This document shows positions 1 through 64,000 of a stretch of 64,000 nt of DNA, piece by piece. Location of the stretch: contig JAPKAV010000001.1 of the NCBI GenBank assembly GCA_028825115.1, positions 1 through 64,000 on the forward strand, written 5' to 3'. Position 1 is the stretch's first letter. Every line of letters begins with the position of its first letter. A model generated the notes under the pieces. The model was not told the DNA's origin. It searched no databases and saw only the letters and a list, made by a program, of their open reading frames with translations. The translations under genes were made by a program, and so were the position numbers. This DNA is from Candidatus Nanopelagicales bacterium. Its GTDB lineage: Bacteria; Actinomycetota; Actinomycetes; S36-B12.

Positions 1-90
1 TGGGTACCGCGGTGGGATCAGGTACGGGTATGGGTACCGCGGTGGGATCAGGTACGGGTATGGGTACCGCGGTGGGATCAGGTACCGGTG
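1..90. repeat. 30-bp tandem repeat inside pknB
   Basis: Three head-to-tail 30-bp copies (1-30, 31-60, 61-90). The first two are identical and the third differs at two positions (86 and 90). The array may continue beyond the window edge. The unit is 10 codons, so it stays in frame and encodes PVPDPTAVPI-type decapeptides in the extracellular tail of PknB. Confidence 0.95.
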
Positions 91-1780
91 CCGCAATCGC
101 CACGGTGATCGTCACCAAAGACCCACGTGCCAGTTGGATTTCAGGTTGGGGTGATTGGGCAAGAACTTCACCCGGCGCCGAAATCGAAGACTCCTGTTCT
201 ACCACCTGAACTTCAAATCCAGCCTGTGCCAAGTCACTCCTCGCTTGGGCTTCATTTGCCCCAGTTACATCCGGGACCTCGACCAAACCAGAGGACACCG
301 TGATATCAACCGCGCTACCAGCAGCGACCTGGGTTCCTTCACCGGGATCTTGTTCCAATACGTAGCCACCGGGCTGATTTGAATCAGACTTGGAAATTGC
401 ACCAAGGACCAAACCAAAATCAGAAAGTGCTATTCGTACGTCATCAAGTGACGTGAGCCCAACAAGCTGCGGCACCGTTGATTGCTCACGACCTGTCGAG
501 ACAGTTATATTCACTGCCTGACCCTGTTCAATCGCCTCACCGGGCGCAGGCTGTTGCGCGATAATCGTCCCTTGGGGACGTTCGGAAATCTCGGGAGTTT
601 GTGCTCCAATCCGAAGTTCGAATTCAGCTAACGTTTCTGATGCCTGTTCAATGGTTAGACCATCCAGACTGGGAACAGTGACGACAGTTCCACTGTCACT
701 TCCTACTAAGAATCGTCCGATCACAATCGCACCAATAATCGCCGCTGAAATAGCAACCAAAGAAAGTACCCAAAAAATTACACTGCTACGGCCCTGACGC
801 CCAGTGGAAACATTTTTCTGATCTTCAGGGTTTATCCCCGAAGCGTGTAATGGCGTCATCATGGCGGTCTGGTCGGCAACAATTGTTGGCACGGCAGCAG
901 TTACCGGAGAACCCGCAATCCCCCGCTCAACATCGGCCCGAAAATCGCTCGCGCTTTGGTAGCGGTCATCGGCTCGCTTCGCTAACGCGCGCATCACGAC
1001 AGCGTCCACCTCAGGGGATACTCCTGGATCTATCGTGGAAGGAATCGCGGGCATTTCACTCACGTGTTGATAGGCGATCGCTACAGCGGAGTCACCGGTG
1101 AACGGCGCCTTACCGGTGAGTAATTCAAAAAGTACAACGCCGGTTGAATATAGATCACTCCGCGCATCAACAACTTCACCCCGAGCTTGTTCTGGTGAAA
1201 GGTATTGAGCTGTCCCCATGACTGCTGAAGCGGAGGTCATAGTTGATGCGACGTCATTGATTGCCCGAGCAATACCGAAGTCCATAACCTTCACATCACC
1301 GGTTCGAGTCAGCATGACGTTTGCCGGCTTAATGTCACGGTGCACAATTCCGTGCCGGTGTGCATAGTCCAAAGCCGCCAGAATCCCGGCAGTTATTTCC
1401 AACGCCCGCTCCGGCAGCAGACGGCGACCACTGGCAACTATTTGCCGCAAGGTCATCCCGTCGACATATTCCATAACGATGTAAGGAACGACAACTACCG
1501 GTTCACCGGTGTCACCTTCAGGGGAAAGGGTGTCTTGGCCGGTGTCGTAGACCGCGACAATATTTGGGTGATTAAGGGCGGCGGCGCTTTGTGCTTCCCT
1601 GCGGAAACGAGCTTGAAATATTGGGTCTTTGGCTAAATCAGGGCGCAAAATCTTAATTGCAACACGGCGTCCCAAGCGCAAATCACGGCCCTCATGGACT
1701 TCAGCCATTCCACCTCGACCAATTACGGCACCGATTTCATACCGGTCACCCAGCATTTGACCATGTTCTGACTCGCTCAC
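1..1780 (-). CDS. pknB: Ser/Thr protein kinase PknB with PASTA domains (C-terminus beyond window)
   Basis: Membrane kinase that couples peptidoglycan or muropeptide sensing to control of growth and division. Translating the minus strand from GTG 1780 gives a Hanks-type kinase: glycine loop GRGGMAEV at residues 21-28, VAIK lysine 43, HRD aspartate 149, DFG aspartate 167. One membrane segment lies at about 333-354, then three extracellular PASTA repeats (about 362-430, 431-497, 498-563). A Pro/Val/Asp-rich tail made of a 10-residue repeat follows and runs off the left edge. The start is supported by AGGAGG four bases upstream. It is last in the fhaA-fhaB-pstP-rodA-pbpA-pknB order, 81 nt after pbpA. 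Mycobacterial PknB has four PASTA repeats, so three plus a repeat tail is a variation. Confidence 0.95.
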   Translation of the reverse strand, partial: MSESEHGQMLGDRYEIGAVIGRGGMAEVHEGRDLRLGRRVAIKILRPDLAKDPIFQARFRREAQSAAALNHPNIVAVYDTGQDTLSPEGDTGEPVVVVPYIVMEYVDGMTLRQIVASGRRLLPERALEITAGILAALDYAHRHGIVHRDIKPANVMLTRTGDVKVMDFGIARAINDVASTMTSASAVMGTAQYLSPEQARGEVVDARSDLYSTGVVLFELLTGKAPFTGDSAVAIAYQHVSEMPAIPSTIDPGVSPEVDAVVMRALAKRADDRYQSASDFRADVERGIAGSPVTAAVPTIVADQTAMMTPLHASGINPEDQKNVSTGRQGRSSVIFWVLSLVAISAAIIGAIVIGRFLVGSDSGTVVTVPSLDGLTIEQASETLAEFELRIGAQTPEISERPQGTIIAQQPAPGEAIEQGQAVNITVSTGREQSTVPQLVGLTSLDDVRIALSDFGLVLGAISKSDSNQPGGYVLEQDPGEGTQVAAGSAVDITVSSGLVEVPDVTGANEAQARSDLAQAGFEVQVVEQESSISAPGEVLAQSPQPEIQLARGSLVTITVAIAAPVPDPTAVPIPVPDPTAVPIPVPDPTAVP

Positions 1781-1861
1781 AAGCCCTCCTTTCACTAGAT
1801 CATGTCACACCTAAGTCACCCAGCATTCTCACGCACTCACCGGGAAACGTGACAATTCCAC

Positions 1862-3307
1862 CTAACTCCCTAAGACTGCCTCCATTACCTCTTTAGCAAT
1901 TGGGGCAGCCAAACCATTTCCACTCACCTCGGCAAACCCACTTTCTTCAATCACCACCGCAACCGCAACTTTTGGTGCCGCGGCTGGAGCAAATGAAATA
2001 AACCAAGCAACAGATGGCGAGTCATTACCGGTTTGAGCTGTCCCGGTCTTCCCGGCAACCCGAACCCCAGCAATTCGGGCGTTACTGCCCGTACCGTTCT
2101 CCACTACGTTCACCAACATTTCGGTCAGCGAGAGGGAATTACTAGGCTTAAGGGCATCTTCGAATTGACTTGGCTCAGTTGTTTGCAGAATAGAGAGATC
2201 CGGCCCACGGATTTCCTGCACCAAGTACGGGTTCATGGTTCGACCACTGTTACCAATTGAAGCGGCCACCATCGCCATCTGCAACGCGGTGGCCCTCACT
2301 TCAAACTGACCAATTGCCGAGAGTGCAGTTTGCGGGGCGTCGGGATCCTGTGGGAAAAGTGAAGTTGCTGCCCGCAACGGAATGTCAAAACCAGAATTAA
2401 ACCCAAACGCTTCGGCTTGATCGCGGATTGCGGCAGCACCCAATTCATTTCCCAACCACGCAAACGCGGTGTTACATGAGATCGCAAGGGCTTGACGTAA
2501 AGTCACTTTCCCTTCCGGTCCACATTTTCTCCCCGTCCAATTCCGTAACTTCTTAGATGAGTTAGGCAACTGATACGTCTTCGGGCCAGGCAACAGCGAA
2601 TCGGCCGTAAACCGACCAGACGCGAGAGCAGCTGAGGCGACAACAACCTTAAACGTTGATCCTGGCGGGTTGAGGGACACTATTGGGCGATTCAATAATG
2701 GCTTTTCAGGGTCTGACTCGAGCTCGTTGTAATACTCGCGAATATCCGACGGGTTATGACTGGAGAGACGATTCGGGTCAAATGACGGCATTTGCACCGA
2801 AGCTAAAATTCTTCCGGTCGCCGGCTCAATCGCGACCACCGCACCACGCTTACCTTTAAGGCCTTTAAATGCCGCTTTCTGCGCCGCAGCATTAATTGTG
2901 GTGGTTACCGCTCCACCAACGGGTTGCCGCCCGGAGACCAACTGCTGAACCCGGTCTACTGTGAAAATACCGGCCTTACCATTTAAGATCCGATTCTCGG
3001 TGCGTTCAAGCCCCGTCGCTCCATAGACCAAGGAATAAAAACCGGTTATCGGCGCAAACAACGGACCGTTGTTGTAATTACGCAGGTACGTCAAGGTGTT
3101 ACCGGTCTCCAGTGAGCGCGCAACCGAGTCAGAAGCAACCAAGATTGGTCCACGCTCTCGGTCGTACTCAGCCAACAACACCCGTTGATTCCCCGGACGT
3201 GAGCGGTAATCGCCAGCGTTAATCACCTGAATCAAAGTCACATTGGCGAGCAACGCGAGCAGAAGTAACCCAAAAACAAATGAAAGCCTACGGATCTGTC
3301 GAGTCAT
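1862..3307 (-). CDS. pbpA: Class B penicillin-binding protein PbpA (peptidoglycan transpeptidase)
   Basis: Cross-links peptidoglycan together with its SEDS partner RodA. The 481-residue protein has an N-terminal membrane anchor (about residues 9-29), a dimerisation region, and a transpeptidase domain with the three active-site motifs in order: STFK (217-220, nucleophile Ser217), SCN (277-279) and KTGTA (420-424). Its ATG overlaps the rodA stop codon in an ATGA arrangement, which indicates translational coupling. Length and gene order match actinobacterial PbpA. Confidence 0.95.
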   Translation of the reverse strand: MTRQIRRLSFVFGLLLLALLANVTLIQVINAGDYRSRPGNQRVLLAEYDRERGPILVASDSVARSLETGNTLTYLRNYNNGPLFAPITGFYSLVYGATGLERTENRILNGKAGIFTVDRVQQLVSGRQPVGGAVTTTINAAAQKAAFKGLKGKRGAVVAIEPATGRILASVQMPSFDPNRLSSHNPSDIREYYNELESDPEKPLLNRPIVSLNPPGSTFKVVVASAALASGRFTADSLLPGPKTYQLPNSSKKLRNWTGRKCGPEGKVTLRQALAISCNTAFAWLGNELGAAAIRDQAEAFGFNSGFDIPLRAATSLFPQDPDAPQTALSAIGQFEVRATALQMAMVAASIGNSGRTMNPYLVQEIRGPDLSILQTTEPSQFEDALKPSNSLSLTEMLVNVVENGTGSNARIAGVRVAGKTGTAQTGNDSPSVAWFISFAPAAAPKVAVAVVIEESGFAEVSGNGLAAPIAKEVMEAVLGS

Positions 3308-4680
3308 GATTGATTCACCCGTGGAACGACTTGCGTCATCGCGTCATCCGGTGAGACCTTCGAAAGATCAGGCCGTCGAGAACGATCCGATATTCGCAGC
3401 AACAATGCCAAAATCACCCAGTTGGCAATCAAACTTGATCCACCATAAGACAAAAATGGTGTGGTCAATCCGGTCAGAGGGATCAAACCGGTGACACCGC
3501 CAATAATCACGAATACTTGCAATGCAAAAGTAATAGACAATCCGGCGGCGAGTAATTGGCCGAAACCGTCTCGACATGTGATCGCGGTTCGCAAACCACG
3601 TTCAATCAAAATTGCGTAAAGCAGCAAAATCACAAAGATGCCAGTCACTCCCAATTCTTCGCCCAAGGCCGCAACAATGAAATCGGTGCTGGCAAACGGA
3701 ACCAGGTTTGGGAACCCTTGACCCAGTCCCGCACCTAAAATCCCACCATTAGCCAACCCATAAATTGATTGCACAATTTGGTATCCGGTTGTGTCAGCGT
3801 ATGACCAAGGGTCAAGCCAGACCGTAACTCGAGCCTGTACGTGCCCAAAATTTTCATAGGCGAAATACGCGCCACCCAGAAACAGGAAGAATCCAATAAT
3901 TAGCCAAGACCTGCGTTGCGTTGCGATATACAACATTGAAACAAACAGGCCAAAGAAGAGCACTGAGGTGCCCAAGTCGCGTTGGAAAATCAACACACCT
4001 AAGGAAATAAACCAAGCGATCACAATTGGACCCAAATCCTTTGGCCGCGGTAATCCGATTCCCAAAACCTTGGTGCGCACCAAGGCAAGCGAGTCCCGAG
4101 TCTTGACCAAGTAACCGGCGAAGAAGATCGTGATCAGAATCTTCGCTATCTCCGCGGGTTGGAATGAAAAGTCTCCAACCCTGATCCATAACGTTGCACC
4201 ATTTACCGTTGTGCCAATTATGGGTGCCAGTGGTAACACCATCAAGACCAGGCCGATGAGTCCGAAAGTAAAGGTGTAGCGCTGGAGGCGTCTGTGATCC
4301 TGCAAAAGAACAAACACCCCACAGAACAAAATTCCCGCAATAGCGAACCAAGTGAGTTGCGAATACACATCAGGTGTGGGGAGGGGAGCGTTATTAAGTT
4401 CAGCTCGACGTGCATCTGCAACATCAAGTCGGTAAATCATGATCAAACCCAAAATTGTGAGCAACGTTCCCACGGGAAGCATAATTGGGTCGGCGTATTT
4501 TGCTCGAAATCGAACTACCACATGCATTGCCAAAGCGATGAGCGCAACGGCACTGATCGTGATCCACAACCGAGGCGGTGTACCTTCACCTGTTGCCCAC
4601 CCAACCTGCAATGTTCCCAAAATTCCAAGCGCCCACGCACATACAAGAAGAACTAATTCAGTGGTGCGTCTACTCTTCAC
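3304..4680 (-). CDS. rodA: SEDS-family peptidoglycan glycosyltransferase RodA/FtsW
   Basis: Polytopic membrane protein that polymerises lipid II. About 12 hydrophobic segments are visible, along with SEDS signatures such as QPAEIAK, FQRDLGTS and GLTTPFLSYGG. I place the start at GTG 4680 (458 aa), not at the upstream in-frame ATG 4725, because the GTG overlaps the pstP stop as GTGA and has GGGAG six bases upstream. The upstream start would sit inside pstP. The gene is coupled to pstP upstream and pbpA downstream, so the polymerase and transpeptidase are co-expressed with their phosphatase and kinase regulators. Confidence 0.93.
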   Translation of the reverse strand: MKSRRTTELVLLVCAWALGILGTLQVGWATGEGTPPRLWITISAVALIALAMHVVVRFRAKYADPIMLPVGTLLTILGLIMIYRLDVADARRAELNNAPLPTPDVYSQLTWFAIAGILFCGVFVLLQDHRRLQRYTFTFGLIGLVLMVLPLAPIIGTTVNGATLWIRVGDFSFQPAEIAKILITIFFAGYLVKTRDSLALVRTKVLGIGLPRPKDLGPIVIAWFISLGVLIFQRDLGTSVLFFGLFVSMLYIATQRRSWLIIGFFLFLGGAYFAYENFGHVQARVTVWLDPWSYADTTGYQIVQSIYGLANGGILGAGLGQGFPNLVPFASTDFIVAALGEELGVTGIFVILLLYAILIERGLRTAITCRDGFGQLLAAGLSITFALQVFVIIGGVTGLIPLTGLTTPFLSYGGSSLIANWVILALLLRISDRSRRPDLSKVSPDDAMTQVVPRVNQS

Positions 4681-6038
4681 TGCAAACTCCCAGGACACCC
4701 TTGTGGGGGAATCAAGGCTAAACAATCCTGTGCTCGAGTTTCAAGCTCGGTAAAAATGCGCTGCGCATCCTCGTAACTTGCAGCGGGAATCCCTTTACTC
4801 ACCAATTCTTGATCAAATAAAGGCAGCGATCCAACAATGAGCTCAGAGTCCGAATCCATATTGGAGAGAGAAAAACCAGCCAGGCTTCCTTGAACACCGT
4901 TGTAGATCGCTACCGTTCCGGTTCCTGCACTACCATTGACCGATACGTACCACTGATCTGCCAACCATTGTTGAGTGCCAAACAAAGTTCCGAAAGTAAT
5001 AGTTGCGACCGCAAGCACCCCAACGGTGTAACCAAATCTTTTTTTACGCCGCGAGCGTCGGCGTGTTTTTGCTTCTTTTTCGCGTTCCCGGTCGTAAAGC
5101 GCCTGTTCGGTGGCAGGGACAATTAGTTCAGCATCGATTAACGCTTGTGGCGCGGTCTCGGTACCGAAATCAAATGGCGCAGGGGCATCGGGCTTATTAG
5201 GGTCTGGTTGTGCATCGTCGGGAAAACGAGTGTTCGGCAACTGCAAGCGCACCCGCGGCTCACCCGCAGCACCCACTACCACTGGAGGCGTGAGTGATAT
5301 TTCCTCATCTGATTCACGTTCAATAACGTCTGCGACAACTACGGTTACGTTGTCGGGCGCCCCACGTTCAAGGGCTAAGTCAACGAGGCGAGTAACAACA
5401 CCTGTGGGCTCACCTGAGCTCAGTGAGTACGCGATCTCAATGTCACTTAAGACACCGGACAATCCGTCCGAGCACAACAGAAACCGGTCACCCTTGCGGG
5501 CTTCACGAACCGAAAGATCTGGTTCAACGGGATTCATCCCATCTAATGCCCGCATCAGGAGTGAGCGCCGTGGATGCACGGCCGCTTCAGCTTCGGTGAT
5601 TCGACCAGAGTCAACGAGTGTCTGTACGTACGTGTGGTCGTGGGTGAGTTGCTGTAAATCACCGTCACGCAGTAGGTAGGCACGAGAATCACCCACGTGA
5701 ACGATCGCTATCCGGCCACCCAGCCAATACAAGCCGGTGACAGTCGTTCCCATCCCAGTGAGTTCAGGGTCTTTGGAGATCAACTCTTCAATTGCTTCAC
5801 CAACTTTATCGATTGAGTCCGAAAGGTAGGTTAAAATGTCAGCATCGGTAGGAGGGTGAACATCAAGATCTGCAACCGTTGCCACCGCTAATGCCGATGC
5901 AAGTTCACCCGCAGCATGACCACCCATACCGTCAGCGACCAACAACAACCGCGGGCCAACATAGCCGGAGTCCTCATTACCTTGACGCACTAAGCCCACG
6001 TCTGACTTAGCTGCGTACCGCAAACTCAATTTAGGCAT
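4677..6038 (-). CDS. pstP: PP2C-family Ser/Thr phosphatase PstP
   Basis: Removes phosphates placed by PknB-type kinases. The 453-residue protein starts with a PP2C domain containing the metal-binding motifs RQGNEDS (18-24), DGMGGHAAGE (Asp36), CSDGLSG and a late APDNVTVVV. A basic stretch rich in Arg/Lys precedes a single membrane helix at about 335-355, followed by an extracytoplasmic domain of about 95 residues. This matches the usual actinobacterial PstP architecture. It lies 5 nt after fhaB and overlaps rodA by 4 nt. Confidence 0.95.
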   Translation of the reverse strand: MPKLSLRYAAKSDVGLVRQGNEDSGYVGPRLLLVADGMGGHAAGELASALAVATVADLDVHPPTDADILTYLSDSIDKVGEAIEELISKDPELTGMGTTVTGLYWLGGRIAIVHVGDSRAYLLRDGDLQQLTHDHTYVQTLVDSGRITEAEAAVHPRRSLLMRALDGMNPVEPDLSVREARKGDRFLLCSDGLSGVLSDIEIAYSLSSGEPTGVVTRLVDLALERGAPDNVTVVVADVIERESDEEISLTPPVVVGAAGEPRVRLQLPNTRFPDDAQPDPNKPDAPAPFDFGTETAPQALIDAELIVPATEQALYDREREKEAKTRRRSRRKKRFGYTVGVLAVATITFGTLFGTQQWLADQWYVSVNGSAGTGTVAIYNGVQGSLAGFSLSNMDSDSELIVGSLPLFDQELVSKGIPAASYEDAQRIFTELETRAQDCLALIPPQGCPGSLQ

Positions 6039-6043
6039 TGCGA

Positions 6044-6535
6044 CTAATTCTGAATCTGTAGTGTGCTGCGGCCAATACGAAGTGGTGCACCAACTGGTAG
6101 AACGGTTGGCGTGGTAATGCGGGAGCGATCAATCCAGGTTCCATTCGTTGAACCCAAATCTTCAACGACCCATGAACCCTCGGATTCATAAATACGAGCA
6201 TGCCGGCTCGACGCGTAATCATCGTCAATAATAATTGTGGAATCTGGGGCACGACCCAAAGTTATTTGCGCACCTGCCAGTTCAACAATGGTTCCGACTA
6301 GTGGACCGTCAATTACAACAAGCCGATTACCGCGAACTTTTTGCTTACGAGAAATCTTCGGCGGCTTCGGCGGCTTCGGCTGACGACCTTTTGATTTTTT
6401 CTTGACCCGCCCCGATCCGGTTGAATCTTCCGGTTGGCGAATATCACGACGCAATACCCACACGGCTAAAAGAACAAACACCCAAAGTAGCCCCAGGAAT
6501 GCGAGTCGGACCAGGGTGAGTGCGAGCTCGGACAT
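6044..6535 (-). CDS. fhaB: FHA-domain protein FhaB (FipA-like)
   Basis: Phosphothreonine-binding adaptor for the PknB pathway. The 163-residue protein has an N-terminal membrane helix (about 7-28), a basic Lys/Pro linker with KPPKPPK, and a C-terminal FHA domain with LGRAPDS, SSRHARI and LGSTNGTW, the residues that contact phosphothreonine. The gene is 3 nt downstream of fhaA. In mycobacteria FhaB/FipA links PknB to the division machinery; the same role here is inferred from family and position. Confidence 0.93.
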   Translation of the reverse strand: MSELALTLVRLAFLGLLWVFVLLAVWVLRRDIRQPEDSTGSGRVKKKSKGRQPKPPKPPKISRKQKVRGNRLVVIDGPLVGTIVELAGAQITLGRAPDSTIIIDDDYASSRHARIYESEGSWVVEDLGSTNGTWIDRSRITTPTVLPVGAPLRIGRSTLQIQN

Positions 6536-6538
6536 AAA

Positions 6539-7219
6539 TCAACCGCTCCGAAAGACCAGCGAGGTCGTCCCGATTTGAACAACCGAACCTTCAACAAGTG
6601 CGACTTCAGTGATCTGCTCACCATTATGAAATGTTCCATTGGTTGAATCCAAATCACGCAGGTAGATAGGTGAACCTAAAACAATCTCGCAATGATTACG
6701 TGATGCGCCGGGATCCTCAACGCGAATGTCAACGTCGGTCCCCCGACCAAGGCGGGTAATTGCCCGAACGAGCGGGTAGGTGCCACCGCTGGCTTCAAGT
6801 CGGGGTTGCCCAACAACAACGGCGGACCCGCCGCCCTGAGTGGTGACCTCAGCGCGTGCCTCCGAGCGAACCCGGAAGATCCCGGTCTCCAGCTCTTCGT
6901 CTTCACCCAAACTGACAACTGGCGCTCCGAGCAGGGTGTAGCGCTGCTCACCGGAGTAGTCGGTCACTAGCGTGCCTAGCTCAGTGCACAATGCGTCTTT
7001 GAATACGGCGAGACGCCGGTAATCGTGTGAAGAAAGTTCAATATGAAAAATATTAGGAACTACGGTCCGCTCCCGGTCGATCACAGCGGCCCGGTCATCC
7101 ATCTCCCGTTGCACAGCGGATGCGACCTCAACCGGCTGAACTTCTGCCTTGAAAGCCCGAGCGAACGCGCCACTGACCATCCGGTCTAGCGAGTCCTCAA
7201 AACGCTCCAAAATTCCCAC
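6539..7219 (-). CDS. fhaA: FHA-domain protein FhaA (DUF3662 + FHA)
   Basis: First gene of the kinase/peptidoglycan operon. The 226-residue protein has an N-terminal DUF3662 domain (starting GILERFEDSLDRMV) and a C-terminal FHA domain with LGRGTDVD, SRNHCEI and DSTNGTFHNG. The linker is short compared with the long disordered linker of mycobacterial FhaA. The start codon is GTG 7219. There is no Shine-Dalgarno sequence; instead TAACAT sits exactly 6 nt upstream, so the operon message is probably leaderless. Confidence 0.93.
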   Translation of the reverse strand: MGILERFEDSLDRMVSGAFARAFKAEVQPVEVASAVQREMDDRAAVIDRERTVVPNIFHIELSSHDYRRLAVFKDALCTELGTLVTDYSGEQRYTLLGAPVVSLGEDEELETGIFRVRSEARAEVTTQGGGSAVVVGQPRLEASGGTYPLVRAITRLGRGTDVDIRVEDPGASRNHCEIVLGSPIYLRDLDSTNGTFHNGEQITEVALVEGSVVQIGTTSLVFRSG

Positions 7220-7225
7220 ATGGCG

Positions 7226-7231
7226 ATGTTA
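7226..7231 (-). promoter_or_regulatory. -10 element of leaderless fhaA operon promoter
   Basis: TAACAT on the minus strand ends 6 nt before GTG 7219, so transcription would start at or next to the start codon. No Shine-Dalgarno sequence lies between. The spacing equals that of 13 other starts in the window. Confidence 0.6.
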
Positions 7232-7296
7232 CCTGTAAAGGTCGGATCCGCCGTGACGTGATCTGTACGCGTGGCGGTAACCTTTCCCAGCATCAC

Positions 7297-7383
7297 GCGC
7301 GAGTGGCGGAATAGGCAGACGCGCACGGTTCAGGTCCGTGTACTCGAAAGGGTGTGGGGGTTCAACTCCCCCCTCGCGCACCA
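7297..7383 (+). tRNA. tRNA-Leu (anticodon CAG)
   Basis: Class II tRNA with a complete cloverleaf. The acceptor stem GCGCGAG (7297-7303) pairs with CTCGCGC (7373-7379). The anticodon stem is CACGG/CCGTG, enclosing a loop with anticodon CAG. There is a long variable arm, and a T-arm with GGGGG-TTCAACT-CCCCC. The discriminator is A and the CCA end is encoded. It reads leucine CUG codons. It lies directly after the divergently transcribed fhaA operon, a frequent actinobacterial arrangement. Confidence 0.97.
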
Positions 7384-7609
7384 CGCAGTACCTTCTGGGG
7401 TGTCAGCTCTTTGGACCGCGGACCCACCCCTGGAGTACCTGACCGGAAACCAGACCTACCTTTTCGCCTTCAATTCACACATCCCCCCCTTGGCGTAGGG
7501 AAGGTCGCCCATTTAAAGCGGTTCTCCCTACCCATTTTAACCAGCGGGACGCTGGGTGAGGATAAACGCCGGGCCGGGCGGCGTGGTCATGGCATTTGAC
7601 ATACGCCGA
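7384..7609. other. Non-coding spacer after tRNA-Leu
   Basis: 226 bases with no convincing ORF. Two possible stem-forming stretches are seen: GTAGGGA and TCCCTAC arms separated by about 23 bases, and CCAGC-GGGAC-GCTGG near 7541-7555. No T-tract follows either, so neither is a clear intrinsic terminator. I do not recognise a known RNA. Confidence 0.4.
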
Positions 7610-8476
7610 CTAGTGAAGATCCGAATTAACCCCAGTGCGGGCCCGTTTTGATGTAACAAGGATCCCCGCCAGACAAGCAGCCACGATCAAGAACGCCAGG
7701 GTGATCACTAGCCCAGAGTGTGAGCTCAATGTATTGACAATCCAGGCTTGGGAATCCGTCACGGCATCAATGATTGGGTCACCCATTTGCTCACCAGAGT
7801 TAACCCGCCACTCAAACCAACCAAACCAAGCGACGTACAGTCCGGCAAGGATGACTAACGATCCAGTAACTCGTGAAATCACCTCAGACTTGGAGCGCAT
7901 CCACATACTGACTTGCGATCCAATCAACGCGGTCGCAACTGCGATCAAGGTGACTGCAGCACCCATACCAAGGGCGAATGCGATGAACGTGGACACGATC
8001 CCAAAGAAATCACTTGATCGAATTGATGCACCGGTCACGGCAAGAAATGGTCCCAAGGTGCACGACAAGGACACGGTTGCGAAAGTGAGTCCGTACCCCA
8101 CTTGAGAGAACCAACCCTCACCCGGTGACCATCCCTTAATCAACGAACCACTGCTGCCAATTTTGCGCCCAAGAAGCAACCAACAACCAAGGACGACAAT
8201 CACAAGTCCCACAATGATTGTGACGATGGGTAGGTACCGCGATATTGCCGATGCAAGGGGTGCGAAGACCACACCAAAGGTGCCAAAAAGCACTATGAAC
8301 CCAGCAGTCATTCCGGAGGAAAAACGCACACCACTAATTAACGCTTGCGCCTGCGAACGTCCTTCATTAGCTGCAGCGATCATTCCCATGTAGGCCGGGA
8401 GTAATGCAAACCCACACGGATTAAATGTTGCAAGGACGCCCGCCACAATTGCCAAGGAAAGAGTTGCGGTGTCCAC
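7610..8476 (-). CDS. ccdA: Cytochrome c biogenesis / thiol-reductant transporter CcdA
   Basis: Polytopic membrane protein of the DsbD/CcdA family that passes reducing equivalents from cytoplasmic thioredoxin to extracytoplasmic thiol proteins. The 288-residue protein has six to seven hydrophobic segments and the two conserved cysteines expected in CcdA, Cys21 in FNPCGF and Cys139 in SLSCTLGPF. It is 17 nt downstream of a TlpA-like lipoprotein that is its likely electron acceptor. The start is GTG 8476. It is the last gene of a redox operon starting near 9730. Confidence 0.92.
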   Translation of the reverse strand: MDTATLSLAIVAGVLATFNPCGFALLPAYMGMIAAANEGRSQAQALISGVRFSSGMTAGFIVLFGTFGVVFAPLASAISRYLPIVTIIVGLVIVVLGCWLLLGRKIGSSGSLIKGWSPGEGWFSQVGYGLTFATVSLSCTLGPFLAVTGASIRSSDFFGIVSTFIAFALGMGAAVTLIAVATALIGSQVSMWMRSKSEVISRVTGSLVILAGLYVAWFGWFEWRVNSGEQMGDPIIDAVTDSQAWIVNTLSSHSGLVITLAFLIVAACLAGILVTSKRARTGVNSDLH

Positions 8477-8493
8477 TGGGAATAACTGCAGTT

Positions 8494-9105
8494 CTAACTC
8501 AAGGTCGCTGCACGTTCAAGGATTTCATCTTCATCAATTGATCCTTGTACAACTTCAACTGACCCGTCTGCGCTGATGAACGCGAAGGCAGGTTGAGATA
8601 CAACCCCAAAAACACTCCACACTTCCGCGTCAGGATCTACAAGCTGAGAGAAATTTTTAATTCCCGTGTCACTGACAAAGGTGTTCATTTCATCCACATT
8701 GCCGAGCGCGGCTACGCCAATGACATCGACAGTGCCATCAAGTTGATCTGCGACTTTCGCCAATGTGGGCGCTTCCACGCGGCACACTGAACACCACGGT
8801 GCCCAGAACCACATGATGGTTGGTTTTCCTTCGAAGTTGGCTTGCGTCACCGATTGACCTTCCAGGGTTGTACTGGAAAAAACCGGCAGTGGATTGGCGA
8901 CAATGGCGGGATCAGCAGGTACTTTTGTTTCACCCTCTGGCGTATTCGTTGGCTCATCGAGAGGGGTACTTTCAACAACCTCACTTAATTGTGCTGTTGC
9001 GTTGGTATCGCCTGAGTCCGAGGAGCATCCGGTGAGTAATAACGCGCCTGCCGCGACTCCAGCAATAACGACTCGCAATTTCGTGGATGTTCGTGGTGTG
9101 TTCAT
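8494..9105 (-). CDS. TlpA/ResA-like thioredoxin-fold lipoprotein
   Basis: Extracytoplasmic thiol-disulfide oxidoreductase anchored by lipid. The 203-residue protein begins with a lipoprotein signal peptide ending in LLTGC (Cys27), then a Ser/Thr/Pro/Glu-rich linker, then a thioredoxin fold with WCSVC (active cysteines 105 and 108) and a cis-proline motif SQPAF. I choose ATG 9105 over the longer frame reaching 9243 because the signal peptide starts there and the longer form would overlap the neighbouring glutaredoxin gene. A possible TAGGCT -10 lies 13 nt upstream, so it may have its own promoter. Confidence 0.9.
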   Translation of the reverse strand: MNTPRTSTKLRVVIAGVAAGALLLTGCSSDSGDTNATAQLSEVVESTPLDEPTNTPEGETKVPADPAIVANPLPVFSSTTLEGQSVTQANFEGKPTIMWFWAPWCSVCRVEAPTLAKVADQLDGTVDVIGVAALGNVDEMNTFVSDTGIKNFSQLVDPDAEVWSVFGVVSQPAFAFISADGSVEVVQGSIDEDEILERAATLS

Positions 9106-9154
9106 AAGCTTGGGACGCAGCCTAGATGATCTGGTTCCATATTTGACCAAACCC

Positions 9155-9400
9155 TCAGTGAATAAGGCCGAGTTTCCGGACTTTCTCGTGGAGCGCCACA
9201 TCGGTTGGTTCAACCAGATGGGTGCCATCAGGAAAGACAACAACGGGAATATTGGGTCGACCGCTGAGGGTTATTGCGCGTGCTTTGTGCTCGGAGTGGG
9301 CGTCGATGTCGAGATATTCGTACTCGAGGCCGAGTTCGTCCAGTTGTGCCTTCGTGCGCACGCAGTCCCCACACCAACTTGCACTATACATACTGATCAT
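9155..9400 (-). CDS. Mycoredoxin-like glutaredoxin (CGDC)
   Basis: Small cytoplasmic thiol oxidoreductase of 81 residues with a WCGDC active site (Cys10, Cys13) and a cis-proline NIPVVV. In actinobacteria such proteins (mycoredoxin, Mrx1) use mycothiol to reduce mixed disulfides; use of mycothiol here is inferred. The ATG at 9400 overlaps the upstream stop codon as ATGA and has GGAGG nine bases upstream. This is better than the in-frame GTG 9406, which sits only 3 nt from that site. Grx family members usually carry CPYC; CGDC is a variant. Confidence 0.9.
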   Translation of the reverse strand: MISMYSASWCGDCVRTKAQLDELGLEYEYLDIDAHSEHKARAITLSGRPNIPVVVFPDGTHLVEPTDVALHEKVRKLGLIH

Positions 9401-9522
9401 TGGCACGAACCTCCGTCACAGCAAGGCTGGATGTAAAAGCACCTGCGGCAAAAATCTTTACCCCCGCGACGCTCTAAGTCTGTGGTTTCACATGCCGGGC
9501 AAGGCCCAGGGTCTCCCATCAT
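9397..9522 (-). CDS. Cys-rich microprotein, probable zinc ribbon (41 aa)
   Basis: A 41-residue ORF with seven cysteines: CPAC at 8-11, CRRC at 25-28, a CC pair at 34-35 and Cys40. Two CxxC knuckles suggest zinc binding. It overlaps the glutaredoxin start by 4 nt. The start is uncertain: ATG 9522 or ATG 9519 is preferred, but the frame is open further upstream and a GTG or TTG up to about 9573 is possible. No Shine-Dalgarno sequence is seen at any candidate. I do not know a named function. Confidence 0.6.
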   Translation of the reverse strand: MMGDPGPCPACETTDLERRGGKDFCRRCFYIQPCCDGGSCQ

Positions 9523-9560
9523 GGGCCAATTATGACGCACACTGCGGTATTCGGCGGTGA

Positions 9561-9677
9561 TTAGCGGCAAGTGCACTGCTGGGTCGAGGGAATATTTGCC
9601 ATGACCTCGGCGACATGGTCGCCACAGCCAGACCAAGTGATTTTTCCGCAGGAATTGCACGGTTCTGGACTACACAT
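9561..9677 (-). CDS. Cys-rich microprotein (38 aa), first gene of redox operon
   Basis: A 38-residue ORF on the minus strand starting at ATG 9677 with GGGAG eight bases upstream. Cysteines are at 2, 7, 10, 18, 35 and 37, plus His21: a CNSCG knuckle, a GCGDHV motif and a terminal CTCR. The pattern suggests a compact zinc-binding or thiol-buffering protein. It is followed by the second Cys-rich microprotein, the mycoredoxin-like gene, the TlpA-like lipoprotein and ccdA. I do not recognise an assigned function. Confidence 0.65.
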   Translation of the reverse strand: MCSPEPCNSCGKITWSGCGDHVAEVMANIPSTQQCTCR

Positions 9678-9738
9678 AAGTATGACTCCCGACTTCATTA
9701 ATAATTTTTGATGACCCAGATCGAAACTGCCTCTTCAT

Positions 9739-9768
9739 ATCATACCCGTAGGGGTATGCTTGGGGCAA
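9739..9768 (-). promoter_or_regulatory. Promoter with overlapping palindromic operator (CsoR/CstR type)
   Basis: On the minus strand a -35 TTGCCC (9763-9768), an 18-bp spacer and a -10 TATGAT (9739-9744) form a good promoter about 55 nt before the first microprotein gene. A perfect inverted repeat CATACCC-GTAG-GGGTATG (9741-9758) fills most of the spacer and overlaps the -10. G-tract palindromes of this form are bound by CsoR-family repressors (copper or persulfide sensors). No regulator gene is seen in the window, so the effector is unknown. Confidence 0.65.
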
Positions 9769-9858
9769 CAGTTCCAGGAGGACCAGCTACGCCTAAGGAC
9801 TGCTCCGCATAACGTCCTCCAAGAAATAAACCCGTTACCTGCCAAAATGTCTACGCAC

Positions 9859-9864
9859 TAGCCT
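9859..9864 (+). promoter_or_regulatory. -10 element, leaderless antiporter gene
   Basis: TAGCCT ends 6 nt before the GTG start at 9871. No Shine-Dalgarno sequence lies between, so the transcript is probably leaderless. Confidence 0.55.
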
Positions 9865-9870
9865 ATACAC

Positions 9871-11076
9871 GTGATTCATGTTGGCGCTGAGAGCGCAGCT
9901 GTACAAGCTGAACTCACTAGCCTTTTCATAATCATGTCAATCGCAGTGCTCTCACCACTCGTGGTGGGATTACTTCGACTCAAGGTTGCTGAAGTTGTGA
10001 TCATGATCGGCTTAGGAATCTTGGTCGGTCCAGAGTTACTGGACCTTGTCCAAATAGATGCCAGCATCTCACTCCTGGGAACGCTTGGCCTCGGTTTCCT
10101 TTTCTTCTTCGCCGGCTTAGAGCTTGAGCCTGAAGCGGTTAAGGGCCGCTACGGAAAACTTGCTGCCATCGGTTGGGGCGCCACACTACTTGTAGCGGGC
10201 ATATCAACGTGGATTCTTGACCTGATGGGCTATGTCGAAAATTTCCTTGGGTTTTCCATTGTTCTCACAAGCACTGCGCTGGGAACACTGTTGCCGGTTC
10301 TACGTGACAGTGGTGAACTGCAGACCCCATTTGGCAAGTACTTTATGGGTGCCGGGGCAATCGGTGAGTTTGGTCCCATCGTGGCAATTTCACTACTCCT
10401 TGGAACCATGAGTTCATTCGAGTCAAGTCTGTCACTGATTGCAATGGCTGTGATTGCATTTATTGCCGCAAAGATTCCTGGTTGGTTCAGTTCTAAAAAA
10501 ATGAACCAATTGGTAGTTTCTGGGCACTATTCATCTTCACAAACCCCCATGAGAATTACCATCGTGTTCCTCGTCGGGCTTCTAGCAGTCGCCGCTTCAC
10601 TCGGCCTTGATGTAGTGCTTGGGGCCTTTATCGCGGGAGTAATTTTCCGCCTAAACACTCCTCGAGGTGCAAATAACACCATGCACGCAAAAGTGGAAGC
10701 AGTCGGTTTCGGATTCCTAATTCCCATTTTCTTCGTCGTATCCGGCGTGGAGATAGATATTCGATCGATCATTGAAGATCCAGCACCGATGCTGATTGTT
10801 ACCACGCTACTTCTTGTTGCCCGAGGACTCCCACAGTTTTTCATCTATCGACACGCGATACCGGTTATCCGTGACCGAATTCGCTTCACTCTTTATGTGG
10901 CAACAGCACTTCCCATCATTGTTGCCGCAACTTCAGTTCAGGTGGACGCAGGAGTGATGACCACGGCTGATGCCGCGACTTTGGTCGGCGCGGGAGCGTT
11001 CTCCGTTTTACTCTTTCCATTGATCGCATATTATGTGGGCCGCAAAACTGAGATCCCTTCTTCTGAGCAGGCGTAA
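9871..11076 (+). CDS. CPA2-family cation:proton antiporter (KefB-like)
   Basis: Inner-membrane Na+/H+ or K+/H+ exchanger. The 401-residue protein is almost all hydrophobic segments, with family features such as GLGILVGPELL, a FFAGLELEP stretch and VLGAFIAGVIF. It lacks the cytoplasmic RCK/TrkA-N domain found in KefB/KefC, so it is a short CPA2 transporter. The ion is not predictable. The start is GTG 9871 in a leaderless arrangement. It is transcribed away from the redox operon, and the two promoters share the 9678-9870 spacer. Confidence 0.88.
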   Translation: MIHVGAESAAVQAELTSLFIIMSIAVLSPLVVGLLRLKVAEVVIMIGLGILVGPELLDLVQIDASISLLGTLGLGFLFFFAGLELEPEAVKGRYGKLAAIGWGATLLVAGISTWILDLMGYVENFLGFSIVLTSTALGTLLPVLRDSGELQTPFGKYFMGAGAIGEFGPIVAISLLLGTMSSFESSLSLIAMAVIAFIAAKIPGWFSSKKMNQLVVSGHYSSSQTPMRITIVFLVGLLAVAASLGLDVVLGAFIAGVIFRLNTPRGANNTMHAKVEAVGFGFLIPIFFVVSGVEIDIRSIIEDPAPMLIVTTLLLVARGLPQFFIYRHAIPVIRDRIRFTLYVATALPIIVAATSVQVDAGVMTTADAATLVGAGAFSVLLFPLIAYYVGRKTEIPSSEQA

Positions 11077-11115
11077 TTTGCGCACTCGCGTTGGGCGCGG
11101 GACACTTATGTTTAT

Positions 11116-12381
11116 ATGAATTCTCAAATTACTGATGTCTTAGTTGTCGGTGCGGGCCCGGCGGGTTCCGCCGCGGCGGCTTGGTGCGCCCGGGCTGGAT
11201 TGACTGTGTTACTCGTCGATTCCGAGACTTTTCCCAGGGACAAGCCGTGCGGTGACGGGCTGACCCCGCGGGCAATGGCTGAACTTGACCAACTAGGTCT
11301 GTCTCCGTGGCTTGAAGGACGCGCCAGAAATAAGGGACTGCGTGCTGCTGGTTTCGACCAGGAGTTATATCTTCCATGGCCAGGTGGCAATCTTCCTAAT
11401 TACGGAGGTGCCGCTCCACGCCTTGAACTCGATGCCGCAATCCGCCAAGTGGCAATCGATGCTGGAGTTGACGTCATGGAAGGGATGCGCGCGATTGATG
11501 CGGTCATGGACGGGGAAAAAGTGGCCGGTGTCGTATTCAAAAAGGCCAGCGGTGAAGGCTCTAATACTGAAAATGTCACGATTCATTGCTTGCGCTTAAT
11601 TGTCGCTGACGGTGTGAAATCACAACTGGGCCGCACCCTTGGTCGCAAGTGGCACCGCTCAACCGCATTTGGTGTCGCGGCCCGTGGTTATATTAAGTCG
11701 CACCGCTCTGATGACGAGTGGATTTCAAGTCACCTTGAACTTCGCGGTGAAAAAAATGAATTACTCTCGGGTTACGGTTGGGTTTTCCCACTGGGCGACG
11801 GTGAAGTTAATGTCGGTGTGGGAACCCTTGCTACGGTGAAACGCCCAGCTGATGTCAACCTGCGGAGTCTCCTCACTTTTTACGCTGAACAACAACGTGA
11901 CACTTGGCAGTTAGAGGGCGACGTCCGCGCACCTTGGTCAGCCTTGTTGCCCATGGGTGGCGCGGTCAGCAATGTTGCCGGCGCCAACTGGGTTCTTATT
12001 GGTGACTCTGCTGGGTGCGTGAACCCACTTAACGGCGAAGGAATCGATTACGGCCTAGAAACCGGCCACCTTGCAGCGCAGTTGTTCGCTGACACCCCCG
12101 CGAATTCCCGCATGGACTTCACAACCGTGTGGCCACAAATCCTGGTTGCGCATTATGGAACAGCTTTTTCAATTGCGCGAAGACTCGCAGGCTTGATTAC
12201 AGTGCCGAAGTTATTGCCAACATTTGGTCCGATCGGAATGCGTTCACAATTCCTCATGACAATTGCGTTGCGGGTAATGGGTAACCTGATCACCCCCGAA
12301 GACAAAGACGTGACCGCGCGACTGTGGCATTACGCGGGTAAGTCCAGTGTTAAGTTAGATTCACGACCACCATTTAGTTGA
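11116..12381 (+). CDS. Geranylgeranyl reductase-family FAD oxidoreductase (MenJ-like)
   Basis: Flavoenzyme that saturates isoprenoid double bonds. In actinobacteria family members reduce the menaquinone side chain (MenJ) or polyprenyl lipids; which substrate applies here is inferred. The 421-residue protein has an N-terminal FAD-binding VVGAGPAGSAAA motif, the PCGDGLTPRA motif around residue 40 typical of the family, and the second FAD motif GDSAGCVNPLNGEGI around residues 296-310. ATG 11116 is 39 nt after the antiporter. It has neither a clear Shine-Dalgarno sequence nor the standard leaderless spacing. Confidence 0.9.
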   Translation: MNSQITDVLVVGAGPAGSAAAAWCARAGLTVLLVDSETFPRDKPCGDGLTPRAMAELDQLGLSPWLEGRARNKGLRAAGFDQELYLPWPGGNLPNYGGAAPRLELDAAIRQVAIDAGVDVMEGMRAIDAVMDGEKVAGVVFKKASGEGSNTENVTIHCLRLIVADGVKSQLGRTLGRKWHRSTAFGVAARGYIKSHRSDDEWISSHLELRGEKNELLSGYGWVFPLGDGEVNVGVGTLATVKRPADVNLRSLLTFYAEQQRDTWQLEGDVRAPWSALLPMGGAVSNVAGANWVLIGDSAGCVNPLNGEGIDYGLETGHLAAQLFADTPANSRMDFTTVWPQILVAHYGTAFSIARRLAGLITVPKLLPTFGPIGMRSQFLMTIALRVMGNLITPEDKDVTARLWHYAGKSSVKLDSRPPFS

Positions 12382-12418
12382 GAAAATCCATTTAGTCTGA
12401 TTGTTAAGGCGAGTAGCA

Positions 12419-12709
12419 CTACAGGCTGAAGTGCTCCACAACCGCAGACCCGTCAAAGTGTGGACCAATCAATGTGCGCCATTGGGTGAATTGCTCGGAT
12501 TCACGGAACCTCACCAGGTGGTCATCGAGTGTTTCCCAATCAATTGTGAACATGTAGACATTCGGTCGCTCCATGCACCAACCCACGTGGACAAACTCAA
12601 TTACGCCCTCAACATCGGGCAAGATTTCGGCGACGGCTCGACTGAGGTCCGCCACGAATTGCCCACGGGCGCCTTCTCGGATGGAGATTTGTGCGACCTC
12701 ACGAATCAT
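12419..12709 (-). CDS. ABM-domain (antibiotic biosynthesis monooxygenase-like) protein
   Basis: A 96-residue protein of the dimeric alpha+beta barrel ABM family, beginning MIREVAQISIREG. Family members include quinol monooxygenases and haem-degrading enzymes, but many have no known reaction. ATG 12709 overlaps the stop codon of the upstream ABM gene as TAATG and has GGAG six bases upstream. This is preferred over the in-frame TTG 12721. It converges with the geranylgeranyl reductase gene, 37 nt apart. Confidence 0.8.
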   Translation of the reverse strand: MIREVAQISIREGARGQFVADLSRAVAEILPDVEGVIEFVHVGWCMERPNVYMFTIDWETLDDHLVRFRESEQFTQWRTLIGPHFDGSAVVEHFSL

Positions 12710-13065
12710 TAGAAACTCCAATCCAGGGTGAACATGTCTTCCTGCATTGTCATGCGTAGCGGATTCATACGCAGAATTCCCGGCGAACCATCAAGAACTT
12801 TTTGCATCCCATGCATTAAGTCAGTAAATCCGATCGATTGCCGATGCAAGATTTCAGCTTCTTTATTAGTAAATACTTCAAACAGCCACACGATATCTTC
12901 GCTGTCGGGGTCAACCAGAACCGTGTACACTTCGGTACCGGGTTCGTCACCGATCCGATCCGCATAAGTGTTGAGTAAATCAAGTAGTTCAGTTCGTTTA
13001 CCCTCTACAACATTAAGTCGAACCAGAATTGCCTGTCTATCCGGCAATAGTGCGTCATACAGCAT
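12709..13065 (-). CDS. ABM-domain protein, second copy
   Basis: A 118-residue protein with an ABM-like core (ILVRLNVVEGKRTELLDL near residue 12, then VYTVLVDPDSEDIVWLFEVF). ATG 13065 lies inside the 3-prime end of the GDP-fucose synthase gene (11-nt overlap) with GGAG just upstream, so translation is coupled. The longer in-frame start at 13107 would overlap that gene by 53 nt and is rejected. It is paired with another ABM gene, which suggests a heterodimer or successive steps. Substrate unknown. Confidence 0.75.
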   Translation of the reverse strand: MLYDALLPDRQAILVRLNVVEGKRTELLDLLNTYADRIGDEPGTEVYTVLVDPDSEDIVWLFEVFTNKEAEILHRQSIGFTDLMHGMQKVLDGSPGILRMNPLRMTMQEDMFTLDWSF

Positions 13066-14011
13066 TGTTCTCCAGGTACCAGTCGTAGGTCGCAGCGAGT
13101 CCAGCATTCAATTTAATTGACGGGTACCAACCGAGGGCGTTGATGCGGCTGGTGTCCAACAACTTACGGGGCATGCCGTCAGGCTTACTTGAATCCCATT
13201 CGAGTTCTCCCTCAAAACCAACGACACCGGCTACTGCTTCGGCGAGTTCACGGATGGGGAGGTCGTCACCCCAACCAACGTTGATGGTTTCATGTGAGTC
13301 GTAATTTTGCAGGAGCATCAGGCAGGCATCGGCGAGGTCGTCCACGTGTAAAAACTCACGCCGTGGTGCGCCGGTTCCCCACAGAGTTACCGACTTCACG
13401 CCACTTTCTTTCGCTTCGTGAAAACGACGAATGAACGCGGGAAGCACATGTGACGTTTCCAAGTTGAAGTTGTCTCCGGGACCATAAAGATTTGTTGGCA
13501 TCGCCGAAATCCACTTGCGTCCGTACTGGGTGCGGAAAGCTTCGATGTAATAGATGCCGGCAATCTTTGCCATGGCGTAGGCCTGATTGGTGGGTTCAAG
13601 TGGCCCGGTCATCAAACTTGATTCACGGATCGGCTGCGTCGCGTGACGGGGATAAATGCAACTTGAGCCCAGAAAAAGAAAACGCTCGACATCCGCTGAA
13701 TGCGCACCGTCCATTATGTTGGTTTGAATCAACATATTGTCTTTAAGGAAATCAACAGGGTAGGTCGAGTTCGCCATGATTCCACCGACGCGCGCAGCGG
13801 CATCGATCACAATGTCAGGCTTGGCTTCGTTGACCGCATCTATAGTCGCATCACGCTCACGTAGATCAAGCTCACCCGAGGTCCAACCAACGATCTCACC
13901 GGCACCCTTTGCTTCAAGGGACCGGACGAGTGCGGAACCGACGAGACCACGGTGGCCGGCTACATAGACCTTGGTATCAGCCCAATTAATTTCCCTTTGA
14001 GATTCACTCAC
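13055..14011 (-). CDS. fcl: GDP-L-fucose synthase (epimerase/reductase)
   Basis: Converts GDP-4-keto-6-deoxymannose, the Gmd product, to GDP-L-fucose. The 318-residue protein has the NADP motif GHRGLVGSA, the catalytic serine segment SSCIYPR and YAMAK (Tyr/Lys), as in Fcl/WcaG. I choose GTG 14011: GGAAAG lies upstream, TATACC upstream of that can act as -10, and the length then matches the family. An in-frame ATG at 14077 would add 22 residues. The partner gmd lies 30 kb away. Two ABM genes are coupled downstream. Confidence 0.88.
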   Translation of the reverse strand: MSESQREINWADTKVYVAGHRGLVGSALVRSLEAKGAGEIVGWTSGELDLRERDATIDAVNEAKPDIVIDAAARVGGIMANSTYPVDFLKDNMLIQTNIMDGAHSADVERFLFLGSSCIYPRHATQPIRESSLMTGPLEPTNQAYAMAKIAGIYYIEAFRTQYGRKWISAMPTNLYGPGDNFNLETSHVLPAFIRRFHEAKESGVKSVTLWGTGAPRREFLHVDDLADACLMLLQNYDSHETINVGWGDDLPIRELAEAVAGVVGFEGELEWDSSKPDGMPRKLLDTSRINALGWYPSIKLNAGLAATYDWYLENNAV

Positions 14012-14065
14012 TAGTGCATCTTTCCACAGAGGTATATGTGCTGTGCGCTGCTCCTCGGTAAAAAG

Positions 14066-14071
14066 TAGAGT
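14066..14071 (+). promoter_or_regulatory. -10 element, leaderless CoA-transferase gene
   Basis: TAGAGT followed by exactly 6 nt and ATG 14078. There is no Shine-Dalgarno sequence. The divergent fcl start is about 65 bp away. Confidence 0.6.
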
Positions 14072-14077
14072 GCCCAT

Positions 14078-15310
14078 ATGCGGGTTATCACAGTAGAAAA
14101 ACTTGAATCCATCTTGAGCCGGATCGGCGACAACCCCAGAGTGGTCGCAAGTGGGAACTTCGCCACCCCAAAGACACTGCTCAGGGCTGTCGATTCAGTC
14201 TTTCCGACCTATCGACTCAACATGCTCAACGCGCAGCCAGGGATACCAAACCGGGAAGGTATTACCTATGAAACCGCCTTTGTCGGCCCAGGGATGCGCC
14301 ACCATGAACGACTCGTGTACATCCCGGCTCGGTTGAGCTTGGTACCAGAACTATTCCGAGATCATTACAAGCCAGACGTGGTGCTTTTGCACACCTCGAG
14401 TCAGCGCTTTGACACCGTGAGTCTGGGGACCGAGGTCAACATTTTGCCGGCGGCCATTGAGGCGGTGCGCGAACGTGGTGGTCTGGTTATCGCACAGGCG
14501 AACACGCAGATGCCGTACACCTATGGCGACGCTCAGGTGTACCACGACGACATTGACTTCCTGGTGGAAGTGGACGAGCCCCTTGACGTTCATGAGCCCA
14601 TTGCACCCAGCCCGGTGAGCCAGGCAGTGGGTGAAGGGATTGCGGCTCGAGTAGGTGACGGATCAACAATGCAAATGGGAATCGGCGAGGTTCCCAATGC
14701 TGTGGTGAGTCGCCTCGTGGACCGCAAGGGACTACGAATCTGGACCGAAATGTTCAGTGACGGGGTACTTGACCTTCACAAAAATGATGCACTCGATCAA
14801 GATCGCCCACTGACCGCATCTTTTCTTTTCGGCTCACGCGAACTTTATGACTGGGTACACATGAACACCCGCATTCGCATGATGCGCACAGAGTTCACCA
14901 ATAACCCGGGGAGAATTGAAAAGCAGGCGCTCATGACCAGCGTGAATAGTGCATTACAAGTCGATCTTTTAGACCAAGCAAATGCGAGCCGAATCAAAGG
15001 ACGCATCTATTCCGGATTCGGTGGCCAAACCGATTTTATTGTTGGCGCACTACATTCGCGCGGTGGTCAATCCTTCATCGCCTTACCGTCGTGGCATGCA
15101 AAAGCCGATACGTCAACGATTGTTCCTTTGCTGGAAGAACCGGTGACCAGCTTCCAACACAGTGCGGTGGCAACAGAGAATGGAATCGCCGACATTTTCG
15201 GTCGCAGCCAAGCTGTTCAAGCAAGGAACATTATTAAATATGCCGCCCATGAAAGCGTCAGAGACGACTTAACCAAGGCCGCCGTGGACATGGGGCTATT
15301 TGAGCACTAG
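14078..15310 (+). CDS. Acetyl-CoA hydrolase/transferase family (4-hydroxybutyrate CoA-transferase-like)
   Basis: Transfers CoA between acetyl-CoA and a short acid. The 410-residue protein has the MQMGIGEVPNAV segment and the TEMFSDGV segment. The glutamate in the latter matches the catalytic Glu that forms the glutamyl-CoA thioester in this family. C-terminal GGQTDFIVGA and a later His/Ala-rich region also fit. Substrate unknown. It is a single-gene unit by spacing, with a leaderless start. Confidence 0.85.
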   Translation: MRVITVEKLESILSRIGDNPRVVASGNFATPKTLLRAVDSVFPTYRLNMLNAQPGIPNREGITYETAFVGPGMRHHERLVYIPARLSLVPELFRDHYKPDVVLLHTSSQRFDTVSLGTEVNILPAAIEAVRERGGLVIAQANTQMPYTYGDAQVYHDDIDFLVEVDEPLDVHEPIAPSPVSQAVGEGIAARVGDGSTMQMGIGEVPNAVVSRLVDRKGLRIWTEMFSDGVLDLHKNDALDQDRPLTASFLFGSRELYDWVHMNTRIRMMRTEFTNNPGRIEKQALMTSVNSALQVDLLDQANASRIKGRIYSGFGGQTDFIVGALHSRGGQSFIALPSWHAKADTSTIVPLLEEPVTSFQHSAVATENGIADIFGRSQAVQARNIIKYAAHESVRDDLTKAAVDMGLFEH

Positions 15311-15333
15311 TCGGCCAGTAGCTCACTACCGAC

Positions 15334-15339
15334 TAGTCT
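15334..15339 (+). promoter_or_regulatory. -10 element, leaderless methyltransferase gene
   Basis: TAGTCT, 6-nt spacer, GTG 15346. No Shine-Dalgarno sequence. Confidence 0.6.
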
Positions 15340-15345
15340 TAACAC

Positions 15346-16038
15346 GTGTTTGGTAACGGAAACAAAACCCCACTGCCACCCTCGAAATACCGCATGGGCG
15401 GCAAGCACTTTATGAAAGATAAAGCATTCATTAAGACTGCGGTGCGAGATGTGAAGCGACTTGAGCGCTACTGCGACCTCAATCCTGAGTCTTCATTGCT
15501 GGATTGGGGAAGCGGCGCAGGGCGCCTGGCAATCGGGGTTAAGGAGTATTTTCCATCCATCCGTGACTATCACGGGGTAGATGTACAGCGCACACTCATT
15601 GACTGGGCACAAGAAAATCTTGCAGGTCAGGGATATCGCTTCACTTATGTAGACGTCAGCAATGAGCGGTACAACCCAGACGGTTCACCCGAGCGGACGC
15701 TCAGTTCCGATGCGCACAGCGTGGACGTTTTTTATGCCTATTCGGTATTTAGCCACATGAATGTGGACGACACGGCCGGGTACTTGGAATTATTGGGCCA
15801 GACCCTCACCACGGTGGGTAAAGCATTCGTCACCTGCTTTGTGGAAGAAGACGTTCCCGAGTGGGATGAAAACCCAGCCGGGTACGGCCCACTTGAATGG
15901 AAAGGGCGACTGCACTGCACCCGCTTCTTACGTCAGTACTTTGAATCCCTCGTACACTTAGGGGGTTTGGCAGTTGACCGATTTGAATACGGCTGCGAAA
16001 CTGATGGCCAAAGTTTGTATATTTTGCGGCGCCGCTGA
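15346..16038 (+). CDS. Class I SAM-dependent methyltransferase
   Basis: A 230-residue soluble protein with SAM-binding motif I LLDWGSGAGRLAIG (about residues 50-63), motif II acidic region YHGVDVQ and a C-terminal small beta region. Acceptor unknown. It sits between the CoA-transferase and the initiating glycosyltransferase of the polysaccharide region, so glycan or lipid methylation is possible but only inferred. The start is leaderless GTG 15346. The following 158 bases up to 16196 hold only the next promoter. Confidence 0.85.
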   Translation: MFGNGNKTPLPPSKYRMGGKHFMKDKAFIKTAVRDVKRLERYCDLNPESSLLDWGSGAGRLAIGVKEYFPSIRDYHGVDVQRTLIDWAQENLAGQGYRFTYVDVSNERYNPDGSPERTLSSDAHSVDVFYAYSVFSHMNVDDTAGYLELLGQTLTTVGKAFVTCFVEEDVPEWDENPAGYGPLEWKGRLHCTRFLRQYFESLVHLGGLAVDRFEYGCETDGQSLYILRRR

Positions 16039-16184
16039 AAGCAAATTAGAACTGCTGGATGTTCAGGCTTTTCGGGTAATATTGATCAGGCATTCTCCAT
16101 GGCCCTTGAGAAACTCCCATTGTTGTGCAATCCAGGATCTTCTTGGCAAGAAACAGGCAATGGTTGTGCGGTCCCCATCACTGG

Positions 16185-16190
16185 TATCGT
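16185..16190 (+). promoter_or_regulatory. -10 element, leaderless glycosylphosphotransferase gene
   Basis: TATCGT, 6-nt spacer, GTG 16197. This fixes the start of the gene 72 nt inside the longest open frame. Confidence 0.6.
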
Positions 16191-16196
16191 GAGGGT

Positions 16197-17738
16197 GTGA
16201 GTGCGGTAGACGAAGGAAGTGCAAAGCAAGAAGAAGACGCCGTTGATCCACGCACGGATACCGGAACCTGGCGCAGGATTGCCCGTGAAGCGCACACTAA
16301 AAGTGGATGGGCAACACCTGATAGTCACAGTGATCGGCCGCTGCAATTCCGTGACCCATTGCGGGTGTACGCTACTCGCGCGTTCGTGTGGGACTCAACC
16401 GCAGTTGTTACGGCCGCCACAATTGGATTTGTGCTTCGATGGACGATCCCCTACAACCTGAATGTGTCAGACGTAATCTATGTCTTTTTCGCATTGGTGG
16501 TCGTGATTTCTTGGAGTGTGGCGTTGGTCGTGCGTGGCGCTTACGACACCCGAATCCTTGGCGTTGGCTCTGAAGAATTCAAACGGGTTGTTACGGCCTC
16601 AGCTGGGCTTTTCGGAGCTGTAGCGATTGTAGCTTTCGCTCTCAAATTGGATCTTTCACGTGGTTTCGTTTTAATCACCTTTGTGGCCGGCTCACTTTTC
16701 TTGGTGGTAGCTCGTTGGATTTTGCGAGCGTGGTTACGCCATGAGCGGCGTTACGGGAACTACCTACACCGCACGATGGTGATTGGTGTCGGTGAACGAC
16801 AAAGTGAAATTGTGGACATGCTGGATCGTGACCCGGTCGCGGGATTTACGGTTGTTGATGTTGCCCAAGAGGCAGATGCCGAGGCAACCCGCGAGCAGGT
16901 CAACGAGTGGTTAGATCAAATAATGGCCCGGATCGGCCTTCATGACGTAGATACTGTTGCGATTGCTGGAACACCGGCACAAGGCCAGGAACTCATTAAA
17001 CGACTTTCTTGGCGGCTCGAAGGACCCCGAATCGATTTACTGGTGGCCCCAACCCTCGGTGACTTTGTTGGACCGCGCGTAACCATTCGCATGCAAGCGG
17101 ACCTACCCTTGATTCACCTTGATGAGCCTCACCTCACTGGACCCAAGCGGGCCATTAAACGGGCACTCGACATCTCTTTCGGTAGTCTGCTTTTCCTATT
17201 GTTTATCCCTTTTATGTTGGTTGCGTCAGTGGGAACATTTTTTTCCAGTCGTGGCCCAATCTTTTACCGACATCAACGCATTGGTCGTGGCGGTGAAGTA
17301 ATTAATGTTGTGAAATTCCGCACCATGTATGTCGGATCTGATCAAAAACGAGAAGCAGTGATTGGTGTCCCGGACGAGCGAATCAGTGAGCGCTACAAAA
17401 ACGACCCGCGCATCACTGCATTTGGCAGATTCCTCCGACGTTGGTCGATTGATGAGATGCCCCAGATCATCCACGTGATCGGTGGCAGTATGTCGTTGGT
17501 TGGCCCTCGGCCAGTATTACTCGACGAAATCCAACTTTTTGGTGATGAGGATCACCGTAGGCATCTAACCAAGCCAGGGCTAACCGGGTTGTGGCAGGTT
17601 TCCGGGCGCAAGGCTGTCGACTGGGATGAGCGGATGCGCATGGATCTGAATTATGTCGAGCATTGGTCCCCAGCCCTTGATCTGGTGATTGTGGCCAGGA
17701 CTGTCAAAGTGGTATTCACCGGCAGTGGGGCGTACTAG
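16197..17738 (+). CDS. Polyprenyl glycosylphosphotransferase (WbaP/CpsE type)
   Basis: Starts glycan synthesis by moving a sugar-1-phosphate onto undecaprenyl phosphate. The 513-residue protein has four or five N-terminal membrane segments, a CoA-binding-like central domain (MVIGVGERQSEI), a fifth hydrophobic segment and the C-terminal bacterial sugar transferase domain with KRALDISFG, VKFRTMYVG, FLRRWSIDEMPQ, LVGPRP and KPGLTGLWQVSGR. The leaderless GTG 16197 gives a natural N-terminus. It probably provides the lipid-linked first sugar for one of the glycans built by the downstream genes. Confidence 0.93.
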   Translation: MSAVDEGSAKQEEDAVDPRTDTGTWRRIAREAHTKSGWATPDSHSDRPLQFRDPLRVYATRAFVWDSTAVVTAATIGFVLRWTIPYNLNVSDVIYVFFALVVVISWSVALVVRGAYDTRILGVGSEEFKRVVTASAGLFGAVAIVAFALKLDLSRGFVLITFVAGSLFLVVARWILRAWLRHERRYGNYLHRTMVIGVGERQSEIVDMLDRDPVAGFTVVDVAQEADAEATREQVNEWLDQIMARIGLHDVDTVAIAGTPAQGQELIKRLSWRLEGPRIDLLVAPTLGDFVGPRVTIRMQADLPLIHLDEPHLTGPKRAIKRALDISFGSLLFLLFIPFMLVASVGTFFSSRGPIFYRHQRIGRGGEVINVVKFRTMYVGSDQKREAVIGVPDERISERYKNDPRITAFGRFLRRWSIDEMPQIIHVIGGSMSLVGPRPVLLDEIQLFGDEDHRRHLTKPGLTGLWQVSGRKAVDWDERMRMDLNYVEHWSPALDLVIVARTVKVVFTGSGAY

Positions 17739-17765
17739 CAACCCGGAGCGAATCCGTACATTGCA

Positions 17766-17771
17766 TATACT
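17766..17771 (+). promoter_or_regulatory. -10 element, leaderless DUF4012 gene
   Basis: TATACT, near the ideal -10, followed by 6 nt and GTG 17778. Confidence 0.6.
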
Positions 17772-17777
17772 CAACTG

Positions 17778-19733
17778 GTGTCTTCCCGTAAACCCCTGAT
17801 CTGGGGGGTAGCAGCCTTGGTCGCGATCGTGGGTGGATTTTTCTTCTGGCTACAAATGGGCCTACTTGCTTCTATAGGCGCACTTGCGTGGAGTGGGATC
17901 GGCCTACAAAACCACCTGGGAAATGCGGCCGATGGGCTCATTGGTGGAGACTACGTGACCGGGCAAGCGGAGTTCGAGCAGGCGGATCGCAGCACGGAAC
18001 TGATTCTGAAATCAGTGGACACTTCTCAGGTCGCCCTAATTGAGCACATTCGTGGGATAGATATCGCGATACAAAACTGGCGTTTGTCTGTAGCCGCGGC
18101 CTATAGCATCTCAAAGGCGACCGGCGATCTGATCACCCTGTACGGCGATCTTTCCGGAAAATCGGGGGGCACGAAAATTTTCTCGGCTGGAGCAGTTGAT
18201 TTGGTTCGGTTGGGTACATTGCCAGCCCAAAGCGCACAATTAAAAAGGCAGGTCGACGAGGCTGCTACGAACTTAGAGAATATTGTTGCCACCACATTTT
18301 TCACTGACCCACTGGCGCAGATTCGCGACCGCGCACTAAGTGAAGTTGTACCCATTCAATCCGGCGTGGATACGCTAAATGAAATTACCCCGTCTTTACC
18401 GGGCGCTTTAGGCGCGAACGGGACCAAACGATACTTGATTGCAATCGGCAATCAAGCAGAAATGCGGGCCTCCGGCGGAGCCCCATTGTCACTTGTCATG
18501 GTGGAGTTTGAGAGCGGGCGTGTGTCCATTCCGATTAAAGGTCAAACGAGTACCCAATTGTTCCCACCGATCAACGCTAAAGTGAATTGGTTCGGTCCGT
18601 CGTTAAACCCTTTCTTTCCTAAAAACCCTCGTAACAAACCTTTTGTGAATGCCAACACGCATCCCAACTTCCTTTACAGCGCCCAGGAGATGATGGCGGC
18701 CTGGTCGGGCAAGTGGGACGGCCCGAGTTACCCCGAAGTGGATGGTGTTGTGACCCTTGACCTCACTGCGATCGCTGCAGTGCTCAATGCGACGGGGCCG
18801 ATTAAATCAGAAGTATTTGGTGAAGTCACCGGTGAGCGAATCGGTCAAATTCTATTGATTGATGCGTATCAAGATTTTGGTCAAAAAGATGCCGCCATTC
18901 GACAAGAAGCAAATCAAGAACTTCTTGATCAACTACTGACTCGGATTCTTTCCGGTGGCGAATTAATTAACGCGGGTCAAGCAATTTTAAGCACGGCATC
19001 TGGGCGACATTTCCAAATGTTTATGAAAGACCCAGCTCTTGAGCAGCTAGCACTGCAGAGCAATGCAGCCGGTGTAGTTTCTGACCCCCACATAGGCGAC
19101 TGGTCTGCGCTCTATACGCAAAATGGCAATGCGAGCAAGGTCGACGTTTTTCAACAACGCAATGTCCTAGTAAATGTGAATTTGGAAGCTGACGGCAGCG
19201 CCCGCGTCACCCAGCAACTGACACTGACCAATGCAACTCCGTCGGAAAGAGCTGAGGGCCCTCCTGAGCGGTTGGGGTATGAAACTTCGTGGCTGAAGAG
19301 TGCCTATTACCTGTATGTGCCAGATTCGGCCACAAAATTTAAACCCTCTTACCCAGTGGGCTTTACTGTGCGACCATTCAGAAATCACCAGCAACTAGGT
19401 GGTGGCTGGGTTGATGACGGCTTCGGGCATCGATTTATTCGCCTCGTGGGTTGGACCCCACCCGGTGGCCAGAGTGCAGTGTCGGTTACTTACGAGCTAC
19501 CAGCCGGCACATTTAGTGACGGGGATACCAGCGGGGATGCACGCACTTTGAATTATCGGGTGCAAGCCGAAGTGCAATCACTACTCAATGACTCGACAAT
19601 AACCTTTCAAGTTACCGGGCCAGCGGGCTTTACACCAGTTAGACAGCCTGGAATGAAGGTTTCTGGGGCAACGGGAACTGTGTCGGCCGTGCAGTCAGGT
19701 CCGGTTAATGCCGAAATAGGTTTCAAGCGATGA
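17778..19733 (+). CDS. DUF4012 membrane-anchored protein
   Basis: A 651-residue protein with one N-terminal membrane helix (about 8-35) and a large extracytoplasmic part. The central signature KRYLIAIGNQAEMRASGG matches the DUF4012 pattern (normally LLFQNNAELRATGGF), and the domain continues through DGVVTLDLTAIAAVLNATGP. DUF4012 genes are commonly found in actinobacterial exopolysaccharide clusters beside glycosylphosphotransferases, as here, but their biochemical role is unknown. Confidence 0.85.
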   Translation: MSSRKPLIWGVAALVAIVGGFFFWLQMGLLASIGALAWSGIGLQNHLGNAADGLIGGDYVTGQAEFEQADRSTELILKSVDTSQVALIEHIRGIDIAIQNWRLSVAAAYSISKATGDLITLYGDLSGKSGGTKIFSAGAVDLVRLGTLPAQSAQLKRQVDEAATNLENIVATTFFTDPLAQIRDRALSEVVPIQSGVDTLNEITPSLPGALGANGTKRYLIAIGNQAEMRASGGAPLSLVMVEFESGRVSIPIKGQTSTQLFPPINAKVNWFGPSLNPFFPKNPRNKPFVNANTHPNFLYSAQEMMAAWSGKWDGPSYPEVDGVVTLDLTAIAAVLNATGPIKSEVFGEVTGERIGQILLIDAYQDFGQKDAAIRQEANQELLDQLLTRILSGGELINAGQAILSTASGRHFQMFMKDPALEQLALQSNAAGVVSDPHIGDWSALYTQNGNASKVDVFQQRNVLVNVNLEADGSARVTQQLTLTNATPSERAEGPPERLGYETSWLKSAYYLYVPDSATKFKPSYPVGFTVRPFRNHQQLGGGWVDDGFGHRFIRLVGWTPPGGQSAVSVTYELPAGTFSDGDTSGDARTLNYRVQAEVQSLLNDSTITFQVTGPAGFTPVRQPGMKVSGATGTVSAVQSGPVNAEIGFKR

Positions 19734-19833
19734 AAGATAATCGACTGATCGCGATCGTGGGCGACCTCCCGTCAAAGAATAGTGCCTTTATTTCTCCCAT
19801 GAATTCACAAAAAATGTGCGGAGAATGAAGCTC

Positions 19834-22038
19834 ATGAAATTCACCAAATTCGCATCGCTTATTGCAGCGGGTTCATTAGTCACCACGCTATTGCCATTGA
19901 CGCCGACGAACCCGGCAATTGCCAAGAAGCGCACAGGGTCGCAAGTGAGTTCAATACCGGCAGCGGGTAATCCATCAAGGGGCACGTGGGTTACGTGGGC
20001 AGGTGGGGTTAACGGAACAAGTCGCACAAGCATGGACCTGCCGAAAGGTGAAGGTATCGCCTTGATGGCTGATTGGAATGGCAACGGCGTAGCAACACCG
20101 GGCCGTTATATGTCCGGTGAGTGGGCCTACACCAACTCAAGTGTTGATTCGCCACAATGGGAAAACATGGGCAGGTGGGGTGGGGAGCCTGGCGACATCC
20201 CGGTTACCGCTTTTATTGATGCAGACAAACGCGCCGATCGCGGAATTTTTCGCGATGGAACCTGGCTGTGGCAGCTCACCTCCGGCGGTGAAGCGACCGA
20301 TCAGTTCGGTCAATTGGGGGACCAGCCCATTAGCGGTGACTGGGACGGGGACGGGAAAACCGATCTTGGGGTGTATCGAGCAGGTCAGTTTCAGCTCCGA
20401 TTCATGGGAGTGACCCAAAGACCACAGGTGCTCGGCAAGAAAGTTACCTACCAACCCAGCCCCACACTTAATGCGGGAGTTGCTTTTTTCTCATTAGGTC
20501 TACCCACCGATATTGCGGTGGCCGGGGACTGGAATGGAAACGGTCGCGACACACCTGCCTTAGTTCGGGGTCGAGACTGGTTCTTCATGAAAAATCTCAA
20601 AAAAGTAAAAAAAACTTCGAAGGCAACTTTTAGCATGCCAGGTGTGTCCATCCCATTGGTGGGGCAGCGGGTTGGTGGCGAAGAGGCATGCCCCACCCAG
20701 ACCCGCGCCAGTCAGGTACGAACTGCAGGCATCGGGAAAAAAGTGCGTAAACCACTCATCCTTAATGGCACCAGAACGATCGAGGGCAACCGTGAGGTCC
20801 GTTCGACCTTAGAAGACGGCGTTGCCTATTTGGTGCGAAATGACCAGAAGAGCAGGCTAGAAGATCGTTGGAACACGACCTATTACGACCCGATCAGCAC
20901 CAAGAGAACAGCCGAGGAATCAATTCGTCGCAATACAAATGCTGCATTGTCAGCTGCAACGCTACTCACCACAACGAAACTCAGAAATTTTGACGGGTTG
21001 AGTCGCAAGAAAGTCCAAGACTATGCAATCTGGCATATCCGTTCGATCGCTTGTCAACACCAGTCGACGAGTCTGGGTGGCTGGGGTGAGACGTGGCAGT
21101 CGGCACTGTGGGCGGCTACTGCAGGCCAAGCAGGCTGGCTGCTCTGGGGCAGACTCAGTCAAGCTGAGCGAGGTTACGTAGCTGCCATGGTGGAGGGTGA
21201 AGCAAATGCCACGGCACGCAGAGGGCCTCGCTACTTCCGTGACCGAGCTGGGAGAGAAATCTCCATTGGTGACTCAAAAGCCGATGAAGTTTCGTGGGAT
21301 CTGTTGGCCCCTACACTTGCCTTGGCCATGATGCCCAAGCATAAAAATGCGAAGATCTGGAAAGAAAGTGCGATTGCACTGAGTCTTGCAGCATTTAGTC
21401 GACCCGGTGATCTCACCAAAAAACAGTCAATTAACGGCATTAATGTTGCCCTGCGTCTACCGGGGACAAATGCTAATGAAGATGGCACCGTCACCAACCA
21501 CGGAATCGTGAACCCCGATTACACACAAAATGTGCAGCACCTGTGGTGGGCGGCCACCCTTCTTCGAGCAGGAAAGATTCCGGTCCCGGAAGCTTTCTTT
21601 TACAACGCGGACATTGTGTACCGAGCACTCAGCGTTGTTGAGTTTTCAAGTCCGCCGTACGCAGCTCCCGGTGGAACGGTATACAAACCACTCGGCCAGA
21701 TCTATTACCCGATGGGAATCAGTTGGGGTGTGCGCCGCCCAGCCACATTCGTAGGGGTTGACGGATTTGCGAATGTGTATTCAGCACCAGATACCCGTGC
21801 AGATGAATTCCTAGCGGCCCACGCGCGTGACACCCGCGCTCTTCAGCTGCGCTGGAAAGACGGCCACATTTATGCCAAGGGTGATGTCGAGGATTCTTAT
21901 AAACGTGGCAAAGAGGAATATGCGTTGCAACAAATGGCTTTGGCGTGGTGGGTAGGCTCGTGGAAGTACGGACCTAAAATGCAACTAGACACAAAACCCT
22001 ACCCCAATGTCAAACTAGATCGCGGGTACAACTTCTAA
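19834..22038 (+). CDS. Secreted FG-GAP/VCBS-like repeat protein with unknown C-terminal domain
   Basis: A 734-residue protein with a signal peptide (basic start, hydrophobic core, cleavage near AIAKK). Residues about 45-240 carry repeats with calcium-loop-like motifs: DWNGNG, DWDGDGKTD and DWNGNGRD. The rest (about 300-734) is helical and Trp/Ala-rich, with GWGETWQSALWAA and KADEVSWDLLAP, and may be an alpha/alpha toroid. I do not recognise its family. ATG 19834 is chosen because GGAGA lies 9 nt upstream; in-frame GTG 19816 and ATG 19825 are alternatives. It sits between DUF4012 and two glycosidases, so an extracellular glycan-related role is inferred. Confidence 0.75.
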   Translation: MKFTKFASLIAAGSLVTTLLPLTPTNPAIAKKRTGSQVSSIPAAGNPSRGTWVTWAGGVNGTSRTSMDLPKGEGIALMADWNGNGVATPGRYMSGEWAYTNSSVDSPQWENMGRWGGEPGDIPVTAFIDADKRADRGIFRDGTWLWQLTSGGEATDQFGQLGDQPISGDWDGDGKTDLGVYRAGQFQLRFMGVTQRPQVLGKKVTYQPSPTLNAGVAFFSLGLPTDIAVAGDWNGNGRDTPALVRGRDWFFMKNLKKVKKTSKATFSMPGVSIPLVGQRVGGEEACPTQTRASQVRTAGIGKKVRKPLILNGTRTIEGNREVRSTLEDGVAYLVRNDQKSRLEDRWNTTYYDPISTKRTAEESIRRNTNAALSAATLLTTTKLRNFDGLSRKKVQDYAIWHIRSIACQHQSTSLGGWGETWQSALWAATAGQAGWLLWGRLSQAERGYVAAMVEGEANATARRGPRYFRDRAGREISIGDSKADEVSWDLLAPTLALAMMPKHKNAKIWKESAIALSLAAFSRPGDLTKKQSINGINVALRLPGTNANEDGTVTNHGIVNPDYTQNVQHLWWAATLLRAGKIPVPEAFFYNADIVYRALSVVEFSSPPYAAPGGTVYKPLGQIYYPMGISWGVRRPATFVGVDGFANVYSAPDTRADEFLAAHARDTRALQLRWKDGHIYAKGDVEDSYKRGKEEYALQQMALAWWVGSWKYGPKMQLDTKPYPNVKLDRGYNF

Positions 22039-22187
22039 CAAACATCAACCCATGTCTCTTCCCTTAAGAAGCGTATTTATTTGCGATAATTTTCTCAAAC
22101 CCGGCCCGGCTAGATGCTTTTTCAGGGCTTATGGGTTAGGTTTAGGGGGTCAATTTCGGGCTTTCCAATCACGAAGGATTCGTTAAT
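22039..22187. other. Intergenic spacer before glycosidase pair
   Basis: 149 bases without an ORF. A Shine-Dalgarno GAAGGA lies 9 nt before ATG 22188. No clear terminator is visible. Confidence 0.4.
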
Positions 22188-23459
22188 ATGCGCCGTGCGA
22201 TCATCGTCACCACAGCTTCTTTCGGATTAGCAATGTCCATAGTTGTAGCAAACCCGGCCGCAGCTGGTGACCCAATCGATAAGGTGCAGTTTGGTATGCA
22301 CGTGCCGAACATTTCAATTGGTGTCGATCCCGGTGTGAGCTATGGAGCAATTCGACTGTGGGATTCAGGGGTTACTTGGGGTCAGGTTCAGCAGGGAAAG
22401 AAAAAGTATTGGTGGAATGGCCTCGATGCATCGATCGCAAATGCAAACTCACAGGGGGCGGAAGTTCTCTACGTGTTAGGAAGTACGCCGAAGTGGGCCG
22501 CCTCGAACAAGAAGCAAGGTTTTTATCCAAACAAGGGGGCTGCTTCGGTGCCCAAAATGTCCGATTGGAAGAATTGGGTCACCGCAGTCGTGAAACGCCA
22601 CGGTGACAGTATTAATGCTTATCAGATCTGGAATGAAGCGAACCTGAAGGATTTTTGGGCGGGTACGCCTAAGCAAATGGCGGACCTCACCAAGGCCGCT
22701 TCGAAAATAATCCGGAAATATGATCCAGGCGCAAAGGTTGTGAGTGCCAGTAGCACAGTACGTTTGGACAAGTCGTACGAAAAATTTTTCCCAGCGTATC
22801 TCAAAGCCCTTAAAAAGAAAAAATGGCCCGTGGATGTCATCTCGATACATTCATACCCGAAAGGCACCGGGACTCCAGCCAATCGCTCGGCGTATTTGGA
22901 GAAGGTGAACACTCAGATGAAAAAGTCCAAAGTGCCCGCTTCAAAACAATTGTGGGATACCGAGTTCAATTACGGAATTAAGGGTCCGGGAAAGACAAAG
23001 GGTAAAAGCATTGTGGGGGACAAGGCAGCATCTTGGGTCGCCCAGACGTACCTTGAAAACCTAGTTCAGGGCGTTGATCGTTCTTACTGGTACTACTGGG
23101 ATAAGCCCAACTCACTCCTCGGCATCACCATGCAGGACGGGTATCCGGGTGCAGTTGGCTACGAGACCGCCTACATGTGGATGGTTGATTCTTTCTACTC
23201 CTGCACTCCAGGAAAAGTGAATATCTGCCAAATGGGCGACAACGTCCAGCCAGCAGTGGTCGCTTGGGCCACATCCGGCAGCGGCACGTACACTGTACCT
23301 GCCAATGCAACGGTGCAGTGCGATGCGATGAATCGTTGCTCAGCGGTGAACCCTGGAGACTCAATAGCGATTGGAAATATGCCCCTATGGTTTGGAACTA
23401 CAGAACGAAACAACCAGAATCAGGCAGCTCTGGTGCAAAGCCCCGCCATTTCGCAGTAG
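22188..23459 (+). CDS. Secreted clan-A glycoside hydrolase (GH39/PslG-like)
   Basis: A 423-residue protein with a signal peptide (cleavage near NPAAAGD) and a (beta/alpha)8 hydrolase domain. The catalytic pair is visible as WNEAN (acid/base Glu) and WDTEFNYG (nucleophile Glu). Other matches are the GMHVP opening strand and SIHSYP. PslG-type GH39 enzymes in exopolysaccharide clusters cut the polymer they are made with; the same role here is inferred. The start ATG has GAAGGA upstream. Its last 73 bases overlap the start of a paralogue. Confidence 0.85.
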   Translation: MRRAIIVTTASFGLAMSIVVANPAAAGDPIDKVQFGMHVPNISIGVDPGVSYGAIRLWDSGVTWGQVQQGKKKYWWNGLDASIANANSQGAEVLYVLGSTPKWAASNKKQGFYPNKGAASVPKMSDWKNWVTAVVKRHGDSINAYQIWNEANLKDFWAGTPKQMADLTKAASKIIRKYDPGAKVVSASSTVRLDKSYEKFFPAYLKALKKKKWPVDVISIHSYPKGTGTPANRSAYLEKVNTQMKKSKVPASKQLWDTEFNYGIKGPGKTKGKSIVGDKAASWVAQTYLENLVQGVDRSYWYYWDKPNSLLGITMQDGYPGAVGYETAYMWMVDSFYSCTPGKVNICQMGDNVQPAVVAWATSGSGTYTVPANATVQCDAMNRCSAVNPGDSIAIGNMPLWFGTTERNNQNQAALVQSPAISQ

Positions 23460-24724
23460 CGAGTTTCGCACTCGCAGGGGCACTCGTCCTGACCGGTTGT
23501 GGAGGCGGGGCCACGGCTGAGGACGTGGGTGTACCCACTCCAACTGAGTCGGCCACTATTGACCCTAACGCGGTACAACCTTCGACAGTGGGGATGCACA
23601 TCGAAGGTGTCGAGGGCGGTCGGTGGGCGTCAGCGCCATTTGGCGCATTGCGTTTGTGGGATAACGGCACAGCCTGGTCGCAAATTGAGTTAGCCAAAGG
23701 CGAGTTCATATGGGGTAACTTGGATGCTGCCATAGCCACTGCTGAGTCCACGGGTATGAGCGACATCTTGTACGTCATGGGCACAACCCCGGGGTGGGCA
23801 GCCCAGGATCCAAAAAACCTCAACGAAAGCGATTACCCGCAGCCGGGTGCCGCTGAGGCCCCAGCCAATATGGTTGACTGGACAGACTGGGTAACGACCG
23901 TTGTCACGCGGTACAAAGGTGTCATTACCTCCTATCAAATCTGGAATGAAGCAAACCTGAATAACTTTTACAATGGGACCCCGGAGCAGATGGCGGAGTT
24001 GACCAAAGAGGCGTACGACATCATTAAGGAAATTGATCCGGAAGCGCAGGTGGTGTCTGCATCACCAACAACTCGTCTATCTAAATCCTTTGACCGTTTT
24101 TTCCCCAAGTATCTGGAGCAACTCGCGACTTTGGATTGGCCTGTAGACGTGATTGCTCTGCACACATATCCCGATGCCACAGGTGATCCATCGGCGCGTG
24201 GAGCAGCTGTGATAAAGGCCCAGGAATACCTAACCGCAGCCGGCGCACCGACCGTTCCTTTATGGGATACCGAGTTGAATTACGGTCTTGCCGGACCAGG
24301 TGACCTCCCACGAGAGGAAATCACAGGCGCACGTGCGGCTGGTTTTGTGGTTCGCACCTACATCGATAATCTGCGTCTAGGAATTGAGCGCAGCTATTGG
24401 TATATCTGGACGCTGGAGGCCTATGACCTGCTGGGTGTGCAAGTATCCCCCGGCTCCGATGGTGAGCAGGGATTCTTCGCCGTCAATGACTGGGTTGTCG
24501 GAGCAGTATTCGGTGGATGCACTGAGTCGGAAAACACGGTTTTGTGTGATTTTAGCCGAGATGGCACAAATTGGATTGTCGCCTGGGCACAATCGGGTGA
24601 AGCGAACTACACGACTCCGGAGAATTCGCAACTTACATGCGACGCACTGGCCAATTGCAGTGAAGCCCCCCCAGCATCGACTGTGATACTGACCGAAGTC
24701 CCGGTTCGGATCTACCTTCAATAG
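23387..24724 (+). CDS. Lipoprotein clan-A glycoside hydrolase (GH39/PslG-like), paralogue
   Basis: A 445-residue protein paralogous to the upstream gene along its whole catalytic domain (same order GMHIEG, LRLWDNG, WNEAN, WDTELNYG, WYIWT). It has a lipoprotein signal ending in LTGCGGG, so one copy is free or wall-associated and this one is membrane-anchored. I choose ATG 23387, with TTGGAAA about 9 nt upstream; the open frame reaches back to 23264 but lacks a signal-like N-terminus there. The 73-nt overlap with the upstream gene suggests coupled translation after a tandem duplication. Confidence 0.83.
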   Translation: MVWNYRTKQPESGSSGAKPRHFAVASFALAGALVLTGCGGGATAEDVGVPTPTESATIDPNAVQPSTVGMHIEGVEGGRWASAPFGALRLWDNGTAWSQIELAKGEFIWGNLDAAIATAESTGMSDILYVMGTTPGWAAQDPKNLNESDYPQPGAAEAPANMVDWTDWVTTVVTRYKGVITSYQIWNEANLNNFYNGTPEQMAELTKEAYDIIKEIDPEAQVVSASPTTRLSKSFDRFFPKYLEQLATLDWPVDVIALHTYPDATGDPSARGAAVIKAQEYLTAAGAPTVPLWDTELNYGLAGPGDLPREEITGARAAGFVVRTYIDNLRLGIERSYWYIWTLEAYDLLGVQVSPGSDGEQGFFAVNDWVVGAVFGGCTESENTVLCDFSRDGTNWIVAWAQSGEANYTTPENSQLTCDALANCSEAPPASTVILTEVPVRIYLQ

Positions 24725-24739
24725 CAATTAGGACAGACG

Positions 24740-24745
24740 TAGACT
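24740..24745 (+). promoter_or_regulatory. -10 element before leaderless micro-ORF
   Basis: TAGACT, 6-nt spacer, GTG 24752. It probably drives the micro-ORF and the membrane-protein gene directly behind it. Confidence 0.55.
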
Positions 24746-24751
24746 GGCGAG

Positions 24752-24868
24752 GTGTCACGCTTTAGTCCAACTTTCTGGGTCGTCGTTGTCCTAGGTGTTT
24801 TCGGAGGAATTCCCATTCGTGGCCTATGGATTGAATCCACGACAACGCATTGCTGTGGAGTTAAATAG
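24752..24868 (+). CDS. Small membrane protein (38 aa), leaderless
   Basis: A 38-residue ORF with a hydrophobic stretch at about 8-24 (TFWVVVVLGVFGG) and a short polar tail containing HCC. It starts at GTG 24752 exactly 6 nt after TAGACT, and its stop TAG touches the ATG of the next gene (TAGATG). It may be a real single-pass membrane peptide or a leader that couples translation to the downstream membrane protein. No family is recognised. Confidence 0.5.
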   Translation: MSRFSPTFWVVVVLGVFGGIPIRGLWIESTTTHCCGVK

Positions 24869-26794
24869 ATGAAATTACGGTCTTTAATTGTCATAAATGC
24901 GCTGGCCACAATCGCCTTGATCTTCCTGTGGACAGTCCCCCGAGTTGGTTTTGTAATGGTTGCCATGGCATTAATGGTCCTACCACCATGGGGGCGAAGC
25001 TACGCACAACGAGCAGTTATTTCTGGACTGGTGCTTGTGGGTGTGATTGCAGTGGCGTTCCCCCGCGCCGGTTCACTACCAATTGATCAGTTGAGTGCAA
25101 GTGTTTTTTTTGGTGGATTGTTGGTAGTAGCGATGGCGTTGCGACTGATCCCGAATCTGCGGGCGTGGCCGATGCCTCGGGTGAGTGGGATCGATGTAGT
25201 CGTTGGGGTATTTACCGCCGTAATAGCAGCGGTCCCGGTGCGTACTTTTCTCGCATCAACTTCAGAGCAAGCCATCGCGTCACTTTTCCATACCGGTTGG
25301 GATAATCAGGGACACTTAGTGCCTTTTCTAAATACCGTCATGGCAGGTAGCTCACAGTGGGTGAGCGCAGATGGTTCAGATCCTTGGAATCAGTCGTATC
25401 CAGCCGTGCACACACACCTTTGGTCACTCGCCCAGGTAGTGGTGGGTTCCCAGACCCCCGACCGGATATCCCTAGTAATCCCCTACGCGGTGTGGGTCGC
25501 CTTGTCATTTGCTGCGGCAATGGGAGTTTTGATGTGGGTAAGTGGTGACCTGGCACGTCGGCTTGCCGGGAACTTTGACCTACCCCGCAATCAGGTAAAT
25601 ACCGCTGGGATTCTGTCTGCTTTGGGAGTGGGATTTTTTGGAGTATTCGGCAGTGTTCAGTTTCTCTACAGCGCAGGTTTTACCAACTTTGTCATGGCCG
25701 TATCCGTTGCTGCCGGGGCTAGCTACCTGACTGCACGGGATCCGGTGCGTTTGGGTTGGTTTGTTTTACCTTTCGGAGCATGGGCGACCGCTGGACTATG
25801 GACCCCACTGACATTGGGTCTCGTCCCAGCGGGACTGGTTGTTGCCTACTTGCTGATTCGAACAAGAGCGTGGCTAGGGATCGTGTGGTTACTCGTGGTT
25901 AGCGGTGTTGGGGCAATGACCTTGCTATCCCAAGCGAATGCACTGTTGGGCGAGAGTAGCGTTGATTCGGTACGTGGATTCACTGAAACAGTGGGTGTCG
26001 TTGGAGTGGGCATGACTGGATTCAATTTGACCTTGGGTATGGCCGCACCAATTATTTCCGTGTTCATGGCAATAGTGATCTGGAATCGAAGTTCCAAAGT
26101 TCTTGCGGCATTGTTGCCAATCCCAGTGCTGGCTAGTGCTGCTTTGGCGCTGCTGTTTGTCACAGGTGCTGATTCAGTCGAGACAAGTCGGTTGACCTCC
26201 TACTACGTGCTGAAGTCACTAAATGCTGGATACCTACTCTTTATCCCGCTACTGATCGCAGCCGCGGCTCTTGCGGTCGCAGTGCTGGTGGCTCGACTGA
26301 ATAGACTACATGCAGCCTTGGTGACTATCTCGGTATTCGTTGTTGGGGTGTCAACATTTGGATTCATCGGATTTAACGCAGATCAAGTTTCCGTGAATAT
26401 TTCTAAGGCACCGGGGATCTCGGTGGCCCAAGAGCGAGAACAATGGATCCAGCATCCTTATATGGGGATTCAAATCGCTAACTCGGCCCGTGCTGCCCAA
26501 ACACAAGCCGACTTCACTCCCGTAGTGTGGCAAGGAATAGGCACCCTTGAAAATCTATGGGTACTGACATTAACCAATGTCGTTTCCAACGACCAATCAA
26601 AGTTCTATGCCGACCTGCCGCAGACCCCATATAGGCCGATGACCTTAGTCCAAATCTCCGAGTACATTTATGCGAATCCGGCTTCGCGGGTTCAATTACT
26701 GTGGCGGACCCCCGAGGTTGGAGCAGAACTCCAGCAGTGGGCAGCCCCATTCCCGACGGAGCGAATTATGACACCTGAAGTGGTGATCCGGTAG
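24869..26794 (+). CDS. GT-C-like polytopic membrane protein
   Basis: A 641-residue protein with about 13 predicted membrane segments and a C-terminal extracytoplasmic domain of roughly 150 residues. The first long loop (TGWDNQGHLVPFLN, near residue 135) has acidic residues, as in GT-C glycosyltransferases that use lipid-linked sugars. ATG 24869 has GGAG eight bases upstream and directly follows the micro-ORF stop. The layout resembles the broken gene at 39716-41885. Function (late glycosyltransferase or polymerase) is inferred from topology and neighbours only. Confidence 0.7.
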   Translation: MKLRSLIVINALATIALIFLWTVPRVGFVMVAMALMVLPPWGRSYAQRAVISGLVLVGVIAVAFPRAGSLPIDQLSASVFFGGLLVVAMALRLIPNLRAWPMPRVSGIDVVVGVFTAVIAAVPVRTFLASTSEQAIASLFHTGWDNQGHLVPFLNTVMAGSSQWVSADGSDPWNQSYPAVHTHLWSLAQVVVGSQTPDRISLVIPYAVWVALSFAAAMGVLMWVSGDLARRLAGNFDLPRNQVNTAGILSALGVGFFGVFGSVQFLYSAGFTNFVMAVSVAAGASYLTARDPVRLGWFVLPFGAWATAGLWTPLTLGLVPAGLVVAYLLIRTRAWLGIVWLLVVSGVGAMTLLSQANALLGESSVDSVRGFTETVGVVGVGMTGFNLTLGMAAPIISVFMAIVIWNRSSKVLAALLPIPVLASAALALLFVTGADSVETSRLTSYYVLKSLNAGYLLFIPLLIAAAALAVAVLVARLNRLHAALVTISVFVVGVSTFGFIGFNADQVSVNISKAPGISVAQEREQWIQHPYMGIQIANSARAAQTQADFTPVVWQGIGTLENLWVLTLTNVVSNDQSKFYADLPQTPYRPMTLVQISEYIYANPASRVQLLWRTPEVGAELQQWAAPFPTERIMTPEVVIR

Positions 26795-26811
26795 GCACGA
26801 CTACCGAATTT

Positions 26812-27408
26812 TTAGTGTGTGGAAATCCAGTCCTGGCAGGCCGAAAATGTAGGAAGTAGACCAGCTAATTTGGCATCGGCCAGATTGGGAGCGCTTGAAT
26901 CCTTAGCCGACATGGTGATTGGTTCTTCGGTCTGAGGCCAAGTGATTGCCAATGTCGGATCAAGTGGGTGGATACCGTGCTCGGCCTCGGGGTTAAAACC
27001 CGTTGAGCACAGATAGCCAACAGTCGCCGACTCACTTAAAGCAGCAAAGCCATGACCAAAACCCTCGGGCAGATACAAGGCTTGGCGCTCAACAGCGTTA
27101 AGCACAACACTCTGCCACTTGCCAAATGTGGGTGAGCCTACACGGATATCAACCACGACATCAAAAATCTCGCCGTCAAAACACTGAACGTATTTCGCCT
27201 GCCCGGGAGGCACATCGGCAAAGTGGATTCCGCGCACGGTTCCCACCCGGGAAACCGAAATATTCATTTGCTCAAAGGGAAACCTCCGACCGAGTGCTTC
27301 TGTAAAGGATTGCGAGGTAAAAGCCTCAAGGAATACCCCGCGGTCATCGCCCCTGAGAATCGGGGTAAAGAGCGTGACACCGTCAAATTCCAATCCTTGC
27401 CAATCCAC
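26812..27408 (-). CDS. dTDP-4-dehydrorhamnose 3,5-epimerase family (RmlC-like)
   Basis: A 198-residue cupin-fold sugar epimerase acting on dTDP-4-keto-6-deoxyhexoses. Family features are RGDDRGVFLE near the N-terminus, VRGIHFADVPPGQAKYV with the catalytic His, LYLPEGFGHGF, and YLCSTGFNP with the Tyr. The GIHF form (canonical RmlC has GLHYQ) suggests a divergent epimerase, possibly 3- or 5-only. No rmlA, rmlB or rmlD is recognised in the window. It is convergent with the GT-C-like gene and has a leaderless GTG start. Confidence 0.88.
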   Translation of the reverse strand: MDWQGLEFDGVTLFTPILRGDDRGVFLEAFTSQSFTEALGRRFPFEQMNISVSRVGTVRGIHFADVPPGQAKYVQCFDGEIFDVVVDIRVGSPTFGKWQSVVLNAVERQALYLPEGFGHGFAALSESATVGYLCSTGFNPEAEHGIHPLDPTLAITWPQTEEPITMSAKDSSAPNLADAKLAGLLPTFSACQDWISTH

Positions 27409-27414
27409 GAACGC

Positions 27415-27420
27415 AGACTA
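27415..27420 (-). promoter_or_regulatory. -10 element, leaderless rmlC-like gene
   Basis: TAGTCT on the minus strand, 6-nt spacer, GTG 27408. Confidence 0.6.
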
Positions 27421-27472
27421 GCAGCGTCCCTGATCAATGGCTGCGACGTTCGCGCAGCAACTCCTTGGCGAG

Positions 27473-27478
27473 TACGGT
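27473..27478 (+). promoter_or_regulatory. -10 element, DUF1972 glycosyltransferase gene
   Basis: TACGGT lies 7 nt before GTG 27486, one base more than the common leaderless spacing. It is divergent from the rmlC-like promoter 53 bp away. Confidence 0.45.
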
Positions 27479-27485
27479 TGGTCGC

Positions 27486-28559
27486 GTGAGAATCGCCATG
27501 ATGGGAACCCGCGGAGTCCCCGCTCTTTATGGTGGATTTGAGACAGCAGTGGAAGAAGTGGGATCCCGTCTCGCTGAGCGCGGTTACGAAGTCACCGTGT
27601 ACTGCCGCAATCCCGGCCAAAAAATTACCCAGTACAAGGGTATGAATTTAGTGAACCTGCCTGCGATCCACCACCGCATAGCCGAAACCCTCAGCCACAC
27701 TGCGGTGAGTAGCATACACGCAATTATTAGGAGCCGACCTGATGCTGTGTTGCTGATGAACGCCGGCAACGCTCCATTTATTGGGCCATTACGTCTAGCC
27801 AAAATCCCGACGGCAATTCACCTTGATGGACTTGAATCCCAGCGTGAAAAATGGCGCGGACTGGGTGCACGTTATTACCGGTGGGCGGAAAAATCTGCGG
27901 TTAAAAATGGCGCCTTCATTATTTCCGATGCCCAAGCGATCGCGGAATACATTTTGAATCATTACGGCCGCGAAAGTGAAATGATTACCTATGGAGCTGA
28001 AATAATCAACCCACCGAGTGATCGCTTGGCCGAACTGGATCTGGAAGCCGGTGAGTTCCATCTCTTGGTGGCCCGACTTGAACCGGAGAATCATGTGTGG
28101 GAGGCAGTTATAGGGTATACGCAGTCAAACCAACAAAAACCGTTAGTGTTAGTGGGCACCGCTCCCTACAGTGCCGAATATATCAATCGGGTGAAAAATG
28201 AGTCGGATTCACGCACTAGATTCTTAGGTGGGATCTACGACCAAGAATTACTCAATCAGTTGTACGCGCATTGCGCGACTTACACGCACGGTCACTCTGT
28301 AGGTGGAACAAATCCAAGTTTGCTACGAGCAATGGGAGCAGGAGTCACAACTTTAGCATTTGATTGCGATTTCAACCGTGAAGTCACGGACAATCTGGCA
28401 CTGTATTGGAGTTCGGCTGAGAGCTACGCCGAGCTGCTCGACAACTTCACCCCAACCAACATGGGATTACAGTTGCAGGAACGTGTTTCCCGGGTGTATC
28501 AATGGGACAGGGTCACCGATCAGTATGTAGAGCTGATTGAAAGAATGGTAGACAAATGA
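27486..28559 (+). CDS. DUF1972/GT4 glycosyltransferase (rhamnosyltransferase-like)
   Basis: A 357-residue GT-B enzyme. The N-terminal DUF1972 signature is MMGTRGVPALYGGFET, followed by a Rossmann-like acceptor domain and a GT4 donor domain with HGHSVGGTNPSLLRAMGAG. DUF1972 proteins are mostly rhamnosyl- or fucosyltransferases in polysaccharide clusters. GTG 27486 is favoured over the in-frame TTG 27465 because a -10-like hexamer lies 7 nt upstream and the protein then begins at the conserved strand. It overlaps the next gene as ATGA. Confidence 0.88.
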   Translation: MRIAMMGTRGVPALYGGFETAVEEVGSRLAERGYEVTVYCRNPGQKITQYKGMNLVNLPAIHHRIAETLSHTAVSSIHAIIRSRPDAVLLMNAGNAPFIGPLRLAKIPTAIHLDGLESQREKWRGLGARYYRWAEKSAVKNGAFIISDAQAIAEYILNHYGRESEMITYGAEIINPPSDRLAELDLEAGEFHLLVARLEPENHVWEAVIGYTQSNQQKPLVLVGTAPYSAEYINRVKNESDSRTRFLGGIYDQELLNQLYAHCATYTHGHSVGGTNPSLLRAMGAGVTTLAFDCDFNREVTDNLALYWSSAESYAELLDNFTPTNMGLQLQERVSRVYQWDRVTDQYVELIERMVDK

Positions 28560-29314
28560 TTTCTGTGGCGCTGGTTACCCATAACTCCCAGGGTTTTTTA
28601 CCCGAACTACTGTTGAGTATTGACCGTCAGACGATGCAGCCGGAAATCAAATTGGCAATTGACGACAACTCAACGGATGCAACCGTGGATCTGTTAAACC
28701 AGAATGGTTTTACCGTAATCCCTGCGCATTCGAGTGAAAAAGAAATCATAACCCGGATTGCCCAGAATTTTACGCAGGTGGTTATTGCAGCACACGAAGC
28801 AGGTTCTGACACTGTGATTATTGGTGACCACGATGATCTCTGGCATCCGCACCGAATCAAGCACCAGCATGAAATCTTAACAAAAAATCATCTGGTCAGC
28901 CTAGTTGCCAGTAATGGTCGAACGCCTAAAGGAAGCCTGCGGACCACATTTCCAGTGCCTGAAAATTTTAATGAATTGGACCTCGCTGGGCAATGGCGGT
29001 ACGTGGCTAAGCACAGTATTGCAACCGGTGGAGCCTGCGCTATAGCGCCAGATCGCATCACCACTCTGAACGTACCAACGGGTTGGCTGCACGACCGCTG
29101 GTGGAGCCTGCGCGCGGTACGCGAGCAATCAATGTGGATTGATCAAGAATTAGTCATTGACTACCGGGTTTCCTCAGATCAACAGGTCGGACTGGACACA
29201 GCCGGCCAGGGGAGCACTGCTTATTGGTGGACTAAGAAATTACGCGATCTTCCCAGCACAGCGCTCAAAATGAAAGACATTTCCCGACTAATATCCCAGA
29301 CCAAAGAAAATTAA
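28556..29314 (+). CDS. GT2-family glycosyltransferase
   Basis: A 252-residue GT-A enzyme: ISVALVTHNSQ opening strand, AIDDNSTDATVD (nucleotide-binding Asp) and the metal-binding IGDHDDLWHPHR. Donor and acceptor unknown. Its ATG overlaps the previous stop by 4 nt, so the two transferases are translated together. Confidence 0.85.
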   Translation: MISVALVTHNSQGFLPELLLSIDRQTMQPEIKLAIDDNSTDATVDLLNQNGFTVIPAHSSEKEIITRIAQNFTQVVIAAHEAGSDTVIIGDHDDLWHPHRIKHQHEILTKNHLVSLVASNGRTPKGSLRTTFPVPENFNELDLAGQWRYVAKHSIATGGACAIAPDRITTLNVPTGWLHDRWWSLRAVREQSMWIDQELVIDYRVSSDQQVGLDTAGQGSTAYWWTKKLRDLPSTALKMKDISRLISQTKEN

Positions 29315-29317
29315 GGT
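29312..29317 (+). promoter_or_regulatory. -10 element built on the upstream stop codon
   Basis: TAAGGT begins with the TAA stop of the preceding gene and ends 6 nt before GTG 29324, giving an internal leaderless promoter. Confidence 0.5.
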
Positions 29318-29323
29318 TTAGCA

Positions 29324-31102
29324 GTGCTCTGGATCGACGTGACCGACCTTGTTGAGTTTATTGCCAGCGGGTCAACGGTTTCTGGAGTACAACGTGTGGA
29401 AGCACAGTTGGTCCCACTATTGATTGAAGGTGACTCTTGTGCAGTTGTTCTTGATCGTACACGTGGTGAATTTGTTGAGCTGACCGCTACCGAGGTAATT
29501 GAGCTATTACACGACGGAGTCAGCAGTGGGGTAGCAACTGCTACCCAATCGGCCAAAGCAGCAATTTCTCGAGCTGCAACAACACTGCCAAGCAAGCTTG
29601 ATGAAAGACCAAACTCGGTACTCCTTTCTCTGGGTGCCATGTGGATCAATGACCAGCTGATGGCAGCGACTCGGGCTGCAGTTTCCCGAGGAGTGAGATT
29701 TGTTAATTACTTTTACGACCTGACACCGGTCCTTGATGCTGGTCACGCAACAGATTTGCGGCCTCTTTTCGAACGCTACCTCGCACTTCTTGGTGATTGC
29801 TCCGATCGGATACCAGCGATCTCTCAATCAAGTCGCGATGATTTAGCTGCCTACTTACAGAATCAGGATCTGCGCGTACCACCTGGCGTTGCTACGGCTC
29901 TTCCCTCTGGGCTTGATCCACGGGAGGGAGACACCGATGTTCTTAATACCAACCCGTCGACCCATATGGAATACGCATTAATGGTAGGAACAGTTGAAGC
30001 CCGCAAGAATCATCTTCTCGCTTTTCATGCTTGGGAGGAATTGATCAGCGTTTATGGCGCTGACAACGTCCCGAACTTGATCTGTGTGGGAAAGATTGGC
30101 TGGAATAGCGGGGAATTTCAGGAAAGATTGGGTGCAACAGATGGCCTCGATGGAAAAATTACGTTGAGAAGTGAGGGTATCACTGACGTAGAGCTGGCGG
30201 AGTTGTACCGCAATGCACTTTTTACGATTTATCCGTCCAACTACGAAGGATGGGGGTTACCGGTCACGGAGAGTCTACTTTTCGGCACGCCTGTAGTCAC
30301 GGCAAGAAACTCTTCGTTGATCGAAGCTGGCGGCGAATTAGCGTGCTATTTCCCAACGGGAGACTTGGATGAATTTATTCGTATTATCGAAACTGAAATG
30401 TTGGACCCAGAAACACGCGATGGGCACCGACGGCGAATCGCAGAAGAATTCCAGGATCCCGTTACCTGGTTAGATATAACGGTGTTGATTAAACAGGAAG
30501 TGCAGTCCGCCCAGAATCAAGAACGACCTGGTCAGGCCACGCCAACACTTGAGAATGGGAAGAGCTATTCACTGGCCGCACCGCACACGGCGTTTACCGA
30601 CCGACTCATAGTGGGAAACCAACGACCACCACAACCGTGGGGCTTCCCCATTTTTGCGAGCCAAGAGATCACAATTAACTTCGTCCGGGGAACCTCTGCC
30701 GAGTTAACAGTGCACTTGGGAAGCTTGTGTGAGGCTGGCTCAGTTGTCCTGCAGATCAATAACCATGATCACACTTTTTCCCGTGGTGAGTTCGTCAGTG
30801 TCAATATTGGTGCAGGTGAGGGAGGAACTCCAGTTCAACTCACACTTCGTGCGGTCGATGTGGGACCAAGTGAACAAGGATTTATCGGACTAACGTCAAT
30901 TACGGTTGAAGGGGAAAGCGCAATGGGGACAGAAGAATCTGAGAATTTTATGGTAATTAAGTGTGAAGCGGAAAACCAAGCGCTGAGAGCAGACGTTGAA
31001 CAGCTTAAAAGTGAGCTAGCTTCAGCCAACTTAGAATTGGATCGCAAGTCGCAAAGCTTGTTGAGCCGCGTAATGCGGCGCCTCAACAAGCCAAGTGAAT
31101 GA
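29324..31102 (+). CDS. GT4-family glycosyltransferase with C-terminal sandwich and coiled coil
   Basis: A 592-residue protein. Residues about 1-390 form a GT-B enzyme with GTVEARKNHLLAFHAW, YPSNYEGWGLPVTESL (the GT4 EX7E region) and FGTPVVTARNSSLIEAGG. Residues about 400-540 are beta-rich and unassigned, and the last 50 residues (ENQALRADVEQLKSEL) look like a short coiled coil. The extra C-terminus may recruit partners or glycan. It is convergent with the Ig-like gene, 4 nt apart. Confidence 0.83.
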   Translation: MLWIDVTDLVEFIASGSTVSGVQRVEAQLVPLLIEGDSCAVVLDRTRGEFVELTATEVIELLHDGVSSGVATATQSAKAAISRAATTLPSKLDERPNSVLLSLGAMWINDQLMAATRAAVSRGVRFVNYFYDLTPVLDAGHATDLRPLFERYLALLGDCSDRIPAISQSSRDDLAAYLQNQDLRVPPGVATALPSGLDPREGDTDVLNTNPSTHMEYALMVGTVEARKNHLLAFHAWEELISVYGADNVPNLICVGKIGWNSGEFQERLGATDGLDGKITLRSEGITDVELAELYRNALFTIYPSNYEGWGLPVTESLLFGTPVVTARNSSLIEAGGELACYFPTGDLDEFIRIIETEMLDPETRDGHRRRIAEEFQDPVTWLDITVLIKQEVQSAQNQERPGQATPTLENGKSYSLAAPHTAFTDRLIVGNQRPPQPWGFPIFASQEITINFVRGTSAELTVHLGSLCEAGSVVLQINNHDHTFSRGEFVSVNIGAGEGGTPVQLTLRAVDVGPSEQGFIGLTSITVEGESAMGTEESENFMVIKCEAENQALRADVEQLKSELASANLELDRKSQSLLSRVMRRLNKPSE

Positions 31103-31106
31103 CTGG

Positions 31107-32339
31107 CTAGCGCTTCTTTTTCTTTGGCGCCGTGATCACGGCAACATCAAAATCTACCGACGCAGCCGTATACCCCCCACTACCAACTGTCGTTGCTGTT
31201 ACCTTGCAGGAACCTGTGCCGAGTCCGGTGATTATCGCACCATGAATCACACACGGACCGGAATCACTGAGCAATACCTGAGTGCCCGAAGCAGCTGTCA
31301 CGCTGAGCAAGGTATTCGATCCCCGCATTATTGAGATTGGGCGATCTGCACCCCACGCCCCATTTGGAGTGGAAACGGAAATCACGTCAGCCGGAAGTGC
31401 TGCCAACACATTGATAGCTTGGGATACTTGGCCACTGGGTCCACCAAGTATGGAGCTGGAGAACTGGGTAATGACGGTTTGGATGCCCTGTTGGGACGGG
31501 GTCCACTGGGTTGTGGAGACGCCATTAGATAACGGGATTGACGCACTCAAGTAGCCACCATTGAGTTGGAATGCAGCCGAGCCCACGGTTGTGGTTGGGG
31601 TAACCAACGCGCTGAGAACAGTGGGTTGGCCAACCCGGAAAGTGGCGGGAAGACGCAGTTGAACCAAGCCGGCGTTAGAAACAATCAGCGCGCTTCCAGT
31701 CGAGCTCGCAGAGGCCAAGACTCCACTTGAACTGGGGGTGAAGGTGGCGACCAGCGGAAATTCACCGAGCGTCTGTGGCCGCCAATTAAAAGTGGCTTGG
31801 GAACTTGTACCACCAGCAATTGGGGTTAAACCGAGGGTTCCCAATGAAGTGCCGAGACTTGACGCTAATTTAACTGTTCCTTCGGGGGCGAGACTGCCGG
31901 CCTGAGCGCTCACATGAACCAAGACTTGTGCGATGGCATTTGAAGTTACGTTGGTGGGCATGTAGAGCTTGGTAATAGTGGCCATTGCCGCGATGGTCAC
32001 ATTGGTGGACCCTACGCCAATTGCGCTGCCAAGACTGGAAACTGTCCAGGAACCTGCCAGGTTGGGTGTCCAGTTCATCGATCCATAACCATTTGACCCT
32101 ACGATCGTGCTCTGGCTAGAGCCAGCACTACCGAGGGAAAATCCGATTGTGATCGGCTGTCCTTTGAGGTTCGGTGCGTAGATCATGACTTCCTGGGCAA
32201 TCCCCACCATGCCGTTAGGTGAGGCCACGAAGCCTGTTGCGGCTTGAGCAGGGGTAAAGGCGGCGGCTACCGCGCCGAGACCAAGACTCAAGGTCAAGGC
32301 TGCAGCAAGTAAAACTCTTCCAGTAAGTGAGACATGCAC
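31107..32339 (-). CDS. Secreted Ig-like/beta-sandwich surface protein
   Basis: A 410-residue protein with a clear signal peptide (hydrophobic residues about 8-30, cleavage near AQAATG), then low-charge Gly/Ser/Thr-rich repeats resembling bacterial Ig-like domains, for example STTQWTPSQQG and SMNWTPNLAG, each ending in a WTP or WRP motif. It ends with a basic PKKKKR tail. GTG 32339 has AGGAGG six bases upstream, one of the strongest ribosome sites in the window. Probably a wall or surface protein of unknown role. Confidence 0.8.
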   Translation of the reverse strand: MHVSLTGRVLLAAALTLSLGLGAVAAAFTPAQAATGFVASPNGMVGIAQEVMIYAPNLKGQPITIGFSLGSAGSSQSTIVGSNGYGSMNWTPNLAGSWTVSSLGSAIGVGSTNVTIAAMATITKLYMPTNVTSNAIAQVLVHVSAQAGSLAPEGTVKLASSLGTSLGTLGLTPIAGGTSSQATFNWRPQTLGEFPLVATFTPSSSGVLASASSTGSALIVSNAGLVQLRLPATFRVGQPTVLSALVTPTTTVGSAAFQLNGGYLSASIPLSNGVSTTQWTPSQQGIQTVITQFSSSILGGPSGQVSQAINVLAALPADVISVSTPNGAWGADRPISIMRGSNTLLSVTAASGTQVLLSDSGPCVIHGAIITGLGTGSCKVTATTVGSGGYTAASVDFDVAVITAPKKKKR

Positions 32340-32420
32340 CGTTTACCTCCTATGCAGGATCATATGTTAGCCCCTCGCGGCTACTAAACACGTGTTGTGT
32401 GTGCTAAAAAAAGCGATCGT

Positions 32421-32426
32421 TACCAT
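32421..32426 (+). promoter_or_regulatory. -10 element before leaderless leader ORF of ABC exporter
   Basis: TACCAT, 6-nt spacer, ATG 32433. Confidence 0.5.
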
Positions 32427-32432
32427 GAGGCC

Positions 32433-32504
32433 ATGCAGACAAACGGTGTTCAAGATCCATACTGGTCTGTCTCACATTATTTCTGGAAAGAAAACTCTTG
32501 TTAA
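32433..32504 (+). CDS. 23-codon leaderless ORF overlapping the Wzm start
   Basis: ATG 32433 opens a 23-residue peptide (MQTNGVQDPYW...) that is aromatic-rich and ends at TAA 32502-32504, overlapping the TTG start of the ABC permease by 7 nt. It could be a leader peptide that couples translation, or the original N-terminus of the permease cut off by a frameshift, since ABC-2 permeases of this type often have a short N-terminal tail. Confidence 0.4.
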   Translation: MQTNGVQDPYWSVSHYFWKENSC

Positions 32505-33298
32505 CCGACCTTTATCAGCGCAGGGCCCTTATCTGGGCATTCGCCAATCGTGACTTTGCCACCCGGTACCGCTCAAGTGTTTTAGGCTGGTTTTGGTCGC
32601 TACTGCAACCGTTGGCAACACTCTTGGTTTTTGCAGTTGTCTTTAGTGTTGTCTTTCGAATTACACCTCCACCGTTGGGAGCCGATCCCGATCGAGGGAG
32701 TTACGCAGCGTTTCTGTTCACCGGGTTGGTCACCTGGAATCTGTTCTACACAATCGTTGTGCTTTCTATGAGTCAACTTAAATCAAATGGTGAACTATTG
32801 CGTAAAGTGCAATTTCCGGGTTGGGCGCCAGTATTGGGTGCTTCAATTGTGCAGCTCGTACAGGTTGTTCTTGAAGTGATTGTGTTGGTTCTGATGTTTT
32901 TCTGGCAACGCAATGTTGGTTGGACCTGGATCCTGGCGATCCCCATCCTGATTGCATTAGCGCTCTTTGCTCAAGGAATAGGCCTCATGCTCTCAATTCT
33001 TAACGCGCGCTTCGGAGATGTTCAATACATTGTCACCGTGGTCCTGGGTGCTCTGTACTTCCTTACCCCGGTGATTTACCCCATGAGTATGGTGGAAGAC
33101 TCGGCGTCAAATTTAGTCATCTTCATCCAATCTAATCCACTGACGTGGTTTGTTGAAGCAATGCACTACGCAATGTATTCATTAGTTGCCCCCGAATGGT
33201 GGGTTGTCCCTGGGCTAATCCTTCTTGGTGCTACTACATTTATAGTCGGACTCGCGGTATTTAACCGTAATAGTGAGGATATTGGTGAGTTGTTGTGA
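32498..33298 (+). CDS. wzm: Polysaccharide ABC exporter permease (Wzm/TagG-like)
   Basis: ABC-2 type membrane protein of 266 residues with six membrane segments. RDFATRYRSSVLGWFWSLLQP is the conserved entry of this family, and LNARFGDVQYIV and YFLTPVIYPMS are further matches. It forms the channel that moves lipid-linked glycan across the membrane. The only workable start in frame is TTG 32498, with GGAAAG about 8 nt upstream. It overlaps the ATPase gene as GTGA. Confidence 0.9.
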   Translation: MLTDLYQRRALIWAFANRDFATRYRSSVLGWFWSLLQPLATLLVFAVVFSVVFRITPPPLGADPDRGSYAAFLFTGLVTWNLFYTIVVLSMSQLKSNGELLRKVQFPGWAPVLGASIVQLVQVVLEVIVLVLMFFWQRNVGWTWILAIPILIALALFAQGIGLMLSILNARFGDVQYIVTVVLGALYFLTPVIYPMSMVEDSASNLVIFIQSNPLTWFVEAMHYAMYSLVAPEWWVVPGLILLGATTFIVGLAVFNRNSEDIGELL

Positions 33299-34518
33299 CC
33301 GAAATCGCCATCAGCATGGAACACGTGAGCAAGAAATTTATCCGACACGTGGAGCGCCGCAATAGTCTGAAGGAAAGAATAATTCGCGGACGATCCGGAA
33401 GCTCGGAGGACTTCTGGGCCGTCAAAGACGTCAGCATTCAAATCCCCAAAGGCAGCGTGTACGGATTAATCGGACACAATGGATCCGGAAAATCAACATT
33501 ACTCAAACTCATGTCCGGGATATACCGTCCAACAGAAGGAAAGATTCACACCGATGGTCGTCTCGCTGCACTTATTGAGTTGGGTGCAGGATTTCATCCC
33601 GACATGACCGGAATGGAAAACATCCGTCTTAATGGCTCAATTCTTGGGCTTTCCCGCAAAGATATTGACGATTCGACCGATGCAATTATTGACTTCAGCG
33701 GGCTACGGGAGTTTATTAATGACCCCGTCAAGCATTACTCCAGCGGCATGTACGTCCGACTGGGTTTCAGTGTGGCCGTTCACATGAAACCAGAGATTCT
33801 GGTGGTCGACGAAGTACTGGCAGTAGGCGACGAGGAATTCCAGCGTCGATGTGAAGACCACCTTTATTCACTCCGCCGTGCGGGCAAAACTATTGTGGTT
33901 GTGAGCCACGGAATGGGTCAACTAGAAGGTCTGTGCGACGAAATCAGTTGGCTCGAGCACGGTGAGGTACAGCAAAGTGGACCAGCAACCAAAGTTATTC
34001 GCTCCTATCTCGAACGTGTAAACAATCAAGAAGCCGCACGCAACGCTGAAGTTTCCTCTGAGCGAACCGACGACCCCGACAGCATGCGAGCCGGTAGCGG
34101 CCAGATCCGAACTCAATCGATTGCACTTCAAAGCGAAAGTGGAACGCCACTTGATCACTCGGAAACCGGGACCACTACCCGATTCGCAGTGAAGCTCACG
34201 GCAAAGGAATCAATTCTGGGGCCTAATGTTCGCGTGGGAATCCAACATGAAGGTGGCGCACTGATCACAATGTTGAATAACCACCGGCTGGGAACAGACC
34301 TTGGTGTTGTCGAGGGTGACTTCACAGTGCTTGTTGACTTGATAAATACCCCAATACTGCCCGGCCGGTATCGAATCCACATTGATATTTTCGACCACAC
34401 AGGTGCAAAACTTTTGGACAATTGGAGTGACGCACTTGAGTTCCCCGTGCGCAGTCAACGAGGTGAAATCGGTCAAGGTTTTGTTGATCTACCCGCGCAA
34501 TTTACCCTCCAGGAGTGA
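33295..34518 (+). CDS. wzt: Polysaccharide ABC exporter ATPase with C-terminal glycan-binding domain (Wzt-like)
   Basis: A 407-residue protein. Walker A GHNGSGKST near residue 60, signature YSSGMYVRLGFSVA and Walker B ILVVDEVLAVGDEEF are all present. After residue about 250 there is a beta-rich domain (FAVKLTAKES to the end), as in Wzt proteins that recognise the glycan end before export. This implies that the exported polymer may carry a terminal modification. GTG start overlaps wzm by 4 nt. Confidence 0.92.
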   Translation: MTEIAISMEHVSKKFIRHVERRNSLKERIIRGRSGSSEDFWAVKDVSIQIPKGSVYGLIGHNGSGKSTLLKLMSGIYRPTEGKIHTDGRLAALIELGAGFHPDMTGMENIRLNGSILGLSRKDIDDSTDAIIDFSGLREFINDPVKHYSSGMYVRLGFSVAVHMKPEILVVDEVLAVGDEEFQRRCEDHLYSLRRAGKTIVVVSHGMGQLEGLCDEISWLEHGEVQQSGPATKVIRSYLERVNNQEAARNAEVSSERTDDPDSMRAGSGQIRTQSIALQSESGTPLDHSETGTTTRFAVKLTAKESILGPNVRVGIQHEGGALITMLNNHRLGTDLGVVEGDFTVLVDLINTPILPGRYRIHIDIFDHTGAKLLDNWSDALEFPVRSQRGEIGQGFVDLPAQFTLQE

Positions 34519-34527
34519 ATCTAACAA

Positions 34528-36249
34528 ATGAGTGAAGCGACCTTGTATCAAAAAGTGCGCTGGCATGCTGGCCGCGGGAAGCGTTGGGTCAGGCGCAAGG
34601 CCTATGAACGCTCGGTCGGAAAACAGTACCGCGCGTGGTTAACAACCTCCACCAGATCCACACCCGCCTCGATTGAGAACACCAACACCATTGCGGTAAT
34701 TGTCCCCGTGTACAACCCACCATTGATTTTCCTCCAAGAATGCTTGGGCTCGGTGATTAACCAGAGTGCCCGCAGCTGGCAATTAGTTGTCAGCGATGAC
34801 GGATCAACAACTCCAGAAATCATCGACTACCTGGATCAGTTCACCGCAGCCTATGAAAATGACCCACGGGTCACCGTTATTCGCGGGGAAAACGGTGGGA
34901 TTTCTGCAGCACAAAACAGGGCACTAGAAAAAGTCACGACCGAGTATTTCGGCTGGCTCGATCACGATGATCAACTTAATCCCACCTGTATGGAAGAGTT
35001 CTCGTCTGCGATAGACAACAATCCCGAAGCCCAAATTATTTATTCAGATGAAGACAAAATCGACACTAAGGGTAAGCATTTCGAACTGTATTGCAAACCT
35101 GATTTCTCCCCAGAGCTGTTGTTGAGCCAGATGTACCTATGCCACTTCACCGTTTTTAAAACCGATTTAGCGAAAGCAGAGTCAGGATTTCGCAGTGAAA
35201 TGGATGGCGCACAAGATTTTGATCTGGCCCTGCGACTACTCCCAAACTTGACCACCGTGGTGCACGTCCCTCTGCCGCTGTACCACTGGCGCTCTTGGAG
35301 TGAGAGCACCGCACAAAGTATTGACGCAAAGCCATGGGCTCAGCAGTCGACAGCGCGAGCCCAAACCGATTTTATTAACAGAAGTTATGGTGGCGGGGAA
35401 GTGGTGCCTTCGAAGGTGAAGGGTCTGAATCAAGTTCATCCGAAAATAATCCGTGACACGAAAGTTTCGGTGATCATTCCCACGATTGGCACCAAGGACA
35501 CTAAGACCGGAATCATCATGGTCAGCAGGGCAATTGCCACTCTTAGGGCGGCTGAAACCCATATCGATTTCGAGACCATTGTGGTCACGACGGGTGAATT
35601 AGATCCCATTCCTGGTGCGGACCAGCAGATTGTGTACACCACCACAAACTTTAACTTCGCCGAGGCGATTAATCTTGGTCGCACGGCAGCCAATGGTGAG
35701 TACCTTTTGATTTTGAACGATGACACGACGGTAGCTGATCCTGGACCCATTACTCGACTTCTAGAAGTTGGTCAGAACTCGGGTGTGGGGATCACTGGAG
35801 CAAAACTCACTTACCCGGATGGTCGATTGCAGCACGTGGGCATGGTGATGTTACCTAGCGGACCCACCCACCCGTGGATTGCTAAAAGTGGCAATGAATA
35901 CGGGTACTTCGGTGCGACTCTCACGCCCCGCAACTACAGCGCCGTAACCGCCGCGGCGTTCCTCGTGCGAACCGAACTGTTTGATCAACTCAACGGATTT
36001 GACACAGTGTTTGCCCGCGATTTCAATGATGTTGATTTCTGTCTACGCATGCGGGAGTTGGGATATCGGGTTGCCTGGACTCCCTATGCGCACTTCACCC
36101 ACTATGAAGGTGCCTCGATTGTGCGCAAGAAAGCCGACCCCTTTGAGGCGCAACTATTCACTCAGCGTTGGAATGCAAAATACCAAGTTGATCCGTACTA
36201 CTCTGTCGCATTGAAGACCGATCTTGATCGAATGTATGAGGCGAAGTAA
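34528..36249 (+). CDS. Two-domain GT2/GT2 glycosyltransferase
   Basis: A 573-residue protein with two GT-A domains. The first (about 50-290) has AVIVPVYNPP, VSDDGSTTPE and WLDHDDQLNP. The second (about 310-560) has SVIIPTIGTKD, LILNDDTTVAD and the LTYPDGRLQHVG motif common in rhamnan and O-antigen synthases. Such tandem enzymes add two different sugars or a repeat. It follows wzt by 9 nt and overlaps the next gene as TAATG. Confidence 0.87.
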   Translation: MSEATLYQKVRWHAGRGKRWVRRKAYERSVGKQYRAWLTTSTRSTPASIENTNTIAVIVPVYNPPLIFLQECLGSVINQSARSWQLVVSDDGSTTPEIIDYLDQFTAAYENDPRVTVIRGENGGISAAQNRALEKVTTEYFGWLDHDDQLNPTCMEEFSSAIDNNPEAQIIYSDEDKIDTKGKHFELYCKPDFSPELLLSQMYLCHFTVFKTDLAKAESGFRSEMDGAQDFDLALRLLPNLTTVVHVPLPLYHWRSWSESTAQSIDAKPWAQQSTARAQTDFINRSYGGGEVVPSKVKGLNQVHPKIIRDTKVSVIIPTIGTKDTKTGIIMVSRAIATLRAAETHIDFETIVVTTGELDPIPGADQQIVYTTTNFNFAEAINLGRTAANGEYLLILNDDTTVADPGPITRLLEVGQNSGVGITGAKLTYPDGRLQHVGMVMLPSGPTHPWIAKSGNEYGYFGATLTPRNYSAVTAAAFLVRTELFDQLNGFDTVFARDFNDVDFCLRMRELGYRVAWTPYAHFTHYEGASIVRKKADPFEAQLFTQRWNAKYQVDPYYSVALKTDLDRMYEAK

Positions 36250-37907
36250 TGAAAGAACTTAAAACGCGGGGCGGCCGCAGAGTAATTGCACTCGGCCAAG
36301 ATTCGCTGCTCACCATGGACCGCCTACAAAGTATGCTCGACCGTTTTGATACCGACCCGCGAATTGTCAGTGTTTCGATCTATCCCGGCCTAGGCGAATC
36401 CCATTTCACCCGAGCAACTGGGCCAGCCGGTCCAGTGACACTGATCACGACCGAAACTGAACTCACCGGAGAAATCACCGAGTGGGCACAACAAGTCAGT
36501 AGCCGTGGTTTCTGGCATGACTGGTACGTGCTCGCAGACCGCGATGTAAAAACTGCTGAGTCACAACTGGCCGCTCCTGAACTTGATCAAGTCGAGCGCA
36601 CCGATCCCAGTAGTTCGCGTTTCCACGACGCTGACCAGCGGACCGAACCAAAGACTCTCACCATTGCGATTGACGTCACCTGGCTCGGGCCACACCAAAC
36701 AGGCGCCCAAGTGCTCACTACCGCTGCCATTGAAGCGCTCGCCCAAAACCCAAAAATTGCAAGCATCAAATTAATTGGATTGACAGAACTACCGGGCTAT
36801 GCCGCACACCTCACCGAACTCTCCGGTGTCAGCATGGCAAGCGACATTGAGGACCAAGATCTCGCAGATGTTATTTGGTACCCGAATCAAATTGACCAAC
36901 GAGTCAATATTGGTAACGCACGCAAACTTGGTCGTCGAATTGTTACCACTTACCTTGATTTGATTGCCTACGACATTTTCCGCTATCACGGCAGCCCCGA
37001 AGGTTGGTCTGCTTACCGGGCCCTGCAACGTCGTGTTGCCCTTAGTGTTGACGGCATCACAACAATCAGTGCGGACGTGGCCAAACGGCTTTACCAAGAG
37101 GTGCCGCTTTTGCAAACGAAAAGAATTAAGCCAATCACACTCGGCCTTGACCACATCGCGGCCCCTGTAACGCAGTCCACTGGGCAGCTGCAGACCCATC
37201 CAAAGGAGGTGCCCCAGGGACTCGGTAGCAAGCCGTTCCTACTTGTTTTGGGCAATGATTTCAGCCACAAAAACCGCGACGTGGCTATCCAAGCGTGGCA
37301 GCTTGTATTACAAGAGGGAATTCAATGTGACCTCGTCCTTGCTGGTTTACACGTGAAAAGCAGTAGCTCAAAGGATCGCGAAGAAGCCCTCCTGAAAAAG
37401 CATGCAGATCTACGCGGAAAAGTTTTCGAACTCGGTCACGTCAGCGACGAAGTGCGACTGTGGCTCCTTGCCAACTCAGCCGTCGCGGTGTACCCCTCAA
37501 GTGCTGAAGGTTTTGGCTTTGTCCCGTATGAAGCCGCAGTTTTCGGTACCCCATCAACATTTACCAGATTTGGACCACTTGCCGAATTAACGGGTGTAAC
37601 AACCGGGCCCAAAAACTGGTTACCAGAGGAATACGCGACCGACATTGCTCAGCTACTCACCGACCCTGATTTTGTCAGCACTCGAGTTGCTGCCTTGCAG
37701 GAAGTAACTGCCCACCTGACCTGGGAAAGGTTTGCAACCGAACTCACCGACTTCTTTTTCTACGTCAGTGGAATTCCACCCGTGCTCACCAGCGCAATCG
37801 GTTCAACAACCGGTGACACTGCGGCGTTGGCCTCAGTTCTGAACAGTAAAGTCTGGCGGGCAAGTGAAAAAGCTCGTCGAGTGAAGAACAAACTCACTCG
37901 CAGTTAG
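36249..37907 (+). CDS. GT4 glycosyltransferase with N-terminal extra domain
   Basis: A 552-residue protein. The first 130 residues are not recognised (begins with a basic stretch, then an alpha/beta pattern). The GT-B part starts at TIAIDVTWLGPHQTG and ends with YPSSAEGFGFVPYEAAVFGTP, the GT4 donor signature. ATG overlaps the preceding stop, so it is translated with the GT2/GT2 enzyme as part of the wzm-wzt operon. Confidence 0.83.
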   Translation: MKELKTRGGRRVIALGQDSLLTMDRLQSMLDRFDTDPRIVSVSIYPGLGESHFTRATGPAGPVTLITTETELTGEITEWAQQVSSRGFWHDWYVLADRDVKTAESQLAAPELDQVERTDPSSSRFHDADQRTEPKTLTIAIDVTWLGPHQTGAQVLTTAAIEALAQNPKIASIKLIGLTELPGYAAHLTELSGVSMASDIEDQDLADVIWYPNQIDQRVNIGNARKLGRRIVTTYLDLIAYDIFRYHGSPEGWSAYRALQRRVALSVDGITTISADVAKRLYQEVPLLQTKRIKPITLGLDHIAAPVTQSTGQLQTHPKEVPQGLGSKPFLLVLGNDFSHKNRDVAIQAWQLVLQEGIQCDLVLAGLHVKSSSSKDREEALLKKHADLRGKVFELGHVSDEVRLWLLANSAVAVYPSSAEGFGFVPYEAAVFGTPSTFTRFGPLAELTGVTTGPKNWLPEEYATDIAQLLTDPDFVSTRVAALQEVTAHLTWERFATELTDFFFYVSGIPPVLTSAIGSTTGDTAALASVLNSKVWRASEKARRVKNKLTRS

Positions 37908-37909
37908 TG

Positions 37910-38788
37910 CTATGTTTTTCGTAGTCCGCGAAGACTGCCCTTAAACTTTTCCCACCGATCACCTTCAACGGTTGCCCCCAGCACAGCGTTAACACTCACG
38001 CGGCGCAGGGTACGGAATGCATGCTTAGGGGATTGTCGAAACTCAGCCGGGGCTAACCGCAAACGATTACGGATCATGGTGGCTCGGCGTTTACCACTGT
38101 GACCCGTGGCTAAAACTGTCTTCCCGAAAACTTTAATTGCCCGAGCCTCGCCTAATCTGTGCTGCAACTCAAGATCCGGGGCCAATGCAATTCGATAGCC
38201 CTGCTCCCTTAATCGCAGACAGGCTGCCGCATCGACAGCATCGATTCCAAGTCTTTCATCGAAACCACGGACCAATGTCATCGCAGCCACCGACCACAGA
38301 GTGCCTGATTGGATCACTTCTTCGGTGCATGAGATCTCAGCACCGGCGGAGGCAACAACGGTGATCGGATAGTGCAACTCATCACTTTCATCTCGTACGT
38401 GGCCAGCACCCACAGCACCAATGCGAATTGTTGAATTCCATAAGGATTCCCGTGACTGGGCAAATGTTGTGATCTCGGCAATGTAATCCGCATCCACAAT
38501 AGAGTCTTGATCAAATGTGACCAACCATTGGGCACCTTGATTTTGCGCCCAGGTCAGACCCTCATTGAGTCCACGAGCGATCCCCTCATTGCGACTGTGG
38601 CGAATCACTTCGACTCCAGCCATAGAGCGTAATTGGTTCAGCACAAGATCAGCGGTGCAGGGAGAAGCGTCATCACTCACCATGACTGGTATTCCAGTTG
38701 ATACGAGAACTTCTGCTAACTTCAGCACCTGGTTTTTTGGGGAGTAAGTGGCAATGAGAGCCGCTGTGGTGATTTGTGCGTCATTCAT
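37910..38788 (-). CDS. GT2 rhamnosyltransferase-like (RfbF type)
   Basis: A 292-residue GT-A enzyme with ALIATYSPKNQV, VSDDASPC, NEGIARGLNEGL and VTFDQDSIVD, the RfbF/WbbL-like pattern. The C-terminal helical part carries AIKVFGKTVLATGHSGKRR. ATG 38788 has GGAG eight bases upstream. It is convergent with the GT4 gene 2 nt away and is the last intact gene before the damaged island. Confidence 0.85.
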   Translation of the reverse strand: MNDAQITTAALIATYSPKNQVLKLAEVLVSTGIPVMVSDDASPCTADLVLNQLRSMAGVEVIRHSRNEGIARGLNEGLTWAQNQGAQWLVTFDQDSIVDADYIAEITTFAQSRESLWNSTIRIGAVGAGHVRDESDELHYPITVVASAGAEISCTEEVIQSGTLWSVAAMTLVRGFDERLGIDAVDAAACLRLREQGYRIALAPDLELQHRLGEARAIKVFGKTVLATGHSGKRRATMIRNRLRLAPAEFRQSPKHAFRTLRRVSVNAVLGATVEGDRWEKFKGSLRGLRKT

Positions 38789-39017
38789 AGGATGCGCTCC
38801 AGTACTCTGGCTGAATGCAGGAAAAAGGGGCTGCGTTGATAGCAGTTTATCATCACGACTCGATCCTCTCTATGGGTTGCAATGCTACCCGCAATCCCAT
38901 TTCGGTAGACGGGCATTTAGGCATTTAGGCCATTGGGTTTGGAATGACCCCTTGTGGCGCTTCCACCTGATTTGAAAGTCTTCGTTCACCCATTGTGGGT
39001 GGACATACTCGGTTGTT

Positions 39018-39275
39018 ATGGCTGGTCGAAAGAATCATTCGCCGGAAAAGATTCTGCGGCTTTTGCAGCGCTTTGATGAGGTTCTGGCTCAAGATGTTAC
39101 GGTGGAACTCGCATGCTGGGAGATCCGCATCAGCGCAGGCGCGTATTACGAGTGGCGGCAACGCTATGACGGGATGAGTATTGATGACACGAAAGAGCTC
39201 AAGGAGTCGCGCGTGGAGAACGCGAAACTCAAACGCCTTGTCGCAGACTCCGAGTTAGAGGAATTGATGCTGTAG
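39018..39275 (+). pseudogene. IS3 transposase OrfA, truncated by nonsense codon
   Basis: An 85-residue HTH transposase subunit: NHSPEKILRLLQRFDEVL, a helix-turn-helix with YYEWRQRYDG, and the start of the leucine zipper VENAKLKRLVADSELEEL. It ends at a TAG after LML, but reading through continues EIAKEN, which matches the usual REIAKGN ending, so the TAG is probably a mutated Arg codon. Confidence 0.8.
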
Positions 39276-39299
39276 GAGATCGCTAAGGAAAATACTAAG

Positions 39300-39513
39300 T
39301 CCAACGGCGAAACGTCAGGCCGTTCTGATGCTCCAAAAAAAATTCGGGACATCAGAACGGTTCTCATGCCATGTTATTGGGCTTCAAAGAGCAATGAATC
39401 GCAGACCGCTTGATTATGAAACACCGGCCAATCCTGACCGATGGCTGCGCACGCATTCATGTAAATGGGCAGGCATCGCGCGAGATGCTCGTAAGGGTTA
39501 CCAGCGCGAATAA
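39300..39513 (+). pseudogene. IS3 transposase OrfB N-terminal remnant
   Basis: In the +1 frame relative to orfA, the translation SPTAKRQAVLMLQKKFGTSE and the following CHVIGLQRAMNRRPL match the start of IS3-family OrfB. It stops at TAA 39513 and no DDE catalytic core follows. The stretch to about 39670 holds only scrambled remnants. Confidence 0.75.
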
Positions 39514-39715
39514 GGTTCGCTTGCGCATAAACATAGGCGCAAACGAGCAGGGTCCAGACCGAGCCTGATCACGACCCTTGATGCGCCGAGTGTGGTGGTG
39601 AGCCAATCAGATCAGGCCCGAGTGCCTACTTGGAAAGACTCAGTGGATCAGGTTGCTAAATCACTAACATAAACACTTGTACAAATCTTTCGCCGATGGC
39701 ACCTATTTGATGTGC

Positions 39716-41885
39716 CTATGGAATGGAACATGGAAGCTGTATAACAAGCGAATTATTAATATTTACAGGATTAAATTGATGGAAATTTGAATCCTGTGGA
39801 GAACTATTCGTGATTACGACACTGACACCTTCTGCACAAAGTTGATCGGTCACGTTCGGCTTAGGACTGGACTCCCATGAGCGCAGAAGTTGCAGACGGC
39901 GTTGATATTCCTCATCGCTACCTGCTGGACCAAGGCCTTCGGCGTAATGTCGAGACGAAATAAAGGGTTTCATGTCTGACATTAAGGCCACGATTGCCAG
40001 TGGATTTGCCACAAACGCTATTTCGGATCCGGGTTGAATATTTGATTTGAGGTATTCCGTTATTTCTTTCAGTCCAGGAATTGACGGCAATAATATTTCG
40101 GCTTGGGGAGTTACGTTTGATGAATCTAAGGGTATCGACTGAACCACTTCGGCGATCGGTTTTGTTCGCGTCACAAGGGTCTCTGATACCACCATGTAAA
40201 TAGGGCTGAGTGCACCAAGCCACAGTAAGGTCATAGCGAACAATTTCGTGTAAACATGGCCCGTTAGAGCATAATAGAGAGCTGAAAAAATAATTGCATT
40301 CATTAACCAAACGATAATGAAGGTGATCTGTGCAAAGTCATTAAGTACTGGAAAGTTCGCCACTAGGACAGCCCACAGAATGGCTGTCACACCACTCGCC
40401 ACCGCAATGTACATGACGAAAAGCTTGTTGGGTTTGATCTTTGATCTTTGATCTTTGATTCATTTGAAACACGCAAACCAAAGACAGAGGTATGACAAGT
40501 GCGGATGCTGATGTTAAAAACCAGTAGTTATTGGGGGCCATATTTTCAAACAGCAACAGGGGCAGTATCCCACTAATCCCTGCTCCGACAAAAATCCCAG
40601 ATTGCGCGGGCAAAGTGGGTCGAATTTTGATCACACCCACCACAGAAGGGGCCCAGCTTGGGAGCAGCGCCAAAAGTGTGGCTATCACGGCTCCACTGGC
40701 AAGAACACCGGCGGGGACGTTAGTTGACATTAGAGATGTTAATGGATTCTGTGGTGTCAGCACTCCTGAATCATTTTGTCCAGTCATAAAAACCAAGACG
40801 GGTAGGGCAAATGAGAAGAGGCTAACTATGAAAACGACTGAGAAGCGAATCCATTTTTTCGGGTTATCCTTGAGTGAAAAGAGAAGACTAAATGCAACAA
40901 TTCCGAGACCCACGGCTCCCGCACTAAACTTTGTTCCAGTGAGCGCAGTTAATGTAATGAAAAGTAATGCGATTTGCTCATTTGACCAATTGGATCTTCC
41001 AGCGTTGATGATCTGAATCGCGAGGAACAGAAGGATAAGAGTAGAAGCAATTTGAGAAGTCGAATCAAAGTTGATGTTAAGGCCACTTGAATCAGCAATG
41101 TAGCGACCGAGAACTACGGCGAGAACGGCGAGAGCTTGTATGTAGCGGTTATTTACTAATTGTCGAACAAGTACCGCTACCATAATGGAAATACCCACGA
41201 GGCTAAGGAGTGGAACAACCCCACCCAGCATTGTTAAAGGTTGATTGATTGTTGCTTGATCAAGTATGCCGCTAAATAGGCCACTGAAAAAGTGATACCG
41301 AACCGGCCAGTCGCTCATCAATCCACCCTGAGCCAGTCCATTGGAACTCATTGATTCAGCAACTTGGGCTAAGGGAATCAAGTCCGAGTGAAATGCGGCA
41401 GAGTCAAATGAATCAGCCGTGAATGCATCGAAAATCTGTTGCCGGTAAACAAATATGCCGAGGAGTAATCCGCTGATAGTGGCAAAACCAAGAACAGGAT
41501 CGATGTGAACGTGCAGTGACGGTCTGCGTGCTCGTTTAAAGAAGGCTGTGAACACAAGGGTGAGCACGGGTATGACCAACCAGATTAAAAGTGGGTTGAT
41601 TCGGCCGGCTAAAAAGATTCCAATGAGGGGTATACCGACAAAAGTGAGGGCTAAGCCCGCTCCAATTCCTTCGATTAGTTCCAAGGATCGATTGGTTATG
41701 GTGAACCAGATCCAAGCTCCCGCCATGCAATTGAGCAGTAGAAGTATCGCGAGCACTAAGTACTGGTCCAATCCGACCTCCCCTCTTGAGTGAGCCGAGC
41801 CTAGTACTCTCCATGGAATTATTCGGCCTAGTGCTTCGTGAAATGACGATGGCTTGAAGTTGGCTGTCAGCGTGCGTGTAGCCAT
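39716..41885 (-). pseudogene. GT-C-like membrane protein gene split at a heptanucleotide repeat (possible phase-variable OFF allele)
   Basis: Frame A from ATG 41885 encodes about 11-12 membrane segments with a first loop containing FTADSFDSAAFHSDL. At the 7-bp repeat (40433-40460) the frame leaves the family pattern and stops at 40341. The missing C-terminus continues in another frame: KPNKLFVMYIAV, two or three more segments and an extracytoplasmic tail ending at 39716. Removing one 7-bp unit joins the frames exactly, giving 721 codons including stop (720 residues), similar in layout to the protein at 24869. It is therefore either a recent pseudogene or a switchable gene. It probably acts in glycan assembly. 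Confidence 0.75.
40433..40460. repeat. Heptanucleotide tandem repeat TTTGATC
   Basis: Three perfect 7-bp units (40433-40439, 40440-40446, 40447-40453) and a fourth unit with a final T. It lies inside a coding frame; each unit gained or lost shifts the reading frame by one. The current number breaks the host gene. Confidence 0.95.
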
Positions 41886-42340
41886 CGATGAGCAAATATT
41901 GTCTCTCCAAAGGCTCGGTGGCATCTCAAGAATTTTTATGAGGTAACGAAACAGGACGTGGCCAACCCGGACCTGGAAATTGACCTTCTCTCATTTACGC
42001 GACTAATTATTAACGATTACGTGTTAACGGATCCTCAGTTGCGTGATTCGCTGACCCCACGGTGGCATGATTCCTTTTGGCGCGTCCAACTTGACGTGAC
42101 CCTCTGAATGTGATCGTTTGATATGGACCGCTAAATTGGGGGCCTGCCAAGTTTGGCTTAAATTCTATCATCACGTCTGCTGATTCAAGTTACAACTATC
42201 TTGTCAATTCCTATGAAGTGATGACCAATGTGTCTCCGTTCGCAATCCACCACCCGAGGACAACGCTTGAGTATTTTATGGGGTGACAAATTGGATTAGC
42301 TGGGCGGTGTCGGGTGGTCAAGACAGTTCATTTGCAGCTT
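41886..42340. other. Non-coding, A/T-rich stretch with possible IS-end scar
   Basis: No ORF is supported. At about 42067-42100 the sequence CATGATTCCTTTTGGCGCGT resembles AATGACCCCTTGTGGCGCTT at 38941, the putative left end of the IS3 relic (about 22 of the first 26 positions agree by eye). This suggests a second, lost IS copy. Confidence 0.4.
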
Positions 42341-42349
42341 CTAGCGTTA

Positions 42350-43666
42350 GCAAACTGAGTGGTATTTGGACATTGACCGTGTCGTTTTGAGTCTCATTCA
42401 GACTTCGGCACTGATTACCGTGAGCGTCACCATCGCCCGCCATTTTTTTGGGGGCCGCAGCCGCCTTGACCTTTTCGGGCGGCGTTTTCGTCCTAATTGG
42501 TCCTGAGTTCAATATTTCCTTGGTCGGCCCGGTGTCACTCAGTTTCGCTCTGTCGTTCTTAGCCGTCGCTCTGGCCGTCAAGATAATCTCTGAAAATCCA
42601 CCAACTTTTATTTCAATCCTTTTGGCGCAATTCTCATTTGTGGAGTAATGAATAAAGCAACATTCCGCCTCATGTTTGCACTCTTAGGAATATATTTTTT
42701 ACCAAAGGTTTTCAGGCTGCTCTCTTCGGCTTTATCGTCACCATAATTATATTCGCGCTACTAATTCGTGACCAGATTTTTCATCTCGGATATTGGTTTG
42801 CTGGCTTACTGAGCACGACAGGACGTAACACGGCGGATATTTCGAATGTGCCTCTGGTGGAGAAAATTTTCAGTTCCCCAAGGGTTCTCATAAGTGAAAT
42901 GCCGTGGATCTCGTTTCTGATTTTAATCTATACCTTAGCTCTAATAGTTTTGGTAATTCATTCACGGAAATCTGATCTATGGCTGTTAAGTAATCCAGTT
43001 TTTGTCACAAGCCTCTTGGTCGTAGTTGTAATAGTCGGTTCGACTCTGATGACGACTAAGGACTATCGTCAGGGCGATCTCATTGTGGTTGCTGCTATCG
43101 CACTAATTCTTCTGGCAGCTGTCTTCACCATATTCACGCAGGTGTACCCCAGCATTGCCATGAGAAGAACCTTGTTGGCGAACGCGATCCTGATCGCGAT
43201 AGGGGGTGCTCTCTATTTTTTAAATAATCAGGCGGCATCTGCGCAACAAAAGGCATCACCGAAATATTTGGCCGAGATTGAGCACTGGGAGGCGCACAGG
43301 TCTCAAGATGACTATGTAGCTATGCCGTCTGGAGTTTTTACGCCCTCTATCGCCATCGGATTCGGCGATGAATTGAGTAAACATCTGTTAACAAATAAAA
43401 TTGCGAGAGAATATTCACGCGAATTTTCCCTTAATCTTGAAACTCTTCAAATTCAGACTCGAACCCCAGAAGGGTTAGTAGACGTTGAATACGAAACTCT
43501 CAAGAAGATTGGGGAAGCTGGTTCTTCGATAGTAGTTGGGTCTGGCCGAGACATTCATGTGGAAAGAATGAGACGGGTTAATGGTGCTGGTGTGGTGGAG
43601 TTGGTCGATACGTTTGGTCAATGGCCGGTGTATGGGCTGAGCGACTTCATCTGTCGGGCTGGATAG
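42350..43666 (+). pseudogene. Frameshifted polytopic membrane protein gene
   Basis: Three consecutive frames encode a continuous membrane-protein pattern. Frame 1 (from about 42350) ends with SLIQTSALITVSVTIARHFF. It shifts at a T7-G5 run near 42443-42454 into ALTFSGGVFVLIGPEF up to 42648, and again near 42690-42700 (T6 run) into FQAALFGFIVTIII, which continues to the stop at 43666. The last part (GTG 42848 onward, 272 residues) has five or six membrane segments and an extracytoplasmic tail. The N-terminus is missing. Homopolymer sequencing errors could explain part of the damage. Confidence 0.65.
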
Positions 43667-43707
43667 ACTGAAGGCCTTGACGGATCCAGTCACAGGGTTG
43701 ATAAAGA

Positions 43708-43713
43708 TAGACT
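43708..43713 (+). promoter_or_regulatory. -10 element of gmd promoter
   Basis: TAGACT lies 36 nt before ATG 43750, so this message has a short leader with the Shine-Dalgarno sequence GGGAG, unlike the leaderless genes. Confidence 0.45.
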
Positions 43714-43749
43714 GGGCAAATAAGAGCGGGCAATAGAGGGAGCAGGGTC

Positions 43750-44754
43750 ATGACGGACGTAAAACGTGCCTTTATCACCGGTGTTACGGGTCAAGACGGG
43801 TCCTACATGGCCCAGCAGTTGTTGGCCAAAGGCTATGAAGTCCACGGGCTGGTTCGCCGCTCCTCCAGCTTCAACCGTGGTCGGATCGACCACCTACACC
43901 ATGACGACCACCTTCCGGGGAAGAATCTGCATTTGCACTACGGCGACGTAACCGATGCGGCTCGGATCCACCAGTTGATTTCTGAGCTTCGCCCCCACGA
44001 GGTGTACAACTTGGCGGCCCAGTCCCACGTTCGCGTGTCATTCGACGAGCCCCTCTACACGGCCGAGGCGACAGGTATTTCGACTCTGAACATGTTGGAA
44101 GCGATCCGCAGTGTTGACAAGTCGATCCGTTTCTATCAGGCGAGTACGAGTGAGATGTTTGGTGCTAGCCCACCCCCGCAAAATGAGGACACTCCGTTTT
44201 ACCCACGAAGTCCTTATGGCGCTGCAAAGGTCTACAGCTATTGGATCACGCGTAATTACCGCGAGGCCTACGACATGTTCGCAGTAAACGGCCAGCTGTT
44301 CAACCACGAGTCACCACGCCGCGGTGAAACATTTGTGACGCGCAAAATCACTATGGCGGTCGCGAGGATTAAAAAAGGATTACAAAAAGAATTATGGATG
44401 GGAAACCTCGATTCAGTCCGCGACTGGGGTTTCGCACCCGAATACACCGACGGAATGTGGCGCATGTTGCAAGCTAACGAGCCCGACGACTTTGTTCTGG
44501 CAACGGGGACCGCTTACACGATCAAAGAATTCCTGAGTTTGGCGTTTGAACGCGCGGGACTTGACTGGGAAGAGTTCGTCAAGTTTGACCCTAAATTCCT
44601 GCGGCCAACTGAAGTTGATGAACTAATCGGTGATGCTGGTAAGGCGAAAACCAAGCTTGGGTGGGAAGCAAAGGTGCACCCACCGGAACTTGCGAAAATA
44701 ATGGTGGACGCAGATATTGCTCGCCTTGACGGCGCTCCCGAGGGGCAGTTTTAA
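43750..44754 (+). CDS. gmd: GDP-mannose 4,6-dehydratase
   Basis: Makes GDP-4-keto-6-deoxymannose, the precursor of GDP-L-fucose (with fcl at 13055-14011) or GDP-rhamnose. The 334-residue extended SDR has ITGVTGQDGSYM (NADP binding), RRSSSFN, the catalytic STSEMFG (Thr/Glu) and YGAAK (Tyr/Lys), and NHESPRRGETFVTRKIT typical of Gmd. Shine-Dalgarno GGGAG precedes the ATG. It is followed 8 nt later by a divergent paralogue. Confidence 0.95.
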   Translation: MTDVKRAFITGVTGQDGSYMAQQLLAKGYEVHGLVRRSSSFNRGRIDHLHHDDHLPGKNLHLHYGDVTDAARIHQLISELRPHEVYNLAAQSHVRVSFDEPLYTAEATGISTLNMLEAIRSVDKSIRFYQASTSEMFGASPPPQNEDTPFYPRSPYGAAKVYSYWITRNYREAYDMFAVNGQLFNHESPRRGETFVTRKITMAVARIKKGLQKELWMGNLDSVRDWGFAPEYTDGMWRMLQANEPDDFVLATGTAYTIKEFLSLAFERAGLDWEEFVKFDPKFLRPTEVDELIGDAGKAKTKLGWEAKVHPPELAKIMVDADIARLDGAPEGQF

Positions 44755-44762
44755 CCTTTAAC

Positions 44763-45773
44763 ATGGAAAAACCAAATACCGAATCCAAACGGGCACTGAT
44801 CACCGGTGTTGCCGGACAAGATGGAACGATCCTGTCCCAAGCGTTGATCAAGGACGGCTACAGCGTGACCGGTTTGATCAAACCGGGAACGGGCGCTGAC
44901 ACATTGTTGCGGTACGCGCCGGAATTGAGAATCTTTGAGGTTGAACTTAGCGATCAGGACCACGTGGAAAAAGCGGTTGTCGACCTAAACCCGCACGAGA
45001 TTTACAACTTCGGTGGCATCAGCTCGATTGTTGAATCGGTAAATAACCCTGAAATAACCCACGAGGTTAACGTGGGTTCGGTCCAGGCGATTGTGCGCGG
45101 CATGACAACACTCCAGGGAAATTCCCATTCACCCAAATTGGTTGCAGCTGCCAGTGGCACAATCTTTGAAGGAGTAGATAAAGCCCCGCAAACCGAAAAC
45201 ACCGTTCCTGAGCCTAAGTCGCCGTACGCGCAGTCAAAAGCAGAAGTAATCTCAATGTTAAAAAGTGCACGGGAAACACAAGGCCTGTTCACAACAGCCG
45301 CGATTCTCTACAACCATGAGTCACCATTACGCGGTGAAGGTTTTGTCACCCGTAAAATCACAATGGCGGTAGCCAAGATTTCCCGTGGACAGCAAGAGGT
45401 TTTGGAACTGGGTGACATTGAAGTGGCCCGCGACTGGGGTTGGGCTCCCGACTACGTGAATTGCATGCGGCTCATGCTGGGCGCTTCCACCCCAAGCAAT
45501 TTCATTCTCGCCACCGGCATTTCGCACCGACTTTCGTTTTTTGTTCAACGTGCCTTTGCCGCCGTGGGAATCACAAATTGGCAGGACTACGTGGTCAGCA
45601 CCAGTGACAATCTGCGCAAGGTAGACACGAACCTGCTCGTGGGGGACAGCCGCAAGGCCTATATTGAATTGGGTTGGCGTCACACGGTCGACTTTGATCA
45701 CATTGCCGCAAAAATGGTTCAGTACGACCTTGAATTACTCAAAGATCCCAGCGCTCTGTGGCGTGAAAGTTAA
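44763..45773 (+). CDS. Divergent Gmd paralogue (extended SDR)
   Basis: A 336-residue protein aligned with the preceding Gmd throughout: ITGVAGQDGT, LYNHESPLRGEGFVTRKITM and RDWGWAPDYV. It keeps the YAQSK Tyr/Lys pair, but the STSEMFG segment is replaced by ASGTIFEG, so the catalytic Glu of dehydratases is absent. It may be a reductase, an epimerase or a regulatory partner of Gmd. The spacer has TAACCT (overlapping the gmd stop) 5 nt before ATG. Confidence 0.85.
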   Translation: MEKPNTESKRALITGVAGQDGTILSQALIKDGYSVTGLIKPGTGADTLLRYAPELRIFEVELSDQDHVEKAVVDLNPHEIYNFGGISSIVESVNNPEITHEVNVGSVQAIVRGMTTLQGNSHSPKLVAAASGTIFEGVDKAPQTENTVPEPKSPYAQSKAEVISMLKSARETQGLFTTAAILYNHESPLRGEGFVTRKITMAVAKISRGQQEVLELGDIEVARDWGWAPDYVNCMRLMLGASTPSNFILATGISHRLSFFVQRAFAAVGITNWQDYVVSTSDNLRKVDTNLLVGDSRKAYIELGWRHTVDFDHIAAKMVQYDLELLKDPSALWRES

Positions 45774-45781
45774 GGGTGATC

Positions 45782-48577
45782 GTGGCTACAGGTGAAAGCT
45801 TTGTTGACAAGGTCAAAAAATCTCCCAAAGTTGCCATTTATTGGGGCAAGCTTGCAATAAATAAAATGCCTCCCCCTGTCCAACATAAACTTAATTCGCG
45901 CCGGCACTTAAATATTGTGACCGAACAGATCGCGCAACACACGAACCCCGGTTACCTCCAACCCCGCTACAAACTATCCGACACAATCGCCGACACCGTT
46001 CCTATTAGTTGGCTCGTCCCCACCCGAAGCACGCCATTCCCGCAAAAAGGATTGGAACCTGGGTCTTTCACCGAAGCAGACCGGGAGAGTGTCACCCTCT
46101 GGCTTGAAAACAACTATCTCGATAGCGACCAAGATCTTGTTGAGCGCTTAGATGCAATGAGTGACGAATACGGCCGCTTTCGCACTGCCCTACGAAGTCG
46201 GCTTAACCTAAACAGCATCCCACCAACAAATAACACCCAGCAACTACAACCGGGGCGAGTACTCCTTGACGCGCGTTGCCTGCAAGCGCCGCAGTACGCG
46301 ACCCGGGGAATTGGTAAGTACGCATACGAGCTCCTCGACACTCTGCGCGCCATAATCGGTGACCAATACACCACCTTGCTCATTGACCGAGACCTCACCG
46401 ACCTCCCCAAAGAAATCCAAGGTGACTGTGAAGTAACCCACCAGGTCACCAAGGATCAAACATCACGATTCGGAATTTTCTTTCAACCATCACCTATGAC
46501 CGCAACCATTGATCCGATTATCGCGGTCTTGCATAGCAGTGTTTATGCAGTCTCGATTTTCCACGACTTTATCCCGATGCATTTTCCCAATGTGTATTTA
46601 ACCGATGCCACAACCCGCGTTGAATACAGCACAGCATTTGATTCCTTGGCCTACTTCAACGAGTTCTATTGCAACTCAATAAATACTAAAAACGAACTTG
46701 AAACCCGACTGAAAAAGCGACTTGGTCCAACCCTGAATAACAAATTCCAAGTTGTCTGGCCAGAACCGATCTCTGATCCGATCAACAATGTCCAATTACG
46801 ATCAACAGCAAATGGCCCGATCGTTGTCATGACGGGTGATGAACCCCGCAAAAACAATCTCGGCACCCTCTCAGCAATTGGACTTGCCACCACAAATGAA
46901 CCTAAACGAGACGTTGTAGTTGTCGGCATGTCCAGTCAGTGGGTGACCGTTCACAACACCTCAATCTTGGCAGCAATGCGTCCGGGTGAGACGGTGGCAG
47001 CGCCACGATTAAGTGACCAGGAACTCCACGACCTGTTAGCGCGAGCAAGTGTCACGGTCGTCGCCTCATTTGATGAGGGACTCTCACTGCCCGTGATTGA
47101 GGCCGTCCGTGCCGGCTCACCCGTCGCCGGTTCTTCAATTCCTGAACACGAAGAACTGTTGGGAAATAACGGTGTTTTAGTGCCGGCGGCAAATATTAAG
47201 GAGCTCGCACAAGCAATTAATTACGCCCGCGGCAATCGCGCACTTCATGCCAAACAACTCAGGAAGCTCAATACCCACCAACATGTGTCAACCCCGCAAG
47301 CAACAATCAACACCTTGCAGGACTTCACCCCTCAGGAAGCAGAGTCACCGACACAAACAACTAAGACACGAAACAACCCACCCAAAATTGCATTGGCAAC
47401 TCCGTGGCCCCCGCAACAATCAGGTATCGCGGACTTCTCCCTGGCAACTGCAACCGAGTTATCCAAAATCTCAGAGTTGACCTTGTTCACCACGAGTGAT
47501 GCACAAACAGAAGGCTTTACCAGCCGCAATGTTCGCGAACTTATTGACACTCCTGAAACCGGTAACGAATTTGATTACATTATTTCCGTTTTAGGAAACA
47601 GTAGTTTCCACCTACCATTTTTTGACCTGTTGAATTATCAGAATGCAACGGTTATTTCCCACGACACTCGTTTCATTGAGTACTACGCGGGGGTAACCGG
47701 TGGCGGTGTTGAGCAATTAATGCTCAAAACTAGGAAAGCCAATCCGCGAGGTCGAATTGAACCACCACTAAATCAACAAATTGACGACATGCGATTGATT
47801 CAAAACATGGGGTTCTGGGAAGTTGCGCGCAAATCCCAACAAATAATTCTGCACACCCCCATGGCCGTGCCAATTATTTCCGAGCAAGTGGGCTACACCC
47901 CCAATGTGCTCCCCTTTGCAAATTACCGTGCACCCAAACCCGAATGGCTCACAACGCAAGCACGGGAGCAGGCCCGCACCAACCTAGGGTTTGACAAGCA
48001 CCCGCAAGGAACAATTCACTTCGCCTCATTTGGTTTCGTTGACAACCGAACCAAAATGGCAGACGTACTCCTCGAAACGGCCGCTTGGCTGACCCAGTGG
48101 GGACACCAAGTTGCCCTTTATTTTGTTGGTTCAGCCCAACCTGAGGTCGCAGCCGAACTCACGGCCCGCGCGAAAGAAGTGAACCTGGTTGATTTTGCAA
48201 TCACGGGTTACACCTCCGAGGATGCTTACCGTGACTATTTGCGGGCAATTGACCTTGGCGTGCAACTACGCATCAGCCCTTATCTCGGGGTTGCCGGGCC
48301 ATTGAGTGACATGGCTGCCTTCGGAACCCCCGCAATCGGCAGTCGCGGTGTCTGCATTGACGTTGACACCCCCGAGTTTGTTGACCAAATGCCCGACGAC
48401 GTCAGTTCGGTAATGGTTGCCCAAAGAATTGAATACCGCATCAACAACCCTCACAACCCAGACCTGATTGAAGCGCAACGACTGGACTACCTTGCGCGTA
48501 AGTCACCCAAGCGTTACGCCGAAGAACTACTCGTAATGCTGGAGAATCCGGATCAGCAAGGCAAGGCGGTTCGGTGA
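45782..48577 (+). CDS. Double GT4 glycosyltransferase
   Basis: A 931-residue protein with two complete GT-B modules. Module 1 (about 160-510) begins VLLDARCLQAPQYATRGIGK and has SFDEGLSLPVIEAVRAG. Module 2 (about 540-930) begins IALATPWPPQQSGIADFS and ends with GVAGPLSDMAAFGTPAIGS. The first 150 residues are unassigned. GTG 45782 is preferred because AAGGG lies 5 nt upstream; GTG 45776 is also possible. Modules may add two consecutive sugars. It overlaps the next gene by one base (TGATG). Confidence 0.85.
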   Translation: MATGESFVDKVKKSPKVAIYWGKLAINKMPPPVQHKLNSRRHLNIVTEQIAQHTNPGYLQPRYKLSDTIADTVPISWLVPTRSTPFPQKGLEPGSFTEADRESVTLWLENNYLDSDQDLVERLDAMSDEYGRFRTALRSRLNLNSIPPTNNTQQLQPGRVLLDARCLQAPQYATRGIGKYAYELLDTLRAIIGDQYTTLLIDRDLTDLPKEIQGDCEVTHQVTKDQTSRFGIFFQPSPMTATIDPIIAVLHSSVYAVSIFHDFIPMHFPNVYLTDATTRVEYSTAFDSLAYFNEFYCNSINTKNELETRLKKRLGPTLNNKFQVVWPEPISDPINNVQLRSTANGPIVVMTGDEPRKNNLGTLSAIGLATTNEPKRDVVVVGMSSQWVTVHNTSILAAMRPGETVAAPRLSDQELHDLLARASVTVVASFDEGLSLPVIEAVRAGSPVAGSSIPEHEELLGNNGVLVPAANIKELAQAINYARGNRALHAKQLRKLNTHQHVSTPQATINTLQDFTPQEAESPTQTTKTRNNPPKIALATPWPPQQSGIADFSLATATELSKISELTLFTTSDAQTEGFTSRNVRELIDTPETGNEFDYIISVLGNSSFHLPFFDLLNYQNATVISHDTRFIEYYAGVTGGGVEQLMLKTRKANPRGRIEPPLNQQIDDMRLIQNMGFWEVARKSQQIILHTPMAVPIISEQVGYTPNVLPFANYRAPKPEWLTTQAREQARTNLGFDKHPQGTIHFASFGFVDNRTKMADVLLETAAWLTQWGHQVALYFVGSAQPEVAAELTARAKEVNLVDFAITGYTSEDAYRDYLRAIDLGVQLRISPYLGVAGPLSDMAAFGTPAIGSRGVCIDVDTPEFVDQMPDDVSSVMVAQRIEYRINNPHNPDLIEAQRLDYLARKSPKRYAEELLVMLENPDQQGKAVR

Positions 48578-49716
48578 TGACAATCGGAATAGACCTCGAA
48601 CAGTTTGTTACCGACCCGTTTGCATCCGGTGTGCAGCGCGTTGTGCAGTACCTAGCAAAAGAATGGCCACGTGAAATCCAAGCCGACTGGATTGTTCCCA
48701 CCAATAACAAAAATGGTGATTACGCACTGCTCACCCGCGAGCAAGCCGCAGCCCTTATCTCAATTCCCTTTGACAACCCCATGCATGTTTCTGAACTCCC
48801 GGACGCAGTTGCCGCTGCAATAAGAAATATGCAGGCACCAACAATCACCGAAGCTGAGCTTGAGTCCCGCTACGACCTCTGGTTTCTCCCTGAAGTGTGT
48901 TACACACCTAAAGTCCTCAAAAGATTTGAGCGAATCCAAAAAACCACCACAACTGCCATGATCGGCTACGACGCCCTTCCCATGAGTGACCCCTATAACT
49001 ACAAGTTCACCCCAGGAACCCTGGCAACGGTGAGTGAATACTTCCGGCTCATTGCCACTACCAACATTTTGCTGTGCATCAGTGAGTTTACCAAAGACCA
49101 AGCACTCACATTTCTACGCAGAAGCCCGGAGCCCACCACCGAAGTTATTCACCCCGGCGGGGACCACATTTCCGCCCACATTTCCGACAACACCAACACA
49201 ACAAAGACCTACCTGCGTGTTGGCACCATGGAAGCTCGTAAGCAGCCGGTCGAGATCCTCAACGCATTCCTGCATGCCCGAGAAAACGGAAACCTCAAAG
49301 CAGAACTCCACTTTGTCGGAGCACCCGCTCGCGTGGACGTTGACATTAACTTTGCTATTGAACGAGCAATCAGTGAAGGCGCCCCCGTGCGCTGGACCAC
49401 AAATGCAAGTGACGAACAAGTAATGGATTTGGTGAGAGAGGCTGATGCATTCCTCTCCTTTGGTCGCGAAGGTTATGGAATTCCCGTACTTGAAGCCATT
49501 CAACTGGGCACCCCGGTGTTCTTTGACGGAACCCAGCCCGCCGCCGAGCTCATGCAAGGACACGGCGCCTACAAAACTTCAGTTGACCAGGCCTTCCAAG
49601 CACCGCTGCCACGAGCTATCACGCGTAAAGACCAAGAGCACGTACCCACCTGGAAGAATTACGCTTGCGACATCGCACATTCATTGAGCAAGGCTCAACA
49701 GGAGGGTTCGTCATGA
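48577..49716 (+). CDS. GT4-family glycosyltransferase
   Basis: A 379-residue GT-B enzyme. Opening strand TIGIDLEQFVTDPFASGVQR, central YLRVGTMEARKQPVEILNAF and GT4 donor motif LSFGREGYGIPVLEAIQLGTP. It resembles the N-terminal half of the GT4 protein at 29324. ATG 48577 overlaps the preceding stop; GTG 48574 is an alternative. It belongs to the run of translationally coupled GT4 genes. Confidence 0.87.
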   Translation: MTIGIDLEQFVTDPFASGVQRVVQYLAKEWPREIQADWIVPTNNKNGDYALLTREQAAALISIPFDNPMHVSELPDAVAAAIRNMQAPTITEAELESRYDLWFLPEVCYTPKVLKRFERIQKTTTTAMIGYDALPMSDPYNYKFTPGTLATVSEYFRLIATTNILLCISEFTKDQALTFLRRSPEPTTEVIHPGGDHISAHISDNTNTTKTYLRVGTMEARKQPVEILNAFLHARENGNLKAELHFVGAPARVDVDINFAIERAISEGAPVRWTTNASDEQVMDLVREADAFLSFGREGYGIPVLEAIQLGTPVFFDGTQPAAELMQGHGAYKTSVDQAFQAPLPRAITRKDQEHVPTWKNYACDIAHSLSKAQQEGSS

Positions 49717-50786
49717 GAGTTGCAATTGATGAACAAATCTTCGCACTCCAAAGACACGGTGGGATTTCTCGCCTCTTTTACGAATTAATATCGCAGTACC
49801 GAAACAATCCGGACTTTAACGTACAGGTTCTACCTTTTGACCGGCCGATTATTAGTGAGTACGTGATCAGAGACGTTCCCCTTCGCGACTACTTGAACGC
49901 GACTGCATCTAATCGAACCATCACCGGATTGTTCAAACAAGCAGCCCCGGGGAAATTTGATAAGCAAGCACAAATCGTTCACCACACATTCTACCTACCC
50001 CCAGGGCTTTATCGTTACAAGCAAGCCAAACGAATTGTCACGGTTTACGACATGATTCCTGAGATCATGCAACATACGAAACGTCGATTGGACTTTGCCA
50101 CTCGAAAGCGCAAGTTCCTCGAGGCAGCTGACCACGTCACCTGCATTTCACAGTCGACACTCAATGACGTGAAGCGAATCTGGCCTGATCTGCAGGTCCC
50201 CATGTCGGTGACCCACTTGGGCGTTAACCCGGCTTTCACACCAACAGCTGTCCACGACCAATCACTCCCGGAGAATTATATTTTGCATGTGGGCAACCGC
50301 GCCGACTACAAAGATGCTTGGACATTGACGCAAAGCTTCCAGAAACTTGCCCCGGAATTCCCCGACCTCAAACTGCTTTATGTTGGTGGTGGCAAGCCAA
50401 CCCCAGCTGAACAGGCCCAGTGGGGGAGCAATATCCAGTGGTTGCAAGCTCCCGAAACCCAACTACCTTCGATTTACGCCCAAGCGCGCCTATGTGTAGT
50501 TCCCTCCCGCTATGAAGGATTTGGGTTGCCAGCTTTGGAAGGTCTTGCCTCTGGAACCCCCCAGATTCTCTCGGACACTTCGTCCCTGCTCGAGGTGGGC
50601 GGAAGCGCTGCCCGCCATTTCACACCAGGAAGTATCCCCCAACTGACCGATCTAATCTCTGAAGTGCTCACCAACCCGCAGTTAGCCAAAGAAATGAGTG
50701 ATTCGGGGCTAGAGCAGGCGAAAAAGTTCACCTGGTACCGCTACGCTCAAGCGACCGCTGACGTTTACGCGAAGACCTTGGACTAG
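49713..50786 (+). CDS. GT4-family glycosyltransferase
   Basis: A 357-residue GT-B enzyme with RVAIDEQIFALQRHGGISR at the N-terminus, HVGNRADYKD, and VPSRYEGFGLPALEGLASGTP. The start ATG 49713 overlaps the upstream stop as ATGA with AGGAGG seven bases upstream; the longer frame from 49665 is rejected. The family includes mannosyltransferases, but the donor is not predictable. Confidence 0.88.
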   Translation: MRVAIDEQIFALQRHGGISRLFYELISQYRNNPDFNVQVLPFDRPIISEYVIRDVPLRDYLNATASNRTITGLFKQAAPGKFDKQAQIVHHTFYLPPGLYRYKQAKRIVTVYDMIPEIMQHTKRRLDFATRKRKFLEAADHVTCISQSTLNDVKRIWPDLQVPMSVTHLGVNPAFTPTAVHDQSLPENYILHVGNRADYKDAWTLTQSFQKLAPEFPDLKLLYVGGGKPTPAEQAQWGSNIQWLQAPETQLPSIYAQARLCVVPSRYEGFGLPALEGLASGTPQILSDTSSLLEVGGSAARHFTPGSIPQLTDLISEVLTNPQLAKEMSDSGLEQAKKFTWYRYAQATADVYAKTLD

Positions 50787-50789
50787 CGT
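50784..50789 (+). promoter_or_regulatory. -10 element built on upstream stop codon
   Basis: TAGCGT begins with the TAG stop of the preceding gene and ends 6 nt before ATG 50796. Confidence 0.5.
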
Positions 50790-50795
50790 CTGTCC

Positions 50796-51518
50796 ATGGC
50801 CTTGAGCAAGATTCTGATCGCGATCCCCGCCTGGAACGAGGTACTTTCAATCGGCGGGGTGATCCAAGACATCAAGTCCCACCGCCCTGACGTCGATATT
50901 TTAGTCGTGAATGACGGCTCAACCGACGCAACCCCGCAAGTTGCCCGATCGGCTGGGGCAACAGTTGCAAACTTGCCTTTCAATGTTGGAGTGGGCGGAG
51001 CAATGCGTACAGCTTTCCTCTACGCCCAACGGGGAGAATACGAATGTGTTGTGCAAGTTGATGCAGACGGTCAACATGAACCGGCTGAACTTGATCACCT
51101 CATTGAGAAACTCAACTATTGTGACATTGTGGTGGGCACCCGTTTTCACGAGAAGTCAACGTATGATGTGAAAGGGCCGCGCCGTTGGGCCATGCTGCTA
51201 CTTTCGCGGACTCTTTCGCGAATGGCAAAGACACCGGTCACCGATCCAACATCAGGTTTTCGTTCAGCAGGACCAAGGGCGATTCAACTTTTTAGCGATA
51301 ATTACCCCGCCGAATATCTTGGTGACACCGTTGGTTCACTCTCAATTGCGATCAAAACTGGACTCAAGATCGAGGAGACTCCGGTCACCATGTATTTCCG
51401 TGAGCATGGTCGCCCAAGCAAGAACGCTTTGTGGTCAGCGCTGTACTTGGGGAGGGCATCGCTGGCACTGGTCGTGCAAATTATGCGACGTTCGCGAAAG
51501 ATTAGTGTTCTGAATTAG
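50796..51518 (+). CDS. GT2 polyprenyl-phosphate sugar transferase (DPM1-like)
   Basis: A 240-residue GT-A enzyme with IAIPAWNEVLSIGG, VVNDGSTDAT and QVDADGQHEP, the pattern of dolichol/polyprenyl-phosphate mannosyl- or glucosyltransferases. It has no C-terminal membrane helices. Such enzymes often work with a DUF2304 membrane protein, and one is encoded at 52404, separated only by the divergent FkbM gene. It has a leaderless ATG. Confidence 0.88.
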   Translation: MALSKILIAIPAWNEVLSIGGVIQDIKSHRPDVDILVVNDGSTDATPQVARSAGATVANLPFNVGVGGAMRTAFLYAQRGEYECVVQVDADGQHEPAELDHLIEKLNYCDIVVGTRFHEKSTYDVKGPRRWAMLLLSRTLSRMAKTPVTDPTSGFRSAGPRAIQLFSDNYPAEYLGDTVGSLSIAIKTGLKIEETPVTMYFREHGRPSKNALWSALYLGRASLALVVQIMRRSRKISVLN

Positions 51519-51528
51519 GAATTGACAG

Positions 51529-52257
51529 CTATGGGGTTGATCGATCTATCTCGTCCGCTTGGAAATTCCGCTCGAAGAGGCAGGAACGTCCCCACACTCG
51601 GGTCAATTTAAATCCTTGGTTGATCAACACTTTTGCTACAGGATGGTTTTCCACGCGATATGCCGGCTCAACAATTTCCACGAGGCAACGTTGGATATTC
51701 CACTGCTCCCAATCTAGGTTCGAGAGGATACTGAGTTCTTCGCCTTCAACATCAAGTGAAAGGAGGTCGACTGTGGTCTTGGGCGGCAGATGTGTGAGAA
51801 GGATCGTGTTGAGTTCGTTAACGTAGACTTCTCGTTGTTGCCGTAGTTTCCACCCGAGGCCGATCAATTGCTGGGCGCGGGAGGAGTTGAGTGTACTGAG
51901 AGCGGATTCTTCAAATTCAAAAAAGTGCTCCAATCGGGGTGTACCCACTAGAGATTCAATATTGGTGTCGCGAGGGCGCCTAGAGTCAAAAAGTTCTTGA
52001 AATTGCGGTGACGCATCAATATTGACGCCGTGCCAACCAAGTTCGTAAAGGGACTTAGTAACGGAGAACCGATCGGGGTGGTTGGCCCCCACATCAATGT
52101 AAAAACCCTTTTTAGGAAATAGCTCAGCAAATAAGAGATCCTCACCATCTTGAGACCAACCGAGTTGCGGTAGGGACAGTGTCGACTTTGCAGTTTCCAA
52201 GATCCCACGTTCGACTGTCCAGTGCACAACGATTCGTCCGCCAGCAGTAAAGGGCAT
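51529..52257 (-). CDS. FkbM-family methyltransferase
   Basis: SAM-dependent O-methyltransferase of about 242 residues. Motif I is FYIDVGANHPDRFSV and the FkbM signature LLSLDVEGEELSILSNLDW follows. It probably methylates a sugar hydroxyl of the glycan. The frame is open to 52413, but that start would overlap the divergent DUF2304 gene, so ATG 52257 is preferred; the true start is uncertain. Confidence 0.82.
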   Translation of the reverse strand: MPFTAGGRIVVHWTVERGILETAKSTLSLPQLGWSQDGEDLLFAELFPKKGFYIDVGANHPDRFSVTKSLYELGWHGVNIDASPQFQELFDSRRPRDTNIESLVGTPRLEHFFEFEESALSTLNSSRAQQLIGLGWKLRQQREVYVNELNTILLTHLPPKTTVDLLSLDVEGEELSILSNLDWEQWNIQRCLVEIVEPAYRVENHPVAKVLINQGFKLTRVWGRSCLFERNFQADEIDRSTP

Positions 52258-52342
52258 GGACAACCAGGATACGAATAGTTTCAGCGATCGAAGACACCAG
52301 GTAACGTGTACGGTCAAATCCCATTCCTCTACTCGGATTAGA

Positions 52343-52363
52343 TAGACTGATAGCGGTAGTCTA
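52343..52363. promoter_or_regulatory. Symmetrical divergent promoter region (TAGACT-N9-AGTCTA)
   Basis: An inverted repeat with arms TAGACT (52343-52348) and AGTCTA (52358-52363). The right arm reads as a -10 on both strands: TAGTCT on plus (52357-52362), TAGACT on minus (52358-52363). It lies between the FkbM and DUF2304 genes. Confidence 0.45.
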
Positions 52364-52403
52364 CGCCGCAGGTAAGTGTGGTGCGGGAAATGGGGCAGAA
52401 CTA

Positions 52404-52760
52404 ATGGTGGCAAGTGTACTCGCTGCGATTTCTGCTCTCGTTGTTTTTGCTTTTGTGTTATACCTCCTCAGCCGTGGGGTTTTGAAGGAAAAGTATGCAG
52501 TTCTGTGGCTTGCGGTGACCGGAGGCGCTTTCTTCTTTTCATTATTCCCAAACGCACTTAAGTGGATCAGTGACTCTATTGGCGTCACGATTCCGTCGAA
52601 TTTGGTTTTCTTTGTAACACTGGTAATTTTGGTGCTGGTTAACATTCAACTTAGTTGTGAACTGAGTCGACATGAAGCGCGCATCCGCCGATTGGCTGAA
52701 GAATCTGCGCTACTAGGTGAGCGGATGCGTCACTTAGAAGAGAACGATGAACCCCAGTAG
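52404..52760 (+). CDS. DUF2304 small membrane protein
   Basis: A 118-residue protein with three hydrophobic segments (about 3-22, 29-50, 65-87) and a charged helical C-terminus, with LKEKYAVLWLAV matching DUF2304. DUF2304 proteins usually accompany a DPM1-like GT2 and are thought to anchor it or flip its product. The last 14 bases overlap the next gene. Confidence 0.85.
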   Translation: MVASVLAAISALVVFAFVLYLLSRGVLKEKYAVLWLAVTGGAFFFSLFPNALKWISDSIGVTIPSNLVFFVTLVILVLVNIQLSCELSRHEARIRRLAEESALLGERMRHLEENDEPQ

Positions 52761-53661
52761 TGTCCCCATTCTTGTTCTCGGTTTCAACAGACCGGATCGA
52801 GTCCGTCAATTATTAGCGTCACTAAGCACACTTGCACCGCAACAACTTTTTTTTGCGGTTGATGGACCAAGAAGAGACCGGCCATCTGATCAAGAGCTAG
52901 TTACTCAGACACAGAAAAGTTCCGAATTAATTAACTGGGATTGCGAAATCCACACTCAATTTCAAGTCGAAAATCTAGGTTGCGGGCGTGGGGTCACTGC
53001 CGGAATTGATTGGTTTTTCTCGCATGTTCCGGAGGGAATAATCTTGGAGGATGACATAGTCCCGTCGCCGTCATTCTTTCCATTTTGTGCTGAGCTGTTG
53101 GATAAGTACCGTGATGACAACAGAGTGTGGTGTGTGAACGGCTCGAATCGGTTGCCACAAGGAAAGGTATCTCAGGATCTTTCGTATCGTTTTTCCACTA
53201 TCCCACAAATCTGGGGGTGGGCCACTTGGGCAGATCGTTGGAAAGAGTACGCATTTGATATTTCCGGTTGGCGCTCAAATGGACTCTCGAGTGTGAAACT
53301 TTTGCAAACGGTGAATTACAGGCTAGGGGCGTTTGCTTACTGGTCGGCAAACTTCGACCTAATGGCGAAAATGGCTGTAGATACTTGGGATATTCAACTT
53401 GTTAATGCTGCGATGAGAAATGGCGGACTTGCTGCAATTCCCAATGTGAATCTGGTAGAAAACCTTGGTTGGGGAGAAGAGGCGACGCACACTAAAGCAA
53501 CACCGGATTTTATTCAACCTGTGAGTAAAGTTACGTTTCCGTTGACACACCCAACAGTCGTGGTGGACTCCCGTGCGGACAAATTCATGAACCACAGGCT
53601 TTACCAGGCAACCCCACTAGGCTTAGTTCAGCAATATATCCGCTATCGCGCTGCAAAATAA
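52747..53661 (+). CDS. GT-A glycosyltransferase, HlpA-like
   Basis: A 304-residue protein with ILVLGFNRPDRVRQLL, FAVDGPRRDRPSDQ, EGIILEDDIVPSPSFF (metal-binding EDD) and WGWATWADRW. This GT2-like clan is often annotated HlpA-like. It is clearly related to the gene at 60643-61575. It overlaps DUF2304 by 14 nt, so the two are co-translated. Confidence 0.82.
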   Translation: MNPSSVPILVLGFNRPDRVRQLLASLSTLAPQQLFFAVDGPRRDRPSDQELVTQTQKSSELINWDCEIHTQFQVENLGCGRGVTAGIDWFFSHVPEGIILEDDIVPSPSFFPFCAELLDKYRDDNRVWCVNGSNRLPQGKVSQDLSYRFSTIPQIWGWATWADRWKEYAFDISGWRSNGLSSVKLLQTVNYRLGAFAYWSANFDLMAKMAVDTWDIQLVNAAMRNGGLAAIPNVNLVENLGWGEEATHTKATPDFIQPVSKVTFPLTHPTVVVDSRADKFMNHRLYQATPLGLVQQYIRYRAAK

Positions 53662-53682
53662 GACACCAGGGAGAGGACCTCG

Positions 53683-54627
53683 ATGTCAAAACGAGTGTTA
53701 GTAACCGGCGGTGCTGGTTTTATTGGGTCTCATCTGTGCGAACGCTTATTGAACCGGGGTGACCAGGTTCTGTGCGTAGACAACTTCTACTCGTCCACGA
53801 GAGAAAATGTTGCCCACCTTTTACCACACCCAAATTTTGAATTGATGCGTCATGACATTACATTCCCACTTTTTGTTGAAGTGGATCAGATTTACCACTT
53901 GGCCTGTCCTGCCTCCCCCATCCACTACCAACGTGATCCAGTCCAGACCACCAAGACAGCCGTTCATGGGTCGATAAACATGCTTGGTCTCGCCAAGAGA
54001 ACCAAGGCACGGGTTTTGCTGACCTCAACCTCTGAGGTATACGGAGACCCCGCGGTTCACCCTCAAAACGAGGACTACTGGGGAAATGTGAATCCGATTG
54101 GCCCCCGAGCATGTTACGACGAAGGTAAACGAGCGGCAGAGACATTGTTTTTCGACTACTGGCGTCAGCACAAATTAGAAATAAAAGTTGTGCGCCTTTT
54201 CAATACCTACGGGCCGCGCATGCACCCGCAGGATGGTCGAGTTGTATCGAACTTCGTGATGTCAGCACTGACAGGCAGTCCAATCACAATTTACGGGGAC
54301 GGGAGTCAAACCCGGTCATTCTGCTATGTCGAGGACTTGATTGATGGCTTGATAGCCATGATGGAAAGCGATGTCGAGATCACCGGACCAATTAACCTAG
54401 GTAATCCTAGTGAATTTACCGTTAAAGAACTGGCCGAGAAAATTATTGAGAAAATTCCCACAACCTGCACAATGGACTTCCTGCCGCTCCCACAAGATGA
54501 CCCGGTTCGCCGGCAACCCGACATCACCCGAGCTAAAACACAACTTGGCTGGGAACCAACAATCGCCCTAGATCAAGGACTTGACAGAACGATTGACTAC
54601 TTCAGGGGAGTAATCAACCAAGGTTAG
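53683..54627 (+). CDS. UDP-glucuronate decarboxylase (UDP-xylose synthase)
   Basis: Makes UDP-xylose from UDP-glucuronate. The 314-residue extended SDR has [17 protein letters not shown], the UXS-type [37 protein letters not shown] (Tyr/Lys) and [20 protein letters not shown]. Shine-Dalgarno GGGAGAGGA precedes the ATG. This points to xylose or a derived pentose in the glycan. It ends 3 bases into the convergent gene. Confidence 0.93.
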
Positions 54628-55856
54628 TTTTTACTTGGCTCAGTGGGAGGGGTGATCCCGGTCAACTCCCGAAGACCACGCGCCTGCAATGCCAGTTCAA
54701 TTCGCCCCCAGAAGTCGGTGTGCGCAAGTTCAATCGCACGAACTTGAGCGTCCTTCGCGTTGTCTTCCAGTTGCTCAGGGTTATTTAGTGCACGTTCTAC
54801 TACCGATTCAATGTCGGATACTTTTCTGAAATATGAATACTCATCCGGTGCGAAGAAGTGACGAGTTCCATCTAAGTCATCTGTGAGACATCGGCATTGG
54901 GCTAATGCTGCTTCTTGAGGTCTGATCTTGTATTGCTCACCGGGACCACCGGCAGCTGCACTGAAATTAATAGTCATGCGACTTTGTGCTAGGCCAAACA
55001 TGTAGTCCAAGTAAGTCGGCTGGTTTGTGCGACTCTCTAGGTAGTCGGTAGTTTCATCATCCCGGTGCGGATTCACCGCCACGTTGACGCCGTGAGCGCG
55101 GAGTTGTTTGAGCAAGTCGACTCGGTAGTCATACAACGCACCGATAAACGTCAAGTCGTACAACTTTTCGGCGCCACTCACTCGCTCCAAAATCGCATCG
55201 GTGGTTACCCTGGACAGGGGCATGGTCATTGGCCCTGCTTCGATCCGACCTTTAACGGTAAGTCCGGAAATTGGTTGACACAATTCAGCAACCAGTAGTT
55301 TCGAATTGATGCGAGCAAGCCGTTGAGCTCTCACCCTTAGCCACGGGTAAGCCCAGTCCCACATCACACCAATGAACACTCCATCCCAATTCTGGGCCAA
55401 CATGCTCATGGGGATGTCCCATGACCACTGTTCACCCTTATTAGGGTCTGACTCAATCTGGCCAATTACATGGGTGGCCTTGGTCTCAATTATTACTTCG
55501 AGTAGCCCACGGTGGTAAGCCAAATCGGGATCTGATTTGTGGGTTGCGAACAGGGTGACTCGGTTAGGGCCAAGAATTTCCACCAGTGACTGGTATACCT
55601 CAAAAAAATGATTTTGCCCAGCAATGTGCCACGTCGGAGCATCTGGCCCGTAATGGGGAATGACAACTACATGCAACTTTCGCTCCGGATCCACTGAACT
55701 GGTTCTGAGTAACTCGCCTAACTCGGAAAGAGCCGCGAGTTCCGTGGCGACTGTCGCATCGCGTTGCCTATTCCACACGCGAAAGTGCAGATCGGGAAAA
55801 AGTTTGTGCAGCGGTGCCGTAAGTTTGCCAACGAAGGAGATATTCTGCTCAACCAC
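54624..55856 (-). CDS. GT-B-like glycosyltransferase (CgeB-type C-terminus)
   Basis: A 410-residue soluble protein. The N-terminal half has [18 protein letters not shown] and a Rossmann-like pattern. The C-terminal half has [29 protein letters not shown] and [13 protein letters not shown], as in the group 1_2 domain of CgeB-like proteins. Donor unknown. The GTG start overlaps the upstream GT2 gene by 8 nt. Confidence 0.72.
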
Positions 55857-56631
55857 GGTGAACCTCGGTCATAGCGCGACCTAATCCAGCTTTTGTGTAA
55901 CCCACTGCGGTATCTGACCACTCCACAAATCTCGCCCAACCACTCGGCCTAAAAACTTCTACCCGGGCACGGTGAAATTCTTTGGCAGCCGTGAACCAGT
56001 TGTGAGTTGAAGCACCGCCCTGTTGAAATTTTGCGATCGGGAATTCAATGACGAGAGGTTGAGCGACCAAACTTGCGCGCAACAGCATTTGATAGTCGCT
56101 TGTAATTTGGTAGCTCAGATCAAAACCGTTCAGAGTGTTGATCAATTCTCGTTTGATCAATGTTCCTTGGTGCGAGGGGAAGAGTCCGCGGGCGAATAGT
56201 CGATTGGCTTCACCGTGATAATCCCAATCGGGTTCGACCAATTCCCGGCCGGACACTGACGTAAAAAGCACTCGACCGAAGGCCCAATCAGGGGAGTTTG
56301 CTGCCAAAAATTGGATCAAGCTATTCAAAGTGGAGTTGGTAGCCAAAGTATCTCCGGCGTTAAGAAAGAGTAAATAATCACCGTGGGCTTCGAAGACCCC
56401 GTAATTCATTGCGCTGTAGATCCCGGCGGGCTGTTGCCAGAAATATCGGGTTAGTTTTGCTGGAGCAGATTCCAATTGGCTCTCTAATGGGGGGGTTGAG
56501 CCGTCAACAATTACTAATTCCCAATTGGCAGGATGCTGAACTAATTCAACTTGTGCTGTAAGCGACTCCAGTGTGCGCCTTAAACCTGTGGCGTCGTCCT
56601 TAACTACAGTAATCACCGACAGAATGGGCAC
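55849..56631 (-). CDS. GT2-family glycosyltransferase (WcaA-like)
   Basis: A 260-residue GT-A enzyme with LSVITVVKDDATGLRRTLES, VDGSTPP, QPAGIYSAMNYGV and FLNAGDTLA, the WcaA/colanic-acid type pattern. It is the first gene of a two-gene minus-strand unit with a leaderless GTG 56631. Confidence 0.87.
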   Translation of the reverse strand: MPILSVITVVKDDATGLRRTLESLTAQVELVQHPANWELVIVDGSTPPLESQLESAPAKLTRYFWQQPAGIYSAMNYGVFEAHGDYLLFLNAGDTLATNSTLNSLIQFLAANSPDWAFGRVLFTSVSGRELVEPDWDYHGEANRLFARGLFPSHQGTLIKRELINTLNGFDLSYQITSDYQMLLRASLVAQPLVIEFPIAKFQQGGASTHNWFTAAKEFHRARVEVFRPSGWARFVEWSDTAVGYTKAGLGRAMTEVHRG

Positions 56632-56636
56632 GTGCC

Positions 56637-56643
56637 TACTTTA
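56637..56643. promoter_or_regulatory. Bidirectional -10 (TACTTTA)
   Basis: On the plus strand TACTTT (56637-56642) ends 6 nt before GTG 56649. On the minus strand TAAAGT (56643-56638) ends 6 nt before GTG 56631. The same seven bases therefore serve as -10 in both directions. Confidence 0.5.
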
Positions 56644-56648
56644 ACAGG

Positions 56649-56714
56649 GTGCAAGAAGGGAGTAAGGGTGCCAAACCCATCGGACGTATTTCTAGGCCTC
56701 GTCACTCACCCTAA
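56649..56714 (+). CDS. 21-codon leaderless ORF overlapping the GT25-like gene
   Basis: GTG 56649 is exactly 6 nt after TACTTT and opens a 21-residue basic peptide ending at TAA 56714, overlapping the start of the next gene in another frame. It may be a regulatory leader or a chance ORF; there is no other support. Confidence 0.25.
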   Translation: MQEGSKGAKPIGRISRPRHSP

Positions 56715-57537
56715 ATCCTCATTCAATAAAGATGGTAGAGCAACTTGCCTGCTTGAACAGGTTGCCCAAGGGTTGAAAAAATTAGGAATTAGCGCGGAGT
56801 ATCTAGTTAGCGACCGAAATGACTATTCAGCACAGGCCTATCCCATTAGTCGCGGCACGCTCCTTGCTGCAGCCCAAGCCCAAGTAAAACTTGAACACGA
56901 GTGGCGAGATTTTATTGCCAAAAGTTCTGGACTTAACCCCAATAGATTGAGTGAGCAATGCCTGTATCAAGTAATGCGACTAAAGCGGTCTGTTGCAGCC
57001 TTCAAAGGTGAGAACTCGACGGCTGCAGAGGCGTATCAACGACTCATCAATATTGATCTCTCTCATCACCGAGTCTTAACGCAAGGAATTAACGCAGGCG
57101 CAAAAGCTGTTGTTATTTTGGAAGATGACGCTTCAATCATCGACCCGCGAAGAATCGATGACCTTGCTCTCGTCACGAAAAAAGCACTTGAAGTGAAAAC
57201 AGATTTCATAAGTCTCTCTGAATCAATCTCCGCACCCGAATTAGGAATCGAGCGGATACTCAAGAGAGGAGGTTCGGTGGATTTCGACTCTGATATTGAC
57301 GTAATTGAATTGGATACTCCGGTGACCAATACTGTCTGCGCAAATTACTACTCGCGTGAGTTCGCTATTAAATTTCAAGCACACATAAGCCCGGAACACT
57401 TAACCCCTGTGAAACCGATCGACTGGCGACTCAACGAAGTGATGCTGGCCAACCCAAATACAACCTGTTGGTGGGTGCAGCCAGGGATTTTTGTGCAGGG
57501 ATCTATGCACGAAATCCCCCCGAATACACAAAGTTGA
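56668..57537 (+). CDS. Putative glycosyltransferase (GT25-like)
   Basis: A 289-residue protein with FLGLVTHPKSSF at the N-terminus, a central VVILEDDASIIDP (EDD metal motif) and a C-terminal KPIDWRLNEVMLA. The pattern is closest to GT25/LPS-type enzymes, but the assignment is tentative. GTG 56668 has AAGGGAG five bases upstream and is preferred over the in-frame start at 56632, which would precede the transcription start. Confidence 0.65.
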   Translation: MPNPSDVFLGLVTHPKSSFNKDGRATCLLEQVAQGLKKLGISAEYLVSDRNDYSAQAYPISRGTLLAAAQAQVKLEHEWRDFIAKSSGLNPNRLSEQCLYQVMRLKRSVAAFKGENSTAAEAYQRLINIDLSHHRVLTQGINAGAKAVVILEDDASIIDPRRIDDLALVTKKALEVKTDFISLSESISAPELGIERILKRGGSVDFDSDIDVIELDTPVTNTVCANYYSREFAIKFQAHISPEHLTPVKPIDWRLNEVMLANPNTTCWWVQPGIFVQGSMHEIPPNTQS

Positions 57538-57542
57538 AGCAA

Positions 57543-58481
57543 CTAGTAGGTCAGTGAATACGGCGCAAACGGGCTGCGCCAACTGTGACGCTTGAAATCT
57601 AAATAATCTTTAATGAGTGGCCAGCCGGCAGGTGATTGGATCTGCGGCTTGAAGTCCAATCCCAGTTCAGCTAGGTCCCCAGTGGCGGATTTAATGTCAG
57701 CCAAATAGGGTCGGTACAGCATGGCAATTGTTTTATTAGGGATTCGGTAGGTACCCATAAATGCCCTTGACTCACTTACTAACCGCAATCGGTGAAAGTG
57801 ATACATCACAGCGTCAGCTGCATCAAAATCAACTGCATTCCATGGGGCTTGTGTTTTTTCAACGCCTTTTAAAACGTGAACAATCTCGGGGAAGTCATGA
57901 GTCCACGTGTCTAAGTATTTTTGGTCACCGAATCTATCGGGTTCTGCGACCGCGTAACACCAGTCCAAACACTTCGCCTGCCAGTTGGCGCGCAGGTCAC
58001 GTGACCCATCTCGACTGAAAGGCATGAATTGAACACAGTAAATACCAAAACGAATATTGGCTGCATGCTCAGTTGAATAAGCATGTGGAGTGATCAGTGA
58101 TTGTGCGCCTGCCGAATCCATTTCCGCAAGTAGCTCAGAAGGTGAACGAGTGAACCAAATATCTGAATCAAGGTAGGTAACGCGTTGAATATTTGGGTCC
58201 TGGTCAAAAACGAAATCGATGCTAAACGGTGTCAGGGTCCAGCAATATTCGGCAATTGATCGAGTCTTCTTTACGTCAAGAAGTTCAGGATTTTCAACAC
58301 TTTCTAGGGGTAAAAGAGAAACATGTTCTAACCCTAGATCGGTAATTGCTCGCTCTGTTGCTTTGTCCATGCAGATCACCCACAGGTGAAAATCTCCGCC
58401 GTGACGAGCTAGCGACTTGTGTAAAGCAATTCCATTGGGTAGAAAAGTGGAGTCAAACAGAGTCACGAAATGTTCGGTCAT
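57543..58481 (-). CDS. GT8-like nucleotide-sugar glycosyltransferase
   Basis: A 312-residue GT-A protein with HFVTLFDSTFLPNGIALHKS, VTYLDSDIWFTRSP (DxD metal motif) and a C-terminal His/Asp-containing VMYHFHRLRLVS. The fold resembles GT8, though it is not typical of the family. ATG 58481 is 4 nt after the aminotransferase stop; the longer frame from 58535 would overlap that gene. Confidence 0.75.
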   Translation of the reverse strand: MTEHFVTLFDSTFLPNGIALHKSLARHGGDFHLWVICMDKATERAITDLGLEHVSLLPLESVENPELLDVKKTRSIAEYCWTLTPFSIDFVFDQDPNIQRVTYLDSDIWFTRSPSELLAEMDSAGAQSLITPHAYSTEHAANIRFGIYCVQFMPFSRDGSRDLRANWQAKCLDWCYAVAEPDRFGDQKYLDTWTHDFPEIVHVLKGVEKTQAPWNAVDFDAADAVMYHFHRLRLVSESRAFMGTYRIPNKTIAMLYRPYLADIKSATGDLAELGLDFKPQIQSPAGWPLIKDYLDFKRHSWRSPFAPYSLTY

Positions 58482-58485
58482 GAAT

Positions 58486-59595
58486 TCAGGCACCCTGTGG
58501 AACAAATGAATTGACTGCAACAATGACGGTGGCAACTTCAGAGTCGTTTAACTGTGGCTGACACGGCAAAGACAGGCAGGTCTGCGCATGACGGTGGGCA
58601 TGTGGGAGGCCCTTAGGGTCGATAGCAATTCCCGCCAAAGCCTCTTGGTTATCCGCAGAGATTGGGTAGTGGATCAAAGTCTCGACCCCTTGGTCTTGCA
58701 AATGGTCCTGGAGTTGATCGCGGTGGTCGGTTGTTACGGCAAAGAGGTGATACACGTGTTCACTTGGATGTAAGGGAGATGCTAGCAGTGTGACAGCTGG
58801 ATTATTTAGCTCGAGCAAATAACGAGCGGCAATTTCTTGCCGGCGTTGAGTAAAAGTGTCCAGGTAACCAAGTCGAACCTGAAGCAGTGCAGCCTGTAAT
58901 TCGTCGAGCCGACTATTCATGCCCACCACAGCGTGCTCGTACCTGTTGGTTTGACCGTAATTTCGCAGCATTCGAGCCTGTTCGGCAATTTTCGCACTCT
59001 TAGTTACAAGTGCCCCAGCATCCCCGATTGCCCCGAGGTTTTTGGTGGGGTAAAAACTAAACGCACCGGCAACACCAAATGAGCCACAGGAATTCCCCGC
59101 CTCTTTAGCTCCATGGCTTTGCGCGCAGTCTTCAATGAGGGCAATCCCCAAGGAATCACAGAGCGACACCCAGGCCGCCATATTTCGAACTTGACCGTAA
59201 ATATGAACTAGAATCATGGCACGTGTTTGTTCGGTGACGCAACGCTGAACACTTTCTGGGTCCAGCAACCCGGTTGTGGGGTCAATGTCGGCAAGAACAG
59301 GCGTTGCACCGGAGCGCAGAATCGCCAGAACGGTGGCAACAGCCGTCATGGGTGTTGTGACTACTTGGTCACCGGGACCAATACCCAGAGACCGCAAAAT
59401 AATTTCAAGAGCATCGAGGCCATTTGCGACACCAACAGCGTGCTCAATCCCGCAGTAGTCCGCCCACTGGGTCTCAAACTCGGTGACCTGTCCACCGAGC
59501 ACGTAGTAGTGAGACTCGAGAACTTTTCGAGCCGCCTCAAGTTCAGCTTCGATTATTTCGGGGGGTTCTTGGCTAAACCCGTTCATGGAAATCAC
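58486..59595 (-). CDS. DegT/DnrJ/EryC1/StrS sugar aminotransferase
   Basis: PLP-dependent enzyme that puts an amino group on a keto-sugar nucleotide. The 369-residue protein has GVANGLDALEIIL, LIEDCAQSHGA, FSFYPTKNLGAIGDAGA with the PLP lysine, and GMNSRLDELQAALL. The substrate is probably the product of the upstream epimerase/dehydratase. GTG 59595 has GAGGA upstream. The unit 60609-57543 would make an amino sugar and transfer it. Confidence 0.92.
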   Translation of the reverse strand: MISMNGFSQEPPEIIEAELEAARKVLESHYYVLGGQVTEFETQWADYCGIEHAVGVANGLDALEIILRSLGIGPGDQVVTTPMTAVATVLAILRSGATPVLADIDPTTGLLDPESVQRCVTEQTRAMILVHIYGQVRNMAAWVSLCDSLGIALIEDCAQSHGAKEAGNSCGSFGVAGAFSFYPTKNLGAIGDAGALVTKSAKIAEQARMLRNYGQTNRYEHAVVGMNSRLDELQAALLQVRLGYLDTFTQRRQEIAARYLLELNNPAVTLLASPLHPSEHVYHLFAVTTDHRDQLQDHLQDQGVETLIHYPISADNQEALAGIAIDPKGLPHAHRHAQTCLSLPCQPQLNDSEVATVIVAVNSFVPQGA

Positions 59596-59604
59596 AATTA
59601 TTCC

Positions 59605-60609
59605 TCAATCATTCCAGTACTCTCCGGAATTTTCCCGGTAAAAATCAAGTGTTCTTTCAAGACCTGCACTCAGTGAAACCTTATACTTCCAGCCCAACTC
59701 CCGCTCAATCATTGCGGTGTCTGCGTAGTAGTCCCGAATATCGATTTTCTTTCGTTCAACGGGAAATGGGACTAGTTCATAAACTGCCCCAGGCACTGCG
59801 GCGCACACCATTTTCGCTAGATCCTCGAGAGAAATAACCTCGCTACTTCCAAGGTTGAACACTTTTCCTTCAGCCTCGGGTGAGGTCGCCGCCAAAATCA
59901 ACGCGTTAACGCAATCATCAATGTAGTTGAAGTCACGCAGTTGTCGCCCGTCCCCAAAAACTTGGATTACTTCGCCGGTGAGAGCTTGTTTAATCCAAAT
60001 CCCCAAAAATGTCTGCCGGGCATCTTTAACTCGCATTCCCGGCCCGTACGTGTTCGTCAGTCGCAACGCCGAGGCTGGAATCCCGTACACATCTTGATAT
60101 AGCAAGTGGTACCACTCACCGGCAAGTTTGTTAATCCCGTTCACATCTACTGGGCGGATTGGATGGGACTCGGTCACCGGCAGAAAGTCTGGCTTGCCAT
60201 ACAACTGGCGAGTGCTAGCGAAGACCACTCGTGCAGTTAAGTTTTGCGCGCGGCAGGCTTCAAGGATGGAGAGTTGGGCGTCAGCATTAATTGCTAGGTC
60301 GGTGTGCGGGTCAGTCATGGAGTCCATATGGCTGGTTTGCCCGGCCAGATTGAAAATAAAGTCGGAGCCAGGTACCAGATTGTCAATTAAGTTCTGGTCA
60401 CGAATGTCACCGACGTGAATGGTGACCTTATCCTTGAAATCGGCGACATTAAACCAATTACCCCCATATTCGGGAACCAGATTGTCCACTAAAGTTACTT
60501 CGGCGTCGGCCCCGACGAGTACACGGGCTACGTGTGATCCAATAAAACCTAACCCGCCAGTGATCAAGACTCGGGATCCCGAGAAATTTATGAAGGGGCT
60601 TGGGGCCAT
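59605..60609 (-). CDS. NAD-dependent sugar epimerase/dehydratase (extended SDR)
   Basis: A 334-residue protein with ITGGLGFIGSHVARVL, FASTRQLYGKPDF, NGINKLAGEWYHLLY and RLTNTYGPGMRV. The usual Tyr of YxxxK appears as Asn (NGINK), a feature of a clade of these enzymes, so the exact reaction is uncertain. It is first in the minus-strand unit with the aminotransferase and glycosyltransferase. The ATG follows TACGCT with 7 nt between. Confidence 0.85.
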   Translation of the reverse strand: MAPSPFINFSGSRVLITGGLGFIGSHVARVLVGADAEVTLVDNLVPEYGGNWFNVADFKDKVTIHVGDIRDQNLIDNLVPGSDFIFNLAGQTSHMDSMTDPHTDLAINADAQLSILEACRAQNLTARVVFASTRQLYGKPDFLPVTESHPIRPVDVNGINKLAGEWYHLLYQDVYGIPASALRLTNTYGPGMRVKDARQTFLGIWIKQALTGEVIQVFGDGRQLRDFNYIDDCVNALILAATSPEAEGKVFNLGSSEVISLEDLAKMVCAAVPGAVYELVPFPVERKKIDIRDYYADTAMIERELGWKYKVSLSAGLERTLDFYRENSGEYWND

Positions 60610-60616
60610 GGTGAAC

Positions 60617-60622
60617 AGCGTA
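60617..60622 (-). promoter_or_regulatory. -10 element of minus-strand amino-sugar unit
   Basis: TACGCT lies 7 nt before ATG 60609. It is 8 bases from the divergent -10 on the other strand. Confidence 0.5.
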
Positions 60623-60630
60623 ACGTGATC

Positions 60631-60636
60631 TATGCT
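60631..60636 (+). promoter_or_regulatory. -10 element, leaderless HlpA-like gene
   Basis: TATGCT, 6-nt spacer, GTG 60643. The divergent start codons at 60609 and 60643 are only 33 bp apart. Confidence 0.6.
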
Positions 60637-60642
60637 CAGAGG

Positions 60643-61575
60643 GTGTCACGCGATCATGCTCCGGTAGTTCTCTTTGCTTACCGGCGCCCGGATCACCTAA
60701 AACGCGCATTGGCCTCACTCAGCGCAAATCCAGCCGCTAAAGCAACCAGCCTGACGATCTACTGCGACGGGCCCCAAAGCTCATCTGATGCCCAATTTGT
60801 GGAGCAGACCCGGGCCGTTGCCCACAGTGCTCACGTAGCCCAAGGATTCAAGGAACTCAATGTTGTTGAACGAACGGGAAACCTGGGCTTAGCCAAATCC
60901 GTCATTTCCGGCGTCACAGCAGCCCTAGAGACCTGCGAGAGCGTAATCGTGATGGAAGACGACCTCGTGGTCTCAACCAACTTCTTGGACTATATGAATG
61001 AGGCTCTTGAGCTCTATGAAGGCTGTGAAGAAGTAATCAGTATTCATGGATACATGTATGCCGTACCCGCAACTTTGCCCCAAACTGTGTTCATCAAAGG
61101 CGCCGACTGCTGGGGTTGGGCCACCTGGCGCCGCGGTTGGGAACTCTTTGAACCCGACTCCAAGAAACTCCTCAAGGAACTTGACCAAGCGCCCGACCGA
61201 GCTCATTTTGATTTCGACGGTGCATTTCCTTACCGAAAAATGCTTCGAGACCAAGCCAAGGGGACAATTGATTCGTGGGCAATTCGCTGGTACGCCTCCG
61301 CATTCCTTTCGAACAAACTTACTCTTTACCCCGGCCGGTCATTGGTTGAGAATATTGGTCAAGAGGGGAGCGGAACCCACTCTGAGTCAGCAACATCACA
61401 CGAGGTGACAACGAGCCGAATTAATCTCCCACTACTACCTATTGATGTGAGAGAGTCAAAGGAAGCAAGGGCGCGGGTCTCGCAGGCTCTGAGCGGCGCT
61501 CGCCCATTGTCTACTAATCCGATCAAGCAATTCCAATTGCGATTGCGTGAACTGCTCAAGAGAACTAATTCATGA
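60643..61575 (+). CDS. GT-A glycosyltransferase, HlpA-like (paralogue)
   Basis: A 310-residue protein with VVLFAYRRPDHLKRAL, IYCDGPQSSSDAQF, VIVMEDDLVVSTNFL and WGWATWRRGW. It is a paralogue of the protein at 52747. Leaderless GTG 60643 is chosen over in-frame GTG 60625, which lies before the -10. It overlaps the next gene as ATGA. Confidence 0.85.
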   Translation: MSRDHAPVVLFAYRRPDHLKRALASLSANPAAKATSLTIYCDGPQSSSDAQFVEQTRAVAHSAHVAQGFKELNVVERTGNLGLAKSVISGVTAALETCESVIVMEDDLVVSTNFLDYMNEALELYEGCEEVISIHGYMYAVPATLPQTVFIKGADCWGWATWRRGWELFEPDSKKLLKELDQAPDRAHFDFDGAFPYRKMLRDQAKGTIDSWAIRWYASAFLSNKLTLYPGRSLVENIGQEGSGTHSESATSHEVTTSRINLPLLPIDVRESKEARARVSQALSGARPLSTNPIKQFQLRLRELLKRTNS

Positions 61576-63365
61576 CCGTTAACCTTCCCGTTTCCCAGTG
61601 GCGAGTCTTGTGGTTTTCACCGAATGCAGGCCTTTGGCAGACAAGCCAATTAGAACATGAACTTGCTAACGGACTGGTTCAACGCGGTGCTCAAGTGACG
61701 GTGATTCGTTGTCGGGGAATGTTTAATTCTTATTGCCCAACAATGCAATCCAATGGAATAACAGTTGACTCGGGTGAATCGGCGAAGAAGTCAGTGTGTA
61801 AGTCGTGTCGCCGTGAAGCTAAAGTTTTTGAAGGTGCAGCGAGCTATTCAACGATTTGGCTTGATGACTATTTAAATCCAGAAATGCGTTCTCGAGTAAA
61901 TTCGCGAATCGAGCGAGTGACTACAACGAATTGGCGAGAAAATACCACCGAAGAAATAGCGGTAGGTATCTATTCCACCTATTTGTCAATGCTGCACCAT
62001 AAAGTCCCAGATGTCACTGCAACCACGGAGTCATGGAACGAGTACCTCAGTGATTTGAGGAGTGCGCTTTACGCGTCAGAGTCAATGCCACAGATATTTA
62101 CTGAGATCCAACCGACGCACTGCCTTGTTTACAACCCGCTTTACCCGACCAATCGTGTTTTCACTGAATTGGCATTGAAAGACCCGCAAATCCAGTACGT
62201 CGGTGTTAGTGCGCCCGGTTATGTGCCCGACCGGTATTCAACGATCGCCCTGTATCGCAGCATCAAATCAAGCCAAACTGTCGTGGACTCAAAAACACTT
62301 ATCGAGTCAAGCTTGGATCCTTTGTCCAGGTTAGAAATCAAGTTGGTGGCTCGCCAAATGGGTCAACTTGTGCGAGGGAGTGATCCTTGGGTCTATTCAA
62401 CCCCTTCTACGGGAAAGCCAACAGAGGAGATCAGGCAAATACTGGGAATAGAAAATGAACTACCAGTCTGCGTGGTGTTGATTGGTAGTCCTGATGAAAC
62501 TCGTTCTTCAGCGCTGGTGGGAGCCGAGTACGAACGAATACCAATCGAAGAAATATCTAGCGTCCAAGAATTTATTGAACAAAGCCTTGAAGTGGCTGGG
62601 AACTGTCCGGATATCAATTTTATTTTCCGCCTTCACCCCAGGCTGGCCCCAAATAAAAGAGAGTCGTTTCGCTCGCCTGATCTAGATGTAATTGAGGAGT
62701 TGCTAGCGGGTCGTCCGAGTAATGTGATTGTTAACTTTCCGAATGATGGAATTGGGCTCTATGACGTGGCGCGGATCGCAAACTTTGGCATCAATCATGC
62801 TTCAAGTGCGGGGCTGGAATTTCTTGCATTAGGAATTCCAGTAATCCATTACGATCCACCGAGACTGAATGCCTACCCGCCCAGTCTTGGGTTTGAAGTA
62901 CCCAGACTCGATCAAAATAGTTTCCACAAGGCAATAACACAGGCGCGATTAAAGCCAATATCTGCAGAGAACGCAGTCTTGGCGTGGCGCTGGTATGCGG
63001 TCACGCTCCTTAGAGCCGTGACCCACAAGTCTTGGACAAATCAACCACCTAATGTGCAACACCAAAAAATTCCAAGACTGCAGTGGCTAAGGCAGTTGTT
63101 ACCGGACGGATTTAGGGAGCGAGTATCCCGAATTCGCTCAGAAAATAGACGCGCCAAAGAATTAGACACCAAGTCAACTTCCACTATCTCGCTCCCGTGG
63201 ATTGACGAATGTATCATGCGAATAGTTGATTTTGACGACTCGATAATCTGGAACCCAAAGGCAATAATGCGTGGAGATTCACTCAATATTGCAGAGGAAG
63301 TCGAGCAGGTTTCATACGAAGTTCAACGAATATGCGAAATAATTGGGTCCGGAAGAGCGACGTGA
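61572..63365 (+). CDS. GT-B-like capsule/surface glycan protein with N-terminal Cys motif
   Basis: A 597-residue protein. The N-terminal domain has VLWFSPNAGLWQTSQLEHEL and a cysteine set (VIRCRG, SYCPTM, VCKSCRRE) of the type seen in some surface-polysaccharide GT-B proteins. The C-terminal domain has NFIFRLHPRLAPN and INHASSAGLEFLALGIPVIHY, the capsule-synthesis-like donor site. The last 100 residues are charged and helical. Specific activity unknown. Coupled to the HlpA-like gene by ATGA. Confidence 0.7.
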   Translation: MTVNLPVSQWRVLWFSPNAGLWQTSQLEHELANGLVQRGAQVTVIRCRGMFNSYCPTMQSNGITVDSGESAKKSVCKSCRREAKVFEGAASYSTIWLDDYLNPEMRSRVNSRIERVTTTNWRENTTEEIAVGIYSTYLSMLHHKVPDVTATTESWNEYLSDLRSALYASESMPQIFTEIQPTHCLVYNPLYPTNRVFTELALKDPQIQYVGVSAPGYVPDRYSTIALYRSIKSSQTVVDSKTLIESSLDPLSRLEIKLVARQMGQLVRGSDPWVYSTPSTGKPTEEIRQILGIENELPVCVVLIGSPDETRSSALVGAEYERIPIEEISSVQEFIEQSLEVAGNCPDINFIFRLHPRLAPNKRESFRSPDLDVIEELLAGRPSNVIVNFPNDGIGLYDVARIANFGINHASSAGLEFLALGIPVIHYDPPRLNAYPPSLGFEVPRLDQNSFHKAITQARLKPISAENAVLAWRWYAVTLLRAVTHKSWTNQPPNVQHQKIPRLQWLRQLLPDGFRERVSRIRSENRRAKELDTKSTSTISLPWIDECIMRIVDFDDSIIWNPKAIMRGDSLNIAEEVEQVSYEVQRICEIIGSGRAT

Positions 63366-63444
63366 CGTTTCTCCATCTGAGAGAGGCGACACGGCGTGAA
63401 GAAATGTCGTGGCAAAATTGGAGGATCGTCGAATTGTTGGACCG

Positions 63445-64000
63445 GTGAGTAGCTTTAAACCTGTCAGTTGGCGAACGGATATTCAAGGACTTCGTGGCCT
63501 GGCGGTATTACTTGTTGTTCTTTTTCACGCGAACTTGCCGGTTTCGGGGGGCTTTATTGGCGTTGATGTTTTTTTTGTCATATCAGGATACGTAATTACG
63601 CAGAATATCGTGAGACGGATCAACGGCAATTCCTTCAGCTTCAAAGAGTTCTACTGGAGCAGATTTCGTCGACTTGTCCCCGCATTAAGTGCGCTGGTCG
63701 TTATAGTTCTAGTGAGTTCGATTTTTTTTCAATCACCTTTGTTTGACCAAGAATCAACTGGCAAGATGGGTCTGGCATCCATGTTCGCGGTCTCCAATCT
63801 AGTGGCCTATAAGGCACCAAATGGATACTTCGAACAAGGCATTACGCCAAACCCCCTAATAAATACTTGGTCGTTAAGTGTTGAAGAGCAGTTTTATATT
63901 GGATTCACGTTAATTATCTTTCTCACTTTTTTATTCAGGCGCAGCAAAAGAAATGGGGGCATCAGGACGTATCTGATTGTCGGGCTTAGCGCAGTTGCAT
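63445..64000 (+). CDS. Acyltransferase 3 family (OafA/YrhL-like) membrane protein, 3-prime end beyond window
   Basis: O-acetylates surface sugars or peptidoglycan. The visible 185 residues have RTDIQGLRGLAVLLVVLFHA (conserved Arg and His), FIGVDVFFVISGYVIT and LINTWSLSVEEQFYIG, the three best motifs of the family, with membrane segments between. GTG 63445 is the likely start; GTG 63409 in the same frame is an alternative, and no Shine-Dalgarno sequence is clear. A C-terminal SGNH domain may follow outside the window. Confidence 0.9.
   Translation, partial: MSSFKPVSWRTDIQGLRGLAVLLVVLFHANLPVSGGFIGVDVFFVISGYVITQNIVRRINGNSFSFKEFYWSRFRRLVPALSALVVIVLVSSIFFQSPLFDQESTGKMGLASMFAVSNLVAYKAPNGYFEQGITPNPLINTWSLSVEEQFYIGFTLIIFLTFLFRRSKRNGGIRTYLIVGLSAVA

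Follow-up and report, generated by a model that had tools for sequence, protein, structure and literature searches.

A heptanucleotide array at the frame break of a putative GT-C-type glycosyltransferase gene in a decaying surface-glycan segment of a Nanopelagicales bacterium

The window, a stretch of 64,000 nucleotides from a Candidatus Nanopelagicales genome, contains a membrane-protein gene whose reading frame is broken exactly where a heptanucleotide repeat lies. This locus raises the question of whether the repeat is a switch that turns a surface-glycan gene on and off or the place at which the gene was recently broken. On the minus strand, CAAATGA is followed at 40459–40433 by three ATCAAAG units and a partial unit, ATCAAA, and then by CCC. 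TRF reported a period of 7 with 3.9 copies and 100% matches at 40433–40459, and the unit read as 40454–40460 has a mismatch at its last base. The first-pass annotation, which had placed three perfect units and one imperfect unit exactly at the frame break, was thus accurate on this point. Its further claim that deleting one unit or adding two gives a single ORF agreed with the recomputed frames. As assembled, the ORF from ATG 41885 reads through the array to a stop codon at 40343–40341. With one unit fewer, it extends for 720 codons plus the stop ending at 39716; with two more units, the full ORF has 727 codons, and with one more unit, it is still broken (501 aa).

The start codon probably differs from the one first proposed, ATG 41885. 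This ATG falls where a glycosyltransferase remnant begins on the opposite strand, whereas the in-frame TTG 41771 has a strong Shine-Dalgarno sequence, GGGGAGG (41783–41777), 5 nt upstream, and the homologues begin at about this codon in the multiple alignment; TTG 41771 is therefore the likely start. The ORF from TTG 41771 to 39716 would probably encode 682 aa with its frame restored, as against 476 aa in the assembled state. The coordinates of the gene, the array, and the surrounding features are given in Table 1.

Table 1. Features of the array-bearing gene and of the segment that contains it (window coordinates)
Feature	Position	Strand	Basis
Broken gene for a putative GT-C-like glycosyltransferase, with TTG 41771 as the probable start	39716–41771	−	Frames, alignment, paralogue model
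N-terminal half from the first-proposed ATG 41885; 26–28% identical to intact homologues	40461–41885	−	Homology search, alignment
C-terminal half, read in the shifted frame; follows the homologues up to their conserved C-terminal Cys	39716–40432	−	Multiple alignment
Heptanucleotide array, (ATCAAAG)3 + ATCAAA, 3.86 units; site of the frame break	40433–40459	−	Sequence, TRF, frame test
Extra segment, 4.96 kb, between the GT2 gene and gmd	38789–43749		Comparison with three relatives
Remnant of an IS3-type element, HTH_Tnp_1 (PF01527); orfA frame 39021–39275	38934–39502	+	Domain match; 83% identical to a copy in G011 contig 9
Last ~24 codons of a GT4-type glycosyltransferase gene related to window 48574–49716	39598–39671	+	Sequence comparison
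First ~60 codons of a GT4-type glycosyltransferase gene related to window 49713–50786; internal frameshift, truncated	41872–42062	+	Sequence comparison
Second membrane-protein pseudogene; stops and frame changes in the N part, C part open from 42656	42179–43666	+	Frames, homologue

Both halves of the gene are open and align end to end with the homologues, and the lesions of an older pseudogene are absent, so that the gene is at most a young pseudogene. The N-terminal half keeps 18 of its 19 near-invariant positions of the family, the C-terminal half retains the final Cys, and the coding signals of the two halves were 0.151 and 0.177, as against 0.09–0.28 for intact genes. Since both halves keep their coding signal and near-invariant residues, the break itself appears to be young. 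Further inactivating mutations in both halves, together with one unit number in all reads and strains, had been named beforehand as what would speak against a switch; no second lesion was found in either half. The loss of conserved residues was also considered as a sign of decay and rejected as non-discriminating, because the window protein matches the homologues in 46% of the conserved columns, and an intact divergent homologue (L010) does likewise. A bypass of the break, by ribosomal frameshifting at the repeat or by separate initiation at ATG 40414 for the C-terminal half, could yield a functional product, and the coding signal retained in both halves and the overlap of ATG 40414 with the end of the N-terminal ORF are consistent with it. 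However, a Shine-Dalgarno-like sequence is absent before ATG 40414, frameshifting would require a +1 shift at a site with no recognised slippery sequence, and the homologues are single uninterrupted ORFs; we regard a bypass as highly improbable. An artefact of assembly or consensus, in which the true chromosome would have two full units and an intact gene, is very unlikely. The sequence comes from one assembly, a bin that is 77.5% complete, is fragmented into 144 contigs, and may mix strains in its consensus, but the array, at 27 bp, is shorter than a short read, which makes a miscount of its units unlikely, and the neighbouring window genes outside the decayed segment are not riddled with frameshifts.

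Homologues of the gene were found in 15 of the 97 genomes searched, counting its own, which has two more intact paralogues (C93:20802 and C92:83011). Nearly all the homologous frames are 590–800 aa long, stop-free, and 26–28% identical to the window protein, and no close orthologue was found in the genome contigs searched. The C-terminal half used alone as a query in the relatives matched only itself, and its homology is visible only in the multiple alignment. The comparison of the restored translation with databases, which had been proposed as a check, brought out intact distant homologues but no Pfam or NCBIfam family above the cut-off, and a sequence search of the PDB gave only weak matches to designed proteins. 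The AlphaFold model of an intact paralogue from the same genome (L018) had a pLDDT of 84.6 and a pTM of 0.89. Foldseek matched this model to ArnT (5f15, E 6.2e-06), with DPY19, AftA, and STT3 also among the best matches, and VIA-align against GT-C enzymes gave Z values of 13–16. According to the model, the paralogue has a GT-C fold composed of a multi-pass membrane part and a C-terminal soluble domain. The earlier description of the product as a membrane protein of a glycan cluster therefore stands, in that the protein is multi-pass with a GT-C fold predicted from the paralogue and glycosyltransferase genes are clustered around it; this fold and the surrounding cluster suggest a putative role in surface glycan assembly. 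The paralogue model shares its fold with ArnT (5f15), AftA (8if8), and STT3/PglB, and an acidic residue characteristic of GT-C enzymes, an Asp, stands in the region of its first large loop; the sequence identity is about 9–14%. In the paralogue, this residue is D146, which is invariant in the family and present in the window protein, and it may have a catalytic role. The array corresponds to a short loop between the helices 451–476 and 480–502 of the model; the product of the OFF frame would therefore end before the final helices and the C-terminal soluble domain.

The array is far above chance expectation. Arrays of 7-mers with at least three copies occurred 0 times in 60 dinucleotide shuffles of the 64-kb window, and those of 5–9-mers with at least three copies occurred at a mean of 0.07 per shuffled 64 kb. 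The repeat survey took in contig C92 (208 kb), which contains the window, and a further 20 kb from C93, about one-tenth of the genome in all. The heptamer array was the sole non-triplet 5–9-mer array with at least three copies on C92, on which the runner-up heptamer had 2.57 copies. An exact string search of the whole assembly found ATCAAAGATCAAAGATC at the heptamer array alone, and (ATCAAAG)3 was found in none of 11 congeners. The homologous loci (L004–L019, including the two paralogues from the same genome), all of which are distant (26–28%), contained no 5–9-mer array with at least three copies. Hexamer arrays with 5.83 copies occur at two places on C92 (177300–177334 and 201348–201382; L113 and L114), within ORFs of 406 and 428 aa. 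These were rejected as frame switches because they are triplet-compatible and inside ORFs, so that their length can vary without a frameshift.

Phase-variable loci are defined by a varying number of units and a high, reversible rate of change. If the array were a selected contingency repeat, two full units or five would turn the glycosyltransferase ON, and three, as here, would turn it OFF; this could, for example, vary a phage receptor. Such phase variation is rather unlikely in our estimation. It is favoured by an array that is far from random and sets the frame, by two intact halves, and by an intact ribosome-binding site. Three units also satisfy the permissive threshold reported for heptamers in Haemophilus influenzae (PMC2651432), and two glycan genes, neuO (PMC13001214) and pglE (PMC7157529), are known to be switched by heptamers. 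On the other hand, 3.86 units are near the lower limit of the known heptamer switches, the array comes only after about 65% of the gene and not close to its start, and it is absent from the homologues and paralogues. Moreover, the 208-kb contig has no further array of this kind, the neighbourhood is decayed, and nothing points to a host for the organism. The fuller proposal, in which a free-living freshwater actinobacterium of the plankton would switch a GT-C glycosyltransferase ON and OFF through a heptanucleotide array under selection, probably so as to vary its surface against phages, seems to us unlikely.

The known heptamer systems are instructive in both their likenesses and their differences. 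The neuO gene of E. coli K1, which is cargo of phage CUS-3, varies through the heptanucleotide AAGACTC, usually with ~20 units (range 3–53) at its 5′ end (PMC13001214). The window gene, likewise acquired and putatively glycan-modifying, resembles neuO in having a heptamer array inside its coding frame, with one frame in three ON. However, variation between cells and strains was measured for neuO with its 5′ array, whereas the window gene has its few units two-thirds in and is seen in one assembly; we claim no homology between them. The pglE gene of Neisseria meningitidis, a heptanucleotide phase-variable glycosyltransferase gene (PMC7157529), is similar in having a heptamer repeat in a glycosyltransferase gene, but it belongs to a pathogen adapted to its host, in which contingency loci are numerous and switching has been observed, whereas the window gene is known from the sequence of one assembly. 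The window locus resembles neuO and pglE in anatomy and is a candidate for a phase-variable locus.

The description of such variation as rarely reported in actinobacteria holds only in part. For Mycobacterium tuberculosis, there are reports of repeat-based phase variation (PMC11898584, PMC12817950), and indels in low-complexity sequence of this species silence genes, can be reversed, and leave frameshift scars (PMC8339072); actinobacterial phase variation as such would therefore not be new. The M. tuberculosis silencing by frameshift is actinobacterial like the window case, although thousands of isolates stand there against one assembly here. Among the papers searched, none linked Nanopelagicales with phase variation.

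The initial association of such repeats with a host-associated lifestyle finds no support here, as the closest records that carry a name are bins from environmental metagenomes, and several of these are labelled Candidatus Nanopelagicales. Among the nearest are UBA4426, with 98% identity in PbpA and ~95% in core DNA, and UBA3120. The lineage is environmental, and the isolate names, together with general background, lead us to take it as freshwater. Two differing copies of the PbpA region occur in the UBA3120 bin itself (L021 and L034, whose proteins are 96% and 91% identical to that of the window), which suggests that the bin is mixed.

The surroundings of the gene were then compared with those in the relatives. 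In three of them (G011, G003, and G100), a homologue of the GT2 gene (window 37910–38788) is followed after ~0.1 kb by gmd (window 43750), and the extra segment of the window lies between these two genes. The counterparts of the two glycosyltransferase ends listed in Table 1 adjoin in G101, 75 bp apart. The second membrane-protein pseudogene has an intact 545-aa homologue in G011 contig 7 (L131:268–1902), beside a GT4-type glycosyltransferase gene like window 48574–49716. Within the segment, nothing but the array-bearing gene is nearly intact, and UBA4426, the closest genome, is without this gene and has hardly any of the neighbouring island. Judged from these comparisons, the segment is an acquired, decaying piece of the glycan cluster, a putative gene graveyard.

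We consider it probable, though well short of certain, that a horizontally acquired GT-C-type gene was recently broken by slippage in this decaying surface-glycan segment of a free-living actinobacterium. Strand slippage would have changed the array by one unit, from 2.86 to 3.86 units or by an equivalent step, and the resulting frameshift would have cost the function of a putative lipid-linked-sugar glycosyltransferase. We infer slippage as the cause because the lesion lies exactly at the array; the recency of the break, the loss of function, and the absence of selection for switching back are likewise parts of this account that go beyond the frames themselves. Low-rate reversion by similar slippage is conceivable, and the locus could therefore act phase-variably even without selection. 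This reading is favoured by the degradation of all the other genes in the segment and by the three relatives that are without it, as well as by the coincidence of the sole lesion with the sole non-triplet 5–9-mer array of at least three copies on C92, in a family that is otherwise array-free. By contrast, the completeness of the gene over ~680 codons amid wrecked neighbours suggests that it was kept functional after their decay, which counts against a slippage break under decay. The growth of a heptamer array implies tolerated OFF states or relaxed selection, because each step of one unit shifts the frame. This argument cuts both ways, as OFF states may be tolerated through switching or through relaxed selection. 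If the gene is merely slippage-broken, it would be an ordinary snapshot of gene turnover in the variable surface-glycan islands of freshwater actinobacteria. Uncultured planktonic Nanopelagicales are expected to change their surface fast under pressure from phages, which has so far been ascribed to gene replacement; mixed unit numbers in the reads would add them to the bacteria whose glycan genes undergo simple-repeat phase variation.

Two other repeated features occur in the window. Three copies of a 30-bp tandem repeat lie at the contig end (1–89), and similar repeats are present at the corresponding end of L020 (5239–5287). The adjacent overlapping ORFs at 22188–23459 and 23264–24724 encode similar secreted-protein sequences and probably represent a tandem duplication of a glycoside-hydrolase-like gene.
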